DNA of 64,000 bases from Salibacter halophilus (GTDB taxonomy: Bacteria > Bacteroidota > Bacteroidia > Flavobacteriales_G > Salibacteraceae). The notes below the pieces were generated by a model. It was not told where the DNA came from. It did not search any database and saw only the letters and a program-made list of their open reading frames with translations. Shown in pieces: positions 1 through 64,000 of this stretch. Both the position numbers and the translations under genes were made by a program. Location of the stretch: NCBI RefSeq assembly GCF_008806325.1, contig NZ_WACR01000003.1, positions 186,001 to 250,000 of the forward strand, in the 5' to 3' direction. Position 1 is the first letter of the stretch; each line of letters opens with the position of its first letter.

Positions 1-94
1 CTGTGAAGTTGGGAGGGTGCGGTATAAAACGCGTTAATGAAATGAGGACAATTGAAATAATAGCAAACTTGAGTTTCGTGTTATTTGTTTTCAT
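1..94 (-). CDS. DUF6580-type membrane protein, N-terminal fragment (runs off left edge)
   Basis: Reading the minus strand from an ATG at 94 gives 31 codons with no stop before the window edge. The peptide has a short polar start, then a hydrophobic segment, then the sequence RFIPHPPNFT. That string right after the first hydrophobic helix is characteristic, from memory, of the DUF6580 family of small multi-pass membrane proteins common in Bacteroidota, which are thought to resemble substrate-binding subunits of ECF transporters. Only the first helix is visible, so the substrate and full length cannot be judged. It is divergent from recQ across about 240 bp. The family call rests on one motif and would be settled by the neighbouring sequence. 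Confidence 0.65.
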   Translation of the reverse strand, partial: MKTNNTKLKFAIISIVLISLTRFIPHPPNFT

Positions 95-332
95 ATTGGT
101 CTTCTTATTTGCCGACAAATTTAGAAATATTTTATCCTTTTCTTGTAGGCTGTCAAAAAGGAATTCAGTACTTTTGATTTGAAGCCTTTGACAGAGATGT
201 GTTCAAGGGCTTTTCTACTTTATTTAGCCTACGGTAATCAAATCATTACACCTTACACTTGAAAATATTTATTGTTTCAATAAAAATTGATAATTTTCAT
301 AATTATAAAAATTACTTAGGTAAAGACTGAAA

Positions 333-2534
333 GTGAAAATGACGCAGGATTTTAATTTGAAAAGCGCGCTTAAGCAGTACTTTGGTTTTGATTCATTCAA
401 AGGAGATCAGGAGGAAATTATAAATAGTGTCCTCAACAACAACGATACATTTGTGATTATGCCAACTGGAGGAGGGAAGTCTCTTACTTACCAGTTACCC
501 GCTCTCATTACAGAGGGTACGGCTATTGTCATTTCTCCGTTGATCGCCCTGATGAAAAACCAGGTTGATTCGATTAGAGGATTTGTTGACGATGACAGCG
601 TAGCACATTTCATGAACTCTTCTCTCAATAAGGGAGAGCTCAACCGTGTCAAACAAGATTTACGTGACGAAAAAACGAAAATTCTCTACGTGGCTCCTGA
701 ATCACTCACGAAGCAGGAAAACATCGAATTCTTCAAATCGATTAAAATATCATTTGTAGCAGTTGATGAAGCGCACTGTATCTCTGAGTGGGGGCACGAT
801 TTTAGACCTGAATACAGGCGGATCAAGGAAATGATCTCTGGAATTGACGACCGCATTCCGGTTATGGCTCTGACCGCAACTGCCACTCCAAAAGTGCAGC
901 TCGACATCCAGAAAAACCTGGGAATGTCTGATGCGAATGTTTTCAAAGCTTCGTTTAACCGACCAAACCTCTTTTATGAGGTACGTCCTAAAATTCAGGC
1001 TGAAAAGCAGATCATCAAGTTCATCAAGGAGAACGAAGGGAAATCGGGAATTATCTATTGCCTGAGTCGTAAAAAGGTTGAACAAATTGCAGAATTACTA
1101 CAGGTGAATGGCGTTAAAGCACTCGCTTATCATGCCGGAATGGAAGCTGCAAAACGCGCCAAATACCAGGATATGTTCCTCATGGAGGAAGTGGATGTTA
1201 TTGTGGCAACGATCGCTTTTGGAATGGGAATCGACAAGCCTGATGTGCGTTTTGTGATGCACTACGATATGCCTAAATCGCTCGAAGGTTATTATCAGGA
1301 AACCGGTCGTGCCGGTAGAGATGGTGGTGAAGGAGTTTGTTTGGCATTCTACGATTACAAAGACATTGAAAAGCTCGAAAAATTCACGACTAATAAACCC
1401 GTTGCCGAGCAGGAAATAGCTCGCGCTCTCCTCAATGAAGTGGTGGCTTATGCTGAAACAGCTATGTCGAGAAGGAAATTCCTGCTTCACTACTTTGGTG
1501 AAGAATGGGACGAGGAAAACGGAGAAGGGAAGAACATGGACGACAACATGGTCAACCCGAAAGAAAAAGTTGAAGCAAAAGACGAGATCAAGCTTTTCCT
1601 CGAAACAGTTATAAACGTCAAAGAGCAATTTAAGCCCAAGCACGTTGTGGATGTTTTGATTGGAAAACAATCTGCTGAAGTTAAAAGCAACAAACACCAC
1701 ACGGCCAGTTTCTTTGGGTCTGGAAAAGATCACGATCGAAAGTATTGGATGGCTGCTGTGAGGCAATCGCTCGTAGCTGGTTTAATTGGTAAAAACATCG
1801 AGCAATACGGAACGATTTTCGTGACGGATGAAGGAAAAGAATTCATCAAGAATCCCAAGTCGTTCATGCTTATCAAGGATCACGATTACGATCAAATGGC
1901 TGAAGATGCAAATGCCATTACGATGAACAAGGCCGGACAGGGTGGCGATCCCGAGTTGATGAAACTCCTCAAAGATCTTCGCAAGAAAATCGGGAAGCAA
2001 AAGAACTTACCGCCTTTCGTTATTTTCCAGGATCCTAGTCTCGAAGACATGGCAACTCAATATCCTATCACGATGGATGAACTGCAAAACATTGTGGGAG
2101 TAGGAAAAGGTAAAGCCATGAAGTTTGGTCGTCAGTTTCTGGATCTGATCAAAACTTACGTTGAAGAAAACGATATCGACCGTCCGCAGGATATGGTTGT
2201 GAAAGGCCTTGCCAATAAGGGAAGTAACAAAATTGCAATCATCCAGGGTATCGATAGAAAAGTTCCTCTGGCTGATTTGGCTAAAGCTCGCGGTATTACT
2301 GATTCTGAGTTTGTGTCAGAACTAGAAAATATCGTGTACTCAGGAACTAAAGTCAACATCGATTATTACATAAATGATGTGTTGGATGAAGAGCATCAGG
2401 AGGATATTTTTGAATACTTTAGAGAAGCTGAATCTGACAGTATTGATGAAGCGCTCGAAGAATTTGAAGATGAGTACTCTGAGGAAGAAATAAGATTAAT
2501 GCGCATCAAATTTATGTCTGAATTAGGAAATTAA
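333..2534 (+). CDS. recQ: RecQ-family ATP-dependent DNA helicase
   Basis: A 733-residue 3'-5' superfamily 2 helicase for recombination and replication-fork repair in the cytoplasm. Walker A is TGGGKS near residues 45-50 and the DEAH box is at 145-148 followed by the aromatic-rich RecQ loop ([15 protein letters not shown]). The helicase C domain ends with [11 protein letters not shown] winged-helix RQC region follows, then an HRDC domain at about 530-600. The C-terminal 100 residues are acidic and longer than in E. coli RecQ. Odd point: the four zinc-ligand cysteines expected after the helicase core are absent; the region reads [19 protein letters not shown] and then has no Cys. The start is GTG at 333, with ATG at 339 as an alternative. 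The acyltransferase gene begins 5 bp downstream, so the two are probably cotranscribed. Confidence 0.95.
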
Positions 2535-2539
2535 TTCCA

Positions 2540-3823
2540 TTGAAAAAGTTTTCCTTCTTTTATGCCTTTTTGCAAGTGCTTTGCGAAATTGACTTCTGGT
2601 TTTACTTCAAGAACAGGGTCATTTTGCACGGTGATAAACTGGTGAAGAAATATCCGGTTATCTACTGCGCCAATCACCAAAATGCATTTGTTGACGCACT
2701 TTTGATGGCATTGGCTTCAAACAGGCAACCGGCCAGTTTGGTCAGAGCCGATGTCTTCAAAAACAAGCTCTCGGGAGCGTTCTTGCGGAAAGTGAAGATG
2801 CGCCCGGTTTACCGCATGCGCGATGGCTTTGGTTCGCTCGGAAGGAATGAACACACTTTCAATGAATGCTACAACTATCTTTCAAAAGGCGGAACGCTTA
2901 TCGTATTTCCTGAAGGAAACCACGGAGAGCTAAAACGTTTGCGTCCGCTCAAGAAAGGAACAGCTCGTATTGCGCTGGATACATTAGATAAGCTCGAGCG
3001 TTTTGATAAACTGTACATCCAACCGATAGGGCTAGATTACAGCAATCATCCCAAGTTCAGATCCAATATGTTAATGAATATCGGAGATCCTATTGAGATT
3101 TCTAAAGATCGTTATTCGCTAAAAGAGGAGGATCGCACAAAAGAAATCCAGCAGGTGACGAAAGAGATTAAAGAGTCGCTTCAACCGCTGATGTACCATC
3201 AAAAAGCCAAAGACCACAACAGCACGATCTACGATTTCATTCACCTCGTGTATCCAACTCGCGTAAATCGCAAAGGTCTATTTCTCCAAAACTTCTTTGA
3301 TGGAAAGGAATTTGCCAATCAGTTTAACGATGACTTATTGAGTGATGATCAGCTTTCCAGGATGCAAAACCTCCTGAAAGTAGGGAAGGAGTTGCGTTAC
3401 CCAGGATTCTTTTACAAGAAAGGATCTGAATTTTGGCGACCTCTCATTATTTCGATTTTCACATTGCCTTTTTACATGGTGGGATCGTTGATTTTTGCGT
3501 TGCCATTTCACATCATTAAAAAATTGCAATTCGCGATTAAAGATCCGCAGTTCAGAACGAGTGTGAAATTTTTGACCGGTTTAATTCTATATCCGCTTTG
3601 GTTACTTGTTTTAGCTAGCACAGCAACAGCTTTTTTCAGCGGTAAAGATGTTTTGATCGGAACCGGAATCACAATTATTTGCGGGATAGGAGCTTTGAAT
3701 TTCCGGGATAATATCCGGTTGGTTATGCGATTTGGAAAGTGGGCTCTGACCGATAAAAGTCAACGCCACACTTTCGAAAACGAACTCGAAACATTTGTCC
3801 GCTCACTCAAAAATGAAGCATAA
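2540..3823 (+). CDS. 1-acyl-glycerol-phosphate acyltransferase-like (PlsC domain) membrane protein
   Basis: A 427-residue protein with an N-terminal PlsC/LPLAT domain that should transfer an acyl chain to a glycerol-phosphate or related lipid acceptor at the inner membrane. The catalytic pair is H46 and D52 in NHQNAFVD (HX5D spacing rather than the usual HX4D, a variant I believe is common in Bacteroidota). The acceptor-site motif FPEG is at about 123-126. Unlike the roughly 250-residue E. coli PlsC, it has a 200-residue C-terminal extension with two hydrophobic hairpins around residues 298-330 and 345-390. The start appears to be TTG at 2540, only 5 bp after recQ, with no nearby ATG that keeps the domain. 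The exact acceptor (lysophosphatidate or an ornithine/glycine lipid) cannot be told. Confidence 0.85.
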   Translation: MKKFSFFYAFLQVLCEIDFWFYFKNRVILHGDKLVKKYPVIYCANHQNAFVDALLMALASNRQPASLVRADVFKNKLSGAFLRKVKMRPVYRMRDGFGSLGRNEHTFNECYNYLSKGGTLIVFPEGNHGELKRLRPLKKGTARIALDTLDKLERFDKLYIQPIGLDYSNHPKFRSNMLMNIGDPIEISKDRYSLKEEDRTKEIQQVTKEIKESLQPLMYHQKAKDHNSTIYDFIHLVYPTRVNRKGLFLQNFFDGKEFANQFNDDLLSDDQLSRMQNLLKVGKELRYPGFFYKKGSEFWRPLIISIFTLPFYMVGSLIFALPFHIIKKLQFAIKDPQFRTSVKFLTGLILYPLWLLVLASTATAFFSGKDVLIGTGITIICGIGALNFRDNIRLVMRFGKWALTDKSQRHTFENELETFVRSLKNEA

Positions 3824-3826
3824 AAA

Positions 3827-3848
3827 AAGGGAGCCGTTGAGCTCCCTT
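3827..3848. terminator. Bidirectional intrinsic terminator between the acyltransferase gene and clpC
   Basis: A perfect 8-bp stem AAGGGAGC/GCTCCCTT closes a 6-base loop. A-rich sequence lies on the left, which serves as the U-tract for the minus-strand clpC transcript. It lies between two convergent stop codons. Confidence 0.75.
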
Positions 3849-3870
3849 GTCTGTTTATCGTAGAGAATGA

Positions 3871-6480
3871 TTAATCTTCTTTTTCATTCTTAGTTTCGCC
3901 CTCTTTTTCAGAACTCGAATCATCAGCCTTTTTCTTCGGTTTGGCTTCACCTTTTTTCACATTGATCTTGATCTCTTTCTCTTTCTTATCAAAATCAACT
4001 TTTACTGTGTCGCCTTCGTGAATTTTATTGCCGATGATCTCCTCTGCAATAGGATCTTCGAGATATTTCTGGATCGCTCTGTTCAGTGGGCGAGCACCGT
4101 ACTGGTGATCATATCCTTTTTCAGCGATGTACTTTTTCGCCTCTTTAGTGAGCTCGATCGAATATCCGAGATCTTCAATTCGCTTGTAGAGGTGTTCCAG
4201 TTCAATATCGATGATCTTGAACAAGTCTTCCTGTTTGAGGCTATTGAAGAGAATCACATCGTCAATCCTGTTGAGGAACTCTGGAGCAAAAGCCTTTTTG
4301 AGCGCTTTCTGCAAAATACTCTTTGCTTCCTGTTCTTCATTTTGAAGCTTGGCCGATGGCGCAAAACCAACACCTTGTCCAAAGTCTTTAAGGTGACGCG
4401 TACCGATGTTACTCGTCATAATGATGATCGTATTCTTAAAGTCAACCTTGCGACCTAGGCTGTCAGTTACAGTTCCGTCATCCAGGATTTGAAGGAGCAA
4501 GTTGTACACATCGGGGTGTGCTTTCTCGATCTCATCAAGCAGAATAACAGAGTAGGGGTGTCTGCGAACTTTTTCTGTAAGCTGACCACCTTCTTCGTAA
4601 CCAACATAGCCCGGAGGCGCTCCGATCAATCTCGACACAGCGAATTTTTCCATGTATTCACTCATATCGATACGGATCATGTTGTCTTCTTTGTCGAAAA
4701 GGTAACGGGTCAGAACCTTGGCCAACTGCGTTTTACCAACACCCGTAGGACCTAAGAAAATAAACGAACCGATCGGTTTGTTGGGATCTTTCAATCCGGC
4801 ACGGTTACGCTGAATTGCTTTAACCACTTTCTCAACCGCTTCGTCCTGTCCGATTACGCTACCTCTCAACTTCTCACGCATATTCGTGAGTCGCTCAGCT
4901 TCTTTTTGCGCAATACGCTGTACAGGAACGCCAGTCATCATCGCGACAACTTCAGCAACGTTTTCCTCGTCAACCGTTTCGCGATGCTCTTTGGTGCGCT
5001 CTTCCCATTTTTTCTTTTCCTCTTCGAGTTGTTCGCTCAGTTTGCGTTCTGAATCGCGCAATCTTGCCGCTTCTTCGTATTTCTGCTTGCGAACAACCTG
5101 ATTTTTATCTTCTTTGACCTTCTCGATTTGCTTTTCGATTTCGAGAATTTCATCCGGAACTTCAATGTTTGTAATATGAACACGTGAACCAGCCTCATCA
5201 AGAGCATCGATCGCCTTATCGGGAAGGTGTTTATCCGTCATGTAGCGATCAGTCAACTTCACACATGCCTGAATCGCTTCAGGAGTGTAGTTCACATTGT
5301 GGTGCTCTTCGTAACGAGCTTTAATATTGTTGAGAATCGTCACCGTTTCATCAGGTGTCGTTGGCTCAACCATCACTTTTTGGAAACGTCTTTCGAGTGC
5401 TCCGTCTTTCTCGATATACTGTCGGTATTCATCGAGCGTGGTAGCACCAATGCATTGTATTTCACCACGTGCTAGAGCTGGCTTGAACATGTTCGATGCA
5501 TCCAGCGATCCCGAAGCGCCACCGGCTCCGATTATCGTGTGGATTTCATCGATAAAGAGAATCACATCAGGTGATTTCTCCAATTCGTTCATCACCGCTT
5601 TCATACGCTCTTCGAACTGACCACGGTATTTTGTTCCGGCAACCAGCGAAGCGAGATCGAGTGTAACAACACGCTTATTATAAAGAACACGTGAAACTTT
5701 GCGTTGCACGATGCGGAGTGCCAAACCTTCAGCAATTGCCGATTTACCAACACCCGGCTCACCGATCAGAATCGGATTGTTCTTTTTGCGTCTGCTCAAA
5801 ATTTGCGAAACGCGTTCAATTTCCTTTTCACGACCTACAATTGGGTCGAGTTTTTCGTCTTCAGCCATTTTGGTCAGATCACGGCCGAAGTTGTCGAGTA
5901 CCGGTGTTTTTGATTTTGTGTCGCTCTTGCGTTGTGAACCACCGCGACCGCCACCGCCTGAGAATGAACCTGAAGAAGTGTCATCATCTTCAGTACTTCC
6001 CGGAATCTCAGCTCTTGGATCTTCATTCATGTCAGATCCCGAATGCATATTGTCCAATTCGTTCTTTACCATTTCGTAATCTACATTAAAGTTAAATAGC
6101 GCCCTGCTCGCAACATTGTTGTCGTCTTTGAGAATACTCAACAACAAATGCTCCGTGCCAATCACATTACTCTTGAAGAGCTTGGCTTCGAGATACGTGA
6201 TTTTGAGCGTTTTTTCTGCTTGTTTAACCAGCGGAATATTGCCGAGGTTAGAGGTTACCTTCGATGTATTTTCAACCTTTATAGACTGCTCGATGAGTTT
6301 ACGCAACTCCATGAGGTCTACATTGAGGTTTTTCAAAATTTCAATAGCAACTCCCTGACCTTCGCGAATAATCCCGAGGAGGAAGTGCTCAGTGCCTATG
6401 TAATCATGGCCTAACCTGAGAGCTTCTTCGCGACTAAAGGATATTACATCCTTAACTCTTGGGGAAAAATTTGCTTCCAT
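3871..6480 (-). CDS. clpC: ATP-dependent Clp protease ATP-binding subunit ClpC
   Basis: An 869-residue AAA+ unfoldase that feeds substrates to ClpP in the cytoplasm. The order is: two N-terminal Clp-N repeats (about 1-145); a Gly/Ser-rich low-complexity linker (about 145-190); a first AAA+ domain with Walker A GEPGVGKS at about 240-247; a middle region containing a UVR motif (KQKYEEAARLRDSE), which distinguishes ClpC from ClpB and ClpA; and a second AAA+ domain with Walker A GPTGVGKT and a ClpB_D2-small domain. The C-terminal tail is Lys/Glu-rich. Length fits the Bacteroidota family. No McsA/McsB adaptor genes are in the window. It is divergent from gyrA across 283 bp. Confidence 0.97.
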   Translation of the reverse strand: MEANFSPRVKDVISFSREEALRLGHDYIGTEHFLLGIIREGQGVAIEILKNLNVDLMELRKLIEQSIKVENTSKVTSNLGNIPLVKQAEKTLKITYLEAKLFKSNVIGTEHLLLSILKDDNNVASRALFNFNVDYEMVKNELDNMHSGSDMNEDPRAEIPGSTEDDDTSSGSFSGGGGRGGSQRKSDTKSKTPVLDNFGRDLTKMAEDEKLDPIVGREKEIERVSQILSRRKKNNPILIGEPGVGKSAIAEGLALRIVQRKVSRVLYNKRVVTLDLASLVAGTKYRGQFEERMKAVMNELEKSPDVILFIDEIHTIIGAGGASGSLDASNMFKPALARGEIQCIGATTLDEYRQYIEKDGALERRFQKVMVEPTTPDETVTILNNIKARYEEHHNVNYTPEAIQACVKLTDRYMTDKHLPDKAIDALDEAGSRVHITNIEVPDEILEIEKQIEKVKEDKNQVVRKQKYEEAARLRDSERKLSEQLEEEKKKWEERTKEHRETVDEENVAEVVAMMTGVPVQRIAQKEAERLTNMREKLRGSVIGQDEAVEKVVKAIQRNRAGLKDPNKPIGSFIFLGPTGVGKTQLAKVLTRYLFDKEDNMIRIDMSEYMEKFAVSRLIGAPPGYVGYEEGGQLTEKVRRHPYSVILLDEIEKAHPDVYNLLLQILDDGTVTDSLGRKVDFKNTIIIMTSNIGTRHLKDFGQGVGFAPSAKLQNEEQEAKSILQKALKKAFAPEFLNRIDDVILFNSLKQEDLFKIIDIELEHLYKRIEDLGYSIELTKEAKKYIAEKGYDHQYGARPLNRAIQKYLEDPIAEEIIGNKIHEGDTVKVDFDKKEKEIKINVKKGEAKPKKKADDSSSEKEGETKNEKED

Positions 6481-6605
6481 ATATTTTAGTCTCCTTCGTG
6501 TTCTTTTGTTGTTAAACGGTTTTTGAACCCATTTCGTTCATTCCGCACTGTGAAAATAACAACTCTTTCTACAATCTCAAAAGTACTGAGCTAACAACGC
6601 GGCTG

Positions 6606-6627
6606 ACCTGAAAAGCAGGTTCTTTTT
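6606..6627 (+). terminator. Short terminator-like hairpin in the clpC-gyrA divergent region
   Basis: ACCTG and CAGGT flank an AAAAG loop and are followed by TTCTTTTT on the plus strand, roughly 140 bp before the gyrA ATG. It could end a short leader transcript of gyrA or be chance, because the stem is only 5 bp. The rest of 6481-6763 shows no gene and no recognisable riboswitch. Confidence 0.3.
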
Positions 6628-6763
6628 ACCAACATAAATTTGTTGAAAATTACAAGAGTTTTCAACATGGTTAGCGGTACATTAATAAGTACTTTCGAAA
6701 TTCAATTAAAACTGTGTAGCAAATACTATACGAAACGCAATTTCTCTTTGAATTTAAGACAAT

Positions 6764-9280
6764 ATGGCAGAAGGAGATAATGAAAGAATACTGCGCGTAA
6801 ACATTGACGAGGAAATGAAGTCGGCATATATCGACTATTCCATGTCAGTAATTGTAGCGCGCGCATTACCCGATGTTCGAGACGGTTTAAAGCCCGTTCA
6901 CCGAAGAGTTTTATACGGAATGCAGGATTTGGGATTGACATCCAACAAGTCCTTTAAAAAATCGGCACGTATCGTGGGAGAGGTGCTCGGTAAGTATCAC
7001 CCGCACGGTGATTCATCCGTTTACGATACTATGGTGCGTATGGCACAGCACTGGTCACTTCGCTATCCGATGGTCAATGGCCAGGGGAACTTCGGTTCTG
7101 TGGATGGTGATAGTCCGGCCGCTATGCGTTACACCGAGGCTAAACTCCGCAAGATAGCGGAGGAAATGCTGTCCGATATCGACAAAGAAACAGTCGATTT
7201 CTCGCTCAACTTCGATGATACCATCGAAGAACCAACCGTACTACCGGCTAAAATTCCGAACCTCCTTGTAAACGGTGCAAGTGGTATCGCAGTTGGTATG
7301 GCGACAAATATGCCGCCTCACAATCTCACTGAAATTGTGAACGCGACAGTAGCTTATATCGATGATCGCGATATTTCAATCGAAGGTTTGATGGAACACG
7401 TGAAAGCACCTGATTTCCCAACAGGCGGAATCATTTACGGTGTTGACGGTGTTCGCCAGGCGTTTGAAACCGGTCGCGGTAAGGTCGTGATTAGAGCCAA
7501 AGCCGATATCGAAGAAACAGACTCGGGCAGACCGAGAATTATAGTGACAGAAATTCCATACCAGGTCAATAAGGCTGAAATGATCAGCAAGACGGCCGAT
7601 ATGGTCAACGATAAAAAGATCGAGGGTATCTCTGATATCCGCGATGAGAGTGACAGAAGCGGTATGCGCGTTGTCTACGAACTCAAGCGCGATGCCATCC
7701 CGAATGTGGTTCTGAACAATTTGTATAAGCACACCGCTTTACAAACTTCATTCTCAGTGAATAACGTTGCGCTCGTTAAAGGTCGTCCGCAAACGTTGAA
7801 CCTCAAAGATCTCATTCATCATTATGTAGATCACCGCCACGAGGTGGTTGTTCGCAGGACAGAATACGAACTGCGCAAAGCAAAAGAGAGAGCTCACGTA
7901 TTAGAAGGGTATCTCATCGCGCTGGACAACCTCGATGAAGTGATCGCACTCATCAGGGGATCGCGTACTGCTGATATCGCGAAAGAAGGCTTGATGAAAA
8001 ACTTCGAGCTTACTGAAATTCAGGCGAAAGCTATTCTGGAGATGCGTCTACAGCGACTCACCGGAATGGAGCGCGAAAAGATCCAGAGCGAGTACGATGA
8101 GTTGATGAAAAAGATCGAGTACTACGAAAGCATTTTGGCTGACGAAGGCTTGAGAATGGACATTATTAAAGAAGAGCTCCTCGAAATGAAAGAGAAATAC
8201 GGTGATGAACGCAAAACTGACATCATTTTTGCCAGTGCCGATTTCCGCATCGAGGATATGATCCCTAATGAAGAAGTTGTTGTGACGATTTCGCACATGG
8301 GTTACATGAAGCGTACATCGCTCTCAGAATATCGCACACAAAGGCGAGGAGGTCGCGGATCGCGGGGTAGCACAACCCGGGATGAGGACTTCCTGGAAGA
8401 TCTGTTCTACGCCAATACACACAACTATCTCCTCATCTTTACGGAGAAAGGTAAGTGTTTCTGGATGCGAGTATTCGAAATTCCGGAAGGAACGAAAGCA
8501 TCAAAAGGTAGGGCTGTTCAGAACCTGATCAACATCGAACCCGATGACAGAGTTCTAGCCTATATAAATGTTCCGGATCTGACCGACCAGGAATTTATCG
8601 AGAACAACTTCATTATGATGTGTACCAAAAAAGGTACTGTTAAGAAGACAAATCTCGAAGCTTATTCTCGTCCGCGTTCAAACGGAATCATCGCGATCAA
8701 TATTAAGGATGGCGATGAGCTCATGGAAGCTAAACTCACAAACGGTGAAAGTGAAGTGTTGATGGCTCTGAAAAGTGGTCGCGCAATTCGCTTCAACGAA
8801 AACACAGTCAGATCCATGGGCCGCGGAGCCAGTGGTGTAAGAGGAGTGAGGCTAGCTAACGACAAAGACGAAGTCGTGGGCATGGTTTGCGTTCAGGATG
8901 CTGAAACAACTATCCTGGTTGTATCAGAAAAAGGTTACGGAAAACGTACAGCACTGGAAGATTACCGTGTGACAAACCGCGGTGGTAAAGGTGTTAAGAC
9001 AATGAATATTTCCGATAAAACCGGAGAACTCACAACGATCAAGGCTGTTACTGATGATAACGACCTGATGATTATTAACAAAAACGGAATCGCAATCAGA
9101 CTCGAAGTTGCCGGAATAAGGGTGATGGGTCGTGCCACTCAGGGTGTTAGACTGATCAACCTCAAGAAAGGTGACGAAATCGCGGCAGTTGCAAAAGTGC
9201 CTCACAGCGATGAAGAAGAGGAAGAAAATGGTTCTGAAGAAGAGAATGGCACAGAAAATGCTACTGATAGCGAAGAATAA
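6764..9280 (+). CDS. gyrA: DNA gyrase subunit A
   Basis: An 838-residue type IIA topoisomerase subunit that breaks and rejoins DNA to introduce negative supercoils together with GyrB. The catalytic tyrosine is Y123 in [10 protein letters not shown]. The quinolone region reads [10 protein letters not shown] with S84 and D88, the unmutated residues at the positions equivalent to E. coli S83 and D87. The GyrA box QRRGGRG, needed for DNA wrapping, starts the six-bladed C-terminal domain and distinguishes it from ParC. The last 25 residues are an acidic tail of Glu, Asp and Asn. The start ATG at 6764 lies just before the conserved [17 protein letters not shown] region. A TPR protein gene begins 34 bp downstream. 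Confidence 0.97.
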
Positions 9281-9313
9281 TTGATAATTTCGCATCAAAA
9301 GGAATAAAAATTT

Positions 9314-10468
9314 ATGAAACGTATATTTTTCACATTGACGATGATAGCGACTGTAGCAACGGGTTTTGCGCAGTCGAACAAAGTAATTAGCGCCAATAAC
9401 TATTTGAAAAATGGCGATTTGGCCAAGGCTAAAGAGAACATCGATGCTGCATCTGTTCACGAAAAAACGATGAACGAGCGCAAAACATGGTTCTACCGCG
9501 GTAAGGTTTATTTGGCCTTAGCTGCAACAGAAGACGAGAAATTTAAAAAGCTTGATTCAAATGCTATTTACAAGGCTGCTGAGGCTTTTGAAAAAGCACT
9601 TGAGTTAGAAGGTAGGAGAATTGGAGACAAAGAAATTCAACAGCAATACCAAATCACTGGTCGCCAAATGTTTGCTGTAGGAATTGAAAACTACAAATCG
9701 CAGAATTACCCCAAGGCGAGTAAAGCATTTGAAAATTCTGCTGAGATTTCGAAAAAATTCGGAATAACAGATACATCAGCAATATTCAATGCCGGAATGA
9801 CTGCAGAATTAGCTAATGATACTGCTAAAGCAATAGAGCAATACCGCGAGAGTGCAAAACTCGGTTACAAAGACGGTGCGCTTTTCGTGAATGTAGCTAA
9901 ACTGGAAAAAGGACAGGGTAACATTGACGCTGCGCTAAACACGTTGAAGGAAGGTAGAAAACTGTATCCTGAAAACGGTCCGATTTTAACTGAGCTCATC
10001 AACATTTACCTGACTACAGGAAAAACTGATGATGCATTAGCGATGTTGAATGAGGCTATTAAAAAGGATTCTTCAAATGCACAGTTGTTCTTTGCACGCG
10101 GTACGCTCTACGACAAAAAAGGCATGAGTGACAAAGCGACTGCAGATTACGAGAGCGCAATTGCTGTAGATCCTGATAACTACGAATCGTATTACAACCT
10201 TGGAGCTGTTTACGTAAACCGCAGTGCTGAGATCCAGGAAAAAATGAATAACCTGGACATCAGTAAAAAGGAAGAATACAATAAGTTGAAAGCTGAGCGC
10301 GACACATTGTATGAAAAGGCAATTAAGCCGCTAGAAAAAGCTCACGAGCTGAATCCGGAAGACCGCGTTACAATGCAAACGCTCATGGGACTTTACGGAA
10401 AAACAAATCAAATGGAGAAATACAAAGAGATGAAAGCCAAGTTCAAAGAAGAGAACTCTGCTGAATAA
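9314..10468 (+). CDS. Exported tetratricopeptide-repeat protein
   Basis: A 384-residue protein with a Sec signal peptide ending near residue 20 (TGFAQ), so it acts in the periplasm or at the outer membrane. Several TPR units follow, for example around residues 80-100, 160-190, 195-260 and 265-300, with the usual small and aromatic residues (YNLGAVYVNR, LFFARGTLYDKKG). TPRs mediate protein-protein contacts; no enzymatic domain is visible. A TPR protein directly behind gyrA seems to be a common Bacteroidota arrangement (from memory), but the partner is unknown. It is probably cotranscribed with gyrA and is followed by an intrinsic terminator. Confidence 0.85.
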   Translation: MKRIFFTLTMIATVATGFAQSNKVISANNYLKNGDLAKAKENIDAASVHEKTMNERKTWFYRGKVYLALAATEDEKFKKLDSNAIYKAAEAFEKALELEGRRIGDKEIQQQYQITGRQMFAVGIENYKSQNYPKASKAFENSAEISKKFGITDTSAIFNAGMTAELANDTAKAIEQYRESAKLGYKDGALFVNVAKLEKGQGNIDAALNTLKEGRKLYPENGPILTELINIYLTTGKTDDALAMLNEAIKKDSSNAQLFFARGTLYDKKGMSDKATADYESAIAVDPDNYESYYNLGAVYVNRSAEIQEKMNNLDISKKEEYNKLKAERDTLYEKAIKPLEKAHELNPEDRVTMQTLMGLYGKTNQMEKYKEMKAKFKEENSAE

Positions 10469-10505
10469 TCATCTATTTGATTTCATAAACTATTCAATAG
10501 AGAGG

Positions 10506-10527
10506 AAGGAGATCGATTGGTCTCCTT
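10506..10527 (+). terminator. Intrinsic terminator after the gyrA-TPR unit
   Basis: A 7-bp stem AAGGAGA/TCTCCTT with an 8-base loop is followed by a T-rich tail on the plus strand. It begins 38 bp after the TPR stop codon. Confidence 0.7.
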
Positions 10528-10675
10528 TCTTATTTCTAGCTTTATTTTACATAATATAAATTATAAGTAAATAATTCTAGCATCTGTTTAGGTTCTTATA
10601 ATTGAATTTAGCAGAATAAATAAAATTGTAAGTTTGTTTTATAACTACGATTATAAAAATTGCGTTTAATAAATA

Positions 10676-11182
10676 ATGCTCACTCATACAGTAAATAACG
10701 GATTTGAATCTCCTTTAAAAAGTGTCAGTAAACTACTTGGAAGCTCCATTCAAAAGTTTCTAACACGAAGGCTCAAAGGATTGCAAAAAGATTTGAATGA
10801 AATTGAATTATCAATCACTGAGCAATTGGAAATAGTAAATCGTTATCAGGAGTACGATACAAATGATCTTTCTGAGTTTGAAAAATTGACCAATACTTAC
10901 GATGAAGTTTTTCAATTATTCAAATTACTAATCTCATTAATTGATGAAGCTAAATCAGATTTAACCGATAAAGATGATATTTATAGAGATCTAGTTCTTT
11001 TAGGAAATCAATTACACGATCTCAATAAAATCACAGAAAAGCTTCTAGGTAAGCTTTCTTCTATTCACGATAAGATTTTAGTGAAACAGTCAGAACTGTC
11101 ATCTTCTGATATTTTAAACGATATGTGGAAAGATGAAGGTGATCTTTGGGATAACTTTTATGAGGAAAGCAAAAAATCTTGA
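10676..11182 (+). CDS. Coiled-coil protein, probable partner (antitoxin?) of the PemK/MazF-like protein
   Basis: A 168-residue soluble, mostly helical acidic protein with heptad-like Leu/Ile spacing (about 28-60, 70-95 and 100-140) and a C-terminal tail rich in Trp, Asp and Glu (about 148-162: DMWKDEGDLWDNF). I recognise no family, and there is no AbrB, RHH or HTH fold that I can see. It ends within a few bases of the toxin-like gene start, the usual order and spacing for an antitoxin-toxin pair, and the acidic Trp-containing tail is what one expects of an antitoxin segment that lies over a MazF groove. That role is inference. At 168 residues it is about twice the size of a typical MazE. Base composition is visibly more AT-rich than gyrA, suggesting acquired DNA. 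Confidence 0.6.
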   Translation: MLTHTVNNGFESPLKSVSKLLGSSIQKFLTRRLKGLQKDLNEIELSITEQLEIVNRYQEYDTNDLSEFEKLTNTYDEVFQLFKLLISLIDEAKSDLTDKDDIYRDLVLLGNQLHDLNKITEKLLGKLSSIHDKILVKQSELSSSDILNDMWKDEGDLWDNFYEESKKS

Positions 11183-11187
11183 TTTCA

Positions 11188-11520
11188 ATGTTCAATCAAG
11201 GTGATATAATATGGATTGATTATCAGTATATTGGCGAGAAAGACTCAAAACCAAGGCCTTGTATAATCATTTCAAATCAAACAATAAACGATTTAGACAA
11301 TGACTATTTAATTTGCCCTATCACAACTACAAATAGATTGAATAAGTTTTCTGTCCCAATTGAAAATAAATTTCTTTCCCGATCTCTTCCAAAGTCGTGT
11401 GAAATTAGATGCAACAAAATTTTCACTTATCGTGAAGATAAGATCAAAGAAAAACATTGTGAAATCATTGATGAGGATTTCTTGAGAAATATATTGGATA
11501 AAGTCAAAAGTTGCTTTTAG
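11188..11520 (+). CDS. Type II toxin-antitoxin system PemK/MazF-family endoribonuclease toxin
   Basis: A 110-residue protein of the MazF/PemK/Kid fold, which cleaves mRNA at short specific sequences. Visible landmarks are the first beta strand GDIIWIDY, the loop-and-strand KPRPCIIIS carrying the Arg equivalent to the MazF catalytic Arg, the strand LICPITTT with the conserved Thr, and a C-terminal helix (EDFLRNILDKVKSCF) with the length typical of the family. The start was placed at ATG 11188; a TTG at 11179 would overlap the upstream stop. It should be neutralised by the preceding coiled-coil protein. No operator could be identified upstream. AT-rich composition points to horizontal origin. 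Confidence 0.8.
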   Translation: MFNQGDIIWIDYQYIGEKDSKPRPCIIISNQTINDLDNDYLICPITTTNRLNKFSVPIENKFLSRSLPKSCEIRCNKIFTYREDKIKEKHCEIIDEDFLRNILDKVKSCF

Positions 11521-11596
11521 TGTTATAAACTAAATCTAACACTCAAATAAGCCCACTCTAGCCAATTTTACGAATCAATAAGATTTTAATTCCCAT

Positions 11597-12265
11597 CTAA
11601 AGAATATAAGTAAAGTAAATCACGAATTCATATTTTCCGGAGCTCAACCGCTTGTTTTTGGGAAAGCCTTCGCCTTTGACAAAGGGAATAAACTCTACTC
11701 CTCCCATTCTTTCGCTACCACTCGCTTCTCGATCGTAAATGTATAGCTGATGTTTTTCACCGGGAGAACTGAAAACATGTTTAATGTTATCAAACCTGTA
11801 ATAATTTGATTGATGATCAGCATCTTCATATTCCTCTTTTGATGCCCATTCAATTTTTTCACCTTTAAAAAGCGCAGGGAAAATATCGGGTCCGTTGCCG
11901 TTCATATCCCAGCTATCGCCATTTGGTTTGAATGGTGGAAATTTCACGATTTCAATTCTGGAAACACCCACATATTGTGGCGTTTTTTCAGTGCTGCATA
12001 AAGGCCCTTCATATTCTGGCGGACAGTTACAGGAACCGTTGTAGCATGCCCCACCATTTTCACAAGGCGTGTCGGGATCACAGGCCATTTCATTTTGGCA
12101 ATTGACTCCGTAATAACCTGTAGGGCAATCACATTCACCTTCAATGCAAGATCCGCCATTTAAGCAATATCTGCTATCACAGGGATCGGGATCAGACTGG
12201 TGACACGAAATACTGATGAATAATAGTGAAGTTATAAGACTAAAGAAAAATAAAGTCTTTTTCAT
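11597..12265 (-). CDS. Lipoprotein with two EGF-like domains
   Basis: A 222-residue exported protein. The signal peptide ends in a lipobox-like SISC with Cys21 as the probable lipidation site. Two EGF-like modules follow, each with six cysteines: 29, 34, 40, 45, 47, 56 and 62, 68, 74, 79, 81, 90, with the diagnostic NGGSC...CDCPTGYYGVNC pattern. The remaining 130 residues form a beta-rich domain with no family I recognise, containing FPPFKPNGDSWDMNG and GERMGGVEFIPF-like stretches. EGF modules suggest extracellular adhesion or a carbohydrate/protein-binding role, but there is no direct evidence. It stands alone between the toxin gene (convergent) and a 900-bp repeat region. Confidence 0.7.
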   Translation of the reverse strand: MKKTLFFFSLITSLLFISISCHQSDPDPCDSRYCLNGGSCIEGECDCPTGYYGVNCQNEMACDPDTPCENGGACYNGSCNCPPEYEGPLCSTEKTPQYVGVSRIEIVKFPPFKPNGDSWDMNGNGPDIFPALFKGEKIEWASKEEYEDADHQSNYYRFDNIKHVFSSPGEKHQLYIYDREASGSERMGGVEFIPFVKGEGFPKNKRLSSGKYEFVIYFTYIL

Positions 12266-13161
12266 TATGCAGAGTTAGGTGTTGTACCAACAAAACTGCA
12301 TTAATTATTTGATTAGTGCAAGTGCTGTTTTATCAACGCTTTGCGTCTACTTTAACTGATGGGAATTCAATAATTCACGCGCTTTCCAGCGATCGTATCG
12401 CCTGTTTTTTATCCCACAAACCAGAGACGAGAACAAAATTCAATCTTTTCACCTTGATCTTTATTCGCTTTCACTTTAATTCTCATCGGTGCTCATGAGC
12501 TCGCTTTAAAAAGCTCGGTTACGTTTTTGGATCAAACCAAAAAACAAGAATAAACGAATGAAAAGAGGATAGTTTTATTTTATCCTTTGTTCCCGTTGTT
12601 TTAAGCGAGATTTCGAATAAACTCTCAACTTGACACAAAAAGACAATCTATTTCATTCATTGATTGTAATTGATAATCTTTTTTCTTGATAAAAAAGATA
12701 GAAAAAATCAAGTCTCATCAGAGGCGATTTTTCTCCAATTCGTTGCAAAAACCGCAGTCGGATTGTGTGCTCCGCGCTTTGTCTTTTTCGTAGTTTGAAA
12801 CCCCGCAGCAAGTGCGTGGATCTATGACTTTCTAAGCCTCTGCCCCTTCGGCCATAGGCAAGAAACTCAAAGACGCGACTACGCACATCCGCTGCATATC
12901 GCTGACTGATGAGACGCGAACTACGAATTGATATTCAGGTTAATTGTTCAGTTAAGGATCGCTTGTTTTGCATCCCTTAAACCAGAGACGAGAACAAAAT
13001 TCAATCTTTTCAACTTGATCTTTCTGTTTTTGGATCAAGCCAAAAAACAAGAATAAACGAATGATAGTGGGAATCTTTTTTAACCCACTAATGACCTGCA
13101 AGTTTATTAGCCTGGCTTTAATAAAAGCATGGTTTTGTAAAGACGACACGACAGGAGCCAA
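12266..13161. repeat. 900-bp gene-free region: dispersed repeat copy A plus two flanking repeat modules
   Basis: No credible gene. A copy of the window's main dispersed element lies at about 12585-12965. Its inner inverted ends are GTCTCATCAG at 12712-12721 and CTGATGAGAC at 12906-12915, enclosing conserved blocks (left GCAGTCGGATTGTGTGCTCC, right GCACATCCGCTGCATATCGC) and a variable core. A second module beginning CAGAGACGAGAACAAAATTC occurs at 12422 and again at 12983, each followed by CTTGATC and an inverted or near-inverted GATCAA partner. Short reading frames here (for example minus strand 12653-12886) are translations of the repeat itself. Confidence 0.75.
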
Positions 13162-13836
13162 TCAATAATACTTCCCTACTCTGGTTACAAATTGACCACC
13201 CTCAATGAGCATGACATTCTCAGCCGTGTCGTAGAGTTGGATGTTAGAGAAATCACCGGCCGCTTTGTACCTTGAAAAGCCATCGTAGTTTTCAATTAGA
13301 TCGGTAATAGTAAGAGAGCCGGATTGTGTATCAGGAATAGTGTCTTCGCGAAGTGTGCTCCACACCTTGTAGTTTTCATCGATGTACGTCACCATGAAGC
13401 CACTTGTACCATTGTTGATATTCCCCACATCGTATTGCTTGAGGTCAATGAGTCCGTCTCTTCTAGTATTTAAAGTATCCACAATACAACCGTAAAGCTG
13501 GAAATCGATAACGCGCGGTGAAGCAGAGTCGTTGTGCGGACCAAAATTAAAGCCCTGCATCCTGGAGTCGTACGTGAAACCATTAGTATCGGTAAAGCAC
13601 AGACCACCGTAAAAACTGCTTACCCCGTTCCCTATTTCACTACCTATCAGATCGCGGTAGATCAGTGAATCGGGACCGATTTTAGCTGTGAGTTTTAAAT
13701 CGTGGTTCAGAGCCGGCAACGTAGTATCCGGTTCCTGTTCAGGATATTCTGATAATTCCACGCGATCGTCACAGCTCGAAAACAAACCGATTGATACAAT
13801 AGTACCTAATGTTAGTATGAAAGTAAGGGTTTTCAT
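13162..13836 (-). CDS. Lipoprotein, third member of a tandem paralogous family
   Basis: A 224-residue protein with a signal peptide and lipobox ending at Cys22 (GLFSSC), so it is an outer-membrane or periplasmic lipoprotein. No known domain. It aligns by eye with the two upstream proteins: a Cys in the middle (LYGCIVDTLN), a segment of the form G-x-x-V-x-Y-x-DENY-x-x-W-S, then the pattern G-D-F-S-x-x-x-LYD and a final GGQFVTRVGKYY. It is the last gene of a three-gene operon; its ATG overlaps the upstream stop by 4 bp. Function unknown. Confidence 0.7.
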   Translation of the reverse strand: MKTLTFILTLGTIVSIGLFSSCDDRVELSEYPEQEPDTTLPALNHDLKLTAKIGPDSLIYRDLIGSEIGNGVSSFYGGLCFTDTNGFTYDSRMQGFNFGPHNDSASPRVIDFQLYGCIVDTLNTRRDGLIDLKQYDVGNINNGTSGFMVTYIDENYKVWSTLREDTIPDTQSGSLTITDLIENYDGFSRYKAAGDFSNIQLYDTAENVMLIEGGQFVTRVGKYY

Positions 13837-14501
13837 AGTCCTCCAATATACATTTTATAACGTCCTTTAGTGATGGTCATTGAATTTCCACCTCTGTACA
13901 AACGACAAGAAAATTCACCAAACATGATATAGTTCCCAAACCGTTCGTCACCTTCAGGACTATCGATAATTGCAGACAACATAAAATCAGAATAAGAACC
14001 GCTGTTAGGTCCGCTCGAAGTCGTCCACAAGTTTCCTTCATTATCGTAGTAGCGAATTCTAATTCCGCCAGTTTTGTTGTTGTCTGTCACGTAGTCGTAA
14101 TTTCCGGGATCAAACATCATCTCCTTGATCTCCTCCTCTGTTGAACCTTGCGGAATACAATTGATGAAATCGATATAAAAAGCCCTGTTTCGAGTTGAGG
14201 GATCGTGGAAAACACCGGTTTCAACCTGGATAAAACTCGCGAGCGAATCCTGTAAATTAAATGTATCGCAATATCCGTTTCGGTATGCTCTGGACTCGCT
14301 AATTACCGTATAACCGTGCTCGTAGAATTTAGTCGTGTCATCTAAGTTGAAGCGCAGGAACAAATCTTTTGGTATAAAGATGTTGTTGGTATCACCCGAA
14401 AGCGAGTTGCGCTTTGGTGGCACATCATCATCAGAATTACAACCTACTAAACCGAAACAGAGCGAAACGGCAAAAAATAATGTGAAGTATAAATTTCGCA
14501 T
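13833..14501 (-). CDS. Lipoprotein, second member of the tandem paralogous family
   Basis: A 222-residue protein with a lipobox ending FGLVGC (Cys21) followed by NSDDDVPP, a typical acidic post-lipobox linker. Shared family landmarks are FINCIPQGSTEEE, then RIRYYDNEGNLWTTSSG, then FSCRLYRGG and a C-terminal KGRYKMYI. The predicted fold is beta-rich. It lies between its two paralogues, with a 4-bp overlap downstream and a 6-bp gap upstream, so all three are translated from one message. No enzymatic residues or known domain were recognised. Confidence 0.7.
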   Translation of the reverse strand: MRNLYFTLFFAVSLCFGLVGCNSDDDVPPKRNSLSGDTNNIFIPKDLFLRFNLDDTTKFYEHGYTVISESRAYRNGYCDTFNLQDSLASFIQVETGVFHDPSTRNRAFYIDFINCIPQGSTEEEIKEMMFDPGNYDYVTDNNKTGGIRIRYYDNEGNLWTTSSGPNSGSYSDFMLSAIIDSPEGDERFGNYIMFGEFSCRLYRGGNSMTITKGRYKMYIGGL

Positions 14502-14507
14502 AGCGTA

Positions 14508-15155
14508 TTAAAATCCGTTGAGTGGCAATCTGAACTCTCCTCTTTCAACCGGAATAGATTGCGTACCATTATAAAGACGTAAATCCATTACTCCGGTTAC
14601 GTAAATATCACCCAGAGAAGTTGTATCGGGAGCCATATCGAGAATTTGGAACCTGAAATTTGAAGAAGCTCCTGTTCCGGGACGACTGCTCCAGGTAGTT
14701 CCCTGTTCATCGACCCACTCTACCTTCACTCCTTCTCTAAAGTTTGTGAGATCATGGCTTCCAAAAGGATAAGCGCCCAAATAAATGGAGCTGCGATTTG
14801 TGATAGAATCTGCAGAATCTGGAATGCAGGACAAAAACTTGAGTGTTAATGAATTATTCATCGCTGAACCAAGAGTTGTATTGAATCCCATGAAATTGTT
14901 TGAGGTGTCACACAATCCGTACTTTATTGAATCAAACAATACACCGTAATTATTGATGGCGTATTGAATGGTGTACATCTGCGAATCGATTTTACCTTGG
15001 AAATAAAAGTTGCTGACGATGGGTACAGAATCTCCTTTTTTCCAGTTTTCATCGAGGGGTTGATCTTTTGGAATACTTTGATTCAAAGTATCTTGTTCAC
15101 AGGCTACCCACAAGAAGGGAATTGCTAGAGCAATGAATAACCAGGCTTTTCTCAT
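14508..15155 (-). CDS. Lipoprotein, first member of the tandem paralogous family
   Basis: A 215-residue lipoprotein. The start was set at ATG 15155 (MRKAWLFIALAIPFLWVAC) because this puts a clean signal peptide and lipobox (WVAC) at the N-terminus; a longer frame to 15260 has no signal-like start. Shared landmarks with the two downstream proteins are FLSCIPDSADS, VKVEWVDEQGTTWSSRPG, MDLRLYNGTQ and a final RGEFRLPL. It is first in the operon and is divergent from the glycosyltransferase gene at 15287. The function is not recognisable; paralogous lipoprotein clusters of this type often vary between strains. Confidence 0.7.
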   Translation of the reverse strand: MRKAWLFIALAIPFLWVACEQDTLNQSIPKDQPLDENWKKGDSVPIVSNFYFQGKIDSQMYTIQYAINNYGVLFDSIKYGLCDTSNNFMGFNTTLGSAMNNSLTLKFLSCIPDSADSITNRSSIYLGAYPFGSHDLTNFREGVKVEWVDEQGTTWSSRPGTGASSNFRFQILDMAPDTTSLGDIYVTGVMDLRLYNGTQSIPVERGEFRLPLNGF

Positions 15156-15286
15156 GATTAAGTTTTTTGTCAAGTCCCAAATATAGCAATTTATCGCGTT
15201 CCCGAATGAATTGCGGTTCTGACCAAAATAATTGACTTCATTTTTTCCGTTAATATTCAACGGTTTTTCACTTAATTTGTCCTGCT

Positions 15287-16843
15287 ATGAAAGAAAAAAC
15301 ACAAAACAACCAGCTCCTCTACCCTGTATTTTTAGTCGCCTTTTTGATCATCTATTTATACGTTTTTGATTCTAAACTCGATCTCAATGGCGATAATGCT
15401 TCTTATTTTATTTTGGGTAAAGCGTTAGCTGACGGACTCGGTTACGTATCTCCCGTTCATCCTGATATGCCGCCTCACAGCCACTTCCCAATTGGATACC
15501 CTTTGCTCATTGCAGGGTTGATGAAAATGGGAATCAAGAGTTTTGTGGGAATCAAAATATTCAACGGTATTTTATTGTTTGCTACCGGCATCATGTCGTT
15601 TCAGTTGTACAGGAAGCTGGTTTCAAGCAACAACCTGGCTTTCATAGGTTCGCTCGCTATATTTTTCAATCCTGTGCTCATGCGCCAGGCCACGATTATT
15701 ATGAGTGAAATTCCGTTTTTGTTTTTCACAACCTTAGGGCTTTTCAGCTACGTGAAATTTATCCACAGCGAAACTGAACCGTGGTACAAGCGCTGGAGTT
15801 TTTACGTGATGCTCTTTAGTTTGATCTACGGCTTTTATCTGAAAACACTGGGTTTTGTCACGATCGGAGCCGTGGGTGTTTCGATGCTCGTGCGCAAGAA
15901 CTGGCCACAGACTATAACTGCCGGGTTGGTTTTCCTTGGCGGTGTAGGGCCCAGTTTTTTCAAATCCACTGGCGGAAGCAATTATGTGGGACAATTACTC
16001 GCTGTGAATCCGTACGACAAATCGCTGGGTACAGTGGGCTTTTCAGATCTCGTTGACCGGGCCGTTGAAAACATCACGAAATACGGCACCAACATCATTC
16101 CCTCTACTGTTGTGCCGTTTGTACAGGAATCGATCAAGGAAAACACATTTTTGGGCGGAGTTGTCGGTTTGATAATCCTGGCTCTGATCGTGATAGCAAT
16201 ACGAGCAATCAAAGAAAAGTGGCTCATGACAGCCTTTTTCCTCTTTACTGCATTCGTGCTCGTTTTTTGGCCACAAGTTTGGTCTAGCAGTCGCTTTATG
16301 ATTCACCTGGTTCCGCTGTTCATGTTCATGACCTTTTTTGGGTTGTTTATAGCAGTGAACAAACTATCTCAAAAGTATATCAAGAAAGAATGGGGAATTG
16401 CGGCAGTCGTGATTGTTGTGTTACTTGGATTGCCCGGAATGCAGTTTCAAAATTTACGAGCCGAGAGCGATTATCCGCCCCAGTTCAAGCAGTATTTCCG
16501 CGTTGCAGAATGGTGTAAACAAAACACTCCACAGGACGCGCTCATCATTGCTCGCAAACCCAATATGTTCTATCTCTTTGCCGATCGGCACGTGCTTAAA
16601 TACAAGTTCACACGTGACGATATAGCGTTATTGGATGACTTTGTCGAAAACGGTGCCGATTATGTGGTTTTGGAATCGCTCGGTTACGGGTCAACGTACC
16701 AGTATCTACTTCCGGCTATCAAAAAGCACAGCTACGCATTCCCACGGGTTTTAAACTATCAGAACCCTCCTACTATGCTCTTTCAGTTCAATGCTCAGGC
16801 GTACATACAAAACAGGAATAGTGGCAGTACTCAAAATCAATAA
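15287..16843 (+). CDS. GT-C fold glycosyltransferase, ArnT/PMT-like (family 39-type)
   Basis: A 518-residue integral membrane protein with about ten or more hydrophobic helices, beginning at about residues 12-27 and spread to residue 400, followed by a soluble C-terminal domain. The first periplasmic loop has the family signature of an acidic residue after helix 1 (LDLNGDNASYFILGKAL) and then SHFPIGYPLL. Members move a sugar from a polyprenyl-phosphate carrier to a lipid or protein on the outer face of the inner membrane. The acceptor is unknown; no lipid A or O-antigen genes adjoin. It is a single-gene unit with a terminator downstream. Confidence 0.75.
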   Translation: MKEKTQNNQLLYPVFLVAFLIIYLYVFDSKLDLNGDNASYFILGKALADGLGYVSPVHPDMPPHSHFPIGYPLLIAGLMKMGIKSFVGIKIFNGILLFATGIMSFQLYRKLVSSNNLAFIGSLAIFFNPVLMRQATIIMSEIPFLFFTTLGLFSYVKFIHSETEPWYKRWSFYVMLFSLIYGFYLKTLGFVTIGAVGVSMLVRKNWPQTITAGLVFLGGVGPSFFKSTGGSNYVGQLLAVNPYDKSLGTVGFSDLVDRAVENITKYGTNIIPSTVVPFVQESIKENTFLGGVVGLIILALIVIAIRAIKEKWLMTAFFLFTAFVLVFWPQVWSSSRFMIHLVPLFMFMTFFGLFIAVNKLSQKYIKKEWGIAAVVIVVLLGLPGMQFQNLRAESDYPPQFKQYFRVAEWCKQNTPQDALIIARKPNMFYLFADRHVLKYKFTRDDIALLDDFVENGADYVVLESLGYGSTYQYLLPAIKKHSYAFPRVLNYQNPPTMLFQFNAQAYIQNRNSGSTQNQ

Positions 16844-16856
16844 TCAGTCAACAAAA

Positions 16857-16885
16857 AACCCTGACGCACTTTCGTGGTCAGGGTT
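16857..16885. terminator. Bidirectional terminator between the glycosyltransferase gene and icd
   Basis: A 9-bp stem AACCCTGAC/GTCAGGGTT with a small inner CAC/GTG stem. A-rich sequence lies on the left, between two convergent genes. Confidence 0.7.
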
Positions 16886-16913
16886 CTGACTGTAATTCAA
16901 TATTACTTTTCTC

Positions 16914-18137
16914 TTACATGTGTTTGATGATGTGATCGCCAAACTCAGAACACTTCACAAGTGTTGCATCATCCATTTGACGTTCAAAATCGTAAGTCAC
17001 GGTCTTGGCAGCAATCGCACCTTCAAGTCCGCGTACGATAGCATCAGCAGCTTCTTTCCAGCCGATGTGCTCAAACATCATCGCGCCTGAAAGAATCTCA
17101 GATCCCGGATTCACTTTATCCATTCCGGCATATTTAGGTGCTGTACCATGCGTAGCTTCAAAAAGCGCCAGGCCGCTGTCATAATTGATGTTTGCCCCCG
17201 GTGCAATTCCGATACCGCCTACCATTGCAGCCAGTGCATCAGATACATAATCACCGTTGAGATTCATCGTTGCCACAACATCGTATTCTGTAGGGCGCAA
17301 CAAAATCTGCTGAAGGAATGCATCAGCAATCACATCTTTCACGATGATCTTGTGGCCGTCCTTCTCAATCGTTTGCCATGGTCCTCCATCGAGATCTTTA
17401 GCTCCGTATTGATCTTTGGCAACCTCGTATCCCCAGTCGCGGAAAGCACCTTCAGTAAATTTCATGATGTTTCCCTTGTGAACGAGTGTTACACTTTCGC
17501 GCTTGTGTTCAAAAGCATAGTCTATAGCACCGCGCACGAGTCGCTCCGTTCCTTCTTCACTGACCGGCTTTATTCCTAGTCCGCTCGTTTCAGGAAAACG
17601 AATTTGCTCGTAACGATCAGGGAAATTCTCTTTCAATAGAGACTGGAACTTCTTATTCTCTTCAGATTTTGCCTCGAATTCAATACCGGCATAAATATCT
17701 TCAGTATTCTCTCTAAAAATAACCATATCAACTTCGTTGGGCGCTTTAACAGGTGAAGGAACACCATTGTACCAACGAACGGGACGCAAACACGTGTAAA
17801 GATCTAATTCCTGGCGCAGCGAAACATTCAATGAACGAATTCCGCCACCTACCGGAGTAGTAAGCGGGCCTTTAATCGCAACTAAATACTCGCGAATTGC
17901 AGCAAAAGTCGCTTCAGGTAGCCACTCTCCTGTTTTGTTGTAAGATTTCTCACCTGCGAAAATCTCTTTCCACTCTACTTTTCTCTCGCCATTGTAAGCT
18001 TTTTCTACTGCAGCGTCAAACACTTTTTTAGCTGCTGCCCAAATATCAGGGCCTATTCCATCTCCTTCAATGAAAGGGATTACAGGGTTATTAGGTACGT
18101 TTAACTTTCCGTTGTTTTGCGTTATTTTTTCTGACAT
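16914..18137 (-). CDS. icd: NADP-dependent isocitrate dehydrogenase
   Basis: A 407-residue enzyme of the E. coli Icd type that oxidises isocitrate to 2-oxoglutarate and CO2 with NADP+ in the TCA cycle. Landmarks: the GDGIGPDIW segment near residue 25-33; the substrate loop [22 protein letters not shown] containing the Ser that AceK phosphorylates in enterics; the [10 protein letters not shown] motif; and the C-terminal [11 protein letters not shown]. Length matches the homodimeric bacterial family. No isocitrate lyase or AceK gene is near. An exact TAnnTTTG box (TACTTTTG) lies 27 bp upstream of the ATG on the minus strand. Confidence 0.96.
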
Positions 18138-18163
18138 TTATACTTTGAATTTTTAGATAAATA

Positions 18164-18171
18164 CAAAAGTA
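18164..18171 (-). promoter_or_regulatory. Probable -7 promoter box of icd
   Basis: On the minus strand the sequence is TACTTTTG, an exact match to the Bacteroidota -7 consensus TAnnTTTG, 27 bp upstream of the icd ATG. A TTTG about 24 bp further upstream is spaced longer than usual, so the -33 element is uncertain. Confidence 0.5.
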
Positions 18172-18285
18172 ACCAAATAAAATATCTACACCTGACAAAA
18201 GCGATTTAATGATAAATTCATAACAAGATGGCATTCTCTTTGCTAACAGAACGTTTTCTTTGTAGTCGAATTAAATAGAATTGAG

Positions 18286-19611
18286 ATGAATATTTACCTA
18301 AATAAACTACTGGTAATCTTACTTTTATCAGTTTCAACATTAAGCTTTAGTCAAAGTGCTTTAAAAAACGGACCCATGGTTGGTTATTCGGCAATGCGCG
18401 AAACAGCTGTTTGGGTTCAAACTGATGGCGAAGCTACTGTAAGCCTGATCTATTACACAATTCCAACGGGCAATAATGCTGTGAAAAAGTTTCGGTCAGA
18501 GCCGGTTCAAACTTCCGTTGAATCAGCGTACACAGCAACTCTCGTAGCAGACAGCCTGGAACCGGGCCGCACATATACTTACCAGGTTGAAGTGAACGGA
18601 GAAATTCTCGAATTTGACTACCCAACAACTTTCAGGTCTCAGGAACTCTGGCAACACCGCACCGAGCCGCCTAACTGGACAATGGCGATGGGGAGCTGTG
18701 CGTATATTAACGAGAAAAAATACGATCGCCCCGGAAAACCATACGGAGGTGATTACCAAATTTTCGAATCCATCTTTGAGCAATCACCAGATATGATGCT
18801 TTGGCTGGGCGATAACGCATACCTGCGAGAAGTCGATTGGGACAGCAAGAGCGGAATCCAACATCGTTTTACGCACAGCAGAGATGTGGACGAGATGCGT
18901 CCCCTACTCGGATCGGCAAACAACTACGCCATTTGGGACGATCACGATTACGGTCCCAACGATGCCGATAGAAGTTATGTCCACAAAGAAATGGCGCTCG
19001 ATTTGTTCAGAGACTTTTGGGCAAATCCATCTTACGGTTTTTACGATGAAGAGTGTGCTGCCACAATGTTCACGTACAATGATGCAGCGTTCTTCATGCT
19101 CGACAACCGCTGGTTCAGATCACCAAATAACCGCAAAACCGGTGATCGCGTTTACCTCGGTGAAAAACAAATTCAGTGGCTTATCGATGCGCTGGTGACG
19201 AGTAAAGCAACTTTCAAATTTGTGGCTATTGGCGGACAGGTATTAAATACAGTAGCCAAATACGAAAACTACGCTACTTATCCTGAAGAACGCAAGATGC
19301 TGATCGATGCTATTTTTGATGAGGGTATCAGAAACGTGGTTTTCCTCACGGGTGACCGCCACAAAACGGAGCTGAGCAAGCTGGAACGTGGCGATAATCA
19401 AATCTACGACTTAACAGTATCTCCTCTCACATCAACAGCTTACAACTCAGTTGACGAGAAAAACGAAAACCGTGTGGAAGGTACACATTACGGCAAACGC
19501 AACTTCGGGATCATGAAGTTGAGCGGTCCGTACAAAGAACGCAAAGCAACGATCGAAATCCGCGATACTGAAGGCGAGCTCATTTGGACACGCGACATTG
19601 AAAGGTGGTAA
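18286..19611 (+). CDS. Alkaline phosphatase D (PhoD)-family metallophosphatase
   Basis: A 441-residue exported phosphodiesterase/phosphomonoesterase. A signal peptide ends near residue 23 (TLSFSQ). A fibronectin-like PhoD N-terminal domain follows, then the metal-dependent core. Visible metal-ligand motifs are MGSCAYIN (with the Cys ligand typical of PhoD), MLWLGDNAYLREVDW, IWDDHDYGPNDAD and FLTGDRHKTELS. Members hydrolyse phosphate esters and often teichoic or nucleic acid phosphodiesters using Fe/Ca. It has its own promoter region, divergent from icd, and is followed by the hairpin made of two GGTCAGA-type words. Confidence 0.88.
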   Translation: MNIYLNKLLVILLLSVSTLSFSQSALKNGPMVGYSAMRETAVWVQTDGEATVSLIYYTIPTGNNAVKKFRSEPVQTSVESAYTATLVADSLEPGRTYTYQVEVNGEILEFDYPTTFRSQELWQHRTEPPNWTMAMGSCAYINEKKYDRPGKPYGGDYQIFESIFEQSPDMMLWLGDNAYLREVDWDSKSGIQHRFTHSRDVDEMRPLLGSANNYAIWDDHDYGPNDADRSYVHKEMALDLFRDFWANPSYGFYDEECAATMFTYNDAAFFMLDNRWFRSPNNRKTGDRVYLGEKQIQWLIDALVTSKATFKFVAIGGQVLNTVAKYENYATYPEERKMLIDAIFDEGIRNVVFLTGDRHKTELSKLERGDNQIYDLTVSPLTSTAYNSVDEKNENRVEGTHYGKRNFGIMKLSGPYKERKATIEIRDTEGELIWTRDIERW

Positions 19612-19626
19612 AAACTGCGAGGTTAC

Positions 19627-19653
19627 GGTCAGAGCCGGATTCCGGTTCTGACC
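19627..19653. repeat. Inverted pair of the GGTCAGADCC word forming a hairpin
   Basis: GGTCAGAGCC at 19627-19636 and its inverted form GGTTCTGACC at 19644-19653 face each other across 7 bases. They can pair as a stem of about 12 bp with one mismatch, continuing through CGGA/TCCG. It lies 16 bp after the phoD stop and before the prfC promoter box. A U-tract is lacking directly after it, so terminator function is possible but unproven. Confidence 0.6.
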
Positions 19654-19682
19654 TAAATGCGCTGTGATTCCTCATTTTTCAG

Positions 19683-19690
19683 TACTTTTG
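19683..19690 (+). promoter_or_regulatory. Probable -7 promoter box of prfC
   Basis: TACTTTTG matches TAnnTTTG exactly and sits 21 bp before the ATG chosen for prfC. It supports the 19712 start rather than the longer frame from 19664, which begins upstream of the box. No good -33 TTTG was found. Confidence 0.45.
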
Positions 19691-19711
19691 CCACCTATTT
19701 TCAAGCGCATT

Positions 19712-21322
19712 ATGAGTAAGATTTCAGAAGAAATAAACAAGCGAAAAACATTTGCTATCATCTCACACCCCGATGCGGGGAAAACCACGCTCACAGAGAA
19801 ACTCCTCCTTTTTGGTGGAGCTATCCAGATTGCGGGAGCAGTGAAAAACAACAAGATCAAGAAGACTGCCGCATCTGACTTCATGGAGATTGAAAAACAA
19901 CGTGGTATTTCCGTGGCTACATCGGTGATGACATTTGAGTACCGCGACAAACTGATCAATATTCTCGATACTCCCGGTCACAAGGACTTTGCTGAAGATA
20001 CTTACCGCACATTATCGGCCGTGGATTCGGTTATTTTGGTGATCGATGCAGCAAACGGTGTGGAGGCACAAACAGAAAAACTGATGGAAGTGTGCCGCAT
20101 GCGCGATACTCCGGTACTCATTTTCGTCAACAAGCTCGACCGCGAAGGAAAAGATCCTTTTGAGTTGATGGATGAGCTGGAAGAAAAACTCGACATAAAA
20201 GTTAGACCACTCACCTGGCCAATCGGCATGGGACCGCGTTTCAAAGGAGTTTACAACCTCGAAGAAAAAGGGATCAATCTCTTTGACGCGAATAAACAAC
20301 GCATTGAGAAAGACGTGATTAGCATCAAAGACTTAAACAGCTCTGTGCTCGATGAGCGTCTAGGTGAAAGTGCTGCTGATCAATTGCGTGAAGATGTGGA
20401 CTTGGTTGAAGGTGTTTACGATCCTTTTCAAATCAAGGAATACGAAAATGCTCAAACCGCACCGGTTTTCTTCGGTTCGGCTCTGAATAACTTTGGTGTA
20501 CAGGAATTGTTAGACAAATTCGTGAACATTGCACCGCGACCGCTCGGCCGAGAATCAGACAAAGGACTCGTTGAACCGGAACACGACAAATTCAGCGGTT
20601 TTATCTTCAAAATTCACGCGAATATTGATCCCAACCACCGTGACAGAATTGCCTTTTTGCGTGTTTGCTCGGGCAAGTTTGAACGCAACAAATTTTTCCA
20701 TCACGTTCGCCAGGGAAAAAAGATCAAGTTTTCAAACCCCTACTCTTTTATGGCTCGCAGCAAGGAAGTTGTGGATGAAGCATATCCCGGTGATGTAATC
20801 GGATTGTACGATACGGGAAATTTCAAGATTGGTGACACGCTAACCACACAGGGCGAAGAATTCAATTACAAAGGTGTTCCGAGCTTCTCTCCTGAAATTT
20901 TCAAGGAGGTTGTAAACAAGGACCCGATGAAGTCGAAACAACTGGACAAAGGTGTTCAACAGCTCACCGAGGAAGGCGTGGCACAGCTCTTTACGCAACA
21001 ACCCGGGAACAAGAAAATCATCGGGACAGTTGGCGAGTTGCAGTTTGAGGTGATCCAATACCGACTCAAGAACGAGTACGGAGCATCGGCTGAGTTCCAT
21101 CACAAGAATTACCACAAAGCCGTATGGCTCACGACCGAAAACGAAGAACAACTCGATCACTTTACGCGTGTAAAGGCTCGCTACGTAGCTAAAGACAAAG
21201 ACGATAACTGGGTGTTCTTAGCTGAGAGTCAGTTCCTCCTGAATCAGGCTATACAGGATTATCCTGACATCGACTTCCATACAACGAGCGAATTTAAAAT
21301 AGACCAGCAAGTTACAGCGTAA
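19712..21322 (+). CDS. prfC: Peptide chain release factor 3
   Basis: A 536-residue translational GTPase that recycles RF1/RF2 from the ribosome after peptide release. G1 is the AHPDAGKTT-like [16 protein letters not shown]2 is [12 protein letters not shown]3 is DTPGHKDF and G4 is NKLDREG; the RF3-specific domains follow. The length is close to E. coli RF3 (529). The start was set at ATG 19712 ([20 protein letters not shown]), which matches the family start and lies just after a promoter box. The downstream acyltransferase ATG shares one base with the prfC stop (TAATG), implying translational coupling. Confidence 0.95.
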
Positions 21323-22230
21323 TGACAAAGTTTGGAATTGCGATCATCAAGCTCCTCAGTAAGTTGCCGCTATCGGTACTTTACGGTTTATCCGGATTAG
21401 TTTACCTTATTGTGTACCACATTGTTGGCTACAGGAAAGAGCTCGTGCGGGAACAATTGAAGCTATCTTTTCCCGAAAAATCTGAACAGGAACGCAAGCG
21501 GATAGAAAAATCGTTCTTCCACTACTTTGCGGATCTGATCGTTGAAATCGTGAAAGGTATTAGCATCAAGCCTGAGGAAATCAAAAAACGGTTTGTGTTT
21601 GAAAATCTCGAATTACTTGAGAAATACTATGAGAACGGTCAGAGCGCGATAGCCGTAATGGGACACTTCGGCAACTGGGAGTACGCCTGCCTCACGTTTA
21701 GTTTGCAAGGCAAGCATCAACTCAATGGTGTTTACAAACCGCTCCACAACAAACCATTTGATCAGCTTTTCATCGATTTGCGTAGTCGGTTTGGCAGTAA
21801 ACTCACCGCCATGAAAGAGATCTACGATGTGCTCGAAGAAGAGCAGGAAAAGGACGAAATCACTCTCACAGGACTCATCGCTGATCAAACTCCCCGACCT
21901 CACAAAGGATACTGGATGGAGTTTTTAAATCGAGACACTCCGGTGTTTTTAGGATGCGAACGCATTTCCAAAAAATTCAATCTGCCAATTGTCTTTGTAG
22001 ACATCAGAAGAAAAAAACGCGGTCAATACACCTGTAGATTCGTGGAGCTCGTCACCGATCCACACAAGTACAGCGATGGCGAAATCACAGAGATCCACAC
22101 CAAGGCGCTGGAAAAAGCAATTCGCGAATCTCCCGAAACCTGGATTTGGACGCACAAACGCTGGAAACACAAGCGCCCTGAAGATTTACCTGAAGAGATG
22201 TATTCTAAGCGCTACACTGGTGGGGTTTAG
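21322..22230 (+). CDS. Lipid A biosynthesis acyltransferase (LpxL/HtrB family)
   Basis: A 302-residue inner-membrane acyltransferase that adds a secondary acyl chain to lipid A. One N-terminal membrane helix (about 15-35) precedes the LABLAT domain. The catalytic dyad motif HX4E is seen in MGHFGNWEYA, and the later ADQTPRPHKGYWMEF segment is typical of the Bacteroidota form. Translationally coupled to prfC by a 1-bp overlap. Which acyl position it serves cannot be read from sequence. Confidence 0.9.
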   Translation: MTKFGIAIIKLLSKLPLSVLYGLSGLVYLIVYHIVGYRKELVREQLKLSFPEKSEQERKRIEKSFFHYFADLIVEIVKGISIKPEEIKKRFVFENLELLEKYYENGQSAIAVMGHFGNWEYACLTFSLQGKHQLNGVYKPLHNKPFDQLFIDLRSRFGSKLTAMKEIYDVLEEEQEKDEITLTGLIADQTPRPHKGYWMEFLNRDTPVFLGCERISKKFNLPIVFVDIRRKKRGQYTCRFVELVTDPHKYSDGEITEIHTKALEKAIRESPETWIWTHKRWKHKRPEDLPEEMYSKRYTGGV

Positions 22231-22528
22231 TTTGGTCGAAATCAAGGTTAAGGTCGAGAGCGTTCTAATGTTGGTTTTGGGAATATTGAACTCTTAAGTT
22301 GTTAAGGGTCCCGTCCCTTGCGGGGCGAGGATCTAAGTTTATCTAGTCTTTGACTTGCGTCAAATATAATGTCTAAGACCCCGTTCCTTGCGTCACGAGG
22401 GTCTAAGTTCATCTAGTCTTTGACTGTGGTCAAAGAGCAAGATTCACTAAGATTTGGAAGTTTGATTTTTAGCTAAGTACAGGGAGTCAAGGCCGAGAAA
22501 GTTCCAGGTACTTTAATATTTATTAAAT
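22231..22528. repeat. Intergenic region with second repeat family (GTCAAGGTC / ATCTAAGTTCATCTAGTC type)
   Basis: No gene. It contains AAGGTCGAGAGCGTTCTAAT (about 22248), recurring in altered form at 28028, and two near-tandem copies of GATCTAAGTTTATCTAGTCT / GGTCTAAGTTCATCTAGTCT (about 22330 and 22390). The second continues into TTTGACTGTGGTCAAAG, which is found again at about 38111. Sequence blocks of this family recur after several genes in the window. Confidence 0.6.
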
Positions 22529-22578
22529 AGCATTCAGGACCTAACAGGTTTTGGTAAACCTGTTAGGTCCTGAATGCT
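22529..22578. repeat. Perfect 23-bp inverted repeat between lpxL-like gene and a coiled-coil gene
   Basis: Arms 22529-22551 and 22556-22578 are exact reverse complements around a TGGT loop; the central part of each arm contains CCTAACAGG/CCTGTTAGG. It ends 3 bp before the stop codon of the minus-strand gene at 22582, so it may serve as that gene's terminator. The arms are long and perfect, which also fits a mobile palindrome. Confidence 0.75.
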
Positions 22579-22581
22579 TTA

Positions 22582-23622
22582 TTAAGCGTGTTCTTTAAAG
22601 AAATCCTCAATTGATTTATTCCAGTTTTCTAATGCAGCTGAACGCCCTTTATTAGCAGAATCATTTAATGAGTTGAATTCATTAGCTGCTTTGTTGTATT
22701 TGTTTATTGCTTCATTGTATTTATCGATATCTTCCTGTGTTCTGTCACGTTTCTTTTTAGACTCAAGAGACTGCTTGATTCGCTCCATATTGTCTTTAGC
22801 AATGTAGAAATCAACCATTTTACGAAATTCATTTTCAGACTCTTTCTTGTAAAACTCCAAAGCTTTCACTGCTGCATTTTTAAGTCTGCCGTCACCATCG
22901 TAATCATCTAGTTCATTTACTTCAGCTATTCCCTGATCTGCCATGCCTGCAAGTGAAGAGTTGTTCTGCTCAATCGCATTGACATCTTGCTTATTTACAG
23001 CATCCAAAACATAAGCCTCCTGTTTGAATACTTTGAAGAAAATGAGGTAAACATCGTTGTAATATTCAACGGCTTTACTCGCTTTTTCAATTTTTTGAGA
23101 TCTCCTATCCCCTTCAGATTCTACAAGATTAATATTGTGTTTTTCAGCAAATTTTTCCTGTGCTTTTTTAGTAATTTTAAAAGCATCATTGAGCTTTTGA
23201 TCAGCCTTTTCTTTAGCTAAAAGATAAGCTTCCATCAAATCATAGGATTGCTCAGCAATATCTTCCATATCCAGAATCTTATCGTAGTCCTCTCTGAATA
23301 CCGTGTAAGTGAGATCTAAATACTCAATAGTGGCTTTTTTGTACTCAGCATCTCCCATAAAGGAGTCCATATCACTTACTTCTTCCTTTACAGCTTTGAT
23401 TTCCTCAATCAATTTTTCACGTTTTCTTTCAACTTTTCGTGCATTTTTACCTCTTGTCACAGCCTTTAGATACCTCCATGTTTCTCCCTGCATCTCCTCC
23501 AATGTTTCATTCATTGTAGAAAGATACTCCAACGCCTGCTCAGTATGCTGTGCAGTAGCTTTTTGAGAATTAAGAAAAAGAATACTCGTAACCAGTCCCA
23601 GTGTTAAAAAAAGATTTTTCAT
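22582..23622 (-). CDS. Exported coiled-coil protein, function unknown
   Basis: A 346-residue protein with a signal peptide ending at about residue 24 (KATAQ). The rest is almost entirely charged alpha helix (Glu, Lys, Asp, Ala), with long heptad-like stretches at about 35-80, 110-190 and 240-345. I recognise no domain with certainty. Its start is 4 bp after the stop of the S41 peptidase gene, so the two form an operon; the protein could be a periplasmic adaptor or a substrate of the protease, but this is inference. A perfect inverted repeat follows its stop. Confidence 0.65.
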   Translation of the reverse strand: MKNLFLTLGLVTSILFLNSQKATAQHTEQALEYLSTMNETLEEMQGETWRYLKAVTRGKNARKVERKREKLIEEIKAVKEEVSDMDSFMGDAEYKKATIEYLDLTYTVFREDYDKILDMEDIAEQSYDLMEAYLLAKEKADQKLNDAFKITKKAQEKFAEKHNINLVESEGDRRSQKIEKASKAVEYYNDVYLIFFKVFKQEAYVLDAVNKQDVNAIEQNNSSLAGMADQGIAEVNELDDYDGDGRLKNAAVKALEFYKKESENEFRKMVDFYIAKDNMERIKQSLESKKKRDRTQEDIDKYNEAINKYNKAANEFNSLNDSANKGRSAALENWNKSIEDFFKEHA

Positions 23623-23626
23623 AGTG

Positions 23627-25732
23627 TCAGTTATTATTAATTAAATCATTGATTATAAAGTATGTTTCTTTGATATAAGGATCGCTTTTAATCCGGTCGA
23701 TAGTGTTCTTGTTGATTACCCCATCATTATCTTTAGAAGATAGTCCACTGAGGTAATCAGGATTTTTTACCAGTAGTCTGTTATTATGAGCTGTTGAGGC
23801 CTTATCATATTCACTTGAGGGGTTCTGTTTTATGTAGTTTGAATAACTGCTCAAAGAGACAGGTACATAATCACGGTTATACCATTCTTGAAAAGCATTA
23901 TTCAACTCTTTGAGCGACTTGAAGTTTTCGTCTTTTGTTACACGTTGACGGCTTTGTTCTTTCAACTCTTCAATTGGTAGTTTTTGTCTTGGTCGATAAT
24001 AGGTCTTTTTATCAATTGATGTATTGGCAAGTGCAGTTGGACTGTACCGCTCCCCATAACTCAAACTGTCAAATGGTGACGGTAAATAGATATCGGGTAA
24101 AACACCTTCAAGCTGATGGCTTTCCCCATCAACGCGGTAAAATTTACCGTTCGTTAACTTTACATACCCCAGATCAGACTTACTCTCAGCATCAATATTT
24201 TCAAAATCAGACTTATAGGCATCAAGGGGAACGATAATTTGGCTAGTAGACTTTCCGTACGTAGGTGAACCTACCACAAGCCCCCTATTATAATCTTGCA
24301 TAGCAGCAGCTAATAGCTCTGAGGCTGATGCGCTCGCTTTGTTTGTCATGATAACTAAGGGACCTCTGTAAATAGATCCTCTATTTGGATCTTTAAGAGT
24401 AGAAGGTTCAAATCCATTTGCATCTAAAATGCTCAACGCACCAAAGTTGACGAATATTCCAGCCAGATTTATCGCCTCCCTCATGTCGCCTCCTCCATTA
24501 TTTCTCACATCAACGATAAGGCCTTCAATTCCCTGTCTCTTTAATTTTATCAACTCTCTTGCCAAATCATCAGCACAGCCTCCTCTTGTAGTTGAATAGC
24601 TATCAACATAAAAAGACGGAATATTAATGTACCCGACCGAATTCAAACTATCTATTATAAAGCTCTTAATCGAATTATCGATATTACTGATCTCAGCTTT
24701 ATTTAACTCAACTAAAACAATCTCGCCTGTTTTCTTACGAAACTCAAACCCTGTAACCTGATCTGCTGTCAAAAAAGTCAATATCTGTACAACTTCATTA
24801 TAAGTATTACAGTTTACAGTCGTTTTTTTACCATCAGGTTCTGTTATGGATAGCAAAACATCTCCTTCGTTCAATATATTGCTTTTCCATGCAGGACTGC
24901 CGGGAATCAAAGCATAAATCTCAATTTCACCCTTTTCATTTTCTGAAAGTTGAAACCCATATGATTCAGATTTTTGCGAGAGGCTCTTCCTCATTTCATT
25001 TTCCTGGTAAGGAGTAAAATAAGTTGAGTGAGGATCAAACCCTTCTGCTAATGCTTTTAGAAACTTCACGCCCACATATTCATCTACTCCTTTACTACTT
25101 TTGGTAACTGATTGGATCTGACAGATATCGCGCTGGATGATTTGTTTCTGAACAGCAGACAATACGCTATCCACATCCGCTCCATCTTCTATTAATTTAT
25201 GAGCTGAGTTTAAAACTTCATACTTTATCCAATTTTTCAAGTGTTTTTCACGGTCAGAGCCATTAACTCTCTGATAAAAAACAAACTTGTCTTCCTCCCG
25301 GTAATTAAATTTACCAGTCAAATGATCTGAATAAAATATTTCAGCTGATACGAGTCTCTTAGATAATACATCAGAAAGCTCATCGATAAATTCACAATTA
25401 TTATTATCAATGCTCGACTTTAAATCGTAGCGATACTTTTCTAAGGATTGAACATCTCCCTCAGTAAGAAAGATGTGGTTAGGGTCTAGTAAATCGAGGG
25501 TCTGATCAAATACAAAGGAAGAGAATGATCTGTCTATTTCACGAGCATTGTAATGATGACGCTGAATTGTCTTGATCATTTCCTGTGCTCTAAAACAGAT
25601 TGATCCCGCATCAGAATAGCTGTTTTTTGGAGCCAGTTGTGACAGGCAAGAAAGAGCAGCGATCAACAGATAATTTGCCGCAGCTAACTTCGAGAGATAA
25701 AAGGTTTTGTATTTGGGCAGGTTTGAAATCAA
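23627..25732 (-). CDS. S41-family C-terminal processing (tail-specific) peptidase
   Basis: A 701-residue periplasmic serine protease of the Prc/Tsp type. A hydrophobic N-terminal segment (about 18-33) is the export signal, with the tail-specific protease N-terminal domain after it. A PDZ domain lies at about 250-345. The S41 core has VDVRNNGGGDMREA (about 407-420), the nucleophile Ser within ASASASE (467-472) and the general-base Lys in YGKST (Lys494). E. coli Prc trims PBP3 and other periplasmic proteins. The start appears to be TTG at 25732, since the next ATG would remove the signal segment. It is shorter at the C-terminus than some relatives. Operon with the coiled-coil gene downstream. 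Confidence 0.9.
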   Translation of the reverse strand: MISNLPKYKTFYLSKLAAANYLLIAALSCLSQLAPKNSYSDAGSICFRAQEMIKTIQRHHYNAREIDRSFSSFVFDQTLDLLDPNHIFLTEGDVQSLEKYRYDLKSSIDNNNCEFIDELSDVLSKRLVSAEIFYSDHLTGKFNYREEDKFVFYQRVNGSDREKHLKNWIKYEVLNSAHKLIEDGADVDSVLSAVQKQIIQRDICQIQSVTKSSKGVDEYVGVKFLKALAEGFDPHSTYFTPYQENEMRKSLSQKSESYGFQLSENEKGEIEIYALIPGSPAWKSNILNEGDVLLSITEPDGKKTTVNCNTYNEVVQILTFLTADQVTGFEFRKKTGEIVLVELNKAEISNIDNSIKSFIIDSLNSVGYINIPSFYVDSYSTTRGGCADDLARELIKLKRQGIEGLIVDVRNNGGGDMREAINLAGIFVNFGALSILDANGFEPSTLKDPNRGSIYRGPLVIMTNKASASASELLAAAMQDYNRGLVVGSPTYGKSTSQIIVPLDAYKSDFENIDAESKSDLGYVKLTNGKFYRVDGESHQLEGVLPDIYLPSPFDSLSYGERYSPTALANTSIDKKTYYRPRQKLPIEELKEQSRQRVTKDENFKSLKELNNAFQEWYNRDYVPVSLSSYSNYIKQNPSSEYDKASTAHNNRLLVKNPDYLSGLSSKDNDGVINKNTIDRIKSDPYIKETYFIINDLINNN

Positions 25733-25843
25733 AACTTGCAGGCTAATATATTAAAAACTTACAAGTTGTTTAGATCAATGAGTACGATTTATGAGATTTA
25801 ATTGTGGTACAGTTTGTGTTATCTTTACGCAAAACTCAAGATC

Positions 25844-26386
25844 ATGAAACGTACTACTCTATTCATTTTATCAGCACTTTTGGTATTTGCCTGGTCGTGT
25901 AAGTCACCATACGGTTCAAAATTAAAAGATCCTTTTTCAGGAAACCGCTACGAGAGCAACAGCCGATTTTTCAGAGCTGTTGGAAAGGCTCAAAGTAGGG
26001 ACGAGCAAATAGCAATGAAAAAGGCAGATGTTCAGGCGAGAGCTTCACTGGCCGGACAGGTAGAAACGCAGATTAAAGAAATCGCTGATGACTACTTCGT
26101 TCAAACAGATTACGAAGACAAAAATGAAATCACCGGAAAATTTCAGAGTTTAACGCGCGCTGTTGTCAACACGAAGATTGGCGAAATCAGAAAAATCGGT
26201 GAGGAGAAATACTTCAACGAGCAGGAGTACACGGTGTTTATCGCTTACGAGATCAAGAAAAAGGACCTCTACGAGTATTTGAAAGAACACGCTCAAAACA
26301 ATGGTCAAAAACAAAACTTATCTGCTCAGGAAAAGAAAATGATCAACGATATGCTCCAACAGCAAATCGATCAGCTAGAGGATTAA
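25844..26386 (+). CDS. LPP20-like lipoprotein
   Basis: A 180-residue lipoprotein. The start was set at ATG 25844, giving signal peptide MKRTTLFILSALLVFAWSC with the lipid-attachment Cys. The mature part has the LPP20-type fold signature FRAVGKAQSRDEQIAMKKADVQARASLAGQ, a helix-strand module shared with Helicobacter LPP20 and with FlgO/FlgP-like proteins, then IGEEKYFNEQEYTVFIAYEI. The role in Bacteroidota is unknown; relatives are envelope-associated. It converges with the outer-membrane protein gene at 26395, with 8 bp between stops. Confidence 0.75.
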   Translation: MKRTTLFILSALLVFAWSCKSPYGSKLKDPFSGNRYESNSRFFRAVGKAQSRDEQIAMKKADVQARASLAGQVETQIKEIADDYFVQTDYEDKNEITGKFQSLTRAVVNTKIGEIRKIGEEKYFNEQEYTVFIAYEIKKKDLYEYLKEHAQNNGQKQNLSAQEKKMINDMLQQQIDQLED

Positions 26387-26394
26387 ACTCTTCG

Positions 26395-27144
26395 TTAAAA
26401 CAAAAACATAATCCCCACTCCGCCCGTGAAAAGGCGGAGTTTGTTTTCGATATCGTAACGGGTAGTTGCTTGTCTGCCGGTTGCGACTTCAGTCGTCCTT
26501 TGAGGAACTTCCTCGTGTTCTGCATTTCCACTCACATAAGCTGTGTTTAAAACCAACATAACTGATTTTGACATTTCGTAATGCAAGTCAAATCCGGCTG
26601 TCCAGTATTCACTACTCGCCTGCGACTCGCTGCTTTGCACGATATACTCTGCCTGCTGATTCTCAAGTCTTACTCGTTGACCGGGATACGTGTTTTGAAA
26701 AACTCCCACTCCAACACTGGACACAAAAAACAGATCGGGACTGAGCCTGTTGCGCACAGCAATTCCGGCTTCGCCCATGATGTCGCGAATCGGATCTGAC
26801 TGTGAACTCAACAATTCAAAGCCCGGATTGACCGATAAAACCGCTTTTCCAAAATCGCTTTCGTTGAAAGGGTTCTGATTGTATCGTACTCCGGCAAATA
26901 ATCCCAATCCGTTTTTCCAGTAGGTCTCGAACTGACCGGTAATATAATAGCCCGTTTGAGCAAATCCCGGATCAGAATCTGACACGCTCGACCTACCGTA
27001 ATCCTCTACGGGAACTGAAACTCCGGCTCTGACCGAAAGATAAAAGGGCTGCTCAAAGGCAACATCGGTATTGATGTCATCCTCGGGAACGTATTGCCCA
27101 AAAGCAACTGCCGGAAACAAAAGGATTAGTAAGTATTTAAACAT
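26395..27144 (-). CDS. Outer-membrane beta-barrel protein
   Basis: A 249-residue protein; the start was set at ATG 27144 so that it begins MFKYLLILLFPAVAFGQ, a clear signal peptide. The mature chain shows alternating hydrophobic/polar strands with aromatic girdle residues (LSVRAGVSVPV, GYYITGQFETYWKNGLGLFAGVRYN, NKLRLFTGGVGIMFLF) and ends in Phe, as expected for an eight-strand-type barrel assembled by BAM. No specific function. The start is separated by 47 bp from the divergent glycosylase gene. Confidence 0.75.
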   Translation of the reverse strand: MFKYLLILLFPAVAFGQYVPEDDINTDVAFEQPFYLSVRAGVSVPVEDYGRSSVSDSDPGFAQTGYYITGQFETYWKNGLGLFAGVRYNQNPFNESDFGKAVLSVNPGFELLSSQSDPIRDIMGEAGIAVRNRLSPDLFFVSSVGVGVFQNTYPGQRVRLENQQAEYIVQSSESQASSEYWTAGFDLHYEMSKSVMLVLNTAYVSGNAEHEEVPQRTTEVATGRQATTRYDIENKLRLFTGGVGIMFLF

Positions 27145-27191
27145 GCAGTAATTTTGCTCTAAATTGATAAAATAAGTCACACCAGGCAAGC

Positions 27192-27803
27192 ATGAACAAG
27201 CTTAAAAGAGAATTTTACACGCGAAATGATGTGGTAGAAATAAGCCGGGATTTATTGGGAAAAGTGCTGGTGACAAAGGTCAACGGTATTATCACAAAGG
27301 CTAAAATCGTAGAAACAGAAGCTTATTGTGGCCGCAATGACAGGGCTGCTCACTCTTTTCAAAAACGCACACCGCGAACTGAGGTGATGTACGATACGGG
27401 CGGGAAAGTCTACACGTATTTGTGCTACGGAATTCACACACTCTTCAATATCGTGACCAATGAAAAAGATTTAGCTGATGCTGTGCTGGTCAGAGCCGTT
27501 GAGCCTATTGAAGGCATCGATGCTGTTTTGAAACGCAGAAACCAATCTACTCTCAAAAGAATGGTGAGTGACGGACCGGGAAAAGTTTCTAAGGCGATGG
27601 ATATATCGCTCGATCATTACGGTTTGGATCTCGTTGACAATGATATTTTTATTGAAGACCACGGAGTTGACATCAACGAGAAAGAAATAATTGAATCTCA
27701 CCGCGTAGGTGTTGACTATGCCGGTGAAGATGCGCTTAGAAACTGGCGTTTTCGTGTGAAGGGAAATCCTTTCATCGGGAAGGATTATGTCGCGAAGATT
27801 TAG
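27192..27803 (+). CDS. DNA-3-methyladenine glycosylase, AAG/MPG family
   Basis: A 203-residue base-excision repair enzyme that removes 3-methyladenine, hypoxanthine and related lesions. Landmarks: EFYTRNDVVEISRDLLGKVL at the N-terminus, the active-site region IVETEAYCGRNDRAAHSF with the catalytic Glu, the VYTYLCYGIHTLFNIVT strand, and LVRAVEP. The length fits the family. It is unrelated in sequence to the type I enzyme at 51762 in this window, so the organism has two independent routes for alkylated adenine. Confidence 0.93.
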   Translation: MNKLKREFYTRNDVVEISRDLLGKVLVTKVNGIITKAKIVETEAYCGRNDRAAHSFQKRTPRTEVMYDTGGKVYTYLCYGIHTLFNIVTNEKDLADAVLVRAVEPIEGIDAVLKRRNQSTLKRMVSDGPGKVSKAMDISLDHYGLDLVDNDIFIEDHGVDINEKEIIESHRVGVDYAGEDALRNWRFRVKGNPFIGKDYVAKI

Positions 27804-28136
27804 GAATTTAAGGGGGTAAGTCCCGTTCCTTTCGTCACGAGCTTTGTGCTGACCTGAGCGTCAGTAGATCTAATTTCGTCTAAGTCTTGAGGTCAAGGCC
27901 GAGGAGCGTTCTAACAATGTTTCGGATGTCCGATTACGTTGTTCAAATTGTAGGATTGCGATGCATCGCAATCTTAGGTCAAGGTCAAGCTGAAAGTACT
28001 GACCGAAAGTGTCAGTAGTCAAGGTCAAGGCCGAAGTTGAGAGCATTCTAATGTTGATTTTGGTATTATTGAATTCTTAAGTGGTTAAAGGAGCTAAGTG
28101 TCGTGTAGACCTGTCAGCTCTTGGGAAAAAGGCCAA
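27804..28136. repeat. Intergenic region of second-family repeats
   Basis: No gene. It holds CCCGTTCCTTTCGTCACGAG (27823-27842), recurring at about 47570, GGTCAAGGCCGAGGAGCGTT (about 27892), and a long block around 28020-28085 that is a diverged copy of 22243-22300. Confidence 0.6.
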
Positions 28137-28351
28137 GTGCCGTAGGCACGAACTAAATCTTACTCTGGGCTTCAGCCCAGAGTAAAATGGATGAGGACTT
28201 CCAACGAGTGCTGTAAGCACGGACCACAGAACAGTAATAAAACATCAAACAAGTAAAACGTGAACCGTACCTACGGCACTCAAAGGCTTGTTTGTACACC
28301 ATGTCTCCGGGTTATCACCCGGAGATAGATGTATGTCGTGCCTAACGGCAC
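28137..28351. repeat. Cluster of REP-like palindromes
   Basis: Five separate hairpins lie within 215 bp: GTGC-CGTAG-GCAC at 28137-28149; an 11-bp perfect stem TACTCTGGGCT/AGCCCAGAGTA at 28161-28184; GTGC-TGTAA-GCAC at 28208-28220; a 9-bp stem TCTCCGGGT/ACCCGGAGA at 28304-28325; and GTGCC-TAAC-GGCAC at 28338-28351. In addition CCTACGGCAC at 28270-28279 is the reverse complement of the first palindrome's GTGCCGTAGG. No transposase gene is in the window. The remaining 28352-28532 has no gene. Confidence 0.75.
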
Positions 28352-28532
28352 TATTTTTCAGTTACATCTTAGCTTCAAGAACTCCGTGAAACACTGAGAA
28401 CAACTCTGTGATACACTGTGGAATTTGAGAATTGAGATTATTACAATCGCATGGTAGCGGTGTTAATCGACTTCGCCTCTGCTTTAACTAGTAACCAATG
28501 TTTCAAAATGATCAACAACTAAAACTGTTTTA

Positions 28533-30836
28533 TCAATCCTTTTTCCCTTTCACTTTGTCAAACAGGCGTTTGAAAAAGCCTTTTTTCTCCTCTTCTTTTT
28601 CCTCCTTCTCCTCTACACTACTCTCAGTCTCAATTTCCATTTTCGATTTCTGGCGATCAAAAATATCGAGGATTTTTTCCAGTCCCTTTTCATCCCTGTA
28701 AAACGGACAATCCATCATCGTTCTCAAGCTATCGGTCAGAGCCGGAAAAGTATCGTCACTATAGCGGTCTTTATTACCTTTTTGCTGAACACGGTGAATC
28801 ATTCCGCCCACTAACGGAAGCGCAGCAGCAGATCCCGATCCAACACTATTCGTAAAGTGGATAACCGGGTATCGAGTACCTACCCACGCTCCAACGACAA
28901 TATTGGAATTGAATCCTACAAACCAGGCATCAGAATAGTTTTGAGCAGTTCCTGTTTTTCCGGCCCAGTCTCCCTGTGCGCCAAATCGCGTTTTGAGCGA
29001 AGTTGCAGTTCCGCTGTCCACAACTGTTTTGAGCATATGCTTCATGAGATCGGCATTCCGTGAGGTCAGAACCTTTTTCATCGGTGATTTTCCTGAATTG
29101 TAGAGTTCCTTACCATCGGCTGTTTCAATCGACTCGATGACAATAGGTTCTGGAATTTCACCACGCGTTGTAAAAGCACTGTAACCGCGAACCATTTCTT
29201 TCAAACTAACCGGAACAGTCCCTAAAGCAACTGATGGATTTTGAGGTAGGTCAGATGAAAACCCCATTTCTTCTACCAGCGATTCAACCGGCTCGTGCCC
29301 GATCGCGAAATACGTATTGACAGCCGGAATATTCACTGATTTTGCCAGTGCGCCTTTCATCGAGTAATAGCCACCAACAGATTTGTCGTAATTCTGAGGC
29401 GTCCAATTATCGTAATTCTCATACGTTTTTTCTTCATTCTCTATCCACTCGCAAGGATTGTGTCCTTCATTGAGGGCTGCAGCGTACAAAAACGGCTTAA
29501 ATGTTGAAGCAGCCTGGTGCTTACTCGTCACCAAATCATAGGGCAAATATCGGTTGTGATTTCCACCAACGTAAACGAGTGTGCGCCCGGTTTTGGGCTC
29601 AATAGCATACATTCCTGCCTGCAACATTTTGAGATAGTGCTCAACAGAATCGATAGCCGAAAAGGATTTCACTTCAACCTTGGGCCAATCAAAGACCTTC
29701 ATCTTCCGTTCAATTTGCAGTGAATCCATAATTGCACTGGGATCTAAGCCCTGTTCGAGAAACATCTTATAACGCTTCGTCTCTTGTATTTCTTTTTGAA
29801 CTAGTCTTTTGACAGCACTTTCTTTGATCAACTGATTCCACTGTTTGTCAAAAATAGCCTGAAGCTCTGTCATGTGAGCATCTCTGGCTTCAATCGCACT
29901 CTGCTGCAAAGTATTATTCAGCGTGGTTTTCACGATGAGTCCGTCCTTTTCCAGGCTGTATTTACTACCATCAGGTTTTACCAACTCTTTCAGGATTTTT
30001 TGAGCTTTGGATCTGACCACATTTAGAAAATAACCGGTAGGGTTTTCAGTATTCAGATTTGTATAGCGCGTCTTCAATCTCGATTCCTGGAGGTTCTCTT
30101 TCTCACTCTTTTCAATGTATCCGTGCTTTTCCATCAAGGCGAGCACTACATTGCGCCTTTCTTTAGCGTTTTGAGGATTGAGATGCGGATTGTAGTACGT
30201 GTTGGCTTTCAACATTCCCACCAGTACAGCAGATTCACTAATGTTCAGATCCGAAACCGGCTTGCTGAAATACCGCAAAGCGGCAGACTCCACTCCGTAA
30301 GTGTTCTCACCAAATGGGACTGTATTGAAGTAGAGTTCAATGATTTCTTCTTTCGAGTAAATCTCTTCCAGCCTGTTAGCGAGAATAATCTCTTTACTCT
30401 TGTTGACCGGTAAAGTGAGCGGACCATAATTATTCCGACCAAAAAGATTCTTAGCCAGTTGTTGTGTTATCGTACTTCCACCACCTGAGCTCCTGTCTCC
30501 CATGATGATCGACTTGACGAGAACGCGGAGTAAAGCAATGCCATCTACTCCTTTATGCTCATAAAATCGGGCATCTTCAGTAGCGATCAATGCGTTTACC
30601 AAACCATCGGGTAATTGATCAAACTTGACGTTCGTTCGGTTCTGAGCGAAATATTTACCGATCAAAACGCCATCAGTGGAATAAACGCGAGTAGCCTGCT
30701 CGTTTTTGATATCTTTCAAATCATCATTCGTGGGAATTGGCCCAAAAGCGCCAATGTAAACCAGTCCGAGAAATAAAAAGAGCAAGAAAACTGCTGAGAA
30801 TAATAGGGTGAAAAAAGCTTTAATGAGGTGCTTCAT
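28533..30836 (-). CDS. Bifunctional penicillin-binding protein 1A-like peptidoglycan synthase
   Basis: A 767-residue class A PBP anchored by one N-terminal helix (about 8-28). The GT51 transglycosylase domain carries the catalytic Glu in ATEDARFYEHKG (Glu87) and GGSTITQQLAKN (about 119-130). The transpeptidase domain has SXXK as STFK at 444-447, SVN at 500-502 and KTGT at 627-630. All catalytic motifs are intact. It has a highly charged Lys/Glu C-terminal tail. It polymerises and crosslinks peptidoglycan in the periplasm. Last gene of a run on the minus strand, 5 bp after the regulatory-domain protein gene. Confidence 0.95.
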   Translation of the reverse strand: MKHLIKAFFTLLFSAVFLLFLFLGLVYIGAFGPIPTNDDLKDIKNEQATRVYSTDGVLIGKYFAQNRTNVKFDQLPDGLVNALIATEDARFYEHKGVDGIALLRVLVKSIIMGDRSSGGGSTITQQLAKNLFGRNNYGPLTLPVNKSKEIILANRLEEIYSKEEIIELYFNTVPFGENTYGVESAALRYFSKPVSDLNISESAVLVGMLKANTYYNPHLNPQNAKERRNVVLALMEKHGYIEKSEKENLQESRLKTRYTNLNTENPTGYFLNVVRSKAQKILKELVKPDGSKYSLEKDGLIVKTTLNNTLQQSAIEARDAHMTELQAIFDKQWNQLIKESAVKRLVQKEIQETKRYKMFLEQGLDPSAIMDSLQIERKMKVFDWPKVEVKSFSAIDSVEHYLKMLQAGMYAIEPKTGRTLVYVGGNHNRYLPYDLVTSKHQAASTFKPFLYAAALNEGHNPCEWIENEEKTYENYDNWTPQNYDKSVGGYYSMKGALAKSVNIPAVNTYFAIGHEPVESLVEEMGFSSDLPQNPSVALGTVPVSLKEMVRGYSAFTTRGEIPEPIVIESIETADGKELYNSGKSPMKKVLTSRNADLMKHMLKTVVDSGTATSLKTRFGAQGDWAGKTGTAQNYSDAWFVGFNSNIVVGAWVGTRYPVIHFTNSVGSGSAAALPLVGGMIHRVQQKGNKDRYSDDTFPALTDSLRTMMDCPFYRDEKGLEKILDIFDRQKSKMEIETESSVEEKEEKEEEKKGFFKRLFDKVKGKKD

Positions 30837-30841
30837 AAGTT

Positions 30842-31570
30842 TTAGTAACGCTCGTAATCATCGTACTTAGTGACTTCTTTGTAAAGTCGGTATTTCATCT
30901 TTACGTACTGGATGAATTCATATTGTGTGGATTTTTGCATGAACTCCTCGCTCACGTTACAAAAATTGATGAACTCGTAAAACTCATCCTCTTTGAGTTG
31001 AATGATATCGTGGTCAACGTATTGCTGAAAAAGCTCTTTGAGAAGCTTTCGTTTTTTGTCTTCGTTGATGAGTCTGTAAGCTTCTCGTTTCTTTCGTTCT
31101 CTCCTACTAAGCGATGCATATAGAGCCGTAATGGGACTTTCAAGAGCGTTGATTCCAGTTACTTTATACTCTTTTTCATCGTAACCCAGTTTTTCAATAT
31201 CCTTGTAGATTTCCGCTAAGTCACGCTTAGCAAATACCTCTACCTCTTTGAGTTGCACGCTCAGCTTATTGAGGTGAACAGTGACATCGTAAACATCGCG
31301 ATAAGTAGAATCTGCAAAACTCAATTTGAATGTTTTGTATCCTGATGCCCCTATTAAAAGCGTATCGTTTTTTCTGATCTTGATTTGAAAAGAACCATTT
31401 GGTTCAGCAAAGTTTCCAACTCTAGTTCTTTTGTTGACAACAAATAATGTAGCGAATGCGGTCTCTCCTCCTTCTCCAATTACCTGCCCTTTCACCTTGA
31501 TCTCCGGTGACTTTTGAGCCAGTGTGGATCCGACCAAAAAGAGCATTGATATGAGTGAGAGAAACTTCAT
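30842..31570 (-). CDS. Exported carboxypeptidase-regulatory-like domain protein
   Basis: A 242-residue protein with a signal peptide ending at about residue 18 (GSTLAQ). Residues about 25-110 form a CarboxypepD_reg-like beta-sandwich (VKGQVIGEGGETAFATLFVVNKRTRVGNFAEPNGSF, split here by variable loops), the same module found at the N-terminus of SusC-like transporters. The C-terminal half is helical and very charged. There is no TonB-dependent barrel. Its ATG overlaps the stop of the upstream gene by 4 bp and its stop is 5 bp from the PBP gene, suggesting a cell-wall-linked role; this is inference. Confidence 0.75.
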   Translation of the reverse strand: MKFLSLISMLFLVGSTLAQKSPEIKVKGQVIGEGGETAFATLFVVNKRTRVGNFAEPNGSFQIKIRKNDTLLIGASGYKTFKLSFADSTYRDVYDVTVHLNKLSVQLKEVEVFAKRDLAEIYKDIEKLGYDEKEYKVTGINALESPITALYASLSRRERKKREAYRLINEDKKRKLLKELFQQYVDHDIIQLKEDEFYEFINFCNVSEEFMQKSTQYEFIQYVKMKYRLYKEVTKYDDYERY

Positions 31571-32364
31571 TTAAGGGCTTTGAGAGGATTTGGGTGAATA
31601 AACGTGTAATCGAGTTTTTCTTTGAGTTTATCAGAAGAAACGACTCTGAATTTATCGGGCTCATCTCTATTGGAGAATTGAGGAGGAACGAGTCCGGCTG
31701 ATGTTGCAGCCATCTTATAAAACTCTTTGCGAGACGGATGATGATCACTGCAAGCGTTGAAAACATCACCCCAAATGTCTCGATCAATAATGCGCCATAG
31801 GATTTGAATGCAATCATCGAGGTGAATCATGTTTACAGGATTGTCACCGCCTTTTAGATCGCGGAAACCTGCCATGAAACGTCCGGGGATTCTGGCCGGA
31901 CCAAACAACCCGCAAAAGCGGATTACAGTAGTTTCAAAGTTATCGTTCTTCGTAAACAGTTCTTCCAGCTCGAGCATCACTCTGCCTGAGTGGACACTTT
32001 TCATGTATGCTGCATCTTTTTCGTGAACGACATCATTATTTACCGGATAAACGGCTGTTGAACTCACAAATAAGATTTGTTTGACAGGAGATTGTTCTAT
32101 TACTTCAATCAGTTTTCTGTACCGCTTTTTACTTTGCGGTGTCATAGCGATAATGAGAATATCAGCCTGCAGAAATTCAAGAAAAGCTCCTTCATCGAGG
32201 CTTTCAGTATTGATTAAAAAAGGCTTTACTCCTTTTTGACGCAAAAGTTTTTGCTTGACGGTAGTTGTCGTTGATCCGTTGATATCATATCCTTCGGCTA
32301 TGAGTTTTTCAGCAAGCGGTAATCCTAACCAACCACATCCAAGTATCGCAATTCGCTTTTTCAT
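31567..32364 (-). CDS. NAD-binding SDR/epimerase-like protein (YeeZ-like)
   Basis: A 265-residue Rossmann-fold protein. The start was set at ATG 32364 (MKKRIAILGCGWLGLPLAEK), which puts the dinucleotide loop GCGWLG at the N-terminus as in the family; a longer frame begins at 32388. Later landmarks are ILFVSSTAVYP and RFCGLFGPARIPGRF, typical of extended SDR/nucleotide-sugar epimerase-like proteins. The substrate is unknown. It lies 89 bp downstream of the tamB-like stop and is translationally coupled (ATGA) to the next gene. Confidence 0.75.
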   Translation of the reverse strand: MKKRIAILGCGWLGLPLAEKLIAEGYDINGSTTTTVKQKLLRQKGVKPFLINTESLDEGAFLEFLQADILIIAMTPQSKKRYRKLIEVIEQSPVKQILFVSSTAVYPVNNDVVHEKDAAYMKSVHSGRVMLELEELFTKNDNFETTVIRFCGLFGPARIPGRFMAGFRDLKGGDNPVNMIHLDDCIQILWRIIDRDIWGDVFNACSDHHPSRKEFYKMAATSAGLVPPQFSNRDEPDKFRVVSSDKLKEKLDYTFIHPNPLKALK

Positions 32365-32453
32365 TCCTGACAAAAATAGTTTTTTCAATTATCCTATTTT
32401 CTCAACTTTTGTTAATGTGAACAAAGATGAGACTGGAAACAGAGATTTAAATG

Positions 32454-35400
32454 CTACTCTTCTTCATTTTCCTCTTCCGCGGCTTTATTTTTTTCCTTCC
32501 GCAATCTCGCTTTCTGCCTTACATAATCATCACAATCCAGCTTTTTCTTTTCCTCTTCACTCATAAACCTACGTCTGATTTGGCAAACCAGATGTTCCCA
32601 GGTAGCAAAATCTTCCTGATAGGAGATACCAACACCCTGCGTATAAGGCGCCTGATTCTCATAAGCGGGATTGTAAGTGTTTGATCTGTTGAACACTTTA
32701 CTCCTCACACTTCCGTCTTCACTGATTTTATATTCGAGCAAAAAGTCTCCAATAATTTGTGAACCATCCCGATTTGTGCTCGGATTATCACCCTGTACAC
32801 CCACGTTCGTTTCCAGCACAACTCGATCATTCAGCAACTGAGTAGATAGTGCGACTTCCACTTCTTCACTTGATATTTGATCTCCCGGCCTGTAATTCAC
32901 ACCAATATCAAACTCATCACTGATTTGTGACAGCCAGTTACTCAACTGATTACTCAACAGTTCAAATGAGTTTTTCCCAAGAGCATTGTTTGTTCCGCCT
33001 CCGGGACCGCCTGAACCGTAAGCGACAAACTTGTTGAGAATGAGCAGTGAAAATACCTGTTTGTTTTTGTCACCTGTCTCCATATTAGACAATATGCTTT
33101 CTATATCAGCATATTTTTCGGGCAAGTCAAAATCAAATGTCAAATCAGGATTGGTGTAGTCTCCAGTCATGTTCAACAACAAATCGACCGGAACTCTACG
33201 CTTGAGCTCATTCGTATCAGCAGTGACAGGTAAATTCAGATCGTACAGATTGGTTCTGAGCGAATAAACAGCTGTAATGTTTGCCTGTCCTTTCATCGGG
33301 TCGCCATTCCAGGATATGAAGCTACCCGGTTTAATTGTAAAGCGTTTATTGATCAGATCCTTGAGCGTAAAGAGGTAACTACCTTTGTTGATCTCATAGG
33401 TTCCGAATATTTCGAAGTTTCCGTATTCATCGATATCAATCGAAATATTCCCCTCACCGCGCGCCTCGATCAAATCGCCTACAGATTTATCAAAAATTAG
33501 CTGAACCATGGCATTCTCACTTACATCGAGGTCTATATCCAGTATAAATCCCTGCTTGATATTGGCTTCCTTGACCGGATTCACTTCAACGCGCTGACTA
33601 TCACGATCGATGAATGTCACGTAATCGCTCTCGTTCACACTTTCGCTCCCAGTAAGTGGAAGGAAAATAGCGGTATTATCACCTGTTCCGGCATTTACAG
33701 TGAGCTGAATATTTCCTCTTGAGCGCGTTTCCAGAGTAACACTGCTTCCCTTGTTCAGGTTGGCTGTTCCGTAGAATAACTCGTTATCTTCCTCTTTCGT
33801 GTTGAGAACCTTAAAGCCTTCAGGAGTGGTAATCCAAATGTCGTAATTGAAATTACTGAAATTGTTGTGAATGATGGAAATATTGGACTGAGCCACTCTC
33901 CCTTCTTCATCCTTGATTTTGAGTAAGTCGGCTCCAAAAATGCCGTCATCGATGAAAAACTCTCCTTTTTCAATCGAGTATGTGGTATTGAGGTAATCAA
34001 CCTGAGATGAGAAATCCTTGAGCGTCAAACCACCACTCATTTTTGGGGCACTCGTTTTTCCCGAAATATTCACATTTCCAGACAATGACCCAGAAAGATC
34101 AGTGATGAAATCGTCCAGGAACGGTTCGGTGAAGCTTACCGGTAATGACTTCAAGCTCAAGTTGAGATCAATAGCACTGTCGCTTTTTTGCGGATAAATA
34201 AACCCGGTCAGATCCATAAGGTGCGTACCTTTCTTCTCGAATCCGGCATCTATCTCAATATCGTTATTTCCAGATCTGTAGCGCGAAACGAGAGAAGCAT
34301 CTCCAAGGCCAACGTCATTGATAAACAACTCATCAATGGTCATATCACCGTAGATCATAGGTGTTTCGTAAAGATCATTTGCGCTTACTTCTCCATTCAG
34401 CTCCCCTCCCAACTCAATAGAATACGGAGCGAGTAAAAGATTAAATAATCTTAGGTCGATTCTATCGCCTTCCAACACAATTGAGTCCTTTGGATTTGGA
34501 GAAATTCTACCATTTAAGCTCAACCCCTGACTCTCGTGATAGAACTTGAAGTCCTTAATGACAACAGTATCGTGATCGATTCTGACAAAACTGTTCTCAG
34601 GTACTTTCCAAAGTGTATCAGCCAAAGTAAAATAAGAGTTTTCAAAAACGACCTTCAATTCTTTAGGTCCCACAACATTACCCTGTAAATTGAGATCACC
34701 TTTATAGTTCTTATCCTCTTGCTCATTATTCCAGTCAACCGATACAATTGCCGAATCTTTTTGAGCGTTTGCACTAATCTTGAAGTTTTTAGCCCAGGCA
34801 CTATCAGAAAAAGCAATTTTACGTGATGAAAGGTCGAAGTTTACTTCATTAGAGGTTTGTCGGTAAGTTGCAGATACAGGCTGAATGCCGAGTCCGGATA
34901 TTTCCAGAAATCCGGTTTTGAGATCGAAGTTCAACAGCTTGTTATTCAAATCGAAATTCGATCCAAAGTAAAACGAGTCCATAACGGTAATCTGTGGAAC
35001 AAGGATTTTAGAGAATTTAGAAAACTCGCTCAACTCAACCGTAAGCTCGAATTGCTCGTCCTCTTCTGGTCGTTCCACCGGTTCTGAATAAGCCGATGGC
35101 ATTACTTCGTAGAACATATAATTCAGTGCATCGGGGAGTTCAGCAAAGTTGAACTGTCCGTTGACTTTGGCGTCTAAGTTTTCTGATGATAAACGAAGTG
35201 TTTTTCCGCTCGCATTTGTACGTGCCGAGAACTCGATTTGCTTGAGTGTGGCCATTTTCTCTTTTTCGGCAACTGTAACAGAATCAACCACAACTTTACC
35301 GAGTACATCATCGATCGAGTTTCCTTTGAAGTTGGCATTAACGGCTCCACTCACGAAGAATGACGAGTCTTTTTCCATCCAGTTCAACCTAACGGGATAA

Positions 35401-36986
35401 GCCTTGATGATGCGGGCTTCAGCTCTGATTTCTGTAGTATCGCGCATTGAAATAAGCCCTCTGAACTCCATTGCCAGGTTTGTGTCGTTGACTGAGAAAT
35501 TACCGCGAAACATTTTATTAGTGAATCTACCTCCCAGCAGAATATCATTGTAGTTATACCCCATGAACTCCACTTCCTGAATATTTCCATCTAGCTCAGC
35601 ATCGAGTTTTTCGGGATCGAATTCTTTTCCTTTGACATCGGCAACGAGCGAGATTTTCCCTACAGTTTGCTTTGCATCCACCAACCTGCCCAGGTCAAAC
35701 TTTTTTGAGATCAATTCACCGCTGTAAGTAAAAACCTCATTTTCATTCTGCGCGAGCTTGATATCAGTTTCCAGTATACCTAAGCGCGTTTTGAGCTTTC
35801 CGTTCGCTACAAAATCACTCACAAAACCAGTGAAATTCCCGGTAAACTGCATATTCCCCATTCTGCCAATTTCAGCCGGTACCTGAAGTTTTTGGTCAGA
35901 TCCGTAGGGAGGAATTGAAATCGTTTGCAAATCTGATCGATTGGTGGAAAGCTGCTTGAGATCCACCATCATGAAAGTGTTTTCAAAATCCGGTAAGCCG
36001 TTCATGTTGATATCACCCAGCAAGTGACTCGATTTACCAAAGCGGATATCCATATCATCAGCCTTGAGGTTGCTCACTTTACCTCTCACTTTTCCCGATA
36101 AGCGAATTGTATCTCGCCAGCCTGTCAATGTTGGAGCAAAATAGGCGATATCAGCAAAGTTCAGTGTTGACGGTGCAAAATCTCCCGTCATTTTAACGGA
36201 ATTGATAAAGTCGCTGTAAGCCGCAAGATCATTGTACGAAAAGAGTAAGTCGAAATTGAGATCAGAATTAGGCGTTTTGATTGCCAGGTCCTCTACTTCG
36301 GTTTTTTTAGGAGAAAAATGAGCATTCCCGGCAAATCGCTCAACCTCAAATCCCGACCAATCGGCTAGTTGGAGGTTTTGTATATCTCCTAAAATCGTAT
36401 CTCCGTCAAGACTGAAATCGATTACTGATAAGTTGAGTTTTGAGAGATTTAAGTGACTCCAGTCTATTCCTGAATCTGATCGTAGTACATTGAAATCTCT
36501 GTATTTGAACTGGGAGTTTGTGACGTGGATTTCACCTGCAGTAAAGGTGAAAGGCTTGCCGGATGTTGTATCCGGTTCTGACTGTGGTAACTTATTCAAC
36601 AAATGATTGAGGTTGGTAGTCGTATCTCCTTCTTGCTGTGTTAAATAGAATCGCAAACTATCTGCCTGAAAATACCGAATATTGAGTGCATTTTGAGTCT
36701 TTTTGAAACTCAAATCCCAAACGCCCACATCGAGAGATCCCGCATAAAGTAAAGTATCGTTTTGGTCGTCATTTACCTGTACACCTTCGAGTATAACGTG
36801 ATCGAAAAAGCTGATATCCACGGCTCTGACCGATAGATCAATACCATAATTGGATTTGGCGTAAGAAGCGATCTTTTGCGTGACGAAAGTTTGACCGGGA
36901 GGCGTGATCAGCAAAACATAGAGCACCACAAGAAAAAGCACCAGCAAGCCGATTAAGCCTGTGAGCCATTTCAACGCTCTTTTCAT
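32454..36986 (-). CDS. TamB-like translocation and assembly module / DUF490 protein
   Basis: A 1510-residue envelope-spanning protein. One N-terminal helix (about 10-33, GLIGLLVLFLVVLYVLL) anchors it in the inner membrane; the rest is repetitive beta structure with AsmA/TamB-type features, and the last 350 residues match the DUF490/TamB C-terminal domain. Members form a hydrophobic groove that moves phospholipids to the outer membrane or helps barrel assembly. I placed the start at 36986 because a TACTTTTG promoter box lies at 37034-37041; 37019 would leave almost no leader and the 37136 frame would run deep into tsaD. C-terminal tail of Lys and Glu. No TamA/Omp85 gene is adjacent. Confidence 0.88.
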   Translation of the reverse strand: MKRALKWLTGLIGLLVLFLVVLYVLLITPPGQTFVTQKIASYAKSNYGIDLSVRAVDISFFDHVILEGVQVNDDQNDTLLYAGSLDVGVWDLSFKKTQNALNIRYFQADSLRFYLTQQEGDTTTNLNHLLNKLPQSEPDTTSGKPFTFTAGEIHVTNSQFKYRDFNVLRSDSGIDWSHLNLSKLNLSVIDFSLDGDTILGDIQNLQLADWSGFEVERFAGNAHFSPKKTEVEDLAIKTPNSDLNFDLLFSYNDLAAYSDFINSVKMTGDFAPSTLNFADIAYFAPTLTGWRDTIRLSGKVRGKVSNLKADDMDIRFGKSSHLLGDINMNGLPDFENTFMMVDLKQLSTNRSDLQTISIPPYGSDQKLQVPAEIGRMGNMQFTGNFTGFVSDFVANGKLKTRLGILETDIKLAQNENEVFTYSGELISKKFDLGRLVDAKQTVGKISLVADVKGKEFDPEKLDAELDGNIQEVEFMGYNYNDILLGGRFTNKMFRGNFSVNDTNLAMEFRGLISMRDTTEIRAEARIIKAYPVRLNWMEKDSSFFVSGAVNANFKGNSIDDVLGKVVVDSVTVAEKEKMATLKQIEFSARTNASGKTLRLSSENLDAKVNGQFNFAELPDALNYMFYEVMPSAYSEPVERPEEDEQFELTVELSEFSKFSKILVPQITVMDSFYFGSNFDLNNKLLNFDLKTGFLEISGLGIQPVSATYRQTSNEVNFDLSSRKIAFSDSAWAKNFKISANAQKDSAIVSVDWNNEQEDKNYKGDLNLQGNVVGPKELKVVFENSYFTLADTLWKVPENSFVRIDHDTVVIKDFKFYHESQGLSLNGRISPNPKDSIVLEGDRIDLRLFNLLLAPYSIELGGELNGEVSANDLYETPMIYGDMTIDELFINDVGLGDASLVSRYRSGNNDIEIDAGFEKKGTHLMDLTGFIYPQKSDSAIDLNLSLKSLPVSFTEPFLDDFITDLSGSLSGNVNISGKTSAPKMSGGLTLKDFSSQVDYLNTTYSIEKGEFFIDDGIFGADLLKIKDEEGRVAQSNISIIHNNFSNFNYDIWITTPEGFKVLNTKEEDNELFYGTANLNKGSSVTLETRSRGNIQLTVNAGTGDNTAIFLPLTGSESVNESDYVTFIDRDSQRVEVNPVKEANIKQGFILDIDLDVSENAMVQLIFDKSVGDLIEARGEGNISIDIDEYGNFEIFGTYEINKGSYLFTLKDLINKRFTIKPGSFISWNGDPMKGQANITAVYSLRTNLYDLNLPVTADTNELKRRVPVDLLLNMTGDYTNPDLTFDFDLPEKYADIESILSNMETGDKNKQVFSLLILNKFVAYGSGGPGGGTNNALGKNSFELLSNQLSNWLSQISDEFDIGVNYRPGDQISSEEVEVALSTQLLNDRVVLETNVGVQGDNPSTNRDGSQIIGDFLLEYKISEDGSVRSKVFNRSNTYNPAYENQAPYTQGVGISYQEDFATWEHLVCQIRRRFMSEEEKKKLDCDDYVRQKARLRKEKNKAAEEENEEE

Positions 36987-37033
36987 ATTTTTGCCGACTT
37001 TCAAGTTGTTTCTCACCATAATTGGGGGACGCG

Positions 37034-37041
37034 CAAAAGTA
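37034..37041 (-). promoter_or_regulatory. Probable -7 promoter box of the tamB-like gene
   Basis: On the minus strand TACTTTTG matches TAnnTTTG exactly and lies 47 bp upstream of the chosen ATG. It is 6 bp from the tsaD start, so the two promoters interleave. A -33 TTG is about 15 bp upstream, slightly close. Confidence 0.5.
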
Positions 37042-37047
37042 CCATAA

Positions 37048-38073
37048 ATGGGTGAACAAGTAGTAATTTTGGGAATTGAATCGTCATGTGACGATACCTC
37101 TGCAGCAGTGATTGTTGACGGTGTGGAAATGAGCAACGTTGTCGCGGGGCAAAAAGTGCACGAAGCTTACGGTGGCGTTGTCCCGGAATTGGCTTCCCGT
37201 GCTCACCAAAAACACATCATTCCGGTTGTGGACCAGGCATTGAACCAAGCCGGAGTTGAACTGAGTCAGCTATCGGCTATCGGTTACACGCGCGGACCAG
37301 GATTGATGGGCTCTTTGCTCGTTGGCGGGTCTTTCACAAACGGTTTATCACTCGCCCTCAAAAAGCCTGTAATCGAGGTGAATCACATGCGTGCGCACAT
37401 TCTCGCTCATTTCATTCAGAACCTTGAGAAGTCGAGACAAACACCGGAATTCCCGTTTTTGTGCCTGACTGTTTCTGGCGGACACACGCAAATCGTTTTG
37501 GTGAAGGATTATTTTGAGATGGAAGTCTTGGGAGAAACAAAGGATGACGCTGCCGGAGAGGCTTTTGACAAAGTAGCCAAACTGATGGGACTTCCCTACC
37601 CCGGTGGTCCGGTTATAGACCAATTGGCCAAAGAAGGCGATCCTGATAAGTTTCGTTTTCCCGTTGCTGACATGCCCGATTTTGAATTCAGCTTTAGCGG
37701 GTTGAAAACGAATGTGCTCTACAAATTGCAAAAAGGTTCACAATCAGATCCTGACTTCGTAGCCAAAAACAAGGCACACATCGCGGCCGGAGTGCAAAAA
37801 GCAATCATCAAAGCACTTCTGCAAAAACTGGAAAGAGCCGCTAAAAAACACGGGATTAAAGATATTGCCCTGGCGGGTGGCGTATCAGCCAATTCTGAAC
37901 TGCGCGAATCACTAACAGAACTGGGCAAAAAAAATAACTGGAACACGTTTATTCCGCCCTTTGCCTATTGTACCGACAACGCTGCAATGATAGGCATCAC
38001 GGCCTATTACAGTTTTTTAGAAAAGAATTATGACGGTCAGTACCGACCTCCAAAGGCGAGGATGAAGATGTGA
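37048..38073 (+). CDS. tsaD: tRNA N6-adenosine threonylcarbamoyltransferase
   Basis: A 341-residue ASKHA-fold protein that, with TsaB and TsaE, transfers the threonylcarbamoyl group from TC-AMP to A37 of ANN-reading tRNAs. Landmarks: ILGIESSCDDTSAAV at the N-terminus, the metal ligands in VNHMRAHILAHF, the VSGGHTQIVLV motif, and the C-terminal LAGGVSANSELR and YCTDNAAMIG. The length fits the family and the start ATG is the first in frame. Divergent from the tamB-like gene; only about 60 bp separate the starts. Confidence 0.97.
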   Translation: MGEQVVILGIESSCDDTSAAVIVDGVEMSNVVAGQKVHEAYGGVVPELASRAHQKHIIPVVDQALNQAGVELSQLSAIGYTRGPGLMGSLLVGGSFTNGLSLALKKPVIEVNHMRAHILAHFIQNLEKSRQTPEFPFLCLTVSGGHTQIVLVKDYFEMEVLGETKDDAAGEAFDKVAKLMGLPYPGGPVIDQLAKEGDPDKFRFPVADMPDFEFSFSGLKTNVLYKLQKGSQSDPDFVAKNKAHIAAGVQKAIIKALLQKLERAAKKHGIKDIALAGGVSANSELRESLTELGKKNNWNTFIPPFAYCTDNAAMIGITAYYSFLEKNYDGQYRPPKARMKM

Positions 38074-38345
38074 GGCTGAGTCCCGCAGCAAGTGCGTGGA
38101 TCTAAGTTCATCTAGTCTTTGACTGTGGTCAAAGTACAAGATTTACTAAGAGTTGGGAGTTTGGTGGTTTGTGGGTTTGGAAGTTTGTGAGTAAGTGTAG
38201 GTTCTTTACGAAATACCCGGATACCGAGCGAAGTCTTGGTATGAGGGAGTTTTAACCTTAGGACACTTCATGAACCTTAATGACTTAATGTTTTGAAAAC
38301 CATAAACCATTAAGAAATTAAGCGTCATTAAGGTTTTCAAGAGTT
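38074..38345. repeat. Gene-free region with second-family repeat
   Basis: It begins with CCCGCAGCAAGTGCGTGGAT (about 38081), also present inside dispersed repeat copy A. It is followed by ATCTAAGTTCATCTAGTCTT and TGACTGTGGTCAAAG as at 22390-22440. Near 38290-38340, ACCATTAAGAAATTAAGCGT and nearby TTAAGG words form a loose inverted pair with CCTTAATGACTTAATG. No gene. Confidence 0.5.
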
Positions 38346-39182
38346 TTATTCTCCAAAAAACGCAGTCGCTAACTCCACTACTCGATTAGAATGTTCAGGC
38401 AAAGTTTCTTTGTCCCACGGGTGTTTTCCACCGTAAACGTGTGAAGCTCCTTCAATAATTTCGAGCTCAGCTTGCGGATTAGCATTTTGAATGTCCTTTG
38501 CTTCATCTACTCCAACTGTTTCATCGCTTCCTGCATGAATGATCAGTTGTGGAACATTCAGCTTAGATGCATTTTTCAGGATATTGAGCTTCTCGTTCTT
38601 TTTGCGGTATTCATCGATCAGATCGCGGTGAAGCGGCATGATTTGATTCGTGCGCGAATTGGGGATTTCCGTTAAACCTTTCTCTTCAAAGTCGCTGAAC
38701 TGTTTTTCGGAGAAGCGTTTTTCAAGGTCACTGATGCTCGACATTGTCGCCACTTTCTTTACGCGGTTATCCTGAGCAGCTGTAATGATGGCAATGGCTC
38801 CGCCTCTGCTGTGAGCCAACAGGTAGATTTTGTTTCTGTCGATATTTTCAGGAAGCTGATCACTGTCCTCGATGTAACTCAACACCGTTTGTAAGTCTGA
38901 AAGCTCCTTTTCAAACGTGTTGTGACCAAAAGCATCCAAACCGACAAAGTCTGTCGGATTTTCAACACTGGTACCGTTATGTGAAAAGTTGAATTTCAAA
39001 TAAGCAAAGCCTTTATCGGCAAAAGCATCAGCGAGCAGATTGAAATGTCCCCAGTCTTTAAAGCCTTTAAAGCCATGAAGGAAAATGATTACAGGTTGAT
39101 TTTCTTTATTCGGATCGAACCGCAAATCCACAGCAAACGGCCGACCTTCAGCTCCTGGAAGTGAAAATTCTTTTTTTGTCAT
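38346..39182 (-). CDS. Alpha/beta hydrolase (dienelactone-hydrolase/acyl-peptidase-like)
   Basis: A 278-residue cytoplasmic hydrolase with no signal peptide. The oxyanion-hole segment is IIFLHGFKGFKDWGHFN, the nucleophile elbow is LLAHSRGGAIAI with Ser in HSRGG, an Asp follows in IHAGSDETVGV, and the catalytic His is in IEGASHVYGG, giving a complete Ser-Asp-His triad. The substrate is unknown. Single-gene unit with repeats on both sides. Confidence 0.82.
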   Translation of the reverse strand: MTKKEFSLPGAEGRPFAVDLRFDPNKENQPVIIFLHGFKGFKDWGHFNLLADAFADKGFAYLKFNFSHNGTSVENPTDFVGLDAFGHNTFEKELSDLQTVLSYIEDSDQLPENIDRNKIYLLAHSRGGAIAIITAAQDNRVKKVATMSSISDLEKRFSEKQFSDFEEKGLTEIPNSRTNQIMPLHRDLIDEYRKKNEKLNILKNASKLNVPQLIIHAGSDETVGVDEAKDIQNANPQAELEIIEGASHVYGGKHPWDKETLPEHSNRVVELATAFFGE

Positions 39183-40015
39183 GATAGGTTAAAATTCAAC
39201 TTGATATAGTGAGTTAATAAATGCATTTTTTACTCAAATTCAAAAATAACTCTCTTTCTCTTAAATCTCAATTCTACACAGCTTCAAATATTATTATCAT
39301 CATATTGCTCAGTGAGTATAATGACATCATAGATTATTGTTCTTTGTTCTTTTGTCCTTTGTCTTGATACAAAGGACCTAAAATCAAGTCTCATCAGAGG
39401 CGATTTTTCTCCGTCTTCACTACGAAAACCGTAGTCGGATTGTGTGCTCCGCGCTTTGTTCCTCGCTGAACTAGCTAAGTTGAGGATAAAGATTAGTGTT
39501 TATTGTGATAGTCTTTCTTTTGTGGAAGATCATAAAGGGTTCCGCTTCGGAACGCGACTACGCACATCCGCTACATATCGCTGACTGATGAGACGCGATC
39601 CTACGAATTGAGTTTCTTGATTAATTGTTTGATGTAGAATCGCTTGTTTATTTATTCTCTATAAACCTGAGCCGAGAACGTAATCCAGACTACTCCCGAT
39701 GTGATTTTGCGAGCGTTTTCGGCCTCGGGAACTGACGCGTAGAATTTCAGCAGAGTGAGCGTACATTTTTGCTTTGCCTGAGCTCAGCCTTCGGATTTTT
39801 CGTCAAGAAAAATTCGCTAAAGGCGTTTGCGAGTTCAGTAAAAATAGCGATCGACTGCTAGAAATTCGAGCGAAGTTGCCGTCAGCCTTGATCTTTTCTG
39901 TGCTTTTGCATCAAGGTAAAAGCACGAGAATATACGAGTGAAACGAGGATAAGAAATGCTGCTTTCATTTCACTTTGTCTTGACACAAAAGGACTACAAA
40001 TAATAAATAGCCCCC
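39183..40015. repeat. 830-bp gene-free region with dispersed repeat copy B
   Basis: Copy B spans about 39341-39648, with GTCTCATCAG at 39388-39397 and CTGATGAGAC at 39585-39594, sharing the conserved inner blocks with copy A. Its variable core resembles copy C, not A or D. Right of it (39660-39940) is a longer GC-richer version of the module that follows copy A, ending in CCTTGAT/ATCAAGG inverted words. No credible gene. Confidence 0.75.
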
Positions 40016-40573
40016 CTACGCCATTTCAAGCTCAACGCTGCACTCTTCAGCTTTTTCGCCTTCAATCGTGTCGTAGTGCATGTCTTTCATCTCAAACTTT
40101 TCTTTTTCGTCATCATACACGAGGCACCTGTCGATTGGGTTCATGTACAGGTGAAGGGTCATGGAGCGACCGTTGTGTATGTTGTGCAGGCTATGATAAC
40201 CCATGTCATCGTGCATGTAAGAAATATCGCCCACTTTCATGTCAACTGTGCGATCATCGTATAGATTTCCAGAGTCGTCTTCCTTGATGCGAATTTCCTT
40301 GAGGTGACCGTCAACCATCAATACCCAGCACTCTTCGCCTCCGTGTCCGTGGATTGGTGTGTCCTGTCCTTCATCCCAGCAAAGGAGAAGCAATTCGTAA
40401 TCATCGGTGCGGTCGATGCAATTACGCGTGTATTTTTCAGCACACCAACTGGCGTATTTTTCGTAGTCTGATAGTGGTATATCAATACGTTCTGCTAATT
40501 CTACAAAATCATTTCCCTTACAACTCGGCAATATTTCAACTAACTCTTCTATCGATGTTATTTTGTTAGACAT
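40016..40573 (-). CDS. Cysteine dioxygenase, Arg-type
   Basis: A 185-residue cupin that oxidises cysteine with O2 to cysteine sulfinate using Fe(II). Iron ligands are His75 and His77 in PIHGHGGEEC, plus a third His near 127-130 (GYHSLHNI). The substrate-carboxylate Arg is Arg50 in KYTRNCID, matching mammalian YTRN. Cys82 (HxHx4C) and Tyr143 (LHLY) sit where mammalian CDO has the Cys-Tyr crosslink. The C-terminal 25 residues are acidic and not conserved. Divergently transcribed from a PLP decarboxylase gene 149 bp away, which would act on its product. Confidence 0.88.
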   Translation of the reverse strand: MSNKITSIEELVEILPSCKGNDFVELAERIDIPLSDYEKYASWCAEKYTRNCIDRTDDYELLLLCWDEGQDTPIHGHGGEECWVLMVDGHLKEIRIKEDDSGNLYDDRTVDMKVGDISYMHDDMGYHSLHNIHNGRSMTLHLYMNPIDRCLVYDDEKEKFEMKDMHYDTIEGEKAEECSVELEMA

Positions 40574-40721
40574 ACAGTGTTTTCCTTATTTTCGGTTCTG
40601 ACCAAAGGTACAAAAACCTAATTATTCGTTAAAACGGGCACTTTGCCCCTCGGGTTATCTCATTTCCTCACAATACTTATCTTCGAGCTTCAAAATTGAA
40701 TTCAAACTACGTTATTTTAAT

Positions 40722-42110
40722 ATGCTGAAAGAAGATTTAGAGCTCTTTAATGAGATCACGAACAAACTGTTAGAGAAAGAGAAAGAAGAACCTGTAGCTG
40801 AACCCATCGATCCCTCAAAACTATTTGAAACGCTCGATTTAGAGCTCGAAGATCAACCTACTGATCAGGATAAATTCCAAAATGCGCTCAAGGAGATTGT
40901 CCTCAATACTCCGCGCACTGCAACCAATCAATTTTTCAATCAGCTTTTTGGCGGCCGCAAAGGCAAAGCAGTACTGGGCGATTTGTTGGCCGTAATGCTC
41001 AACAACTCCATGTACACGTACAAAGTAGCCGGACCTATGGTTGGCGTGGAAAAAGAGATCATGCACAAAGTGCGCGACCTCGTTGGTTACCCCAAAACTG
41101 CTGACGGCACCATTGCTCCGGGTGGCTCCATGACCAACTTCATGGGAATGCTCATGGCCCGCGATAAATTCAACGAATCCATCAAAAATGACGGGGTTTC
41201 GCAAAAAATGACACTTTACACCTCTCAGGAATCGCACTATTCCATTCCCAAGAATGCTGCTTTTATGGGTATCGGTCGGAACCAGGTGCGCTATGTCCCA
41301 ACAGACGATCGCGGCCGGATGGACACAGCTAAACTAAAGGATCTGATCGAAGCGGATAAAGCCGATGGTTGTCACCCGTTTATGGTGATTGCCACAGCGG
41401 GAACGACTGTACTGGGAGCTTTTGATCCGATTGATGAGATCAACGAAATTTGCGAGGAACACAACATGTGGTCGCACGTTGACGGTGCGTATTGCGGATC
41501 TGTCATTTTCAGTGAGAATTACCGCCACCTGGTGAAAGGCGCACAAAATGCTGACTCGTTCACGCTCAACGCCCACAAGATGTTGGCTGTGCCTCTCTCC
41601 TGCTCGATTATCGTGGTGAAGGACAAAAAGTATCTCTACGACAGTTTCTCAAACGATGCCGATTACCTCTACCAAACAGATGGTGACGATTACAACCTGG
41701 GGAAGATCTCACTGCAATGCGGTCGCAGGAATGACGCGCTCAAATTTTGGACGCTGTGGAAAGCCGTTGGCACGAGCGGATTGGGAGAATTGGTAGATCA
41801 CCAGTTTGAGCTTGCGCAAGTTGCGCGCGATTACGTTCGCGATAACAGTGATTACAAGCTCTATAGTTTTGATGAGTCCATCAGTGTTTGCTTCAATTAC
41901 AAGGATATTCCGGCCGATGTACTCTGCAGCAAGCTGTACAAAAATGCCGAGCTGATGGTGGGTTACGGACAATACGAAGACGAACAGTTTGTCCGCCTGG
42001 TGACCATCAACTCCAGCATCTCGAAACAGGATGTTTTGGACTTCTTTGATAGTTTAGAAGCATTTGCAAACGAACATCTAAAATCGGAGGACGAAGTAAA
42101 AGCAGACTAA
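40722..42110 (+). CDS. PLP-dependent decarboxylase, GAD/CSAD group (probable cysteine sulfinate decarboxylase)
   Basis: A 462-residue group II amino-acid decarboxylase. The PLP lysine is Lys286 in LNAHKMLAVPLSCS; the PLP-ring His is in SQESHYS (His172) and the pyridine-N Asp in WSHVDGAY (Asp254). ATAGTTVLGAFDPIDEI and LQCGRRNDALKFWTLWKA are the strings typical of the animal GAD/CSAD clade. Substrate is not fixed by these motifs: cysteine sulfinate, aspartate and glutamate are all possible. The adjacent cysteine dioxygenase favours cysteine sulfinate, giving hypotaurine. The symporter gene follows 23 bp downstream, so the two are probably an operon. Confidence 0.85.
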   Translation: MLKEDLELFNEITNKLLEKEKEEPVAEPIDPSKLFETLDLELEDQPTDQDKFQNALKEIVLNTPRTATNQFFNQLFGGRKGKAVLGDLLAVMLNNSMYTYKVAGPMVGVEKEIMHKVRDLVGYPKTADGTIAPGGSMTNFMGMLMARDKFNESIKNDGVSQKMTLYTSQESHYSIPKNAAFMGIGRNQVRYVPTDDRGRMDTAKLKDLIEADKADGCHPFMVIATAGTTVLGAFDPIDEINEICEEHNMWSHVDGAYCGSVIFSENYRHLVKGAQNADSFTLNAHKMLAVPLSCSIIVVKDKKYLYDSFSNDADYLYQTDGDDYNLGKISLQCGRRNDALKFWTLWKAVGTSGLGELVDHQFELAQVARDYVRDNSDYKLYSFDESISVCFNYKDIPADVLCSKLYKNAELMVGYGQYEDEQFVRLVTINSSISKQDVLDFFDSLEAFANEHLKSEDEVKAD

Positions 42111-42133
42111 TTTTTAAACCCTAAACTCTTTTT

Positions 42134-43660
42134 ATGATTACGAAGCTCGTTGTACTGGGAATTTACGTTGGCATCCTATTCTTAATCGGTTTTGTGGCCT
42201 CAAAACGCATCAAAGGTCTGGACGACTTTTACGTGGGCGGCAAAAAAATCGGTTACTGGGCAGTCGCATTCTCGGCACGTGCAACGGGCGAATCGGGTTG
42301 GTTGCTCCTGGGTGTTACCGGGATGGGCGCCATAGCCGGATTCAGCGCTTACTGGGTCGTCATTGGTGAATTGCTGGGTGTGGCCATTTCGTGGTTTTTC
42401 ATGGCCAAGCCTTTCAAGCGGCTGACGGATAAATACAACTCCATCACCATTCCCGATTATTTCGAGAGTCACTTCAAGACCAAAACCCACATGCTGCGGG
42501 TGATCAGCTCCTCGGCACTGGCGATTTTCGTGATCATTTACGTGAGTGCCCAAATCGATATTACCGGAAAAGCCTTTGAGGATTTTTTGGGCTTTGACTA
42601 TTTCACCGGAGCCATCATCGGGTTCCTCATCGTTCTCACTTACATTTTTGTAGGCGGTTTTGTAGCCGTTGTTTGGTCAGATCTCTTCCAGGGCATCATG
42701 ATGTTCCTCGGTCTCATGGCCCTGCCGATTGTCGCGTACTTCACGATCGATCACTCCGAAAACATCATCGGTGGACTCAACAACATAGATCCGGCTCTGA
42801 CCAGTATGTGGGGCACATCAGATGATATGTGGATGAACATTTCCACGATGATCGGTTTTGCCATGATCGGACTGGGATTTTTGGGTTCTCCTCAGGTTTA
42901 CGTGCGGTTTATCTCGGTCAGGAATATCAAGGAGATCAACCAGGGACGCTGGGTTGCCGTGGTTTTTACGCTCCTCACTGATGCTGCGGCTGTGACGATT
43001 GGTATTTTGGGACGCTACCTCTTTACGGAGGCCGGTCAGGATCCCGAGGCGATTCTGGGAAATTCCGGTGAAGATGTGCTCACGATGATGGTGAGCGATG
43101 CGTTTCCGCTCGTGATTACGGCCATTTACGTGGCGATTATCCTCTCTGCGATTATGTCAACGATTGACTCGCTGCTGGTTGTGGCATCGAGCGCGATTAC
43201 CCGCGATTTTTACCAACAGATTTTCCGCCCCGATCTCGATCAAAAGGATTTGGGTACGATGTCGAGACTAGTAACGCTCGGAATGGCTTTACTGGCACTG
43301 GGAGTCGCAATTTCCGTAGCGCTGATATCCCCTACCCGAACCGTCTTTTGGTTCAGCATTTTTGGTTGGTCGGGCATTGCCGCGACTTTTTGTCCCGTTA
43401 TGATTCTGTCGCTGTTTTGGAAAGCTTACACCGAGCGCGGAGCCATAGCCTCCATGATTACGGGTTTTGCATCAGTTCCGTTTTTCAAGTTTTACGTTCA
43501 GAACCTGGACGGCATCGGGAAGTATTTTGAAGCGATTGACGTGATGGCGCCATCCTTTGTAACGGCTTTCATAGCCGGCTTCATCGTCACCAAGCTCTTC
43601 CCCAGCAAACCGATTGAAACGGAGATCATCCCGGATCATCCTAAGGAGGGTGTTGGGTAG
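42134..43660 (+). CDS. Sodium:solute symporter (SSS family, PutP-like)
   Basis: A 508-residue inner-membrane transporter of the LeuT fold with about 13 hydrophobic helices. Near the N-terminus it has DDFYVGGKKIGYWAVAFSA and then GESGWLLLG, as in PutP, and the sodium-site region of helix 8 is AIILSAIMSTIDSLLVVASS. The PutP-type motifs suggest uptake of a small zwitterion. The position behind the decarboxylase suggests taurine, hypotaurine or another sulfur amino acid, but specificity cannot be read from sequence. The GGTCAGADCC word occurs inside at 42793. Confidence 0.85.
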   Translation: MITKLVVLGIYVGILFLIGFVASKRIKGLDDFYVGGKKIGYWAVAFSARATGESGWLLLGVTGMGAIAGFSAYWVVIGELLGVAISWFFMAKPFKRLTDKYNSITIPDYFESHFKTKTHMLRVISSSALAIFVIIYVSAQIDITGKAFEDFLGFDYFTGAIIGFLIVLTYIFVGGFVAVVWSDLFQGIMMFLGLMALPIVAYFTIDHSENIIGGLNNIDPALTSMWGTSDDMWMNISTMIGFAMIGLGFLGSPQVYVRFISVRNIKEINQGRWVAVVFTLLTDAAAVTIGILGRYLFTEAGQDPEAILGNSGEDVLTMMVSDAFPLVITAIYVAIILSAIMSTIDSLLVVASSAITRDFYQQIFRPDLDQKDLGTMSRLVTLGMALLALGVAISVALISPTRTVFWFSIFGWSGIAATFCPVMILSLFWKAYTERGAIASMITGFASVPFFKFYVQNLDGIGKYFEAIDVMAPSFVTAFIAGFIVTKLFPSKPIETEIIPDHPKEGVG

Positions 43661-43848
43661 GTTTTTTGTGAATTACTTTAGAGTTTAAGACGTGGGGTTG
43701 AACTTGGTTTAATATGAAATAAAAATTTATAAAAAAAAACTACTACCAAAGTATCTAACGATTTTTCAAACGTGTTACACGTTTATGCTTTATTTCAATT
43801 AATTTAGAACTCTTTTGAAATACTTGCGAATTTTCAGAAGTAGGCTAA

Positions 43849-43892
43849 AAAAAATAATCACTTATAGCTGTCGCTTAGCTGGATTATTTTTT
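43849..43892. terminator. Terminator-like hairpin after the cyclase-like gene
   Basis: An 11-bp AAAAAATAATC/GATTATTTTTT stem with an inner AGC/GCT pairing overlaps the stop region of the minus-strand gene at 43891. It could serve both that gene and the symporter transcript from the other side. The remaining 43661-43848 shows no gene. Confidence 0.6.
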
Positions 43893-44631
43893 ATAATTCA
43901 TTTTCTATTTTTTCAAACATTATGAGAGTATTGTCAACATATTTTCTAGCCGTTCCTGATGATGATTGTTTGAATAAATTGATTTTCTCTTTTATATCTT
44001 TTACTTCTGGAATATCTTTACCCTCAGGTCTCACTATTTTAAACCAATTTATATTTGTGTGAGTTATACTTCCACATTTTAAAGTGGTTTTATCCTCGAA
44101 TAACATCTTTTCAAGTATCTTTAACTCCTTTTCGTCTGCAATCTTTGATAAATAGCTATCTATACTATTATGTGCTACAATACCCATGTAGTTAACATCT
44201 TCTTCCATTAAATATGCATCAATAATAGGTTGTCCAAAATAAATTTGTTCAGATTTATTTAAACTAACCTCACCATGTGCAATTGCACCCTTAAGTGGTA
44301 TCTGATTGTTAAATGCTGTTGTGAAAATCCATCGAGTTGACAAAAGAAAATATCTTAAATTATCGAAACTGTCATTTTTAGAAAAAATGACAATTGAGTC
44401 AGAAAAGCTAACAACGTATACTTCTGCATCCTTGTACTTATCAGAAATAGTATCATGCTCGGGCGCTTTTTCAACAAGTTTTTTTCCCTTTGAAATATGG
44501 TTCAAAGTTTCATAAATATTCTCATGTGATTTTCTCATAACCATATCTTTAAATCCCAAGATATCCAAAAACGCTACGAATCTTTTATCACTTGTTTTCC
44601 AATTAGTCTTTTCATTAGTCTTTTTTGCCAT
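43891..44631 (-). CDS. Stand-alone class III nucleotide cyclase-like domain protein
   Basis: A 246-residue soluble protein; start at ATG 44631, though a TTG at 44637 is also possible. It shows class III cyclase landmarks in order: a first metal Asp in FVAFLDILGFKDMV, a second Asp in YVVSFSDSIVIFS, then LKGAIAHGEV and IYFGQPIIDAYLME, which match the usual GIHTGEV and GxxVNxAARL strings in position. The transition-state Asn and Arg of true adenylate cyclases are not evident, so activity is uncertain. There is no sensor domain, no membrane helix and no effector gene next to it. AT-rich and in an accessory region. It could be a cyclic-nucleotide synthase, a degenerate binding domain, or a defence-linked enzyme; none is shown. 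Confidence 0.6.
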   Translation of the reverse strand: MAKKTNEKTNWKTSDKRFVAFLDILGFKDMVMRKSHENIYETLNHISKGKKLVEKAPEHDTISDKYKDAEVYVVSFSDSIVIFSKNDSFDNLRYFLLSTRWIFTTAFNNQIPLKGAIAHGEVSLNKSEQIYFGQPIIDAYLMEEDVNYMGIVAHNSIDSYLSKIADEKELKILEKMLFEDKTTLKCGSITHTNINWFKIVRPEGKDIPEVKDIKEKINLFKQSSSGTARKYVDNTLIMFEKIENEL

Positions 44632-44777
44632 CTTCAATCTTTCTAATTATGCACAACGTTTCGCAGCTAAGAAACTTGGAACTTTCGAAGTGATTAACCT
44701 CCCTTTCTTTATAAATTTAGCCACGAAGAACGAACCTGGCTGTTTACCACTACCTGCCCCATGTTTTCTTAGGTGCT

Positions 44778-45285
44778 GTTGGCACACGTTTTTTATTTTC
44801 AGTTTACTTCAAAAAACTCTTTGGGTGTATTCATTTGACTTCCGAGATAAATCTTTTTCTTCTTTATTGCTCCTAAAAGGGTCAACTCGAAATCAACTTG
44901 TCGACTGTCAAAAGTCGCAGGTGTCCAAAAGTTGAAATTTTTTATCTCATCAATAAACTGCTGGTCCATTGTTTCGTTACCAGTTGACTTAAATACCCAA
45001 GCATCTGTAATCTCACCTTCACAAGTCAGGACGAACTTGAATACTATTTTTCTATTGTCCGTTTTGATTTTCCCAATTTTGTCTCTGAAGTAGTCTTGTA
45101 TAGTCTTACTGTTTGTATACTTAGGTGCGACTCCTTTTTCTTTAAAAAACGGAGAGTTTTTGAAAATACTATCTGGTCTACAGGCGTCATAGTCGCCTTG
45201 TGTAAATATTTCTTGTCCTGTAACAGACAATGATAATAGCATTGCTAAAAGTGTAAGGATTCTCATATTCTTAATGTGTGCCAAC
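44778..45285. repeat. 10-bp perfect inverted repeat bracketing one gene
   Basis: GTTGGCACAC at 44778-44787 and its exact reverse complement GTGTGCCAAC at 45276-45285 lie 11 bp outside the stop and 9 bp outside the start of the gene at 44799-45266. Nothing else lies between them, so the unit looks like a single-gene cassette. No recombinase is in the window. Confidence 0.5.
44799..45266 (-). CDS. Exported TonB C-terminal-like domain protein
   Basis: A 155-residue protein with a signal peptide (start set at ATG 45266: MRILTLLAMLLSLSVTGQ). The mature part resembles the TonB C-terminal fold used in Bacteroidota energy-transducer-like proteins: a strand IVFKFVLTCEGEITDAWVFKS, a helix NETMDQQFIDEIKNF, then WTPATFDSRQVDFELTL. 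It lacks the membrane anchor and Pro-rich spacer of a true TonB, so it is a periplasmic relative of unknown function. The whole gene sits inside a 10-bp inverted repeat. Confidence 0.65.
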   Translation of the reverse strand: MRILTLLAMLLSLSVTGQEIFTQGDYDACRPDSIFKNSPFFKEKGVAPKYTNSKTIQDYFRDKIGKIKTDNRKIVFKFVLTCEGEITDAWVFKSTGNETMDQQFIDEIKNFNFWTPATFDSRQVDFELTLLGAIKKKKIYLGSQMNTPKEFFEVN

Positions 45286-45679
45286 TACCTAGTAAGTTTA
45301 CAAAAAGTAATATTACTCCTCATAAATGGTTTTAAGTTGACTTTTTGTTGTTGTAATTTCTTCCTTCATAATTACTAAATTATCACGTAACTACCAACAT
45401 CTCCCTTTAATATGTTTTATTAACTGATGAATATAAGCTCTTTTGGAGCAGGGATTAGGGAATTGCAATGTAAAGACTGGCCTCCCTCCTGGCAATTGTG
45501 AGCTGGATGTAGAGAGTTTAAAGTTTAAAAAGTTTAGTGTTTAAGGTTTAGAAATGAAAGGTGTTTACGGGGAATGTGTTGAGAGTGTGGGTTGGCTTTT
45601 GGTTGGGTTAAACAAAGTGCCAATCCTGCTCTACCGCGTGATTTTAACGTGTGTTTATTAATTGGAGTGTTATTTCATA

Positions 45680-45926
45680 GCCCTTTGTTCCCGCTGTTTT
45701 AAGCGGGATTTCGAGTAAACTCTCAACTTGACACAAAGGACGTAAAAGTCAAGTCTCATCAGAGGCGATTTTTCTCCACTGAAGTTCCGAAAACCGCAGT
45801 CGGATTGTGTGCTCCGCGCTTTGTTTCTTGCTCAACTAGCTATGTTGTTATGGTAATTAGTAACTATTTGGTATTAGCTGTCTGATTACAAAAATCCGGA
45901 TTGGGTTCCGCTTCGAAACGCGACTA
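45680..45926. repeat. Dispersed repeat copy C, right end missing
   Basis: The left half is complete (TTTGTTCCCGCTGTTTTAAG from about 45684, GTCTCATCAG at 45753-45762, then the GCAGTCGGATTGTGTGCTCC block). The variable core resembles copy B. It stops at CGCGACTA (45919-45926), directly before the stop codon of the next gene, and the CTGATGAGAC end is absent. To its left, 45285-45680 holds no gene, only AT-rich sequence with a run of GTTTAAA-like units at about 45518-45556. Confidence 0.75.
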
Positions 45927-45927
45927 T

Positions 45928-46290
45928 TTATATCTTTCGCCTTACTACAAAACTTTTCCCGTCCTGAGGATTAACAAGTTTTACAAGCAGATAAATATCT
46001 CCTTTACGTGGTTTTAATATGTCTCTACTTACTGCGTTGCAGTTGCTGTTTTTTTCTTTTTCAACTATTTGAGTGTCGTATGTAAATCTAAAAAAGGCTG
46101 TCCTTTCCTCCTTGATGGTGTAAATGATATCATCATCGCCTAATCTTTGGACATTATTATCAAATTTTATATTTCCCAGGTTTATCCTCTTTTCCTTTAT
46201 TGTACCTTCATCAGACATGGCAAATTCATTTTTAGTGCAAGTCATCAATTGAAGATAAATATCCTCTACTGAAAGCTTAAGTTCTGACAA
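45928..46290 (-). CDS. Downstream half of a frameshifted exported protein
   Basis: The frame called from a TTG at 46290 gives 120 residues, but coding sequence clearly continues upstream in the same frame to about 46371 (NWKYPEIEVTENNYG, then SVRFRISNLS) with no ATG, until the A9 run of the gene at 46338-46820. One extra A, or a -1 slip on that run, would join the two into a single protein of about 300 residues. The segment is beta-rich (RLGDDDIIYTI, AFFRFTYDTQ) with no domain I recognise. Its stop directly abuts repeat copy C, so the true C-terminus may also have been lost. This is either a pseudogene, a sequencing indel, or a slippage gene. Confidence 0.55.
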   Translation of the reverse strand: MSELKLSVEDIYLQLMTCTKNEFAMSDEGTIKEKRINLGNIKFDNNVQRLGDDDIIYTIKEERTAFFRFTYDTQIVEKEKNSNCNAVSRDILKPRKGDIYLLVKLVNPQDGKSFVVRRKI

Positions 46291-46337
46291 ATTAGATATT
46301 CGAAACCTAACACTTCCGTAGTTATTTTCAGTAACTT

Positions 46338-46820
46338 CTATTTCTGGGTACTTCCAGTTCTTTTTTTTTGCTCAAACATGTAAGCGGTTCTTATTTTCCC
46401 CATTTCCAAAATGGCTTCATGGTACTTTGATTTAACTTCTTCGGAAATCTTTTTATTATTAACCATGCTTTCATAAAAGCAAAGGGTCTGTCTGTAAGTC
46501 AAATCTTGCTCCCAAAAATCCTGAGATACTTTAGACTTTTGCTTGACATTTTTATTTATCGTTTTAGCTAATTCAGAAGATAGATCAACATCAGCTTCTA
46601 GTTCATCCATTCCTTGAATTGCTTCTGCATCAGCTTTAGCCGCTGCTTGCAGTTCAGCAACTAGTTTTAAAGCTGTTTCACTATCATACCCCTTCTCTTC
46701 AACTTGCCAGTCTAATCGTGGTACATTTTTACAATTGTCAGAAACAGCAGAGTCATTACATTTTTCTGCTGTTAGCAGAATGAGCACAAATACTCCCAGC
46801 AATACCATTTTAGTTTTCAT
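46338..46820 (-). CDS. Upstream half of a frameshifted exported protein
   Basis: A 160-residue frame starting MKTKMVLLGVFVLILLTAEKC, a lipoprotein-type signal with the lipobox-like AEKC. The mature part is helical (AELQAAAKADAEAIQGMDELEAD). It ends EQKKRTGSTQK and a stop just after a run of nine A residues (plus strand 46361-46369). In the other frame the sequence runs on into the beta-rich segment at 45928-46371. No family was recognised. As it stands it would produce a helical lipoprotein fragment without its C-terminal domain. Confidence 0.6.
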   Translation of the reverse strand: MKTKMVLLGVFVLILLTAEKCNDSAVSDNCKNVPRLDWQVEEKGYDSETALKLVAELQAAAKADAEAIQGMDELEADVDLSSELAKTINKNVKQKSKVSQDFWEQDLTYRQTLCFYESMVNNKKISEEVKSKYHEAILEMGKIRTAYMFEQKKRTGSTQK

Positions 46821-47322
46821 AGTTTAAATTTTAAGTGATATAAATATTTGAGTTTTAAATCTTAATAGTGTAAACACCTATAGGTCAAAGCTATAACCAT
46901 GTTTAGTTTGATGAAAAAGTTTAAAAACATCGTTTCAATTAGAGAGCAGATTAAGGTCACTATTCCAGTAAAATTTTACACTCTGCAAAAATAATGATCC
47001 TCGCTCCTCTTCTACCTGACTACTCTCAGTACATAAAGGAACTGAAACCTGTTTTAAGTTTAATATAGCACTGCAGAACTATTCTCTCACAATCATTTAA
47101 ATCATGAGTAAAGATAAAGTATTTAGGTGAATTAATTTAACAAAAGACTCATTTGATGTGTTTTACACGTATTTTGATCATCAAAAACTACGAATGACTT
47201 CCATGCCTTTTAAGCATTTTTGGCTATTCTAATATTCAACAGTCAAACTATAAAGGATTAAATTCACTGAACTCGAAAGCTCGGTTCGTGTGGTAGTAGA
47301 GGGATATTATGTTACTTTATAG
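46821..47322. other. AT-rich gene-free stretch
   Basis: About 500 bp upstream of the frameshifted lipoprotein gene. All six frames are closed by stops, and I see no tRNA, riboswitch or long inverted repeat. It probably contains the promoter of the minus-strand gene at 46820. Confidence 0.5.
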
Positions 47323-47729
47323 CCCTTTGTTCACGCTGTTTTAAGTGGGATTTCGAGTAAACTCTCAACTTGACACAAAAAGACAATCCTTTTCATTGAT
47401 TGTAATTGATAATCTTTTTTCTTGATAAAAAAGATAAAAAAGTCAAGTCTCATCAGAGGCGATTTTTCTCCACTCAAGTTCCGAAAACCACAGTCGGATT
47501 GTGTGCTCCGCGCTTTGTTTCTTTCGTAGTTAGAAACCCCGCAGCAAGTGAATAAAAATAGTGCACGATCCCGTTCCTTTCGTCACGAGGATATAAGAGT
47601 TTCTAAAATCTGACAAATGAATCAGATTAAGAACCTCTAATACTTCGCACATCCGCTGCATATCGCTAACTGATGAGACGTGAACTACGAATTTAGATTT
47701 AGATTTATTGTTCAGTTAAGGATCGCTTG
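47323..47729. repeat. Dispersed repeat copy D
   Basis: Complete copy with GTCTCATCAG at 47447-47456 and CTGATGAGAC at 47670-47679. The core is like copy A but longer, and it carries the CCCGTTCCTTTCGTCACGAG word of the second repeat family (about 47570). The tail TTGTTCAGTTAAGGATCGCT (about 47708) is shared with copy A. The following 47730-47940 contains inverted versions of second-family words (ATCTACTGACGCTATCGGTC) and no gene. Confidence 0.75.
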
Positions 47730-47940
47730 ATTTTTTCTACGCCTCCCCTCCTCCTTCTACTCAACCTTGACTCTTAGCAAATCTTAGTCCTTGACGCAAA
47801 ACAAGACTTAGATGAACTTAGATCTACTGACGCTATCGGTCAGCACTAAAAGCTCGGCCCGCAAGGGTCGGGACTCATCCGTGATCTGACCGGAAAACCT
47901 AAAACCAGAAAATTACATGATTAATAAGACACATCGGTAA

Positions 47941-49020
47941 TCATCTACTCGTCAGTAATTTAAATAAGGGCTCGTTTATGTAATAATTTCCCGTACCAAT
48001 TTTACTCTTTTTTAAAAGTCCATCATCAGCTAATTTATTTAAATAGTTTGCTGCTGTAATCCTTGAAACATTCAAGTCATTGACTACAAACTCAATTTTT
48101 GTGTAAGGGTGTTTGAACAGGTTATTTAATAAATCCTGACTGTAAAATTTATAATTATCCCTTAGTCTGTGCTTAAACTCCTGCATTAACTTTTTAATCT
48201 CATTAATTAAGTCGATAGTTTCTCTCGAGGTTTTTTCAATCCCTAAAATCATAAAAAGCAACCATTCCTCCCAATTATCATCGTCTCTTATTTGTTGTAA
48301 AAGCCTGTAATAGTCTGCTTTATGTTTGATAATATAATTACTCAAATATAGAATAGGTAATGTCTGGAGTTCTTCCAGAATTAAATAAAGGATATTTATA
48401 ATTCTACCCGTTCTTCCATTTCCATCATAAAAAGGGTGTATGCTTTCAAATTGATAATGGATTATTGCCAGTTTAATTAAGGGATCATAATCTGATACTG
48501 CCGGGTTGTTAATAAAACTCTCGAGGTTTGACATTAAGCGATTAATTTCGTTTATGTCTTGAGGTGGAGTATAAATTGTTTCTCCTGTGGCTGCATTTTT
48601 TAAAGCTGTACCCGGGAGTTTTCTGAATCCAGCATCATTTTTCTCTAACTCACTTTGAATATCAATAATGATAGAGTTCGTTATTGCCCCTTTGGTTTTT
48701 ACCAACTCGAATCCTTTTTTAAGTGCTGCAATATAGTTCTGAACTTCTTTTGCCTGCAATGAATGAAAAGCATCTACATTTAATTCTGACTTGTATAAAT
48801 CGTCATGTGTAGTAATAATATTCTCTATTGCAGAACTGTCTTTAGCTTCTTGAAGTCCTAACGTATTGATTAAAATTACCTGATTAGGGATAGTTGATGC
48901 TATGCCCTTTAGCTCGGCTAATGCAGCGTGAGCTTTTGGTAAGCTCTTCAGTACTGCTTTAGTTTCAAGGTCTGTGTTAAATGGGAGTTCTTTTAGAGAA
49001 AAATCGTTGTTCACAGACAT
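47941..49020 (-). CDS. Fic-family protein with N-terminal inhibitory motif and C-terminal winged helix
   Basis: A 359-residue protein that should transfer AMP (or another nucleotide moiety) to a target hydroxyl. The Fic motif HPFYDGNGRTGR is at 195-206 and is intact. The inhibitory helix motif SSAIEN is at 62-67, upstream of the Fic core, so it is a class II (self-inhibited) Fic protein, and the flap lies near 140-152 (ATGETIYTPP). Residues about 300-358 form a winged helix (FVVNDLNVSRITAANYLNKLADDGLL). It stands alone in an accessory region; its promoter region has five TTTACA/TGTAAA words. The target is unknown. Confidence 0.9.
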   Translation of the reverse strand: MSVNNDFSLKELPFNTDLETKAVLKSLPKAHAALAELKGIASTIPNQVILINTLGLQEAKDSSAIENIITTHDDLYKSELNVDAFHSLQAKEVQNYIAALKKGFELVKTKGAITNSIIIDIQSELEKNDAGFRKLPGTALKNAATGETIYTPPQDINEINRLMSNLESFINNPAVSDYDPLIKLAIIHYQFESIHPFYDGNGRTGRIINILYLILEELQTLPILYLSNYIIKHKADYYRLLQQIRDDDNWEEWLLFMILGIEKTSRETIDLINEIKKLMQEFKHRLRDNYKFYSQDLLNNLFKHPYTKIEFVVNDLNVSRITAANYLNKLADDGLLKKSKIGTGNYYINEPLFKLLTSR

Positions 49021-49022
49021 AA

Positions 49023-49090
49023 TGTAAAGCTTTTTACAGTTTGTTTACAAACGTACTCCTTTTTGTAAAGGAAATCGATTTTTCTTTACA
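49023..49090 (-). promoter_or_regulatory. Operator-like region upstream of the fic gene
   Basis: Five copies of TTTACA or its complement TGTAAA lie within 68 bp: 49023, 49033, 49044, 49064 and 49085 (first base). GTTTG-TTTA-CAAAC at 49040-49053 is a perfect small palindrome. They start 2 bp upstream of the fic ATG, so a bound protein would block expression. Autoregulation by the Fic winged helix is plausible but not shown. Confidence 0.45.
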
Positions 49091-49778
49091 TAGAATGGCT
49101 AATGAGTTTATATTCTTCACTTAATCATACCCTTCTACCGTTCGATATTCCTTGTGTTTAATAAAAGTTTATAATCAAAAAGTGCTATTCACTGCTCCGT
49201 TAATTAATTAGCCATGTAGTGCCTTTCCTAATGATTTTCACTTGAGGATCTCAAGTTCTCATTCTCATCTTTGGTTAACTGTTTACTTAAGGATCGCCTG
49301 ATTATCTGCGTCTTCTCCTTCTACTCAACCATTAACAACTTAAGAATCCAATAAACCAAAAGCTAGATTAGAACACCCTTGACTACTGACGCTGCGGTCA
49401 GCACTTTCAGCTCAAGCTCCTAAATCCCTTCTACTTCGACTCCGCCAAAGCTACGCTCAGCATGCGGGTATAGCGGATAATAACAAAACTCCCAACCACC
49501 AAACCATTAACACAAAAGCAAGATTATAAAACACTCGACTACTGACGCTTTCGGCCAGTACTTTCAACTTGGCCTTCAAACTCCCTATACTTCGACTTCG
49601 CAGTAACTACGCTCAGTAGCCGGGTATTTAGCTAAAATAACAAACTTCCAAACCACCAAACCAATAACAACTTAAATAACCAATAATCCCTAAGCATGAT
49701 TTAAACGTTCTCGACCTCAACCTTGACCTCAGCCTTCACCTCACCCGCGATCTGACCGAAACTGAAATCAAAAATTAC
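49091..49778. repeat. Gene-free region with second-family repeats
   Basis: It contains a fragment of the dispersed element's right tail (TTACTTAAGGATCGCCTGAT, about 49280) and several inverted second-family words: ACTACTGACGCTGCGGTCAG at about 49383, a diverged repeat ACTACTGACGCTTTCGGCCA at about 49539, and two copies of a block with CTTCGACT and CTACGCTCAG about 170 bp apart. No credible gene. Confidence 0.55.
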
Positions 49779-49807
49779 TTGCAAAACAGCATTTAGTCTT
49801 ATATTCG
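49779..49807 (+). promoter_or_regulatory. Probable promoter of corA
   Basis: TTG at 49779-49781, an 18-bp spacer, then TATATTCG at 49800-49807, one mismatch from TAnnTTTG. It ends 36 bp before the corA ATG. Spacing fits the Bacteroidota consensus. Confidence 0.45.
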
Positions 49808-49843
49808 CCAAGCTCGATCGTTTCACTTTAAAAAGCAGGCCCT

Positions 49844-50794
49844 ATGATTGTTTGCCATTATTACAGCGAAAATGAGTTGTTGCTCACACGCGACTTCAGT
49901 AAATTGGAAGAGCTTCAGGTTGGTGAAATTCTATGGGTCGATCTGGTGAAGCCGACTTACGAGGAGCGCGAATACGTGCAGAGAAAGTTTGAAATTGAAC
50001 TGCTCACTGCCCAGGAAGCTGAAGAGATCGAGAGTTCATCGAAATTTTCTGAAACAGAAGACGAGATCAACGCCAACTCGAACTTCATCATCAAAACGAA
50101 TGACGGATACAAAAACGAGGCGGTTTCGTTTATCATCAAGGATCACTTCCTCATCACGCAGCGTAAGGTAGAGCTCAAAACGTTTGACGACATTCACAAA
50201 AAGCTGCCACGCTACCGCAGGACGAACGCCCCAAACTACAAGATATTTCTCATTTTATTTGAAACACGAATCGATTTCGATGCCGATTTCCTCGAGCACA
50301 TTTCCCGCGAAATATCTGACATTGGGAAGGATTTGGCGCTCAACCGCAACCTCGATGACGACATGCTCATCAAGATCAGCAACTTCCAGGAAACAACGAT
50401 GCTCATAAGGGAAAACATCGTGGACAAGCAGCGCATCATCAGCTCGATACTCAAAAGTCAAATGTTCCCTGATAACGAGTACGACCGCATCCGCATCATG
50501 ATCAAAGACGTTGGCTCCCTACTCGATCACACGTCATTCAACTTCGAGCGACTCGAATACCTGCAAAACACCTTTCTCGGTCTGGTCGATTTAGAGCAAA
50601 ACGAGATCATCAAAATCTTCACCGTTGTTACCGTAATCGCCATGCCGCCAACACTCATCGCGAGTTTGTACGGGATGAACTTTCAATTCATGCCCGAGCT
50701 GGATGAAATTTGGGGATATCCGTTTGCCATCGCCCTGATGATTCTCTCATCGGGACTCACACTCTTCTACTTCAAGCGCAAAGGCTGGTTATAG
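49844..50794 (+). CDS. corA: CorA-family magnesium/divalent cation transporter
   Basis: A 316-residue pentameric inner-membrane channel for Mg2+ (or Co2+/Ni2+). The large N-terminal cytoplasmic domain is acidic and helical. Two C-terminal helices are present; the first ends with the selectivity signature YGMNFQFMPELDEIWGYPF, and the chain ends in the basic KRKGWL. The GMN motif is intact. It lies on the opposite strand to the ZIP transporter gene; their stops face each other across 34 bp that contain one GGTCAGATCC word. Confidence 0.92.
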   Translation: MIVCHYYSENELLLTRDFSKLEELQVGEILWVDLVKPTYEEREYVQRKFEIELLTAQEAEEIESSSKFSETEDEINANSNFIIKTNDGYKNEAVSFIIKDHFLITQRKVELKTFDDIHKKLPRYRRTNAPNYKIFLILFETRIDFDADFLEHISREISDIGKDLALNRNLDDDMLIKISNFQETTMLIRENIVDKQRIISSILKSQMFPDNEYDRIRIMIKDVGSLLDHTSFNFERLEYLQNTFLGLVDLEQNEIIKIFTVVTVIAMPPTLIASLYGMNFQFMPELDEIWGYPFAIALMILSSGLTLFYFKRKGWL

Positions 50795-50828
50795 TTTTTT
50801 TGAATAACGGTCAGATCCGAACGAACCG

Positions 50829-51659
50829 CTAACCGAGTGCCACATCAAGCGTCATCATGACCGCAAAGCCGAGCATGGCTCCCACTGTGGCCGTGTCTTC
50901 ATTTCGGTGGTATTGCGACTCCGGAATTAATTCCTCCACAACCACAAAGATCATAGCGCCTGCAGCAAACGCCAGCGCGTACGGAAGTATGGGTCTGATC
51001 ATGACAACAGCCAAAGCACCAATTACTCCGGCAATAGGTTCTACTACTCCAGATAGTTGTCCGTACCAAAAGCTTTTTCTGCGCGAAAAACCTTCCCTGC
51101 GCAACGGAACCGATACGCTCAAACCTTCGGGGAAATTCTGAATACCAATACCCAACGCCAGGATTACAGCACCTGATAAGCTAGCTCCGGGAATATCATA
51201 AGCCAAAGCACCAAAAGCTACTCCAATAGCTAATCCCTCAGGAATATTGTGGAGTGTGATAGCCAAAACGAGCAGTACACTTCTGTTCCAACTCGTTTTT
51301 ACGCCTTCAGCATCTTTGCGGGGATAACCTAAATGGAGGTGCGGTAAAATTTTATCGATTCCCCAAAGAAAAGCGCCACCTGCTAAAAAGCCAACCGTTG
51401 CCGGAACCCAGGATGTTTGTCCCATCCCCTCAGCCATTTCAATTGCCGGGTTGAGCAACGACCAAAAACTGGCCGCAATCATGACACCGGCAGCAAAACC
51501 GAGCATGGCATCAAGCACTTTTCTGTTGACAGATTTGAAGAAGAACACAAAAGCAGCTCCAAGTGCTGTTACACCCCATGTAAAGAGCGTTCCAACCAGA
51601 GCTTGAGTCGTGGGCTCAAGTCCCTTAAACCAATCGACAATTGCACCTTCTACTTCCAT
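50829..51659 (-). CDS. ZIP-family metal transporter (GufA-like)
   Basis: A 276-residue membrane protein with about eight helices. Metal-site motifs are [15 protein letters not shown] in helix 4 and [14 protein letters not shown] in helix 5, with Gln in place of the second His, a pattern typical of the GufA subfamily. It probably imports zinc or a similar divalent metal. It has an unusually short His-poor loop between helices 3 and 4. Convergent with corA, so two unrelated metal transporters are neighbours. Confidence 0.87.
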
Positions 51660-51761
51660 TTAATTTTATTTTTAGGTGAGTCAAAATTATAATTTTTACA
51701 GAAGTAAACAATAACCGATTATTGTAATTGAATTAACTTAATTTCGTGTAAAATTCGAAAA

Positions 51762-52310
51762 ATGTCTTACTGCCAACATATTGACGATCTCCCAGAACCC
51801 AGAAGATCACTACACAAGAACTACCACGACTACCATTACGGTTTTCCTCTTCACGATGACAATGAACTATTTGGCAGACTCATCATGGAGATCAATCAGG
51901 CTGGTTTGAGCTGGGAAACAATCCTCAAAAAAGAAGATAATTTCAGGAAGGCTTACGATGAGTTTGATATTGAAAAAGTAGCAAATTACGGGGAAAAGGA
52001 CAGACAGCGGTTACTGTCAGATCCCGGAATCATCAGGAACAAGCTAAAAGTCAATGCGGCAATTATCAATGCCCAAAGAATTCTTGAATTGAAAAAAGAA
52101 TTTGGCTCATTTGAAAAATGGCTGGAGCATCATCACCCACTTTCAAAACAGGATTGGGTAAAACTATTCAAAAAGAATTTCAAATTTACCGGTGGTGAAA
52201 TCGTGGGAGAGTTTTTGATGAGCATAGGATTTTTACCGGGAGCTCATGATGAAGATTGTGAGGTTCATACTGAAATACTCAATCACAACCCGATGTGGAA
52301 TAAGCACTAA
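51762..52310 (+). CDS. tag: DNA-3-methyladenine glycosylase I
   Basis: A 182-residue helix-hairpin-helix glycosylase that removes 3-methyladenine. The N-terminal Cys4 and a later His (near 18-25, NYHDYHYGFP) with HTEILNH at the C-terminus are the zinc-snap ligands. The core reads MEINQAGLSWETILKKEDNFRKAYDEFD, matching the family QAGLSWxTILxKR motif. It is unrelated in fold to the AAG-type enzyme at 27192. Start at ATG 51762. Confidence 0.92.
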   Translation: MSYCQHIDDLPEPRRSLHKNYHDYHYGFPLHDDNELFGRLIMEINQAGLSWETILKKEDNFRKAYDEFDIEKVANYGEKDRQRLLSDPGIIRNKLKVNAAIINAQRILELKKEFGSFEKWLEHHHPLSKQDWVKLFKKNFKFTGGEIVGEFLMSIGFLPGAHDEDCEVHTEILNHNPMWNKH

Positions 52311-52364
52311 TTTCTGCGAACAAGCTTTTAGCTCAGTCGTTAAGACGGATAAAACAATACAACA

Positions 52365-53012
52365 ATGAAAAAAGTACTAATCATAGGAGCAAACGGAAAA
52401 GTTGGAAAACACATCACGAAAAAGATGAAAGAAGCTGATGACTTCACTCCCACTGCTCTAATAAGAAAAGAAGAACAAAAAAGCCATTTTGATGATCTTG
52501 GTGTCGATTCAAAAGTTGTGAGCCTGGAAGACAGCGTTGACAAGCTTAAAGAAGCTATTACTGGACATGACGCGATTGTTTTCACTGCCGGATCTGGCGG
52601 TAATACCGGATCTGACAAAACACTAACTGTCGATTTGGATGGGGCCGTTAAAACGATGGAAGCTGCAAAATACGCAGGTGTTGATCGCTACGTCATGGTA
52701 AGTGCCATGATGGCTGACAATCGTGAAGTATGGGAGAAACTCGATGGAATGAAGCCGTACTACGTAGCTAAGCACTATGCTGATCAATTCTTGAAATCTA
52801 GCGGACTCAATTACACAATCCTCCGCCCGGGTCTATTACTCGATGAAGAGGGAACCGGCAAAATCGATATCGAAAACCCCGCTTCTAAAAAAGGAGTTCC
52901 GCGAGAAGATGTTGCAGCTACTGTTTTGGCTTCGCTGAGAAGTGACAACAGCAACAACAAAATATTCGAGTTCAACACAGGTGATACTGAAATAGAACGC
53001 GTTGTTTCATAA
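52365..53012 (+). CDS. Atypical SDR, NmrA/YwnB-like NAD(P)-binding protein
   Basis: A 215-residue Rossmann-fold protein with the dinucleotide loop GANGKVGKH at residues 8-16 and the SDR-atypical LRPGLLLDEEGTGKI segment. It resembles NmrA-like or YwnB-type oxidoreductase/epimerase-like proteins, which lack a firm substrate. It follows the tag gene by 54 bp and ends in a strong terminator, so the two may share a transcript. Confidence 0.8.
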   Translation: MKKVLIIGANGKVGKHITKKMKEADDFTPTALIRKEEQKSHFDDLGVDSKVVSLEDSVDKLKEAITGHDAIVFTAGSGGNTGSDKTLTVDLDGAVKTMEAAKYAGVDRYVMVSAMMADNREVWEKLDGMKPYYVAKHYADQFLKSSGLNYTILRPGLLLDEEGTGKIDIENPASKKGVPREDVAATVLASLRSDNSNNKIFEFNTGDTEIERVVS

Positions 53013-53018
53013 AATAAA

Positions 53019-53046
53019 AAAGCCGCTTCAATGATGAAGCGGCTTT
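53019..53046. terminator. Bidirectional intrinsic terminator
   Basis: A perfect 12-bp stem AAAGCCGCTTCA/TGAAGCGGCTTT with an ATGA loop and T-rich tail, between the convergent SDR and kelch-protein genes. Confidence 0.85.
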
Positions 53047-53068
53047 CTTTTTATCTGATTGAATTTTC

Positions 53069-54268
53069 TTACATTTTGATCAGTTTGTCAGTGAAGATTT
53101 TACCATCTACATCTTTAATTTCAACGAGATAAGAACCATTATCAAGGTTTGATAAATCGATTGACTGAGTTCTCAAGTCTTTTTGAATCACAACTTTTCC
53201 GGTCAGATCCATGATTGTGATTTGCTCAAGGCTTTCTCCTTTAACATTCAGCTGATCTTTTACCGGATTGGGGTAAATTTCAATATTCTCTTTCGCAATT
53301 TTGTTTTGCCCAGCCGGAATACCAAAGTCGTACATCCAAACATTGTCGGTATTCACACCAGTTTGACGGTTCTGACCAGCAACAAAGTATAGCTTGTGAT
53401 GAATCACCATAGCTCCCGGAGCCCATTTACTAATTCCGGGATGTGGAGTGAGTTCCTCCCACGAATCATTGTCATCATCGTATTTCCAAAACTCACCTTC
53501 TTCCATGTAGCTATGATCGCTTCCGTCACCGCTAATTACATATCCATCTCCTCTGTAATCAAACTGTGCTCCTGCTACTCTCGGTTCACCCGGGAATGCA
53601 CTCATCGTTTCCCAGGAATCGGTTTCCATATTGAACTTGTACCAGTCACCATAAATTAAATTTCCTCCGTGTCCCATTCCTGCGTAAGCATGGCTTCCGG
53701 CAGAAAACTGGAATGGGTGGTGACGGGGTTGACCCGGTAAATTATCGTGTTGTGTCCATTGCTCTGTCTCGATGTTGTATTCCCACCAGTCATTGAGGTT
53801 TCCGGGTGCGCCATCTCCAAGTCCAACAAACAGCCTACCGTCATTGATAACGAATGATGGGTGCCTGCGGCCAGTACACGGGCAAGATGGCAACTCTGTC
53901 CAGGTATCAGTTTCAGGATCATATTCCCAAAGATCATCGTAATACTGAGTCAAAGAAGCTCCAAATCCTAAATAGCCTTTTCCATTGTAAGTAACACCAA
54001 TTGAAAAACTTCTGGGTCCACCGGGAAAATTGTCAAGTGTTTCCCAGGTATCAGTCGATGGGTCATAACGATAAAAATCACGCGTTGGATTATCAAATGT
54101 ATTACTTCCTGTAATAACATATCCTTCATCATCAAAACCCCAGGTAACAGGATGGTGACGCCCCTCTGGTAAAGGAGCTACTTCTGTCCACTCTTCAATT
54201 TGAGCATGAGAATAATTCGCTACCAGCGAAATAGCTAGTGTCAATAAGAAACTGTAAGAATATTTCAT
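53069..54268 (-). CDS. Kelch-repeat protein with T9SS type A sorting domain
   Basis: A 399-residue secreted protein. The signal peptide ends near residue 22 (NYSHAQ). About six kelch blades follow (40-320), each with a YDPETDTW-like end, forming a beta-propeller. Residues about 325-399 are a type A sorting domain with IYPNPVKDQLNV, then IMDLTGKVV and SYLVEIKDVDGK, ending KLIKM, so the protein should cross the outer membrane by T9SS and be anchored or released. The binding partner is unknown. Two GGTCAGADCC words occur inside at 53201 and 53368. Confidence 0.87.
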   Translation of the reverse strand: MKYSYSFLLTLAISLVANYSHAQIEEWTEVAPLPEGRHHPVTWGFDDEGYVITGSNTFDNPTRDFYRYDPSTDTWETLDNFPGGPRSFSIGVTYNGKGYLGFGASLTQYYDDLWEYDPETDTWTELPSCPCTGRRHPSFVINDGRLFVGLGDGAPGNLNDWWEYNIETEQWTQHDNLPGQPRHHPFQFSAGSHAYAGMGHGGNLIYGDWYKFNMETDSWETMSAFPGEPRVAGAQFDYRGDGYVISGDGSDHSYMEEGEFWKYDDDNDSWEELTPHPGISKWAPGAMVIHHKLYFVAGQNRQTGVNTDNVWMYDFGIPAGQNKIAKENIEIYPNPVKDQLNVKGESLEQITIMDLTGKVVIQKDLRTQSIDLSNLDNGSYLVEIKDVDGKIFTDKLIKM

Positions 54269-54391
54269 ATAAGTGTAATTATTTGTGAATCAACTCAAAC
54301 CTACATAAAATTTATTCATCTAACCTAATTTAGTGATTCAATTATCAACATAGTTATACGACCGAGAAATAAAAATTCATAAAATAATCAG

Positions 54392-54399
54392 TAGATTTG
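54392..54399 (+). promoter_or_regulatory. Probable -7 promoter box of the two-gene T9SS unit
   Basis: TAGATTTG matches TAnnTTTG exactly and lies 25 bp upstream of ATG 54424. A longer frame from 54397 would start within this box, so the later start is favoured. Confidence 0.5.
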
Positions 54400-54423
54400 A
54401 TTCAGCCATTAATACTAAACCTA

Positions 54424-55005
54424 ATGCAAATGAGACACTTTTTGTTCACTTTCATTCTTACAATTTGCTGTTTTGCTGGTTTTGGTCAGAACCAAAAAGT
54501 CACTGCTTCTCCCAACCCATTTATCAACTCAACTCAAATCACAATCCACGATCTGGAGAATGATACCGTGGATGTTGATATCTACAATTTGTTTGGTCAG
54601 ATCGTTGATTCGTATTTCAATAATATAGTTTTGAGCGGAACAGTGACCATTACCTTTAATGCTCACTCACTTGATGATGGATTATTTATTGTTAGAACAT
54701 CCATTAATAGCGATGAAGAAATAATAAAAATCGTAAAAGACTCCACAGCAACTTCAGTAACTCCGCTATCGAACAATAGATTGATTACCCTGTACCCCAA
54801 CCCGGCTACTGATCATGTCAAGGTTCAATCAAATGAAAAAGTTGAAAACATCAATATTTATAATACTCAGGGAGCGCTTGTCAAAAGTGATAAAACAACT
54901 AAACAGAATAATTCAATTGATATTCGAAATTTGCCTAATGGCATGTACATAGCAAAAATAAAAACTGTTCAATCAGTAGTTACTAAAAAACTGATTATCA
55001 AATGA
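54424..55005 (+). CDS. Secreted protein made of two sorting-domain-like modules
   Basis: A 193-residue protein with a signal peptide (MQMRHFLFTFILTICCFAGFGQ). After cleavage it consists of two successive modules of the Bacteroidota secretion-tail type: first SPNPF, then VDIYNLFGQIVDSY and LDDGLFIVRTSI; second YPNPA, then INIYNTQGALVKSD and LPNGMYIAKI, ending KKLIIK. No separate cargo domain remains. It may be a T9SS-exported linker or a remnant. The next gene overlaps its stop by 4 bp (ATGA), so the pair is coupled. Confidence 0.75.
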   Translation: MQMRHFLFTFILTICCFAGFGQNQKVTASPNPFINSTQITIHDLENDTVDVDIYNLFGQIVDSYFNNIVLSGTVTITFNAHSLDDGLFIVRTSINSDEEIIKIVKDSTATSVTPLSNNRLITLYPNPATDHVKVQSNEKVENINIYNTQGALVKSDKTTKQNNSIDIRNLPNGMYIAKIKTVQSVVTKKLIIK

Positions 55006-55682
55006 AGGCACAATTGACATTATACTTAAGCATCGTTTTATCTATTTTTTCAACCAACTCATTTGCTCAACTATTCAATGTTGACACTACATATACGGTT
55101 TTAGAAAAAACAGTAGATCAATCTCCGGCTCACTGGTATATCAACATTACATCCAATGTAAGCGTAGATACAACTCTGCGGTGGAAAACATCCTTTTCAA
55201 AAATTCCAAACGAATGGGTAATCGGTTTTGATGATCAAACAAACACTTACAGTAATTTGAACGATGGAGACAGCGCAGACTTCATTTTACAGGCTAATCC
55301 GCCAGTTATTCAAAAGCTCGTTATCAGCAACACGATGAATGGAAAAACGGGGAATTCATCAGTGTTTTTTGATCTTTACGACCCAAATGTTCCATCTGAA
55401 GTGACTACTATTGAATACGAGTTCAAAATAAGAGAAAGTGAATTGAACTCTGTTTCAAGAATTGACGAAACTTCACCACTATTCGGATTGAAAAACCAAG
55501 CACTCTGGTTTCACTCAAAGCTAATTGGATCTGACTACAGAATAGTAGACCTCAACGGGAGAACTGTTTACCGAAATACCATATCAGCAACATCTCACTT
55601 ATTACCAGATCTCAACAGCGGGATCTACATCATGAATATTCCCGGTAAGGAATTACAATCAAAGAAAATATACATCCCATAA
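55002..55682 (+). CDS. Secreted protein with degenerate T9SS sorting domain
   Basis: A 226-residue protein with a signal peptide ending near residue 23 (NSFAQ). The central beta-sandwich (about 30-140) is not a family I recognise. The C-terminal 75 residues resemble the type A sorting tail: YRIVDLNGRTVYRN, then LNSGIYIMNIPGK and a KKIYIP end, but the usual YPNP start is changed to FGLKNQALWF. Translationally coupled to the preceding gene; a terminator follows 3 bp after its stop. Confidence 0.7.
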   Translation: MKAQLTLYLSIVLSIFSTNSFAQLFNVDTTYTVLEKTVDQSPAHWYINITSNVSVDTTLRWKTSFSKIPNEWVIGFDDQTNTYSNLNDGDSADFILQANPPVIQKLVISNTMNGKTGNSSVFFDLYDPNVPSEVTTIEYEFKIRESELNSVSRIDETSPLFGLKNQALWFHSKLIGSDYRIVDLNGRTVYRNTISATSHLLPDLNSGIYIMNIPGKELQSKKIYIP

Positions 55683-55684
55683 AA

Positions 55685-55713
55685 AAAGCCCGCTCTCAGT
55701 AAGAACGGGCTTT
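55685..55713. terminator. Bidirectional terminator between the T9SS unit and dnaK
   Basis: AAAGCCCG/CGGGCTTT arms with an inner imperfect TCT/AGA pairing; A-rich on the left. It lies between convergent stops. Confidence 0.8.
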
Positions 55714-55733
55714 CAATCTATATTGACCGAGGA

Positions 55734-57653
55734 TTACTTTTTCTTGTCTTCGTCAACTTCTTCAAAGTCAACATCAGTTACCTCATCATCGTCAGATCCT
55801 TGCTCACCACCTTCTTGTTGCTGACCTGCATCAGCTCCTCCGGCTTGTTGTTGAGCATTGTACATTTCCTGACTAGCTTCCTGGAATACGCTGTTGAGCT
55901 TTTCCATCGAGCTGTCAACCGCATCGAGATCTTTAGCTTCGTGAGCTTTCTTCAACTCTTCGAGAGCTTCTTCGATAGGTTTCTTTTTATCTTCAGGCAG
56001 TTTGTCACCGTATTCTTTCAACTGCTTTTCAGTTTGGAATATCAGTGTATCAGCCTGGTTCATTTTATCGATTTCCTCTTTGCGTTTTTGATCTTCATCA
56101 GCATTCGCTTCAGCTTCCTTCTTCATTTTTTCGATTTCGTCTTCACTCAATCCTGAAGAAGCCTCAATTCTGATAGATTGCTCTTTGTTTGTAGCCTTAT
56201 CTTTTGCTGATACATTCAAAATACCATTAGCATCGATATCGAATGTCACCTCAATTTGAGGAGTTCCGCGTGGAGCCGGTGGAATACCATCTAAGTGGAA
56301 CTTACCGATTGAGCGGTTGTCCTTCGCCATTGAGCGTTCACCCTGTAGAACATGAATCTCAACAGATGGCTGATTATCAGCAGCAGTCGAGAATGTCTCA
56401 CTTTTCTTCGTTGGGATTGTCGTATTCGCTTCAATCAATTTAGTGAATACACCGCCCATCGTTTCTATACCGAGCGACAATGGTGTTACATCGAGAAGAA
56501 GTACATCTTTTACTTCACCGGTCAGAACTCCACCTTGAATAGCGGCACCAATTGCCACAACCTCATCAGGGTTTACACCTTTAGAAGCATCTTTGTTGAA
56601 GAAGCCTTTCACTGCATCCTGAACAGCAGGAATACGAGTAGAACCACCAACAAGAATTACTTCGTCAATATCTGATTTATCGAGATCAGCACCTTTTAGA
56701 GCTGATTCACAAGGTTTCATTGTTTTCTTCACGAGGTCGTCAACCAACTGCTCAAATTTAGATCGGCTCAACGATACAACAAGGTGTTTTGGTGTACCAT
56801 CAACCGGCATGATGTAAGGCAAGTTGATTTCAGTATTTGAAGAAGAAGAAAGTTCAATCTTTGCTTTCTCAGCAGCTTCTTTAAGACGTTGCATCGCCAT
56901 TGGATCTTTTGAAAGATCTGCTCCGCCATTGTCCTTCTTAAACTCTTCTACTAACCAGTCGATAATCTTTTGGTCAAAGTCATCACCACCCAGGTGAGTG
57001 TCACCATCAGTAGAAAGTACTTCAAATACACCGTCACCAAGTTCCAGAATAGAAACGTCATGCGTACCACCACCGAGGTCGAATACTACAACCTTCACAT
57101 CCTGACTCTTTTTATCGAGTCCGTAAGCGAGTGATGCAGCAGTTGGTTCGTTAATAATACGCTTAACTTCCAGTCCTGCAATTTGACCAGCTTCTTTAGT
57201 CGCCTGGCGTTGGCTGTCGTTAAAGTAAGCCGGTACCGTAATTACAGCTTCTTTGATATCCTGACCAGTATAATCTTCAGCAGTTTTCTTCATCTTTTGA
57301 AGAATCATTGCTGAGATTTCCTGTGGAGTATACATTTTATCATCAATCTTAACGCGTGGTGTGTTTCCGTCACCTTTTACCACTTCGTAAGGTACTCTGG
57401 AAACTTCGTCTTTCACCTCGTCCCAGGTAGCACCCATAAAGCGCTTGATTGAATAAATAGTTTTGTGTGGGTTAGTGATTGCCTGACGTTTTGCAGGATC
57501 ACCAACTTTTCTTTCTCCGCCATCTACAAATCCTACTACTGACGGAGTTGTTCTTTTTCCTTCACTGTTAGGTATAACAACTGGTTCGTTCCCTTCCATC
57601 ACGGCAACGCAAGAGTTTGTTGTACCCAGGTCAATTCCTATTATTTTACTCAT
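55734..57653 (-). CDS. dnaK: Molecular chaperone DnaK (Hsp70)
   Basis: A 639-residue ATP-driven chaperone. The nucleotide-binding domain starts [17 protein letters not shown] and has [15 protein letters not shown] and [11 protein letters not shown]; the substrate-binding domain has [15 protein letters not shown]. The C-terminal disordered tail is Gln/Gly-rich and ends EEVDEDKKK. Length and motifs are normal. DnaJ and GrpE genes are not adjacent. The 145 bp upstream shows no CIRCE-type inverted repeat (TTAGCACTC). Confidence 0.97.
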
Positions 57654-57798
57654 TATGATTAATTTTTTTCACGTTTTCACACACTAATGCCAATCTTTAT
57701 GCCACTACAGAACAACGGCAAATATGTCAGCAAAAAAAAAATACCACCGGTTTAGGGTGACATTTTTTATGACAGATTAACAGATTACTCCCGACAAA

Positions 57799-58935
57799 TT
57801 ATGGGTAGCAATCGTTATTGGGTTCTTGAGTATTGCAAAATCCTTTTTGAGCTGTTAACCCTAGAACAGTAGCATTTACCAATTCTTCCTGTGTTCGTGT
57901 ACTCAACGGTAGTCTAATTTCAATATCATTTCTGGAACCCACAACTCCAATTCCACCACCTTTGAGATTTGTGAATGGCGGCTTATCTTCCAATAAACTT
58001 TCTGAAGGTTGAGAAACCTGTGTGTACAATTCGAGGTCTTCAGATGCAAAATCGACATTGATAAATGCAGAATCTAAAATTCTTCTTTCTACACCCGGAG
58101 AATCATCCAGGTCAGGAACTCGATCAGCTATGATTTGATAAAAGCGATCACTCACAAAGCGAACAGTTCTTGAAGCTGGAGCTTGTCCGCCACGAGGATC
58201 ATAAGTACTTTCAAACGTTTCCTTTCCCAGATCAACGACAATATCAATAGGATCTGAAAGTTGACCACCAATCACTTCTCTGTATCGGAAAGTGAGAGAC
58301 GTTTCAAATGAACGACAAAATCCTGGTTGAGTAACGACAACGCTGTAAGCTGAAAACTCATTTTGAGTAGTACTGCTTCGCGAACCAAAATCAATGACAC
58401 ATCCTGTTAAGTTTTGTGGACGACATGTTCCCGGTTTTACAGTACTGAAAGTGGTTCTGACCAAAGGTGAAAAACCGGTTACCTCTTCCCCATCTGGTAG
58501 AGTGATTCGTACACCGTAAACATTGTCTTCATTCAATTGGAAAGAAGCCTGATATACTTTTTGGTTTGGATAGTAAAATGTGCCGGAATCTTTATCATTT
58601 ACTTCAACTGGTGTACACTCGATGTAGCGGGCATTTTGCATGTCCACTTCTTCATTAAAATCTGAAGTGTAGGTTGTTTCAACAATTTCAACTTTGATAT
58701 CATCATATTCGGCAATGCTGCGGTCTTTTGCCAGTTCATCAAATGAGCGATCGCCCTGTAAAAGGCGGTTCACCTTTACGTAATGCGTATTCTCATTTTG
58801 GTTAAAAATCGCATAAACAACAGGCACCTCCTTTTCGGGAGCTGTTATATCGATTTCATCATCGCAACCTGTAAAGGCTAATGTCAAAAATAAAAGTCCC
58901 GGGAGTAAGTTTTTCAAATTCATCATTATTCTCAT
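57799..58935 (-). CDS. DUF4249-family lipoprotein
   Basis: A 378-residue lipoprotein with signal and lipobox ending LAFTGC (about residue 24). It has the DUF4249 pattern: PEKEVPVVYAIFNQNENTHYVKVNRLLQG and later GIGVVGSRNDIEIRLPLS. In Bacteroidota such proteins usually follow a TonB-dependent receptor, but none is next to this gene. It is an outer-membrane lipoprotein of unknown function. Start ATG 58935, with later Met codons 3 or 4 residues in as alternatives. Confidence 0.82.
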   Translation of the reverse strand: MRIMMNLKNLLPGLLFLTLAFTGCDDEIDITAPEKEVPVVYAIFNQNENTHYVKVNRLLQGDRSFDELAKDRSIAEYDDIKVEIVETTYTSDFNEEVDMQNARYIECTPVEVNDKDSGTFYYPNQKVYQASFQLNEDNVYGVRITLPDGEEVTGFSPLVRTTFSTVKPGTCRPQNLTGCVIDFGSRSSTTQNEFSAYSVVVTQPGFCRSFETSLTFRYREVIGGQLSDPIDIVVDLGKETFESTYDPRGGQAPASRTVRFVSDRFYQIIADRVPDLDDSPGVERRILDSAFINVDFASEDLELYTQVSQPSESLLEDKPPFTNLKGGGIGVVGSRNDIEIRLPLSTRTQEELVNATVLGLTAQKGFCNTQEPNNDCYP

Positions 58936-59084
58936 AATTGAGGCTCGAAGGTAAAAACAGTTTTCGATGTGAAGTCAAAACTGCATTGTACTTATTCTTT
59001 TAAATTTGCCAAATATAATAGCAGGTGGGCTTATGTGTCAAGTAAAACAATGATTGATCACCCATCTGATAAAGAACCTTTTGT

Positions 59085-59915
59085 ATGAGTAAAGCGCTTA
59101 AGCCTGTCAGTAAAAATAAAAAGAAGATTACTACGCACGTTCTTCAGGAGATGAAGAGCAAGGGCGAAAAAATATCAATGCTAACCTCCTATGATTACAG
59201 CATGGCAAAGATTGTGGACAAAACGGGGATGGATGTAATTCTCGTTGGTGACTCGGCCTCAAACGTAATGGCCGGACACGAAACCACGCTTCCCATTACG
59301 CTGGATCAAATGATTTACCATGCTACTTCAGTCGTAAGAGCTGTTGAAAACGCTCTCGTTGTTGTGGACCTGCCATTTGGAACATACCAGGGTAACTCGA
59401 AAACAGCATTGGATTCCAGTATTCGCATTATGAAAGAAAGCGGTGCTCATGCCGTAAAGCTAGAAGGCGGAAAGGAAATCAAGGAATCGATCGATCGAAT
59501 TTTATCTGCCGGAATTCCGGTAATGGGTCACCTCGGACTCACTCCACAGTCGATTTACAAGTTTGGAACGTACACGGTCAGAGCCAAACAAGATGAAGAG
59601 GCAAACCGCTTGATCGAGGATGCTAAAATGCTCGAAGAAACTGGTTGCTTTGGAATTGTTTTGGAGAAAATACCAGCTAAATTAGCAAAACAGGTAGCAG
59701 AATCTGTAGAGATCCCGGTTATTGGTATTGGAGCCGGAAACGGTGTTGATGGGCAAGTATTAGTTGCTCACGATATGCTGGGATTAAATGTCGACTTCTC
59801 CCCTCGTTTCCTTCGCAGATACAACAACTTGTCTCAACAGATTGAAGATTCTGTAAAGCAGTACATCAACGATGTAAAAACCAGGGATTTCCCTAACGAG
59901 AACGAATCGTATTGA
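59085..59915 (+). CDS. panB: 3-methyl-2-oxobutanoate hydroxymethyltransferase
   Basis: A 276-residue TIM-barrel enzyme of pantothenate biosynthesis, converting 2-oxoisovalerate and methylene-THF to ketopantoate. Landmarks: [28 protein letters not shown], then [10 protein letters not shown] and [13 protein letters not shown], and the C-terminal [18 protein letters not shown]. Length is slightly longer than E. coli PanB (264) owing to a basic N-terminal tail. The downstream pseudouridine synthase ATG shares the last base of the panB stop. Confidence 0.96.
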
Positions 59916-60610
59916 TGAATAACCCTTTTGAAGATCGCATACTCTATCAGGATAATCACATTATCGTGATCAACAAGCGAGCTGGTGAAATCATTCAGGG
60001 TGATAAAACCGGTGATAAACCGCTTAGTGAAAGAGTTAAAGAGTACTTGAAATACAAGTTCAACAAGCCCGGGAATGTGTATTTAGGTATTGTGCACCGT
60101 ATCGACAGGCCAACTTCCGGTGCAATCATGTTTGCCAAAACGAGTAAAGCTGCATCACGATTGAGCAAAATGTTTCAGGCTAAGGAGATCGATAAAACGT
60201 ATTGGGCCATTACAGCTGAAAAACCGAAAAATAAAGAGGGAACACTTACGCACTATCTTCAAAAGAACAACAAAAAGAATAAGTCGTTTGCGGTTGACAA
60301 CGAGCGAGATGGCTACAAAAAGGCTGTTCTTCACTACAAGGTTTTGGCTGGCTCTGACCGATACCACCTTTGGGAAGTAGATCTCGAAACAGGTCGTCAC
60401 CATCAAATAAGAGTACAACTGGCGCAAGTTGGTTGCCCCATTAAAGGCGACCTCAAATACGGATTTGCTCGCTCAAATAAAGACGCATCGATTTCACTTC
60501 ACGCACGCTCAATTGAGTTTACACATCCTGTGCAAAAAGAAACTGTTAAGGTTACCGCTCCAGTTCCTAATGACAAGCTTTGGGAATTTTTTGAACGCAA
60601 TGTCGGTTAA
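59915..60610 (+). CDS. RluA-family pseudouridine synthase
   Basis: A 231-residue RNA pseudouridine synthase. The catalytic Asp is in the RluA motif VHRIDRPTSGAIMFAKT, and DRYHLWEVDLETGRHHQIRVQLA follows. There is no S4 domain, so it is the short RluA type; the target could be rRNA or tRNA. Start at ATG 59915 (TGATG overlap with panB); a TTG 3 bp earlier is also possible. Operon with panB. Confidence 0.9.
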   Translation: MNNPFEDRILYQDNHIIVINKRAGEIIQGDKTGDKPLSERVKEYLKYKFNKPGNVYLGIVHRIDRPTSGAIMFAKTSKAASRLSKMFQAKEIDKTYWAITAEKPKNKEGTLTHYLQKNNKKNKSFAVDNERDGYKKAVLHYKVLAGSDRYHLWEVDLETGRHHQIRVQLAQVGCPIKGDLKYGFARSNKDASISLHARSIEFTHPVQKETVKVTAPVPNDKLWEFFERNVG

Positions 60611-60649
60611 ATTACAAAACAGCTATTCAAGATTTGCGTTCTTTGTTCC

Positions 60650-61249
60650 GTGAAGCAAACATTAATTTTTATACAATTATTTACTGTTCTACTGGTATTT
60701 GGTCAGAGCCGAACTCAGCTCAGTAGGTTTAATGTCAACGAGCAAAGTGGAAAGGTGACGATTAACTGGACTATGGCAAAGGGTAGCACTTGTTTTGGTA
60801 TTGAGGTTCAGCACACAACTGATACTACGAATTTGAATCCGAGAGTCATTCATGAAATTGGCGGTGTTTGTGGTGACCAAAACTTTGAGGTTTCATACAA
60901 TCACACTCATTACGAACCTGCTCCCAATCAAACAAACTACTACAGACTTGTTTTAGGAACTACTCCAACTGAGTATGAAAGTGTTTATTATCAAGATTTT
61001 CAGAAGCGTAAAACGTATGTTTCTCCCAATCCTTCTAGGGGTCGAGTCTCAATTGAGTTTGACAACGAAAAATCAAAGCAGGTAACAGTTAGTTTGATCA
61101 ATTTGAAAGGTCAAACAGTCTTTGAAGAAATGATAAATAAAAACAGCATTACTATAGATACAACACCTTTTTCTCCAGGGATTTATTTACTCAAGATCAA
61201 TGGGGATGATTTTACTTACAACGAAAGGTTGGTTATTAGCAAAGGCTAA
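60650..61249 (+). CDS. Small secreted protein with T9SS type A sorting domain
   Basis: A 199-residue protein, GTG start at 60650, with a signal peptide (MKQTLIFIQLFTVLLVFGQ). Residues about 25-115 form a fibronectin-like or similar beta domain with two Cys. Residues about 120-199 are the sorting domain: VSPNPSRGRVSI, VSLINLKGQTVFEE, then FSPGIYLLKING, ending ERLVISKG. The protein carries little besides the tail and a small domain. A GGTCAGAGCC word coincides with the GQS codons after the signal peptide (60701). Confidence 0.75.
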   Translation: MKQTLIFIQLFTVLLVFGQSRTQLSRFNVNEQSGKVTINWTMAKGSTCFGIEVQHTTDTTNLNPRVIHEIGGVCGDQNFEVSYNHTHYEPAPNQTNYYRLVLGTTPTEYESVYYQDFQKRKTYVSPNPSRGRVSIEFDNEKSKQVTVSLINLKGQTVFEEMINKNSITIDTTPFSPGIYLLKINGDDFTYNERLVISKG

Positions 61250-61500
61250 TTGAGTAAATTATAATCATCGTTAGAACGCTCCTTTATCTCGTTTCGAACA
61301 AAAATGAAGAACATACCTCGTTTTGAGCTCTGCGAAAAACATATTTCACTATTGAATAAATGGAATGACCATATTTCTACATTAATTGCAAACTCATCAA
61401 ACTTCATACTCACAAGCCTCCAAACCTTTAACAACTTGAGTACACAAAAATACTTAAGCATCATTAAATAGCTCCTCAACCTTGACCTTCGAAACACTCA

Positions 61501-61911
61501 TCAATCCAGCGGATTCTTCCTCAACTTCTTAATTTGCCCCTTTTTCTTATTGTCATCCACACGTTTCTTCTGTGATGCCTTTGTCGGTTTGGTTTTGATT
61601 CTTCGCTTTGATTTTTTCAGAGCTTCCTGAATAGTATCCCACAGTTTTTTCTCTGCTATTTCCCTGTTTTTAATTTGGCTTCTTGTTTCCTCACAGGTTA
61701 TGTGCAGTTCACCATCAGCGTTGATCTTATTTTTCAATTTTTCGAACAATCTTTTCTTTTGCTGTGAAGTAACTCCACTACTCTCTTCAATATTCCAAAA
61801 CAGCTCTACTTTAGTCTCAGTTTTGTTGACATGTTGTCCGCCTTTTCCTGAACTGCGACTCGTTTGAGTCCTCAATTCGGTAAGAATAATATTTTTGAAA
61901 CCATCAGTCAT
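61501..61911 (-). CDS. arfB: Alternative ribosome-rescue factor ArfB (peptidyl-tRNA hydrolase)
   Basis: A 136-residue release-factor-like protein that frees ribosomes stalled on truncated mRNA. It has the GGQ catalytic motif at 24-26 (SGKGGQHVNKTETKVELFW) and the ArfB basic C-terminal tail (KKSKRRIKTKPTKASQKKR), which enters the mRNA channel. Length fits ArfB (about 140) and no codon-recognition domain is present, excluding RF1/RF2. The flanking 61250-61500 shows only second-family repeat traces. Confidence 0.92.
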   Translation of the reverse strand: MTDGFKNIILTELRTQTSRSSGKGGQHVNKTETKVELFWNIEESSGVTSQQKKRLFEKLKNKINADGELHITCEETRSQIKNREIAEKKLWDTIQEALKKSKRRIKTKPTKASQKKRVDDNKKKGQIKKLRKNPLD

Positions 61912-62060
61912 ATATCATAATGTTTTTTAATACAGTATTGCACTCAATTACTTGAAAGATTGTAATTTTCAATTATAAAAATAAGAACGCACCTATCTTA
62001 TTTTATTCTTACTGCTTATAAGTTACAAAATCCACGTAAGTTAATCCTGATGTGTTTTAT

Positions 62061-64000
62061 ATGGAAAAGCCTATTGATGAAATGCATTTGCTAGACCTTC
62101 AATTATCAACATTGAAGAACTGCATTGAGAAAAGTCCATCAAACGGAATCTCAAAGTTGCTCAATATAGCTACAGATTCGGTTGCAGTTGTTGTTTCCCT
62201 TTTCGCAAAAGATGCCGAGTTAATTTTTAGTCAAACAAATACCGAGATTGAGTTAGCTGAACAAATCGGTTTTTATTCTAATTATGGTGGTTCTGAAATA
62301 TCGCAGAAACTGAATACTACTGACTCAAAGCAGCTTTTCGGATCTGACCAAAAAGAACGGTTTATTCTGTCACTTGATCTTAACTTCAACAGTGAATTAA
62401 TCGGCTCAGTTTATTTGATCACTGATAGAGAAATTGACAAAAAACACATTGCAAATGAAGAATTTCAATACCTCATTCATGAAACAGCTAATGTGTTAAG
62501 GAGAGAGTACGAGTTGTGTGTATCCAGGACGAATACTAACAGGATGCTGGACATAATCAACTCTACAAACGTTGGAACCTGGGAATGGCATGTTCAAAGT
62601 GGTGAGGTATTTATCAACGATAGATGGGCTAATATAATAGGCTACACTAAAAAAGAATTAGACCCTATATCTATTGAAACCTGGTACAATTATGTTCATC
62701 CTGAGGATCGCCCTTACAGTGATGAGGCTATACACAACTGTCTTGATGGTAAAACAGATTTCTACAACATCGATTGTAGAATGATTCACAAAAAAGGACA
62801 TGTAGTTTGGATCAATGACCGCGGAAAAGTAACTGAGCGGGACAGCAATGGAAAGCCACTTGTAATGACAGGTGTTCATGTTGAAATTACGGAACGGATA
62901 AAATCCAGAGAAAAACTACAAATCAGCGAAGAGAGATTTAAGTCGCTTGTTCAGGATGGATCTGAATTGATAGCAGTTGTGAACAGCGAAGGTTTTTATT
63001 CTTTTGTAAGCCCGAGCTATAAACACTATTTGGGCTATGATGAAAAGGAGTTGATCGATGAAAAGGCTTCACAATTCCTCCATCCTGAAGAAAAAGAAGA
63101 AATAAAAGAAAAATTCAGAGAGCTCAGTTCCAAGAAAAATGTAAAAACACCACCGTTTAGGTACAAACATAAATACGGTGAGTACAGGTGGCTACAGTGT
63201 TCAGCAACAAATCTACTCGACAAACCAGAGGTAGCCGGTGTAGTGCTCAACAGTACTGATGTAACGGAGCTCATGAAAACTCAAAACAAGCTCAAGAAAA
63301 GTGAAGAGCGCTACAGAGGGTTTTATGAATCACAAACGAATTATGTTGTTAGAACAGATTTAAAAGGTGATTATACCTATGTCAACAAAAAGTTCATTTC
63401 GGAGTTTGGGTGGATCTACCCCGATAATAAGATTATTGGTAAGCCCGGACTATCCTCTATTTGTGAATACCATCATGAACTTGCACTAGAAACTGTTCAA
63501 AAATGTATTAAAAACCCGGGCACACCCATAAAAGTAGAACTCGATAAACCGGGCCCAAATAGTGATATAATTACTACACTATGGGATTTTATCTGCCTAA
63601 CTAATGAAAGTGGTTCTCCAACTGAAATTCAGTGTATGGGTATTGACATTACCGAAAGAACGCAGTTTGAGTTAGCTCTTAGAGAAAGCAATGAAAGATT
63701 TGAAAAACTTGCTAAAGCCAGTTCTGAAAGTATTTGGGATCTCAACTTAATCAGCGATGAACTCTATTTGAGTGATGGATTTGAAAGAAATTTGGGAGTT
63801 GATGTAAATGCTGTTGGTCAAAACCATCATCACATCAATGAATATTTACACATAGAGGATAGAAAAAGAGTTTTAAGTTCATTCTCAAATGCACTTAGCA
63901 ATCCCAAAATAGAAAACTGGACTGAGGAATACCGCTTTAACAGATCAAATGGAAGTATTGCCATTGTGAGAGATAAAGCGATCATCATCAGAAATGATAA
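62061..64000 (+). CDS. Multi-PAS sensor protein (probable histidine kinase), truncated by window end
   Basis: An open frame from ATG 62061 to the window edge (about 646 codons, no stop). The N-terminal region (about 1-150) is GAF-like. At least four PAS domains follow: about 170-285 (TWEWHVQSGEVFINDRWANIIG, ending VHVEITERIKS), about 295-410 (FYSFVSPSYKHYLGYDEKEL), about 420-540 (DLKGDYTYVNKKFISEFGW) and about 550 onwards. No membrane segment is seen, so it is a cytoplasmic sensor. The output domain is outside the window, so kinase identity is inference from architecture. Confidence 0.8.
   Translation, partial: MEKPIDEMHLLDLQLSTLKNCIEKSPSNGISKLLNIATDSVAVVVSLFAKDAELIFSQTNTEIELAEQIGFYSNYGGSEISQKLNTTDSKQLFGSDQKERFILSLDLNFNSELIGSVYLITDREIDKKHIANEEFQYLIHETANVLRREYELCVSRTNTNRMLDIINSTNVGTWEWHVQSGEVFINDRWANIIGYTKKELDPISIETWYNYVHPEDRPYSDEAIHNCLDGKTDFYNIDCRMIHKKGHVVWINDRGKVTERDSNGKPLVMTGVHVEITERIKSREKLQISEERFKSLVQDGSELIAVVNSEGFYSFVSPSYKHYLGYDEKELIDEKASQFLHPEEKEEIKEKFRELSSKKNVKTPPFRYKHKYGEYRWLQCSATNLLDKPEVAGVVLNSTDVTELMKTQNKLKKSEERYRGFYESQTNYVVRTDLKGDYTYVNKKFISEFGWIYPDNKIIGKPGLSSICEYHHELALETVQKCIKNPGTPIKVELDKPGPNSDIITTLWDFICLTNESGSPTEIQCMGIDITERTQFELALRESNERFEKLAKASSESIWDLNLISDELYLSDGFERNLGVDVNAVGQNHHHINEYLHIEDRKRVLSSFSNALSNPKIENWTEEYRFNRSNGSIAIVRDKAIIIRND

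Follow-up and report, generated by a model that had tools for sequence, protein, structure and literature searches.

Analysis of the window, the whole 64,000-nt stretch of Salibacter halophilus DNA (contig NZ_WACR01000003.1) to whose positions all coordinates refer, showed a locus that, judged from its sequence, is probably a cysteine-to-hypotaurine module made up of a cysteine dioxygenase (CDO), a decarboxylase and a symporter of a pathway solute. In this module, CDO would convert L-cysteine and O2 to cysteine sulfinate, the PLP-dependent decarboxylase would remove CO2 from it to give hypotaurine, and hypotaurine may become taurine by oxidation without a dedicated enzyme, while the symporter would mediate Na+-coupled transport of taurine, hypotaurine, cysteine or a sulfinate/sulfonate amino acid. 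The preliminary description had proposed the steps from CDO to hypotaurine; the selectivity motif, the catalytic residues, the linkage and the co-occurrence of the genes all agree with them, and from these we infer the substrates and products. The product may accumulate as an osmolyte or antioxidant, in preference to a role in cysteine disposal.

Taurine, an organosulfur compound common in marine settings, is generally regarded as a product of animals and algae; a hypotaurine module that recurs in Bacteroidota would be a bacterial source besides these. The pathway is of a kind already reported in bacteria: CDO-CSAD taurine synthesis in Synechococcus sp. PCC 7335 was reportedly described by Agnello et al. 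in 2013, a work said to be also the source of the F-19x-S-x-Y motif for CSAD-type decarboxylases, which was checked here against the PDB CSAD and GAD rows. The Synechococcus pathway reportedly has a CDO, an F-S-Y decarboxylase and gene linkage in common with the window. The window differs in belonging to Bacteroidota, and its linked PutP-like symporter and mammalian-type CDO may be further differences. A bacterial taurine pathway and expression of the Synechococcus CSAD are confirmed in PMC8153620. A literature search covering mostly papers free of subscription, some available in part, found no paper on such a cluster in Bacteroidota.

Layout and non-coding sequence of the locus

The three open reading frames named in the preliminary description were confirmed. 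The features are as follows:

40016-40573, minus strand: cysteine dioxygenase, 185 aa (Pfam CDO_I, 73.9 bits, cut-off 23)
40145-40147, minus strand: codon of Tyr143 (mammalian Tyr157, the crosslink partner)
40328-40330, minus strand: codon of Cys82 (mammalian Cys93; HMMER alignment ungapped from HxH to the Cys)
40574-40721, no strand: the 148 bp that separate the CDO and decarboxylase genes, a putative divergent promoter region with TAnnTTTG on the CDO strand
40722-42110, plus strand: PLP-dependent decarboxylase of the GAD/CSAD/GADL1 group, 462 aa (Pfam Pyridoxal_deC, 285 bits, cut-off 27)
40947-41015, plus strand: selectivity motif F76-(19 residues)-S96-M97-Y98 (CSAD F-S-Y pattern in PDB alignments)
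41577-41579, plus strand: codon of the PLP lysine K286
42134-43660, plus strand: sodium:solute symporter, 508 aa (Pfam SSF, 237.3 bits, cut-off 22.8)
43851-43890, no strand: weak candidate terminator 3' of the symporter, a 9-bp inverted repeat with A/T tails (such matches are no proof of function)
59085-59915, plus strand: panB, ketopantoate hydroxymethyltransferase (Pantoate_transf, 379.7 bits), outside the cluster

The decarboxylase and symporter genes are separated by 23 bp on one strand, in keeping with the earlier placement of both in one operon. The CDO gene is divergent from the decarboxylase gene at a distance of 148 bp and so stands beside the operon and outside it. The panB gene, also noted earlier, is present in the window about 15 kb from the cluster and bears only on the pantothenate alternative discussed below.

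The motif TAnnTTTG, the Bacteroidota -7 box, was found in 20/50 and 14/50 divergent regions on the two strands, against means of 4.9 and 5.7 in shuffles that preserved base content only. It is enriched in these regions and missing from many of them, and a promoter reading is suggestive at most. A candidate conserved operator, GGGCACTTTGCCC, was present in the window's 148-bp region and in 0 of the other 89 upstream regions, and was rejected. An Rfam search of positions 37500-45000 produced no match. Scans for sigma-70-type promoters (18 found, 10.7 expected) and for terminators (8 found, 5.5 expected) were not used.

The cysteine dioxygenase

On its residues and modelled fold, the window CDO is of the mammalian kind (Arg-type, Cys93-bearing). 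All catalytic residues are kept, with R50, H75, H77, C82, H127, T139, H141 and Y143 corresponding to mammalian R60, H86, H88, C93, H140, S153, H155 and Y157; these include the three iron histidines (H75, H77, H127), the Arg60 equivalent (R50) and both members of the Cys93/Tyr157 pair (C82, Y143). The full active site, including Arg60 and the three His, was found in 69/69 cluster-type CDOs, as was the Cys93/Tyr157 pair, a count that leaves aside two contig-edge fragments (L042, L105) and that, like the count of distinct symporter sequences, may include a gene more than once, as partial copies where loci overlap; the Cys was found in 0/9 paralogues. The position of mammalian Ser153 is Thr in the window and Ser in 38 of the 69 relatives.

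A phmmer search against the PDB gave 72 bits for human CDO and 26.6 bits for the B. subtilis enzyme. The AlphaFold2 model (pLDDT 89.5) matched mammalian CDO in a fold search with TM scores of 0.81-0.85, and bacterial thiol dioxygenases with 0.52-0.70. The catalytic residues, the Cys93 and Tyr157 positions and the fold are thus held in common with mammalian cysteine dioxygenase type 1 (PDB 2ic1, 2b5h, 6bgf), from which the window CDO differs in its identity of 22-24% (fold search) and in its Thr for Ser153. The Cys93/Tyr157 crosslink pair has been reported as absent from bacterial CDOs. Cys82 and Tyr143 are candidate partners in a thioether crosslink, and a bacterial CDO with this pair would give a natural comparison for the role of the crosslink.

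The decarboxylase and its predicted substrate

The window decarboxylase is a predicted cysteine-sulfinate decarboxylase. Its selectivity residues read F-S-Y, as in CSAD, compared with Y-S-Y in GADL1 and S-N-F in GAD67. In the family sample, whose orthologues came from a whole-protein search, F-19x-S-x-Y was present in 8 of the 9 full-length orthologues (window included), and the ninth carried Y-S-Y. The other states seen were Y-S-Y (L004/L078 and L085) and F-S-A (L074). For the 80 named loci, the scan patterns themselves contained motif residues, which biases any count of the motif there.

Animal CSAD (PDB 2jis, 6zek) shares the PLP lysine and F-S-Y with the window enzyme at 32-34% identity (fold search), but the bacterial decarboxylase falls in a separate clade. 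In the tree, GAD67, GADL1 and CSAD clustered together (support 0.99) with the bacterial clade outside and equidistant from animal GAD and CSAD, and GAD67 was nearer CSAD than the bacterial enzymes were, placing these outside the animal CSAD clade. The earlier label of an animal route therefore suits the chemistry and the CDO type, but not the ancestry of the decarboxylase. The AlphaFold2 model of this enzyme had a pLDDT of 75.5, falling below 50 over residues 64-105, the stretch that holds the motif, and its fold search ranked GADL1, GAD67 and CSAD alike (rmsd about 13-14); because this search fails to discriminate, the model was kept out of the specificity argument.

Membership of the GAD/CSAD/GADL1 group would also fit a glutamate decarboxylase that makes GABA for acid resistance or signalling, but this is very unlikely, as the S-N-F residues of GAD67 are missing, the TIGR01788 score was 28.5 bits (cut-off 380.4), the partner gene is a CDO and the transporter is of the SSF type and no antiporter.

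An aspartate decarboxylase (GADL1- or PanP-like), making beta-alanine for pantothenate or another use beside a CDO that is there for another reason, is an improbable alternative. The top PDB score belonged to GADL1 (PDB 6enz, 299 bits; CSAD 292.7/290.3, GAD67 252.3), which prefers aspartate according to PMC5947694, and one locus with Y-S-Y (L085) belongs to a genome with neither CDO nor PanD. The window enzyme, however, has F where GADL1 has Y at the first selectivity position, and it scored 147.9 bits against the PanP model TIGR03799 (cut-off 606.1). The preliminary description had argued that a panD gene elsewhere would weaken the pantothenate idea; besides panB, a panC-panD pair does lie elsewhere in the same genome, and panD was found in 44/49 decarboxylase-bearing genomes. 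An anticorrelation between panD and the decarboxylase was considered and dropped, PanD being missing from 3/10 decarboxylase-bearing and 3/25 other family genomes (p 0.32, not significant). Aspartate decarboxylation would also leave the linkage and co-occurrence with CDO unexplained.

Downstream of hypotaurine, all Xsc matches fell below the cut-off (0/42 genomes above it), and the Xsc model also matched general proteins in 14/14 control genomes. An FMO-like hypotaurine oxidase showed no pattern, with matches in 7/42 genomes, 3/10 of those with the decarboxylase, and a weak match (54.8 bits) in the window's own genome.

Distribution in relatives and the symporter

Results from the order sample (42 genomes) showed the decarboxylase in 9/9 genomes with this CDO type and in 1/33 without (Fisher p 2e-8; 9e-8 with the own genome left out), and results from the phylum sample (296 genomes) showed it in 4/4 CDO-bearing genomes and 3/292 others (p 1e-7; 5e-6 with the own genome left out), all these p-values overstating the significance since related genomes are not independent. 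CDO adjoined the decarboxylase in 50 of the 80 named loci (49 divergent, 1 tandem), and the tandem arrangement was also seen in L023, L024 and L026; the 89-locus set represents about 88 genomes, L021 and L078 apparently being one genome. The genes flanking the cluster varied from locus to locus. Because the cluster recurs in many genomes and its genes co-occur, the grouping exceeds chance.

A survey of locus conservation had been proposed earlier, with a lack of co-occurrence in relatives as grounds for refutation. The trio does recur and the genes do co-occur, but the dependence is one-sided: no CDO_I match was found anywhere in 20 of the 30 named genomes whose decarboxylase lacks an adjacent CDO, nor in G267, G159 and G150. 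Most of these CDO-less carriers retain F-S-Y. Winogradskyella flava (L069) is a carrier without CDO, and Aureispira sp. CCB-QB1 (L053) and Altibacter sp. HG106 (L087) are carriers with it. With CDO absent genome-wide, the decarboxylase there needs another supply (cysteate or imported cysteine sulfinate) or another substrate, so that a decarboxylase gene by itself is no sign of taurine synthesis from cysteine. Such genomes also lend something to the aspartate reading.

They also fit an enzyme that makes taurine or hypotaurine from cysteate or from imported cysteine sulfinate, its substrate external or CDO-independent and CDO being an optional addition in some lineages. We give this only a slim chance for the window. 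Many Flavobacteriaceae, isolates included, carry the decarboxylase and lack CDO, human CSAD is active on cysteate according to PMC8153620, and in the symporter a Gly and a Met of PutP are replaced by Arg and Glu, both invariant. Within the window's own order, however, CDO accompanies the decarboxylase in 9/10 cases.

The symporter is, by its sequence, PutP-like and not PutP. It is 32% identical to the Na+/proline symporter PutP of E. coli and keeps the equivalents of S340/T341 and D187, but it scored 329.7 bits against TIGR02121 (PutP; cut-off 515.5), and its invariant R49, G52 and E53 replace G52, D55 and M56 of PutP. Gly thus stands at the position of D55, a functional residue of PutP. Its solute would be a pathway compound, making the linked symporter a testable candidate carrier.

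A wider reading would see in Bacteroidota a complete animal-style hypotaurine module, with a genuine Cys-Tyr cofactor in CDO, a new Na+-coupled taurine, hypotaurine or amino-sulfonate carrier in the PutP-like symporter, and F-S-Y as ancestral throughout the group, animal GAD (S-N-F, GABA) being a later derivative of it; taken together, these points are conceivable but doubtful.

The symporter was linked to CDO or the decarboxylase in relatives, although it was not found in 23/50 named CDO-bearing loci, where some contigs end early. CDO and symporter occurred without the decarboxylase in G024, G342 and G349, and decarboxylase and symporter without an adjacent CDO in G010 and G031. Each of the three gene pairings therefore occurs alone somewhere, which ties the symporter to the pathway. 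One genome (G038) carried the symporter with neither CDO nor the decarboxylase.

Gene layout and the cysteine dioxygenase

Analysis of the sequence predicted the locus to be a bacterial cysteine-to-hypotaurine module, of a kind already in print; less expected here were the mammalian-type cysteine dioxygenase (CDO) and the linked symporter. The three genes lay where the preliminary description had placed them, and each was a sound member of its Pfam family:

40016-40573, minus strand, CDO
40722-42110, plus strand, PLP decarboxylase
42134-43660, plus strand, sodium symporter

The CDO was transcribed away from the other two genes, which were separated by 23 bp and are likely a two-gene operon, as had been proposed. 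The genome comprised 32 contigs (3.12 Mb), and its closest named relatives by decarboxylase were Flavobacteriales and other Bacteroidota. Directly past the symporter, GC dropped from about 0.48-0.50 to 0.33 (43660-48000); an ORF at 43891-44637 had no Pfam match, and a SoFic-like Fic protein was found at 47941-49020.

The CDO scored 72 bits with human CDO versus 26.6 bits with B. subtilis CDO, and its AlphaFold2 model (pLDDT 89.5) showed TM values of 0.81-0.85 with mammalian CDO versus 0.52-0.70 with bacterial thiol dioxygenases. Every iron and substrate residue was kept, and a Cys occupied the position of mammalian Cys93. A passage of PMC8050391 describes a Tyr157-Cys93 crosslink in eukaryotic CDOs and an unmodified Tyr in bacterial forms, and a passage of PMC10966181 describes an unmodified Tyr in bacterial MDO. 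All 69 distinct cluster-type CDOs (the mammalian type found with the decarboxylase; sequences scoring at least 115 bits) had R, H, H, C, H, S/T, H and Y at eight positions; the Cys93/Tyr157 pair is present in this type, and the crosslink is putative. Among nine lower-scoring CDO_I paralogues, none had the Cys at the Cys93 position, and the second iron His was lost in eight, with Tyr or Phe in its place, which bears on a second CDO_I paralogue of this genome that lies outside the window (L030 8997-9533; around 315.0 kb on contig 3). It had Tyr for the second iron His and Gly at the Cys93 position, and its neighbours were a DUF4199 gene and two histidine kinase/response regulator genes. Given the substitution in eight of the nine, it may be a sensor or an enzyme of another kind.

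Selectivity of the decarboxylase

The decarboxylase had been assigned to the GAD/CSAD clade, and its PDB matches were, in order, GADL1 (299 bits), CSAD (292.7 and 290.3 bits) and GAD67 (252.3 bits). In a FastTree tree of 29 sequences, only four of them animal (two CSAD), the bacterial clade fell outside the animal group of GAD67, GADL1 and CSAD (support 0.99); the enzyme is therefore not an animal CSAD, and the assignment held for the wider group. The identity of three specificity residues reportedly goes back to Agnello (2013). That three active-site positions set specificity in this group is stated in a section of PMC8153620. Read from PDB match rows and the alignment, these were F-S-Y in CSAD, Y-S-Y in GADL1 and S-N-F in GAD67; the window enzyme had F76-S96-Y98, with spacing equal to the PDB motif. 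Among nine full-length family-sample orthologues gathered by whole-protein search (window counted), eight had F-S-Y and one had Y-S-Y. Nearly all of the 80 named decarboxylase loci had F-S-Y, a count biased because the scan patterns included those residues. F-S-Y was common to the bacterial clade, the distant Bacteroidota enzyme L143 and CSAD, which suggests, in a tree with so few animal sequences, that it may be the older state.

The decarboxylase could instead make beta-alanine from aspartate for pantothenate, a reading that, according to the preliminary description, a panD elsewhere would weaken. It is weakened, since the genome has a panC-panD pair on contig 6, with panB in the window (59085-59915). 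PanD was present in 29 of 35 family genomes and in 44 of the 49 decarboxylase-bearing genomes tested; a PanD match was absent from genomes G023 and G024 (same genus) and G010, a trend that was not significant. If any of these enzymes acts on aspartate, the likeliest is that of L085 (Brumimicrobium glaciale), a Y-S-Y decarboxylase in a genome without a CDO_I or PanD match.

Co-occurrence of the genes in related genomes

For the cysteine-to-hypotaurine reading, co-occurrence in relatives had been expected, and this was borne out in one direction. In the order sample, the cluster-type CDO (E < 1e-45) occurred in 9 of 42 genomes, all also decarboxylase-bearing, while the decarboxylase occurred in 10 (nine full and one contig-edge fragment, G023). 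G010 (89% complete) had the decarboxylase without a cluster-type CDO, its single CDO_I match being weak. In the phylum sample (n = 296), seven genomes had the decarboxylase, four the cluster-type CDO and four both. P-values from Fisher tests on co-occurrence are optimistic because the sampled genomes are related. The CDO and decarboxylase lay on separate contigs in G024, G031, G004 and G023, so co-occurrence is more than mere linkage.

A CDO was found in 50 of the 80 named loci (49 divergent, 1 tandem). The genomes of the other 30 had a CDO_I protein somewhere in 10 cases and none in 20, and none was found in G267, G159 and G150; thus CDO predicts decarboxylase, but decarboxylase does not predict CDO. 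Several of those 20 named carriers are isolate genomes (Winogradskyella flava, Ulvibacter antarcticus and Cochleicola gelatinilyticus), and in such genomes the substrate may be cysteate, imported cysteine sulfinate or aspartate. Genes flanking the triad varied between loci. In Flavobacteriaceae the decarboxylase usually lay between a gene block and further genes, with the CDO inserted in some; read from the sequence, the block looks nqr-like and one of the further genes is a candidate pruA. Contig L080, labelled Verrucomicrobia, had the gene order of L032, L046, L052, L075 and L076 (Flavobacteriales/Bacteroidota), and is probably misbinned or misnamed.

The symporter and the fate of the product

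The symporter had 32% identity to E. coli PutP and scored under the PutP model cut-off. In the region of the first core helix, R49-A-T-G52-E53-S54 of the symporter aligned with G52-A-S-D55-M56-S57 of PutP; R49, G52 and E53 were invariant in all 45 sequences covering the region. The unwound part of this helix always helps bind substrate in the family, according to a passage of PMC7918813. We infer a solute other than proline; our guess is perhaps a zwitterionic sulfur amino acid. The symporter was present in 28 of the 80 named loci, 27 of these also with CDO, and in 10 of the 42 order-sample genomes, nine of them decarboxylase-bearing (p 2e-7, made optimistic by relatedness). It stood beside the decarboxylase alone in G010 and G031, and beside the CDO alone in G024 and in the genomes that carry L040 and L054; in the latter two (loci L148 and L156) the decarboxylase lay elsewhere, in the nqr-like context.

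No Xsc was found over the cut-off in 42 genomes, so taurine dissimilation by the Xsc route is not expected, and a search for a dedicated hypotaurine oxidase found none. We propose that the product is plausibly stored as an osmolyte or antioxidant. In genome G003, a short stretch similar to the C-terminal region of Xsc, a ThDP enzyme, lay just downstream of the decarboxylase (contig 31, 12789-13130).
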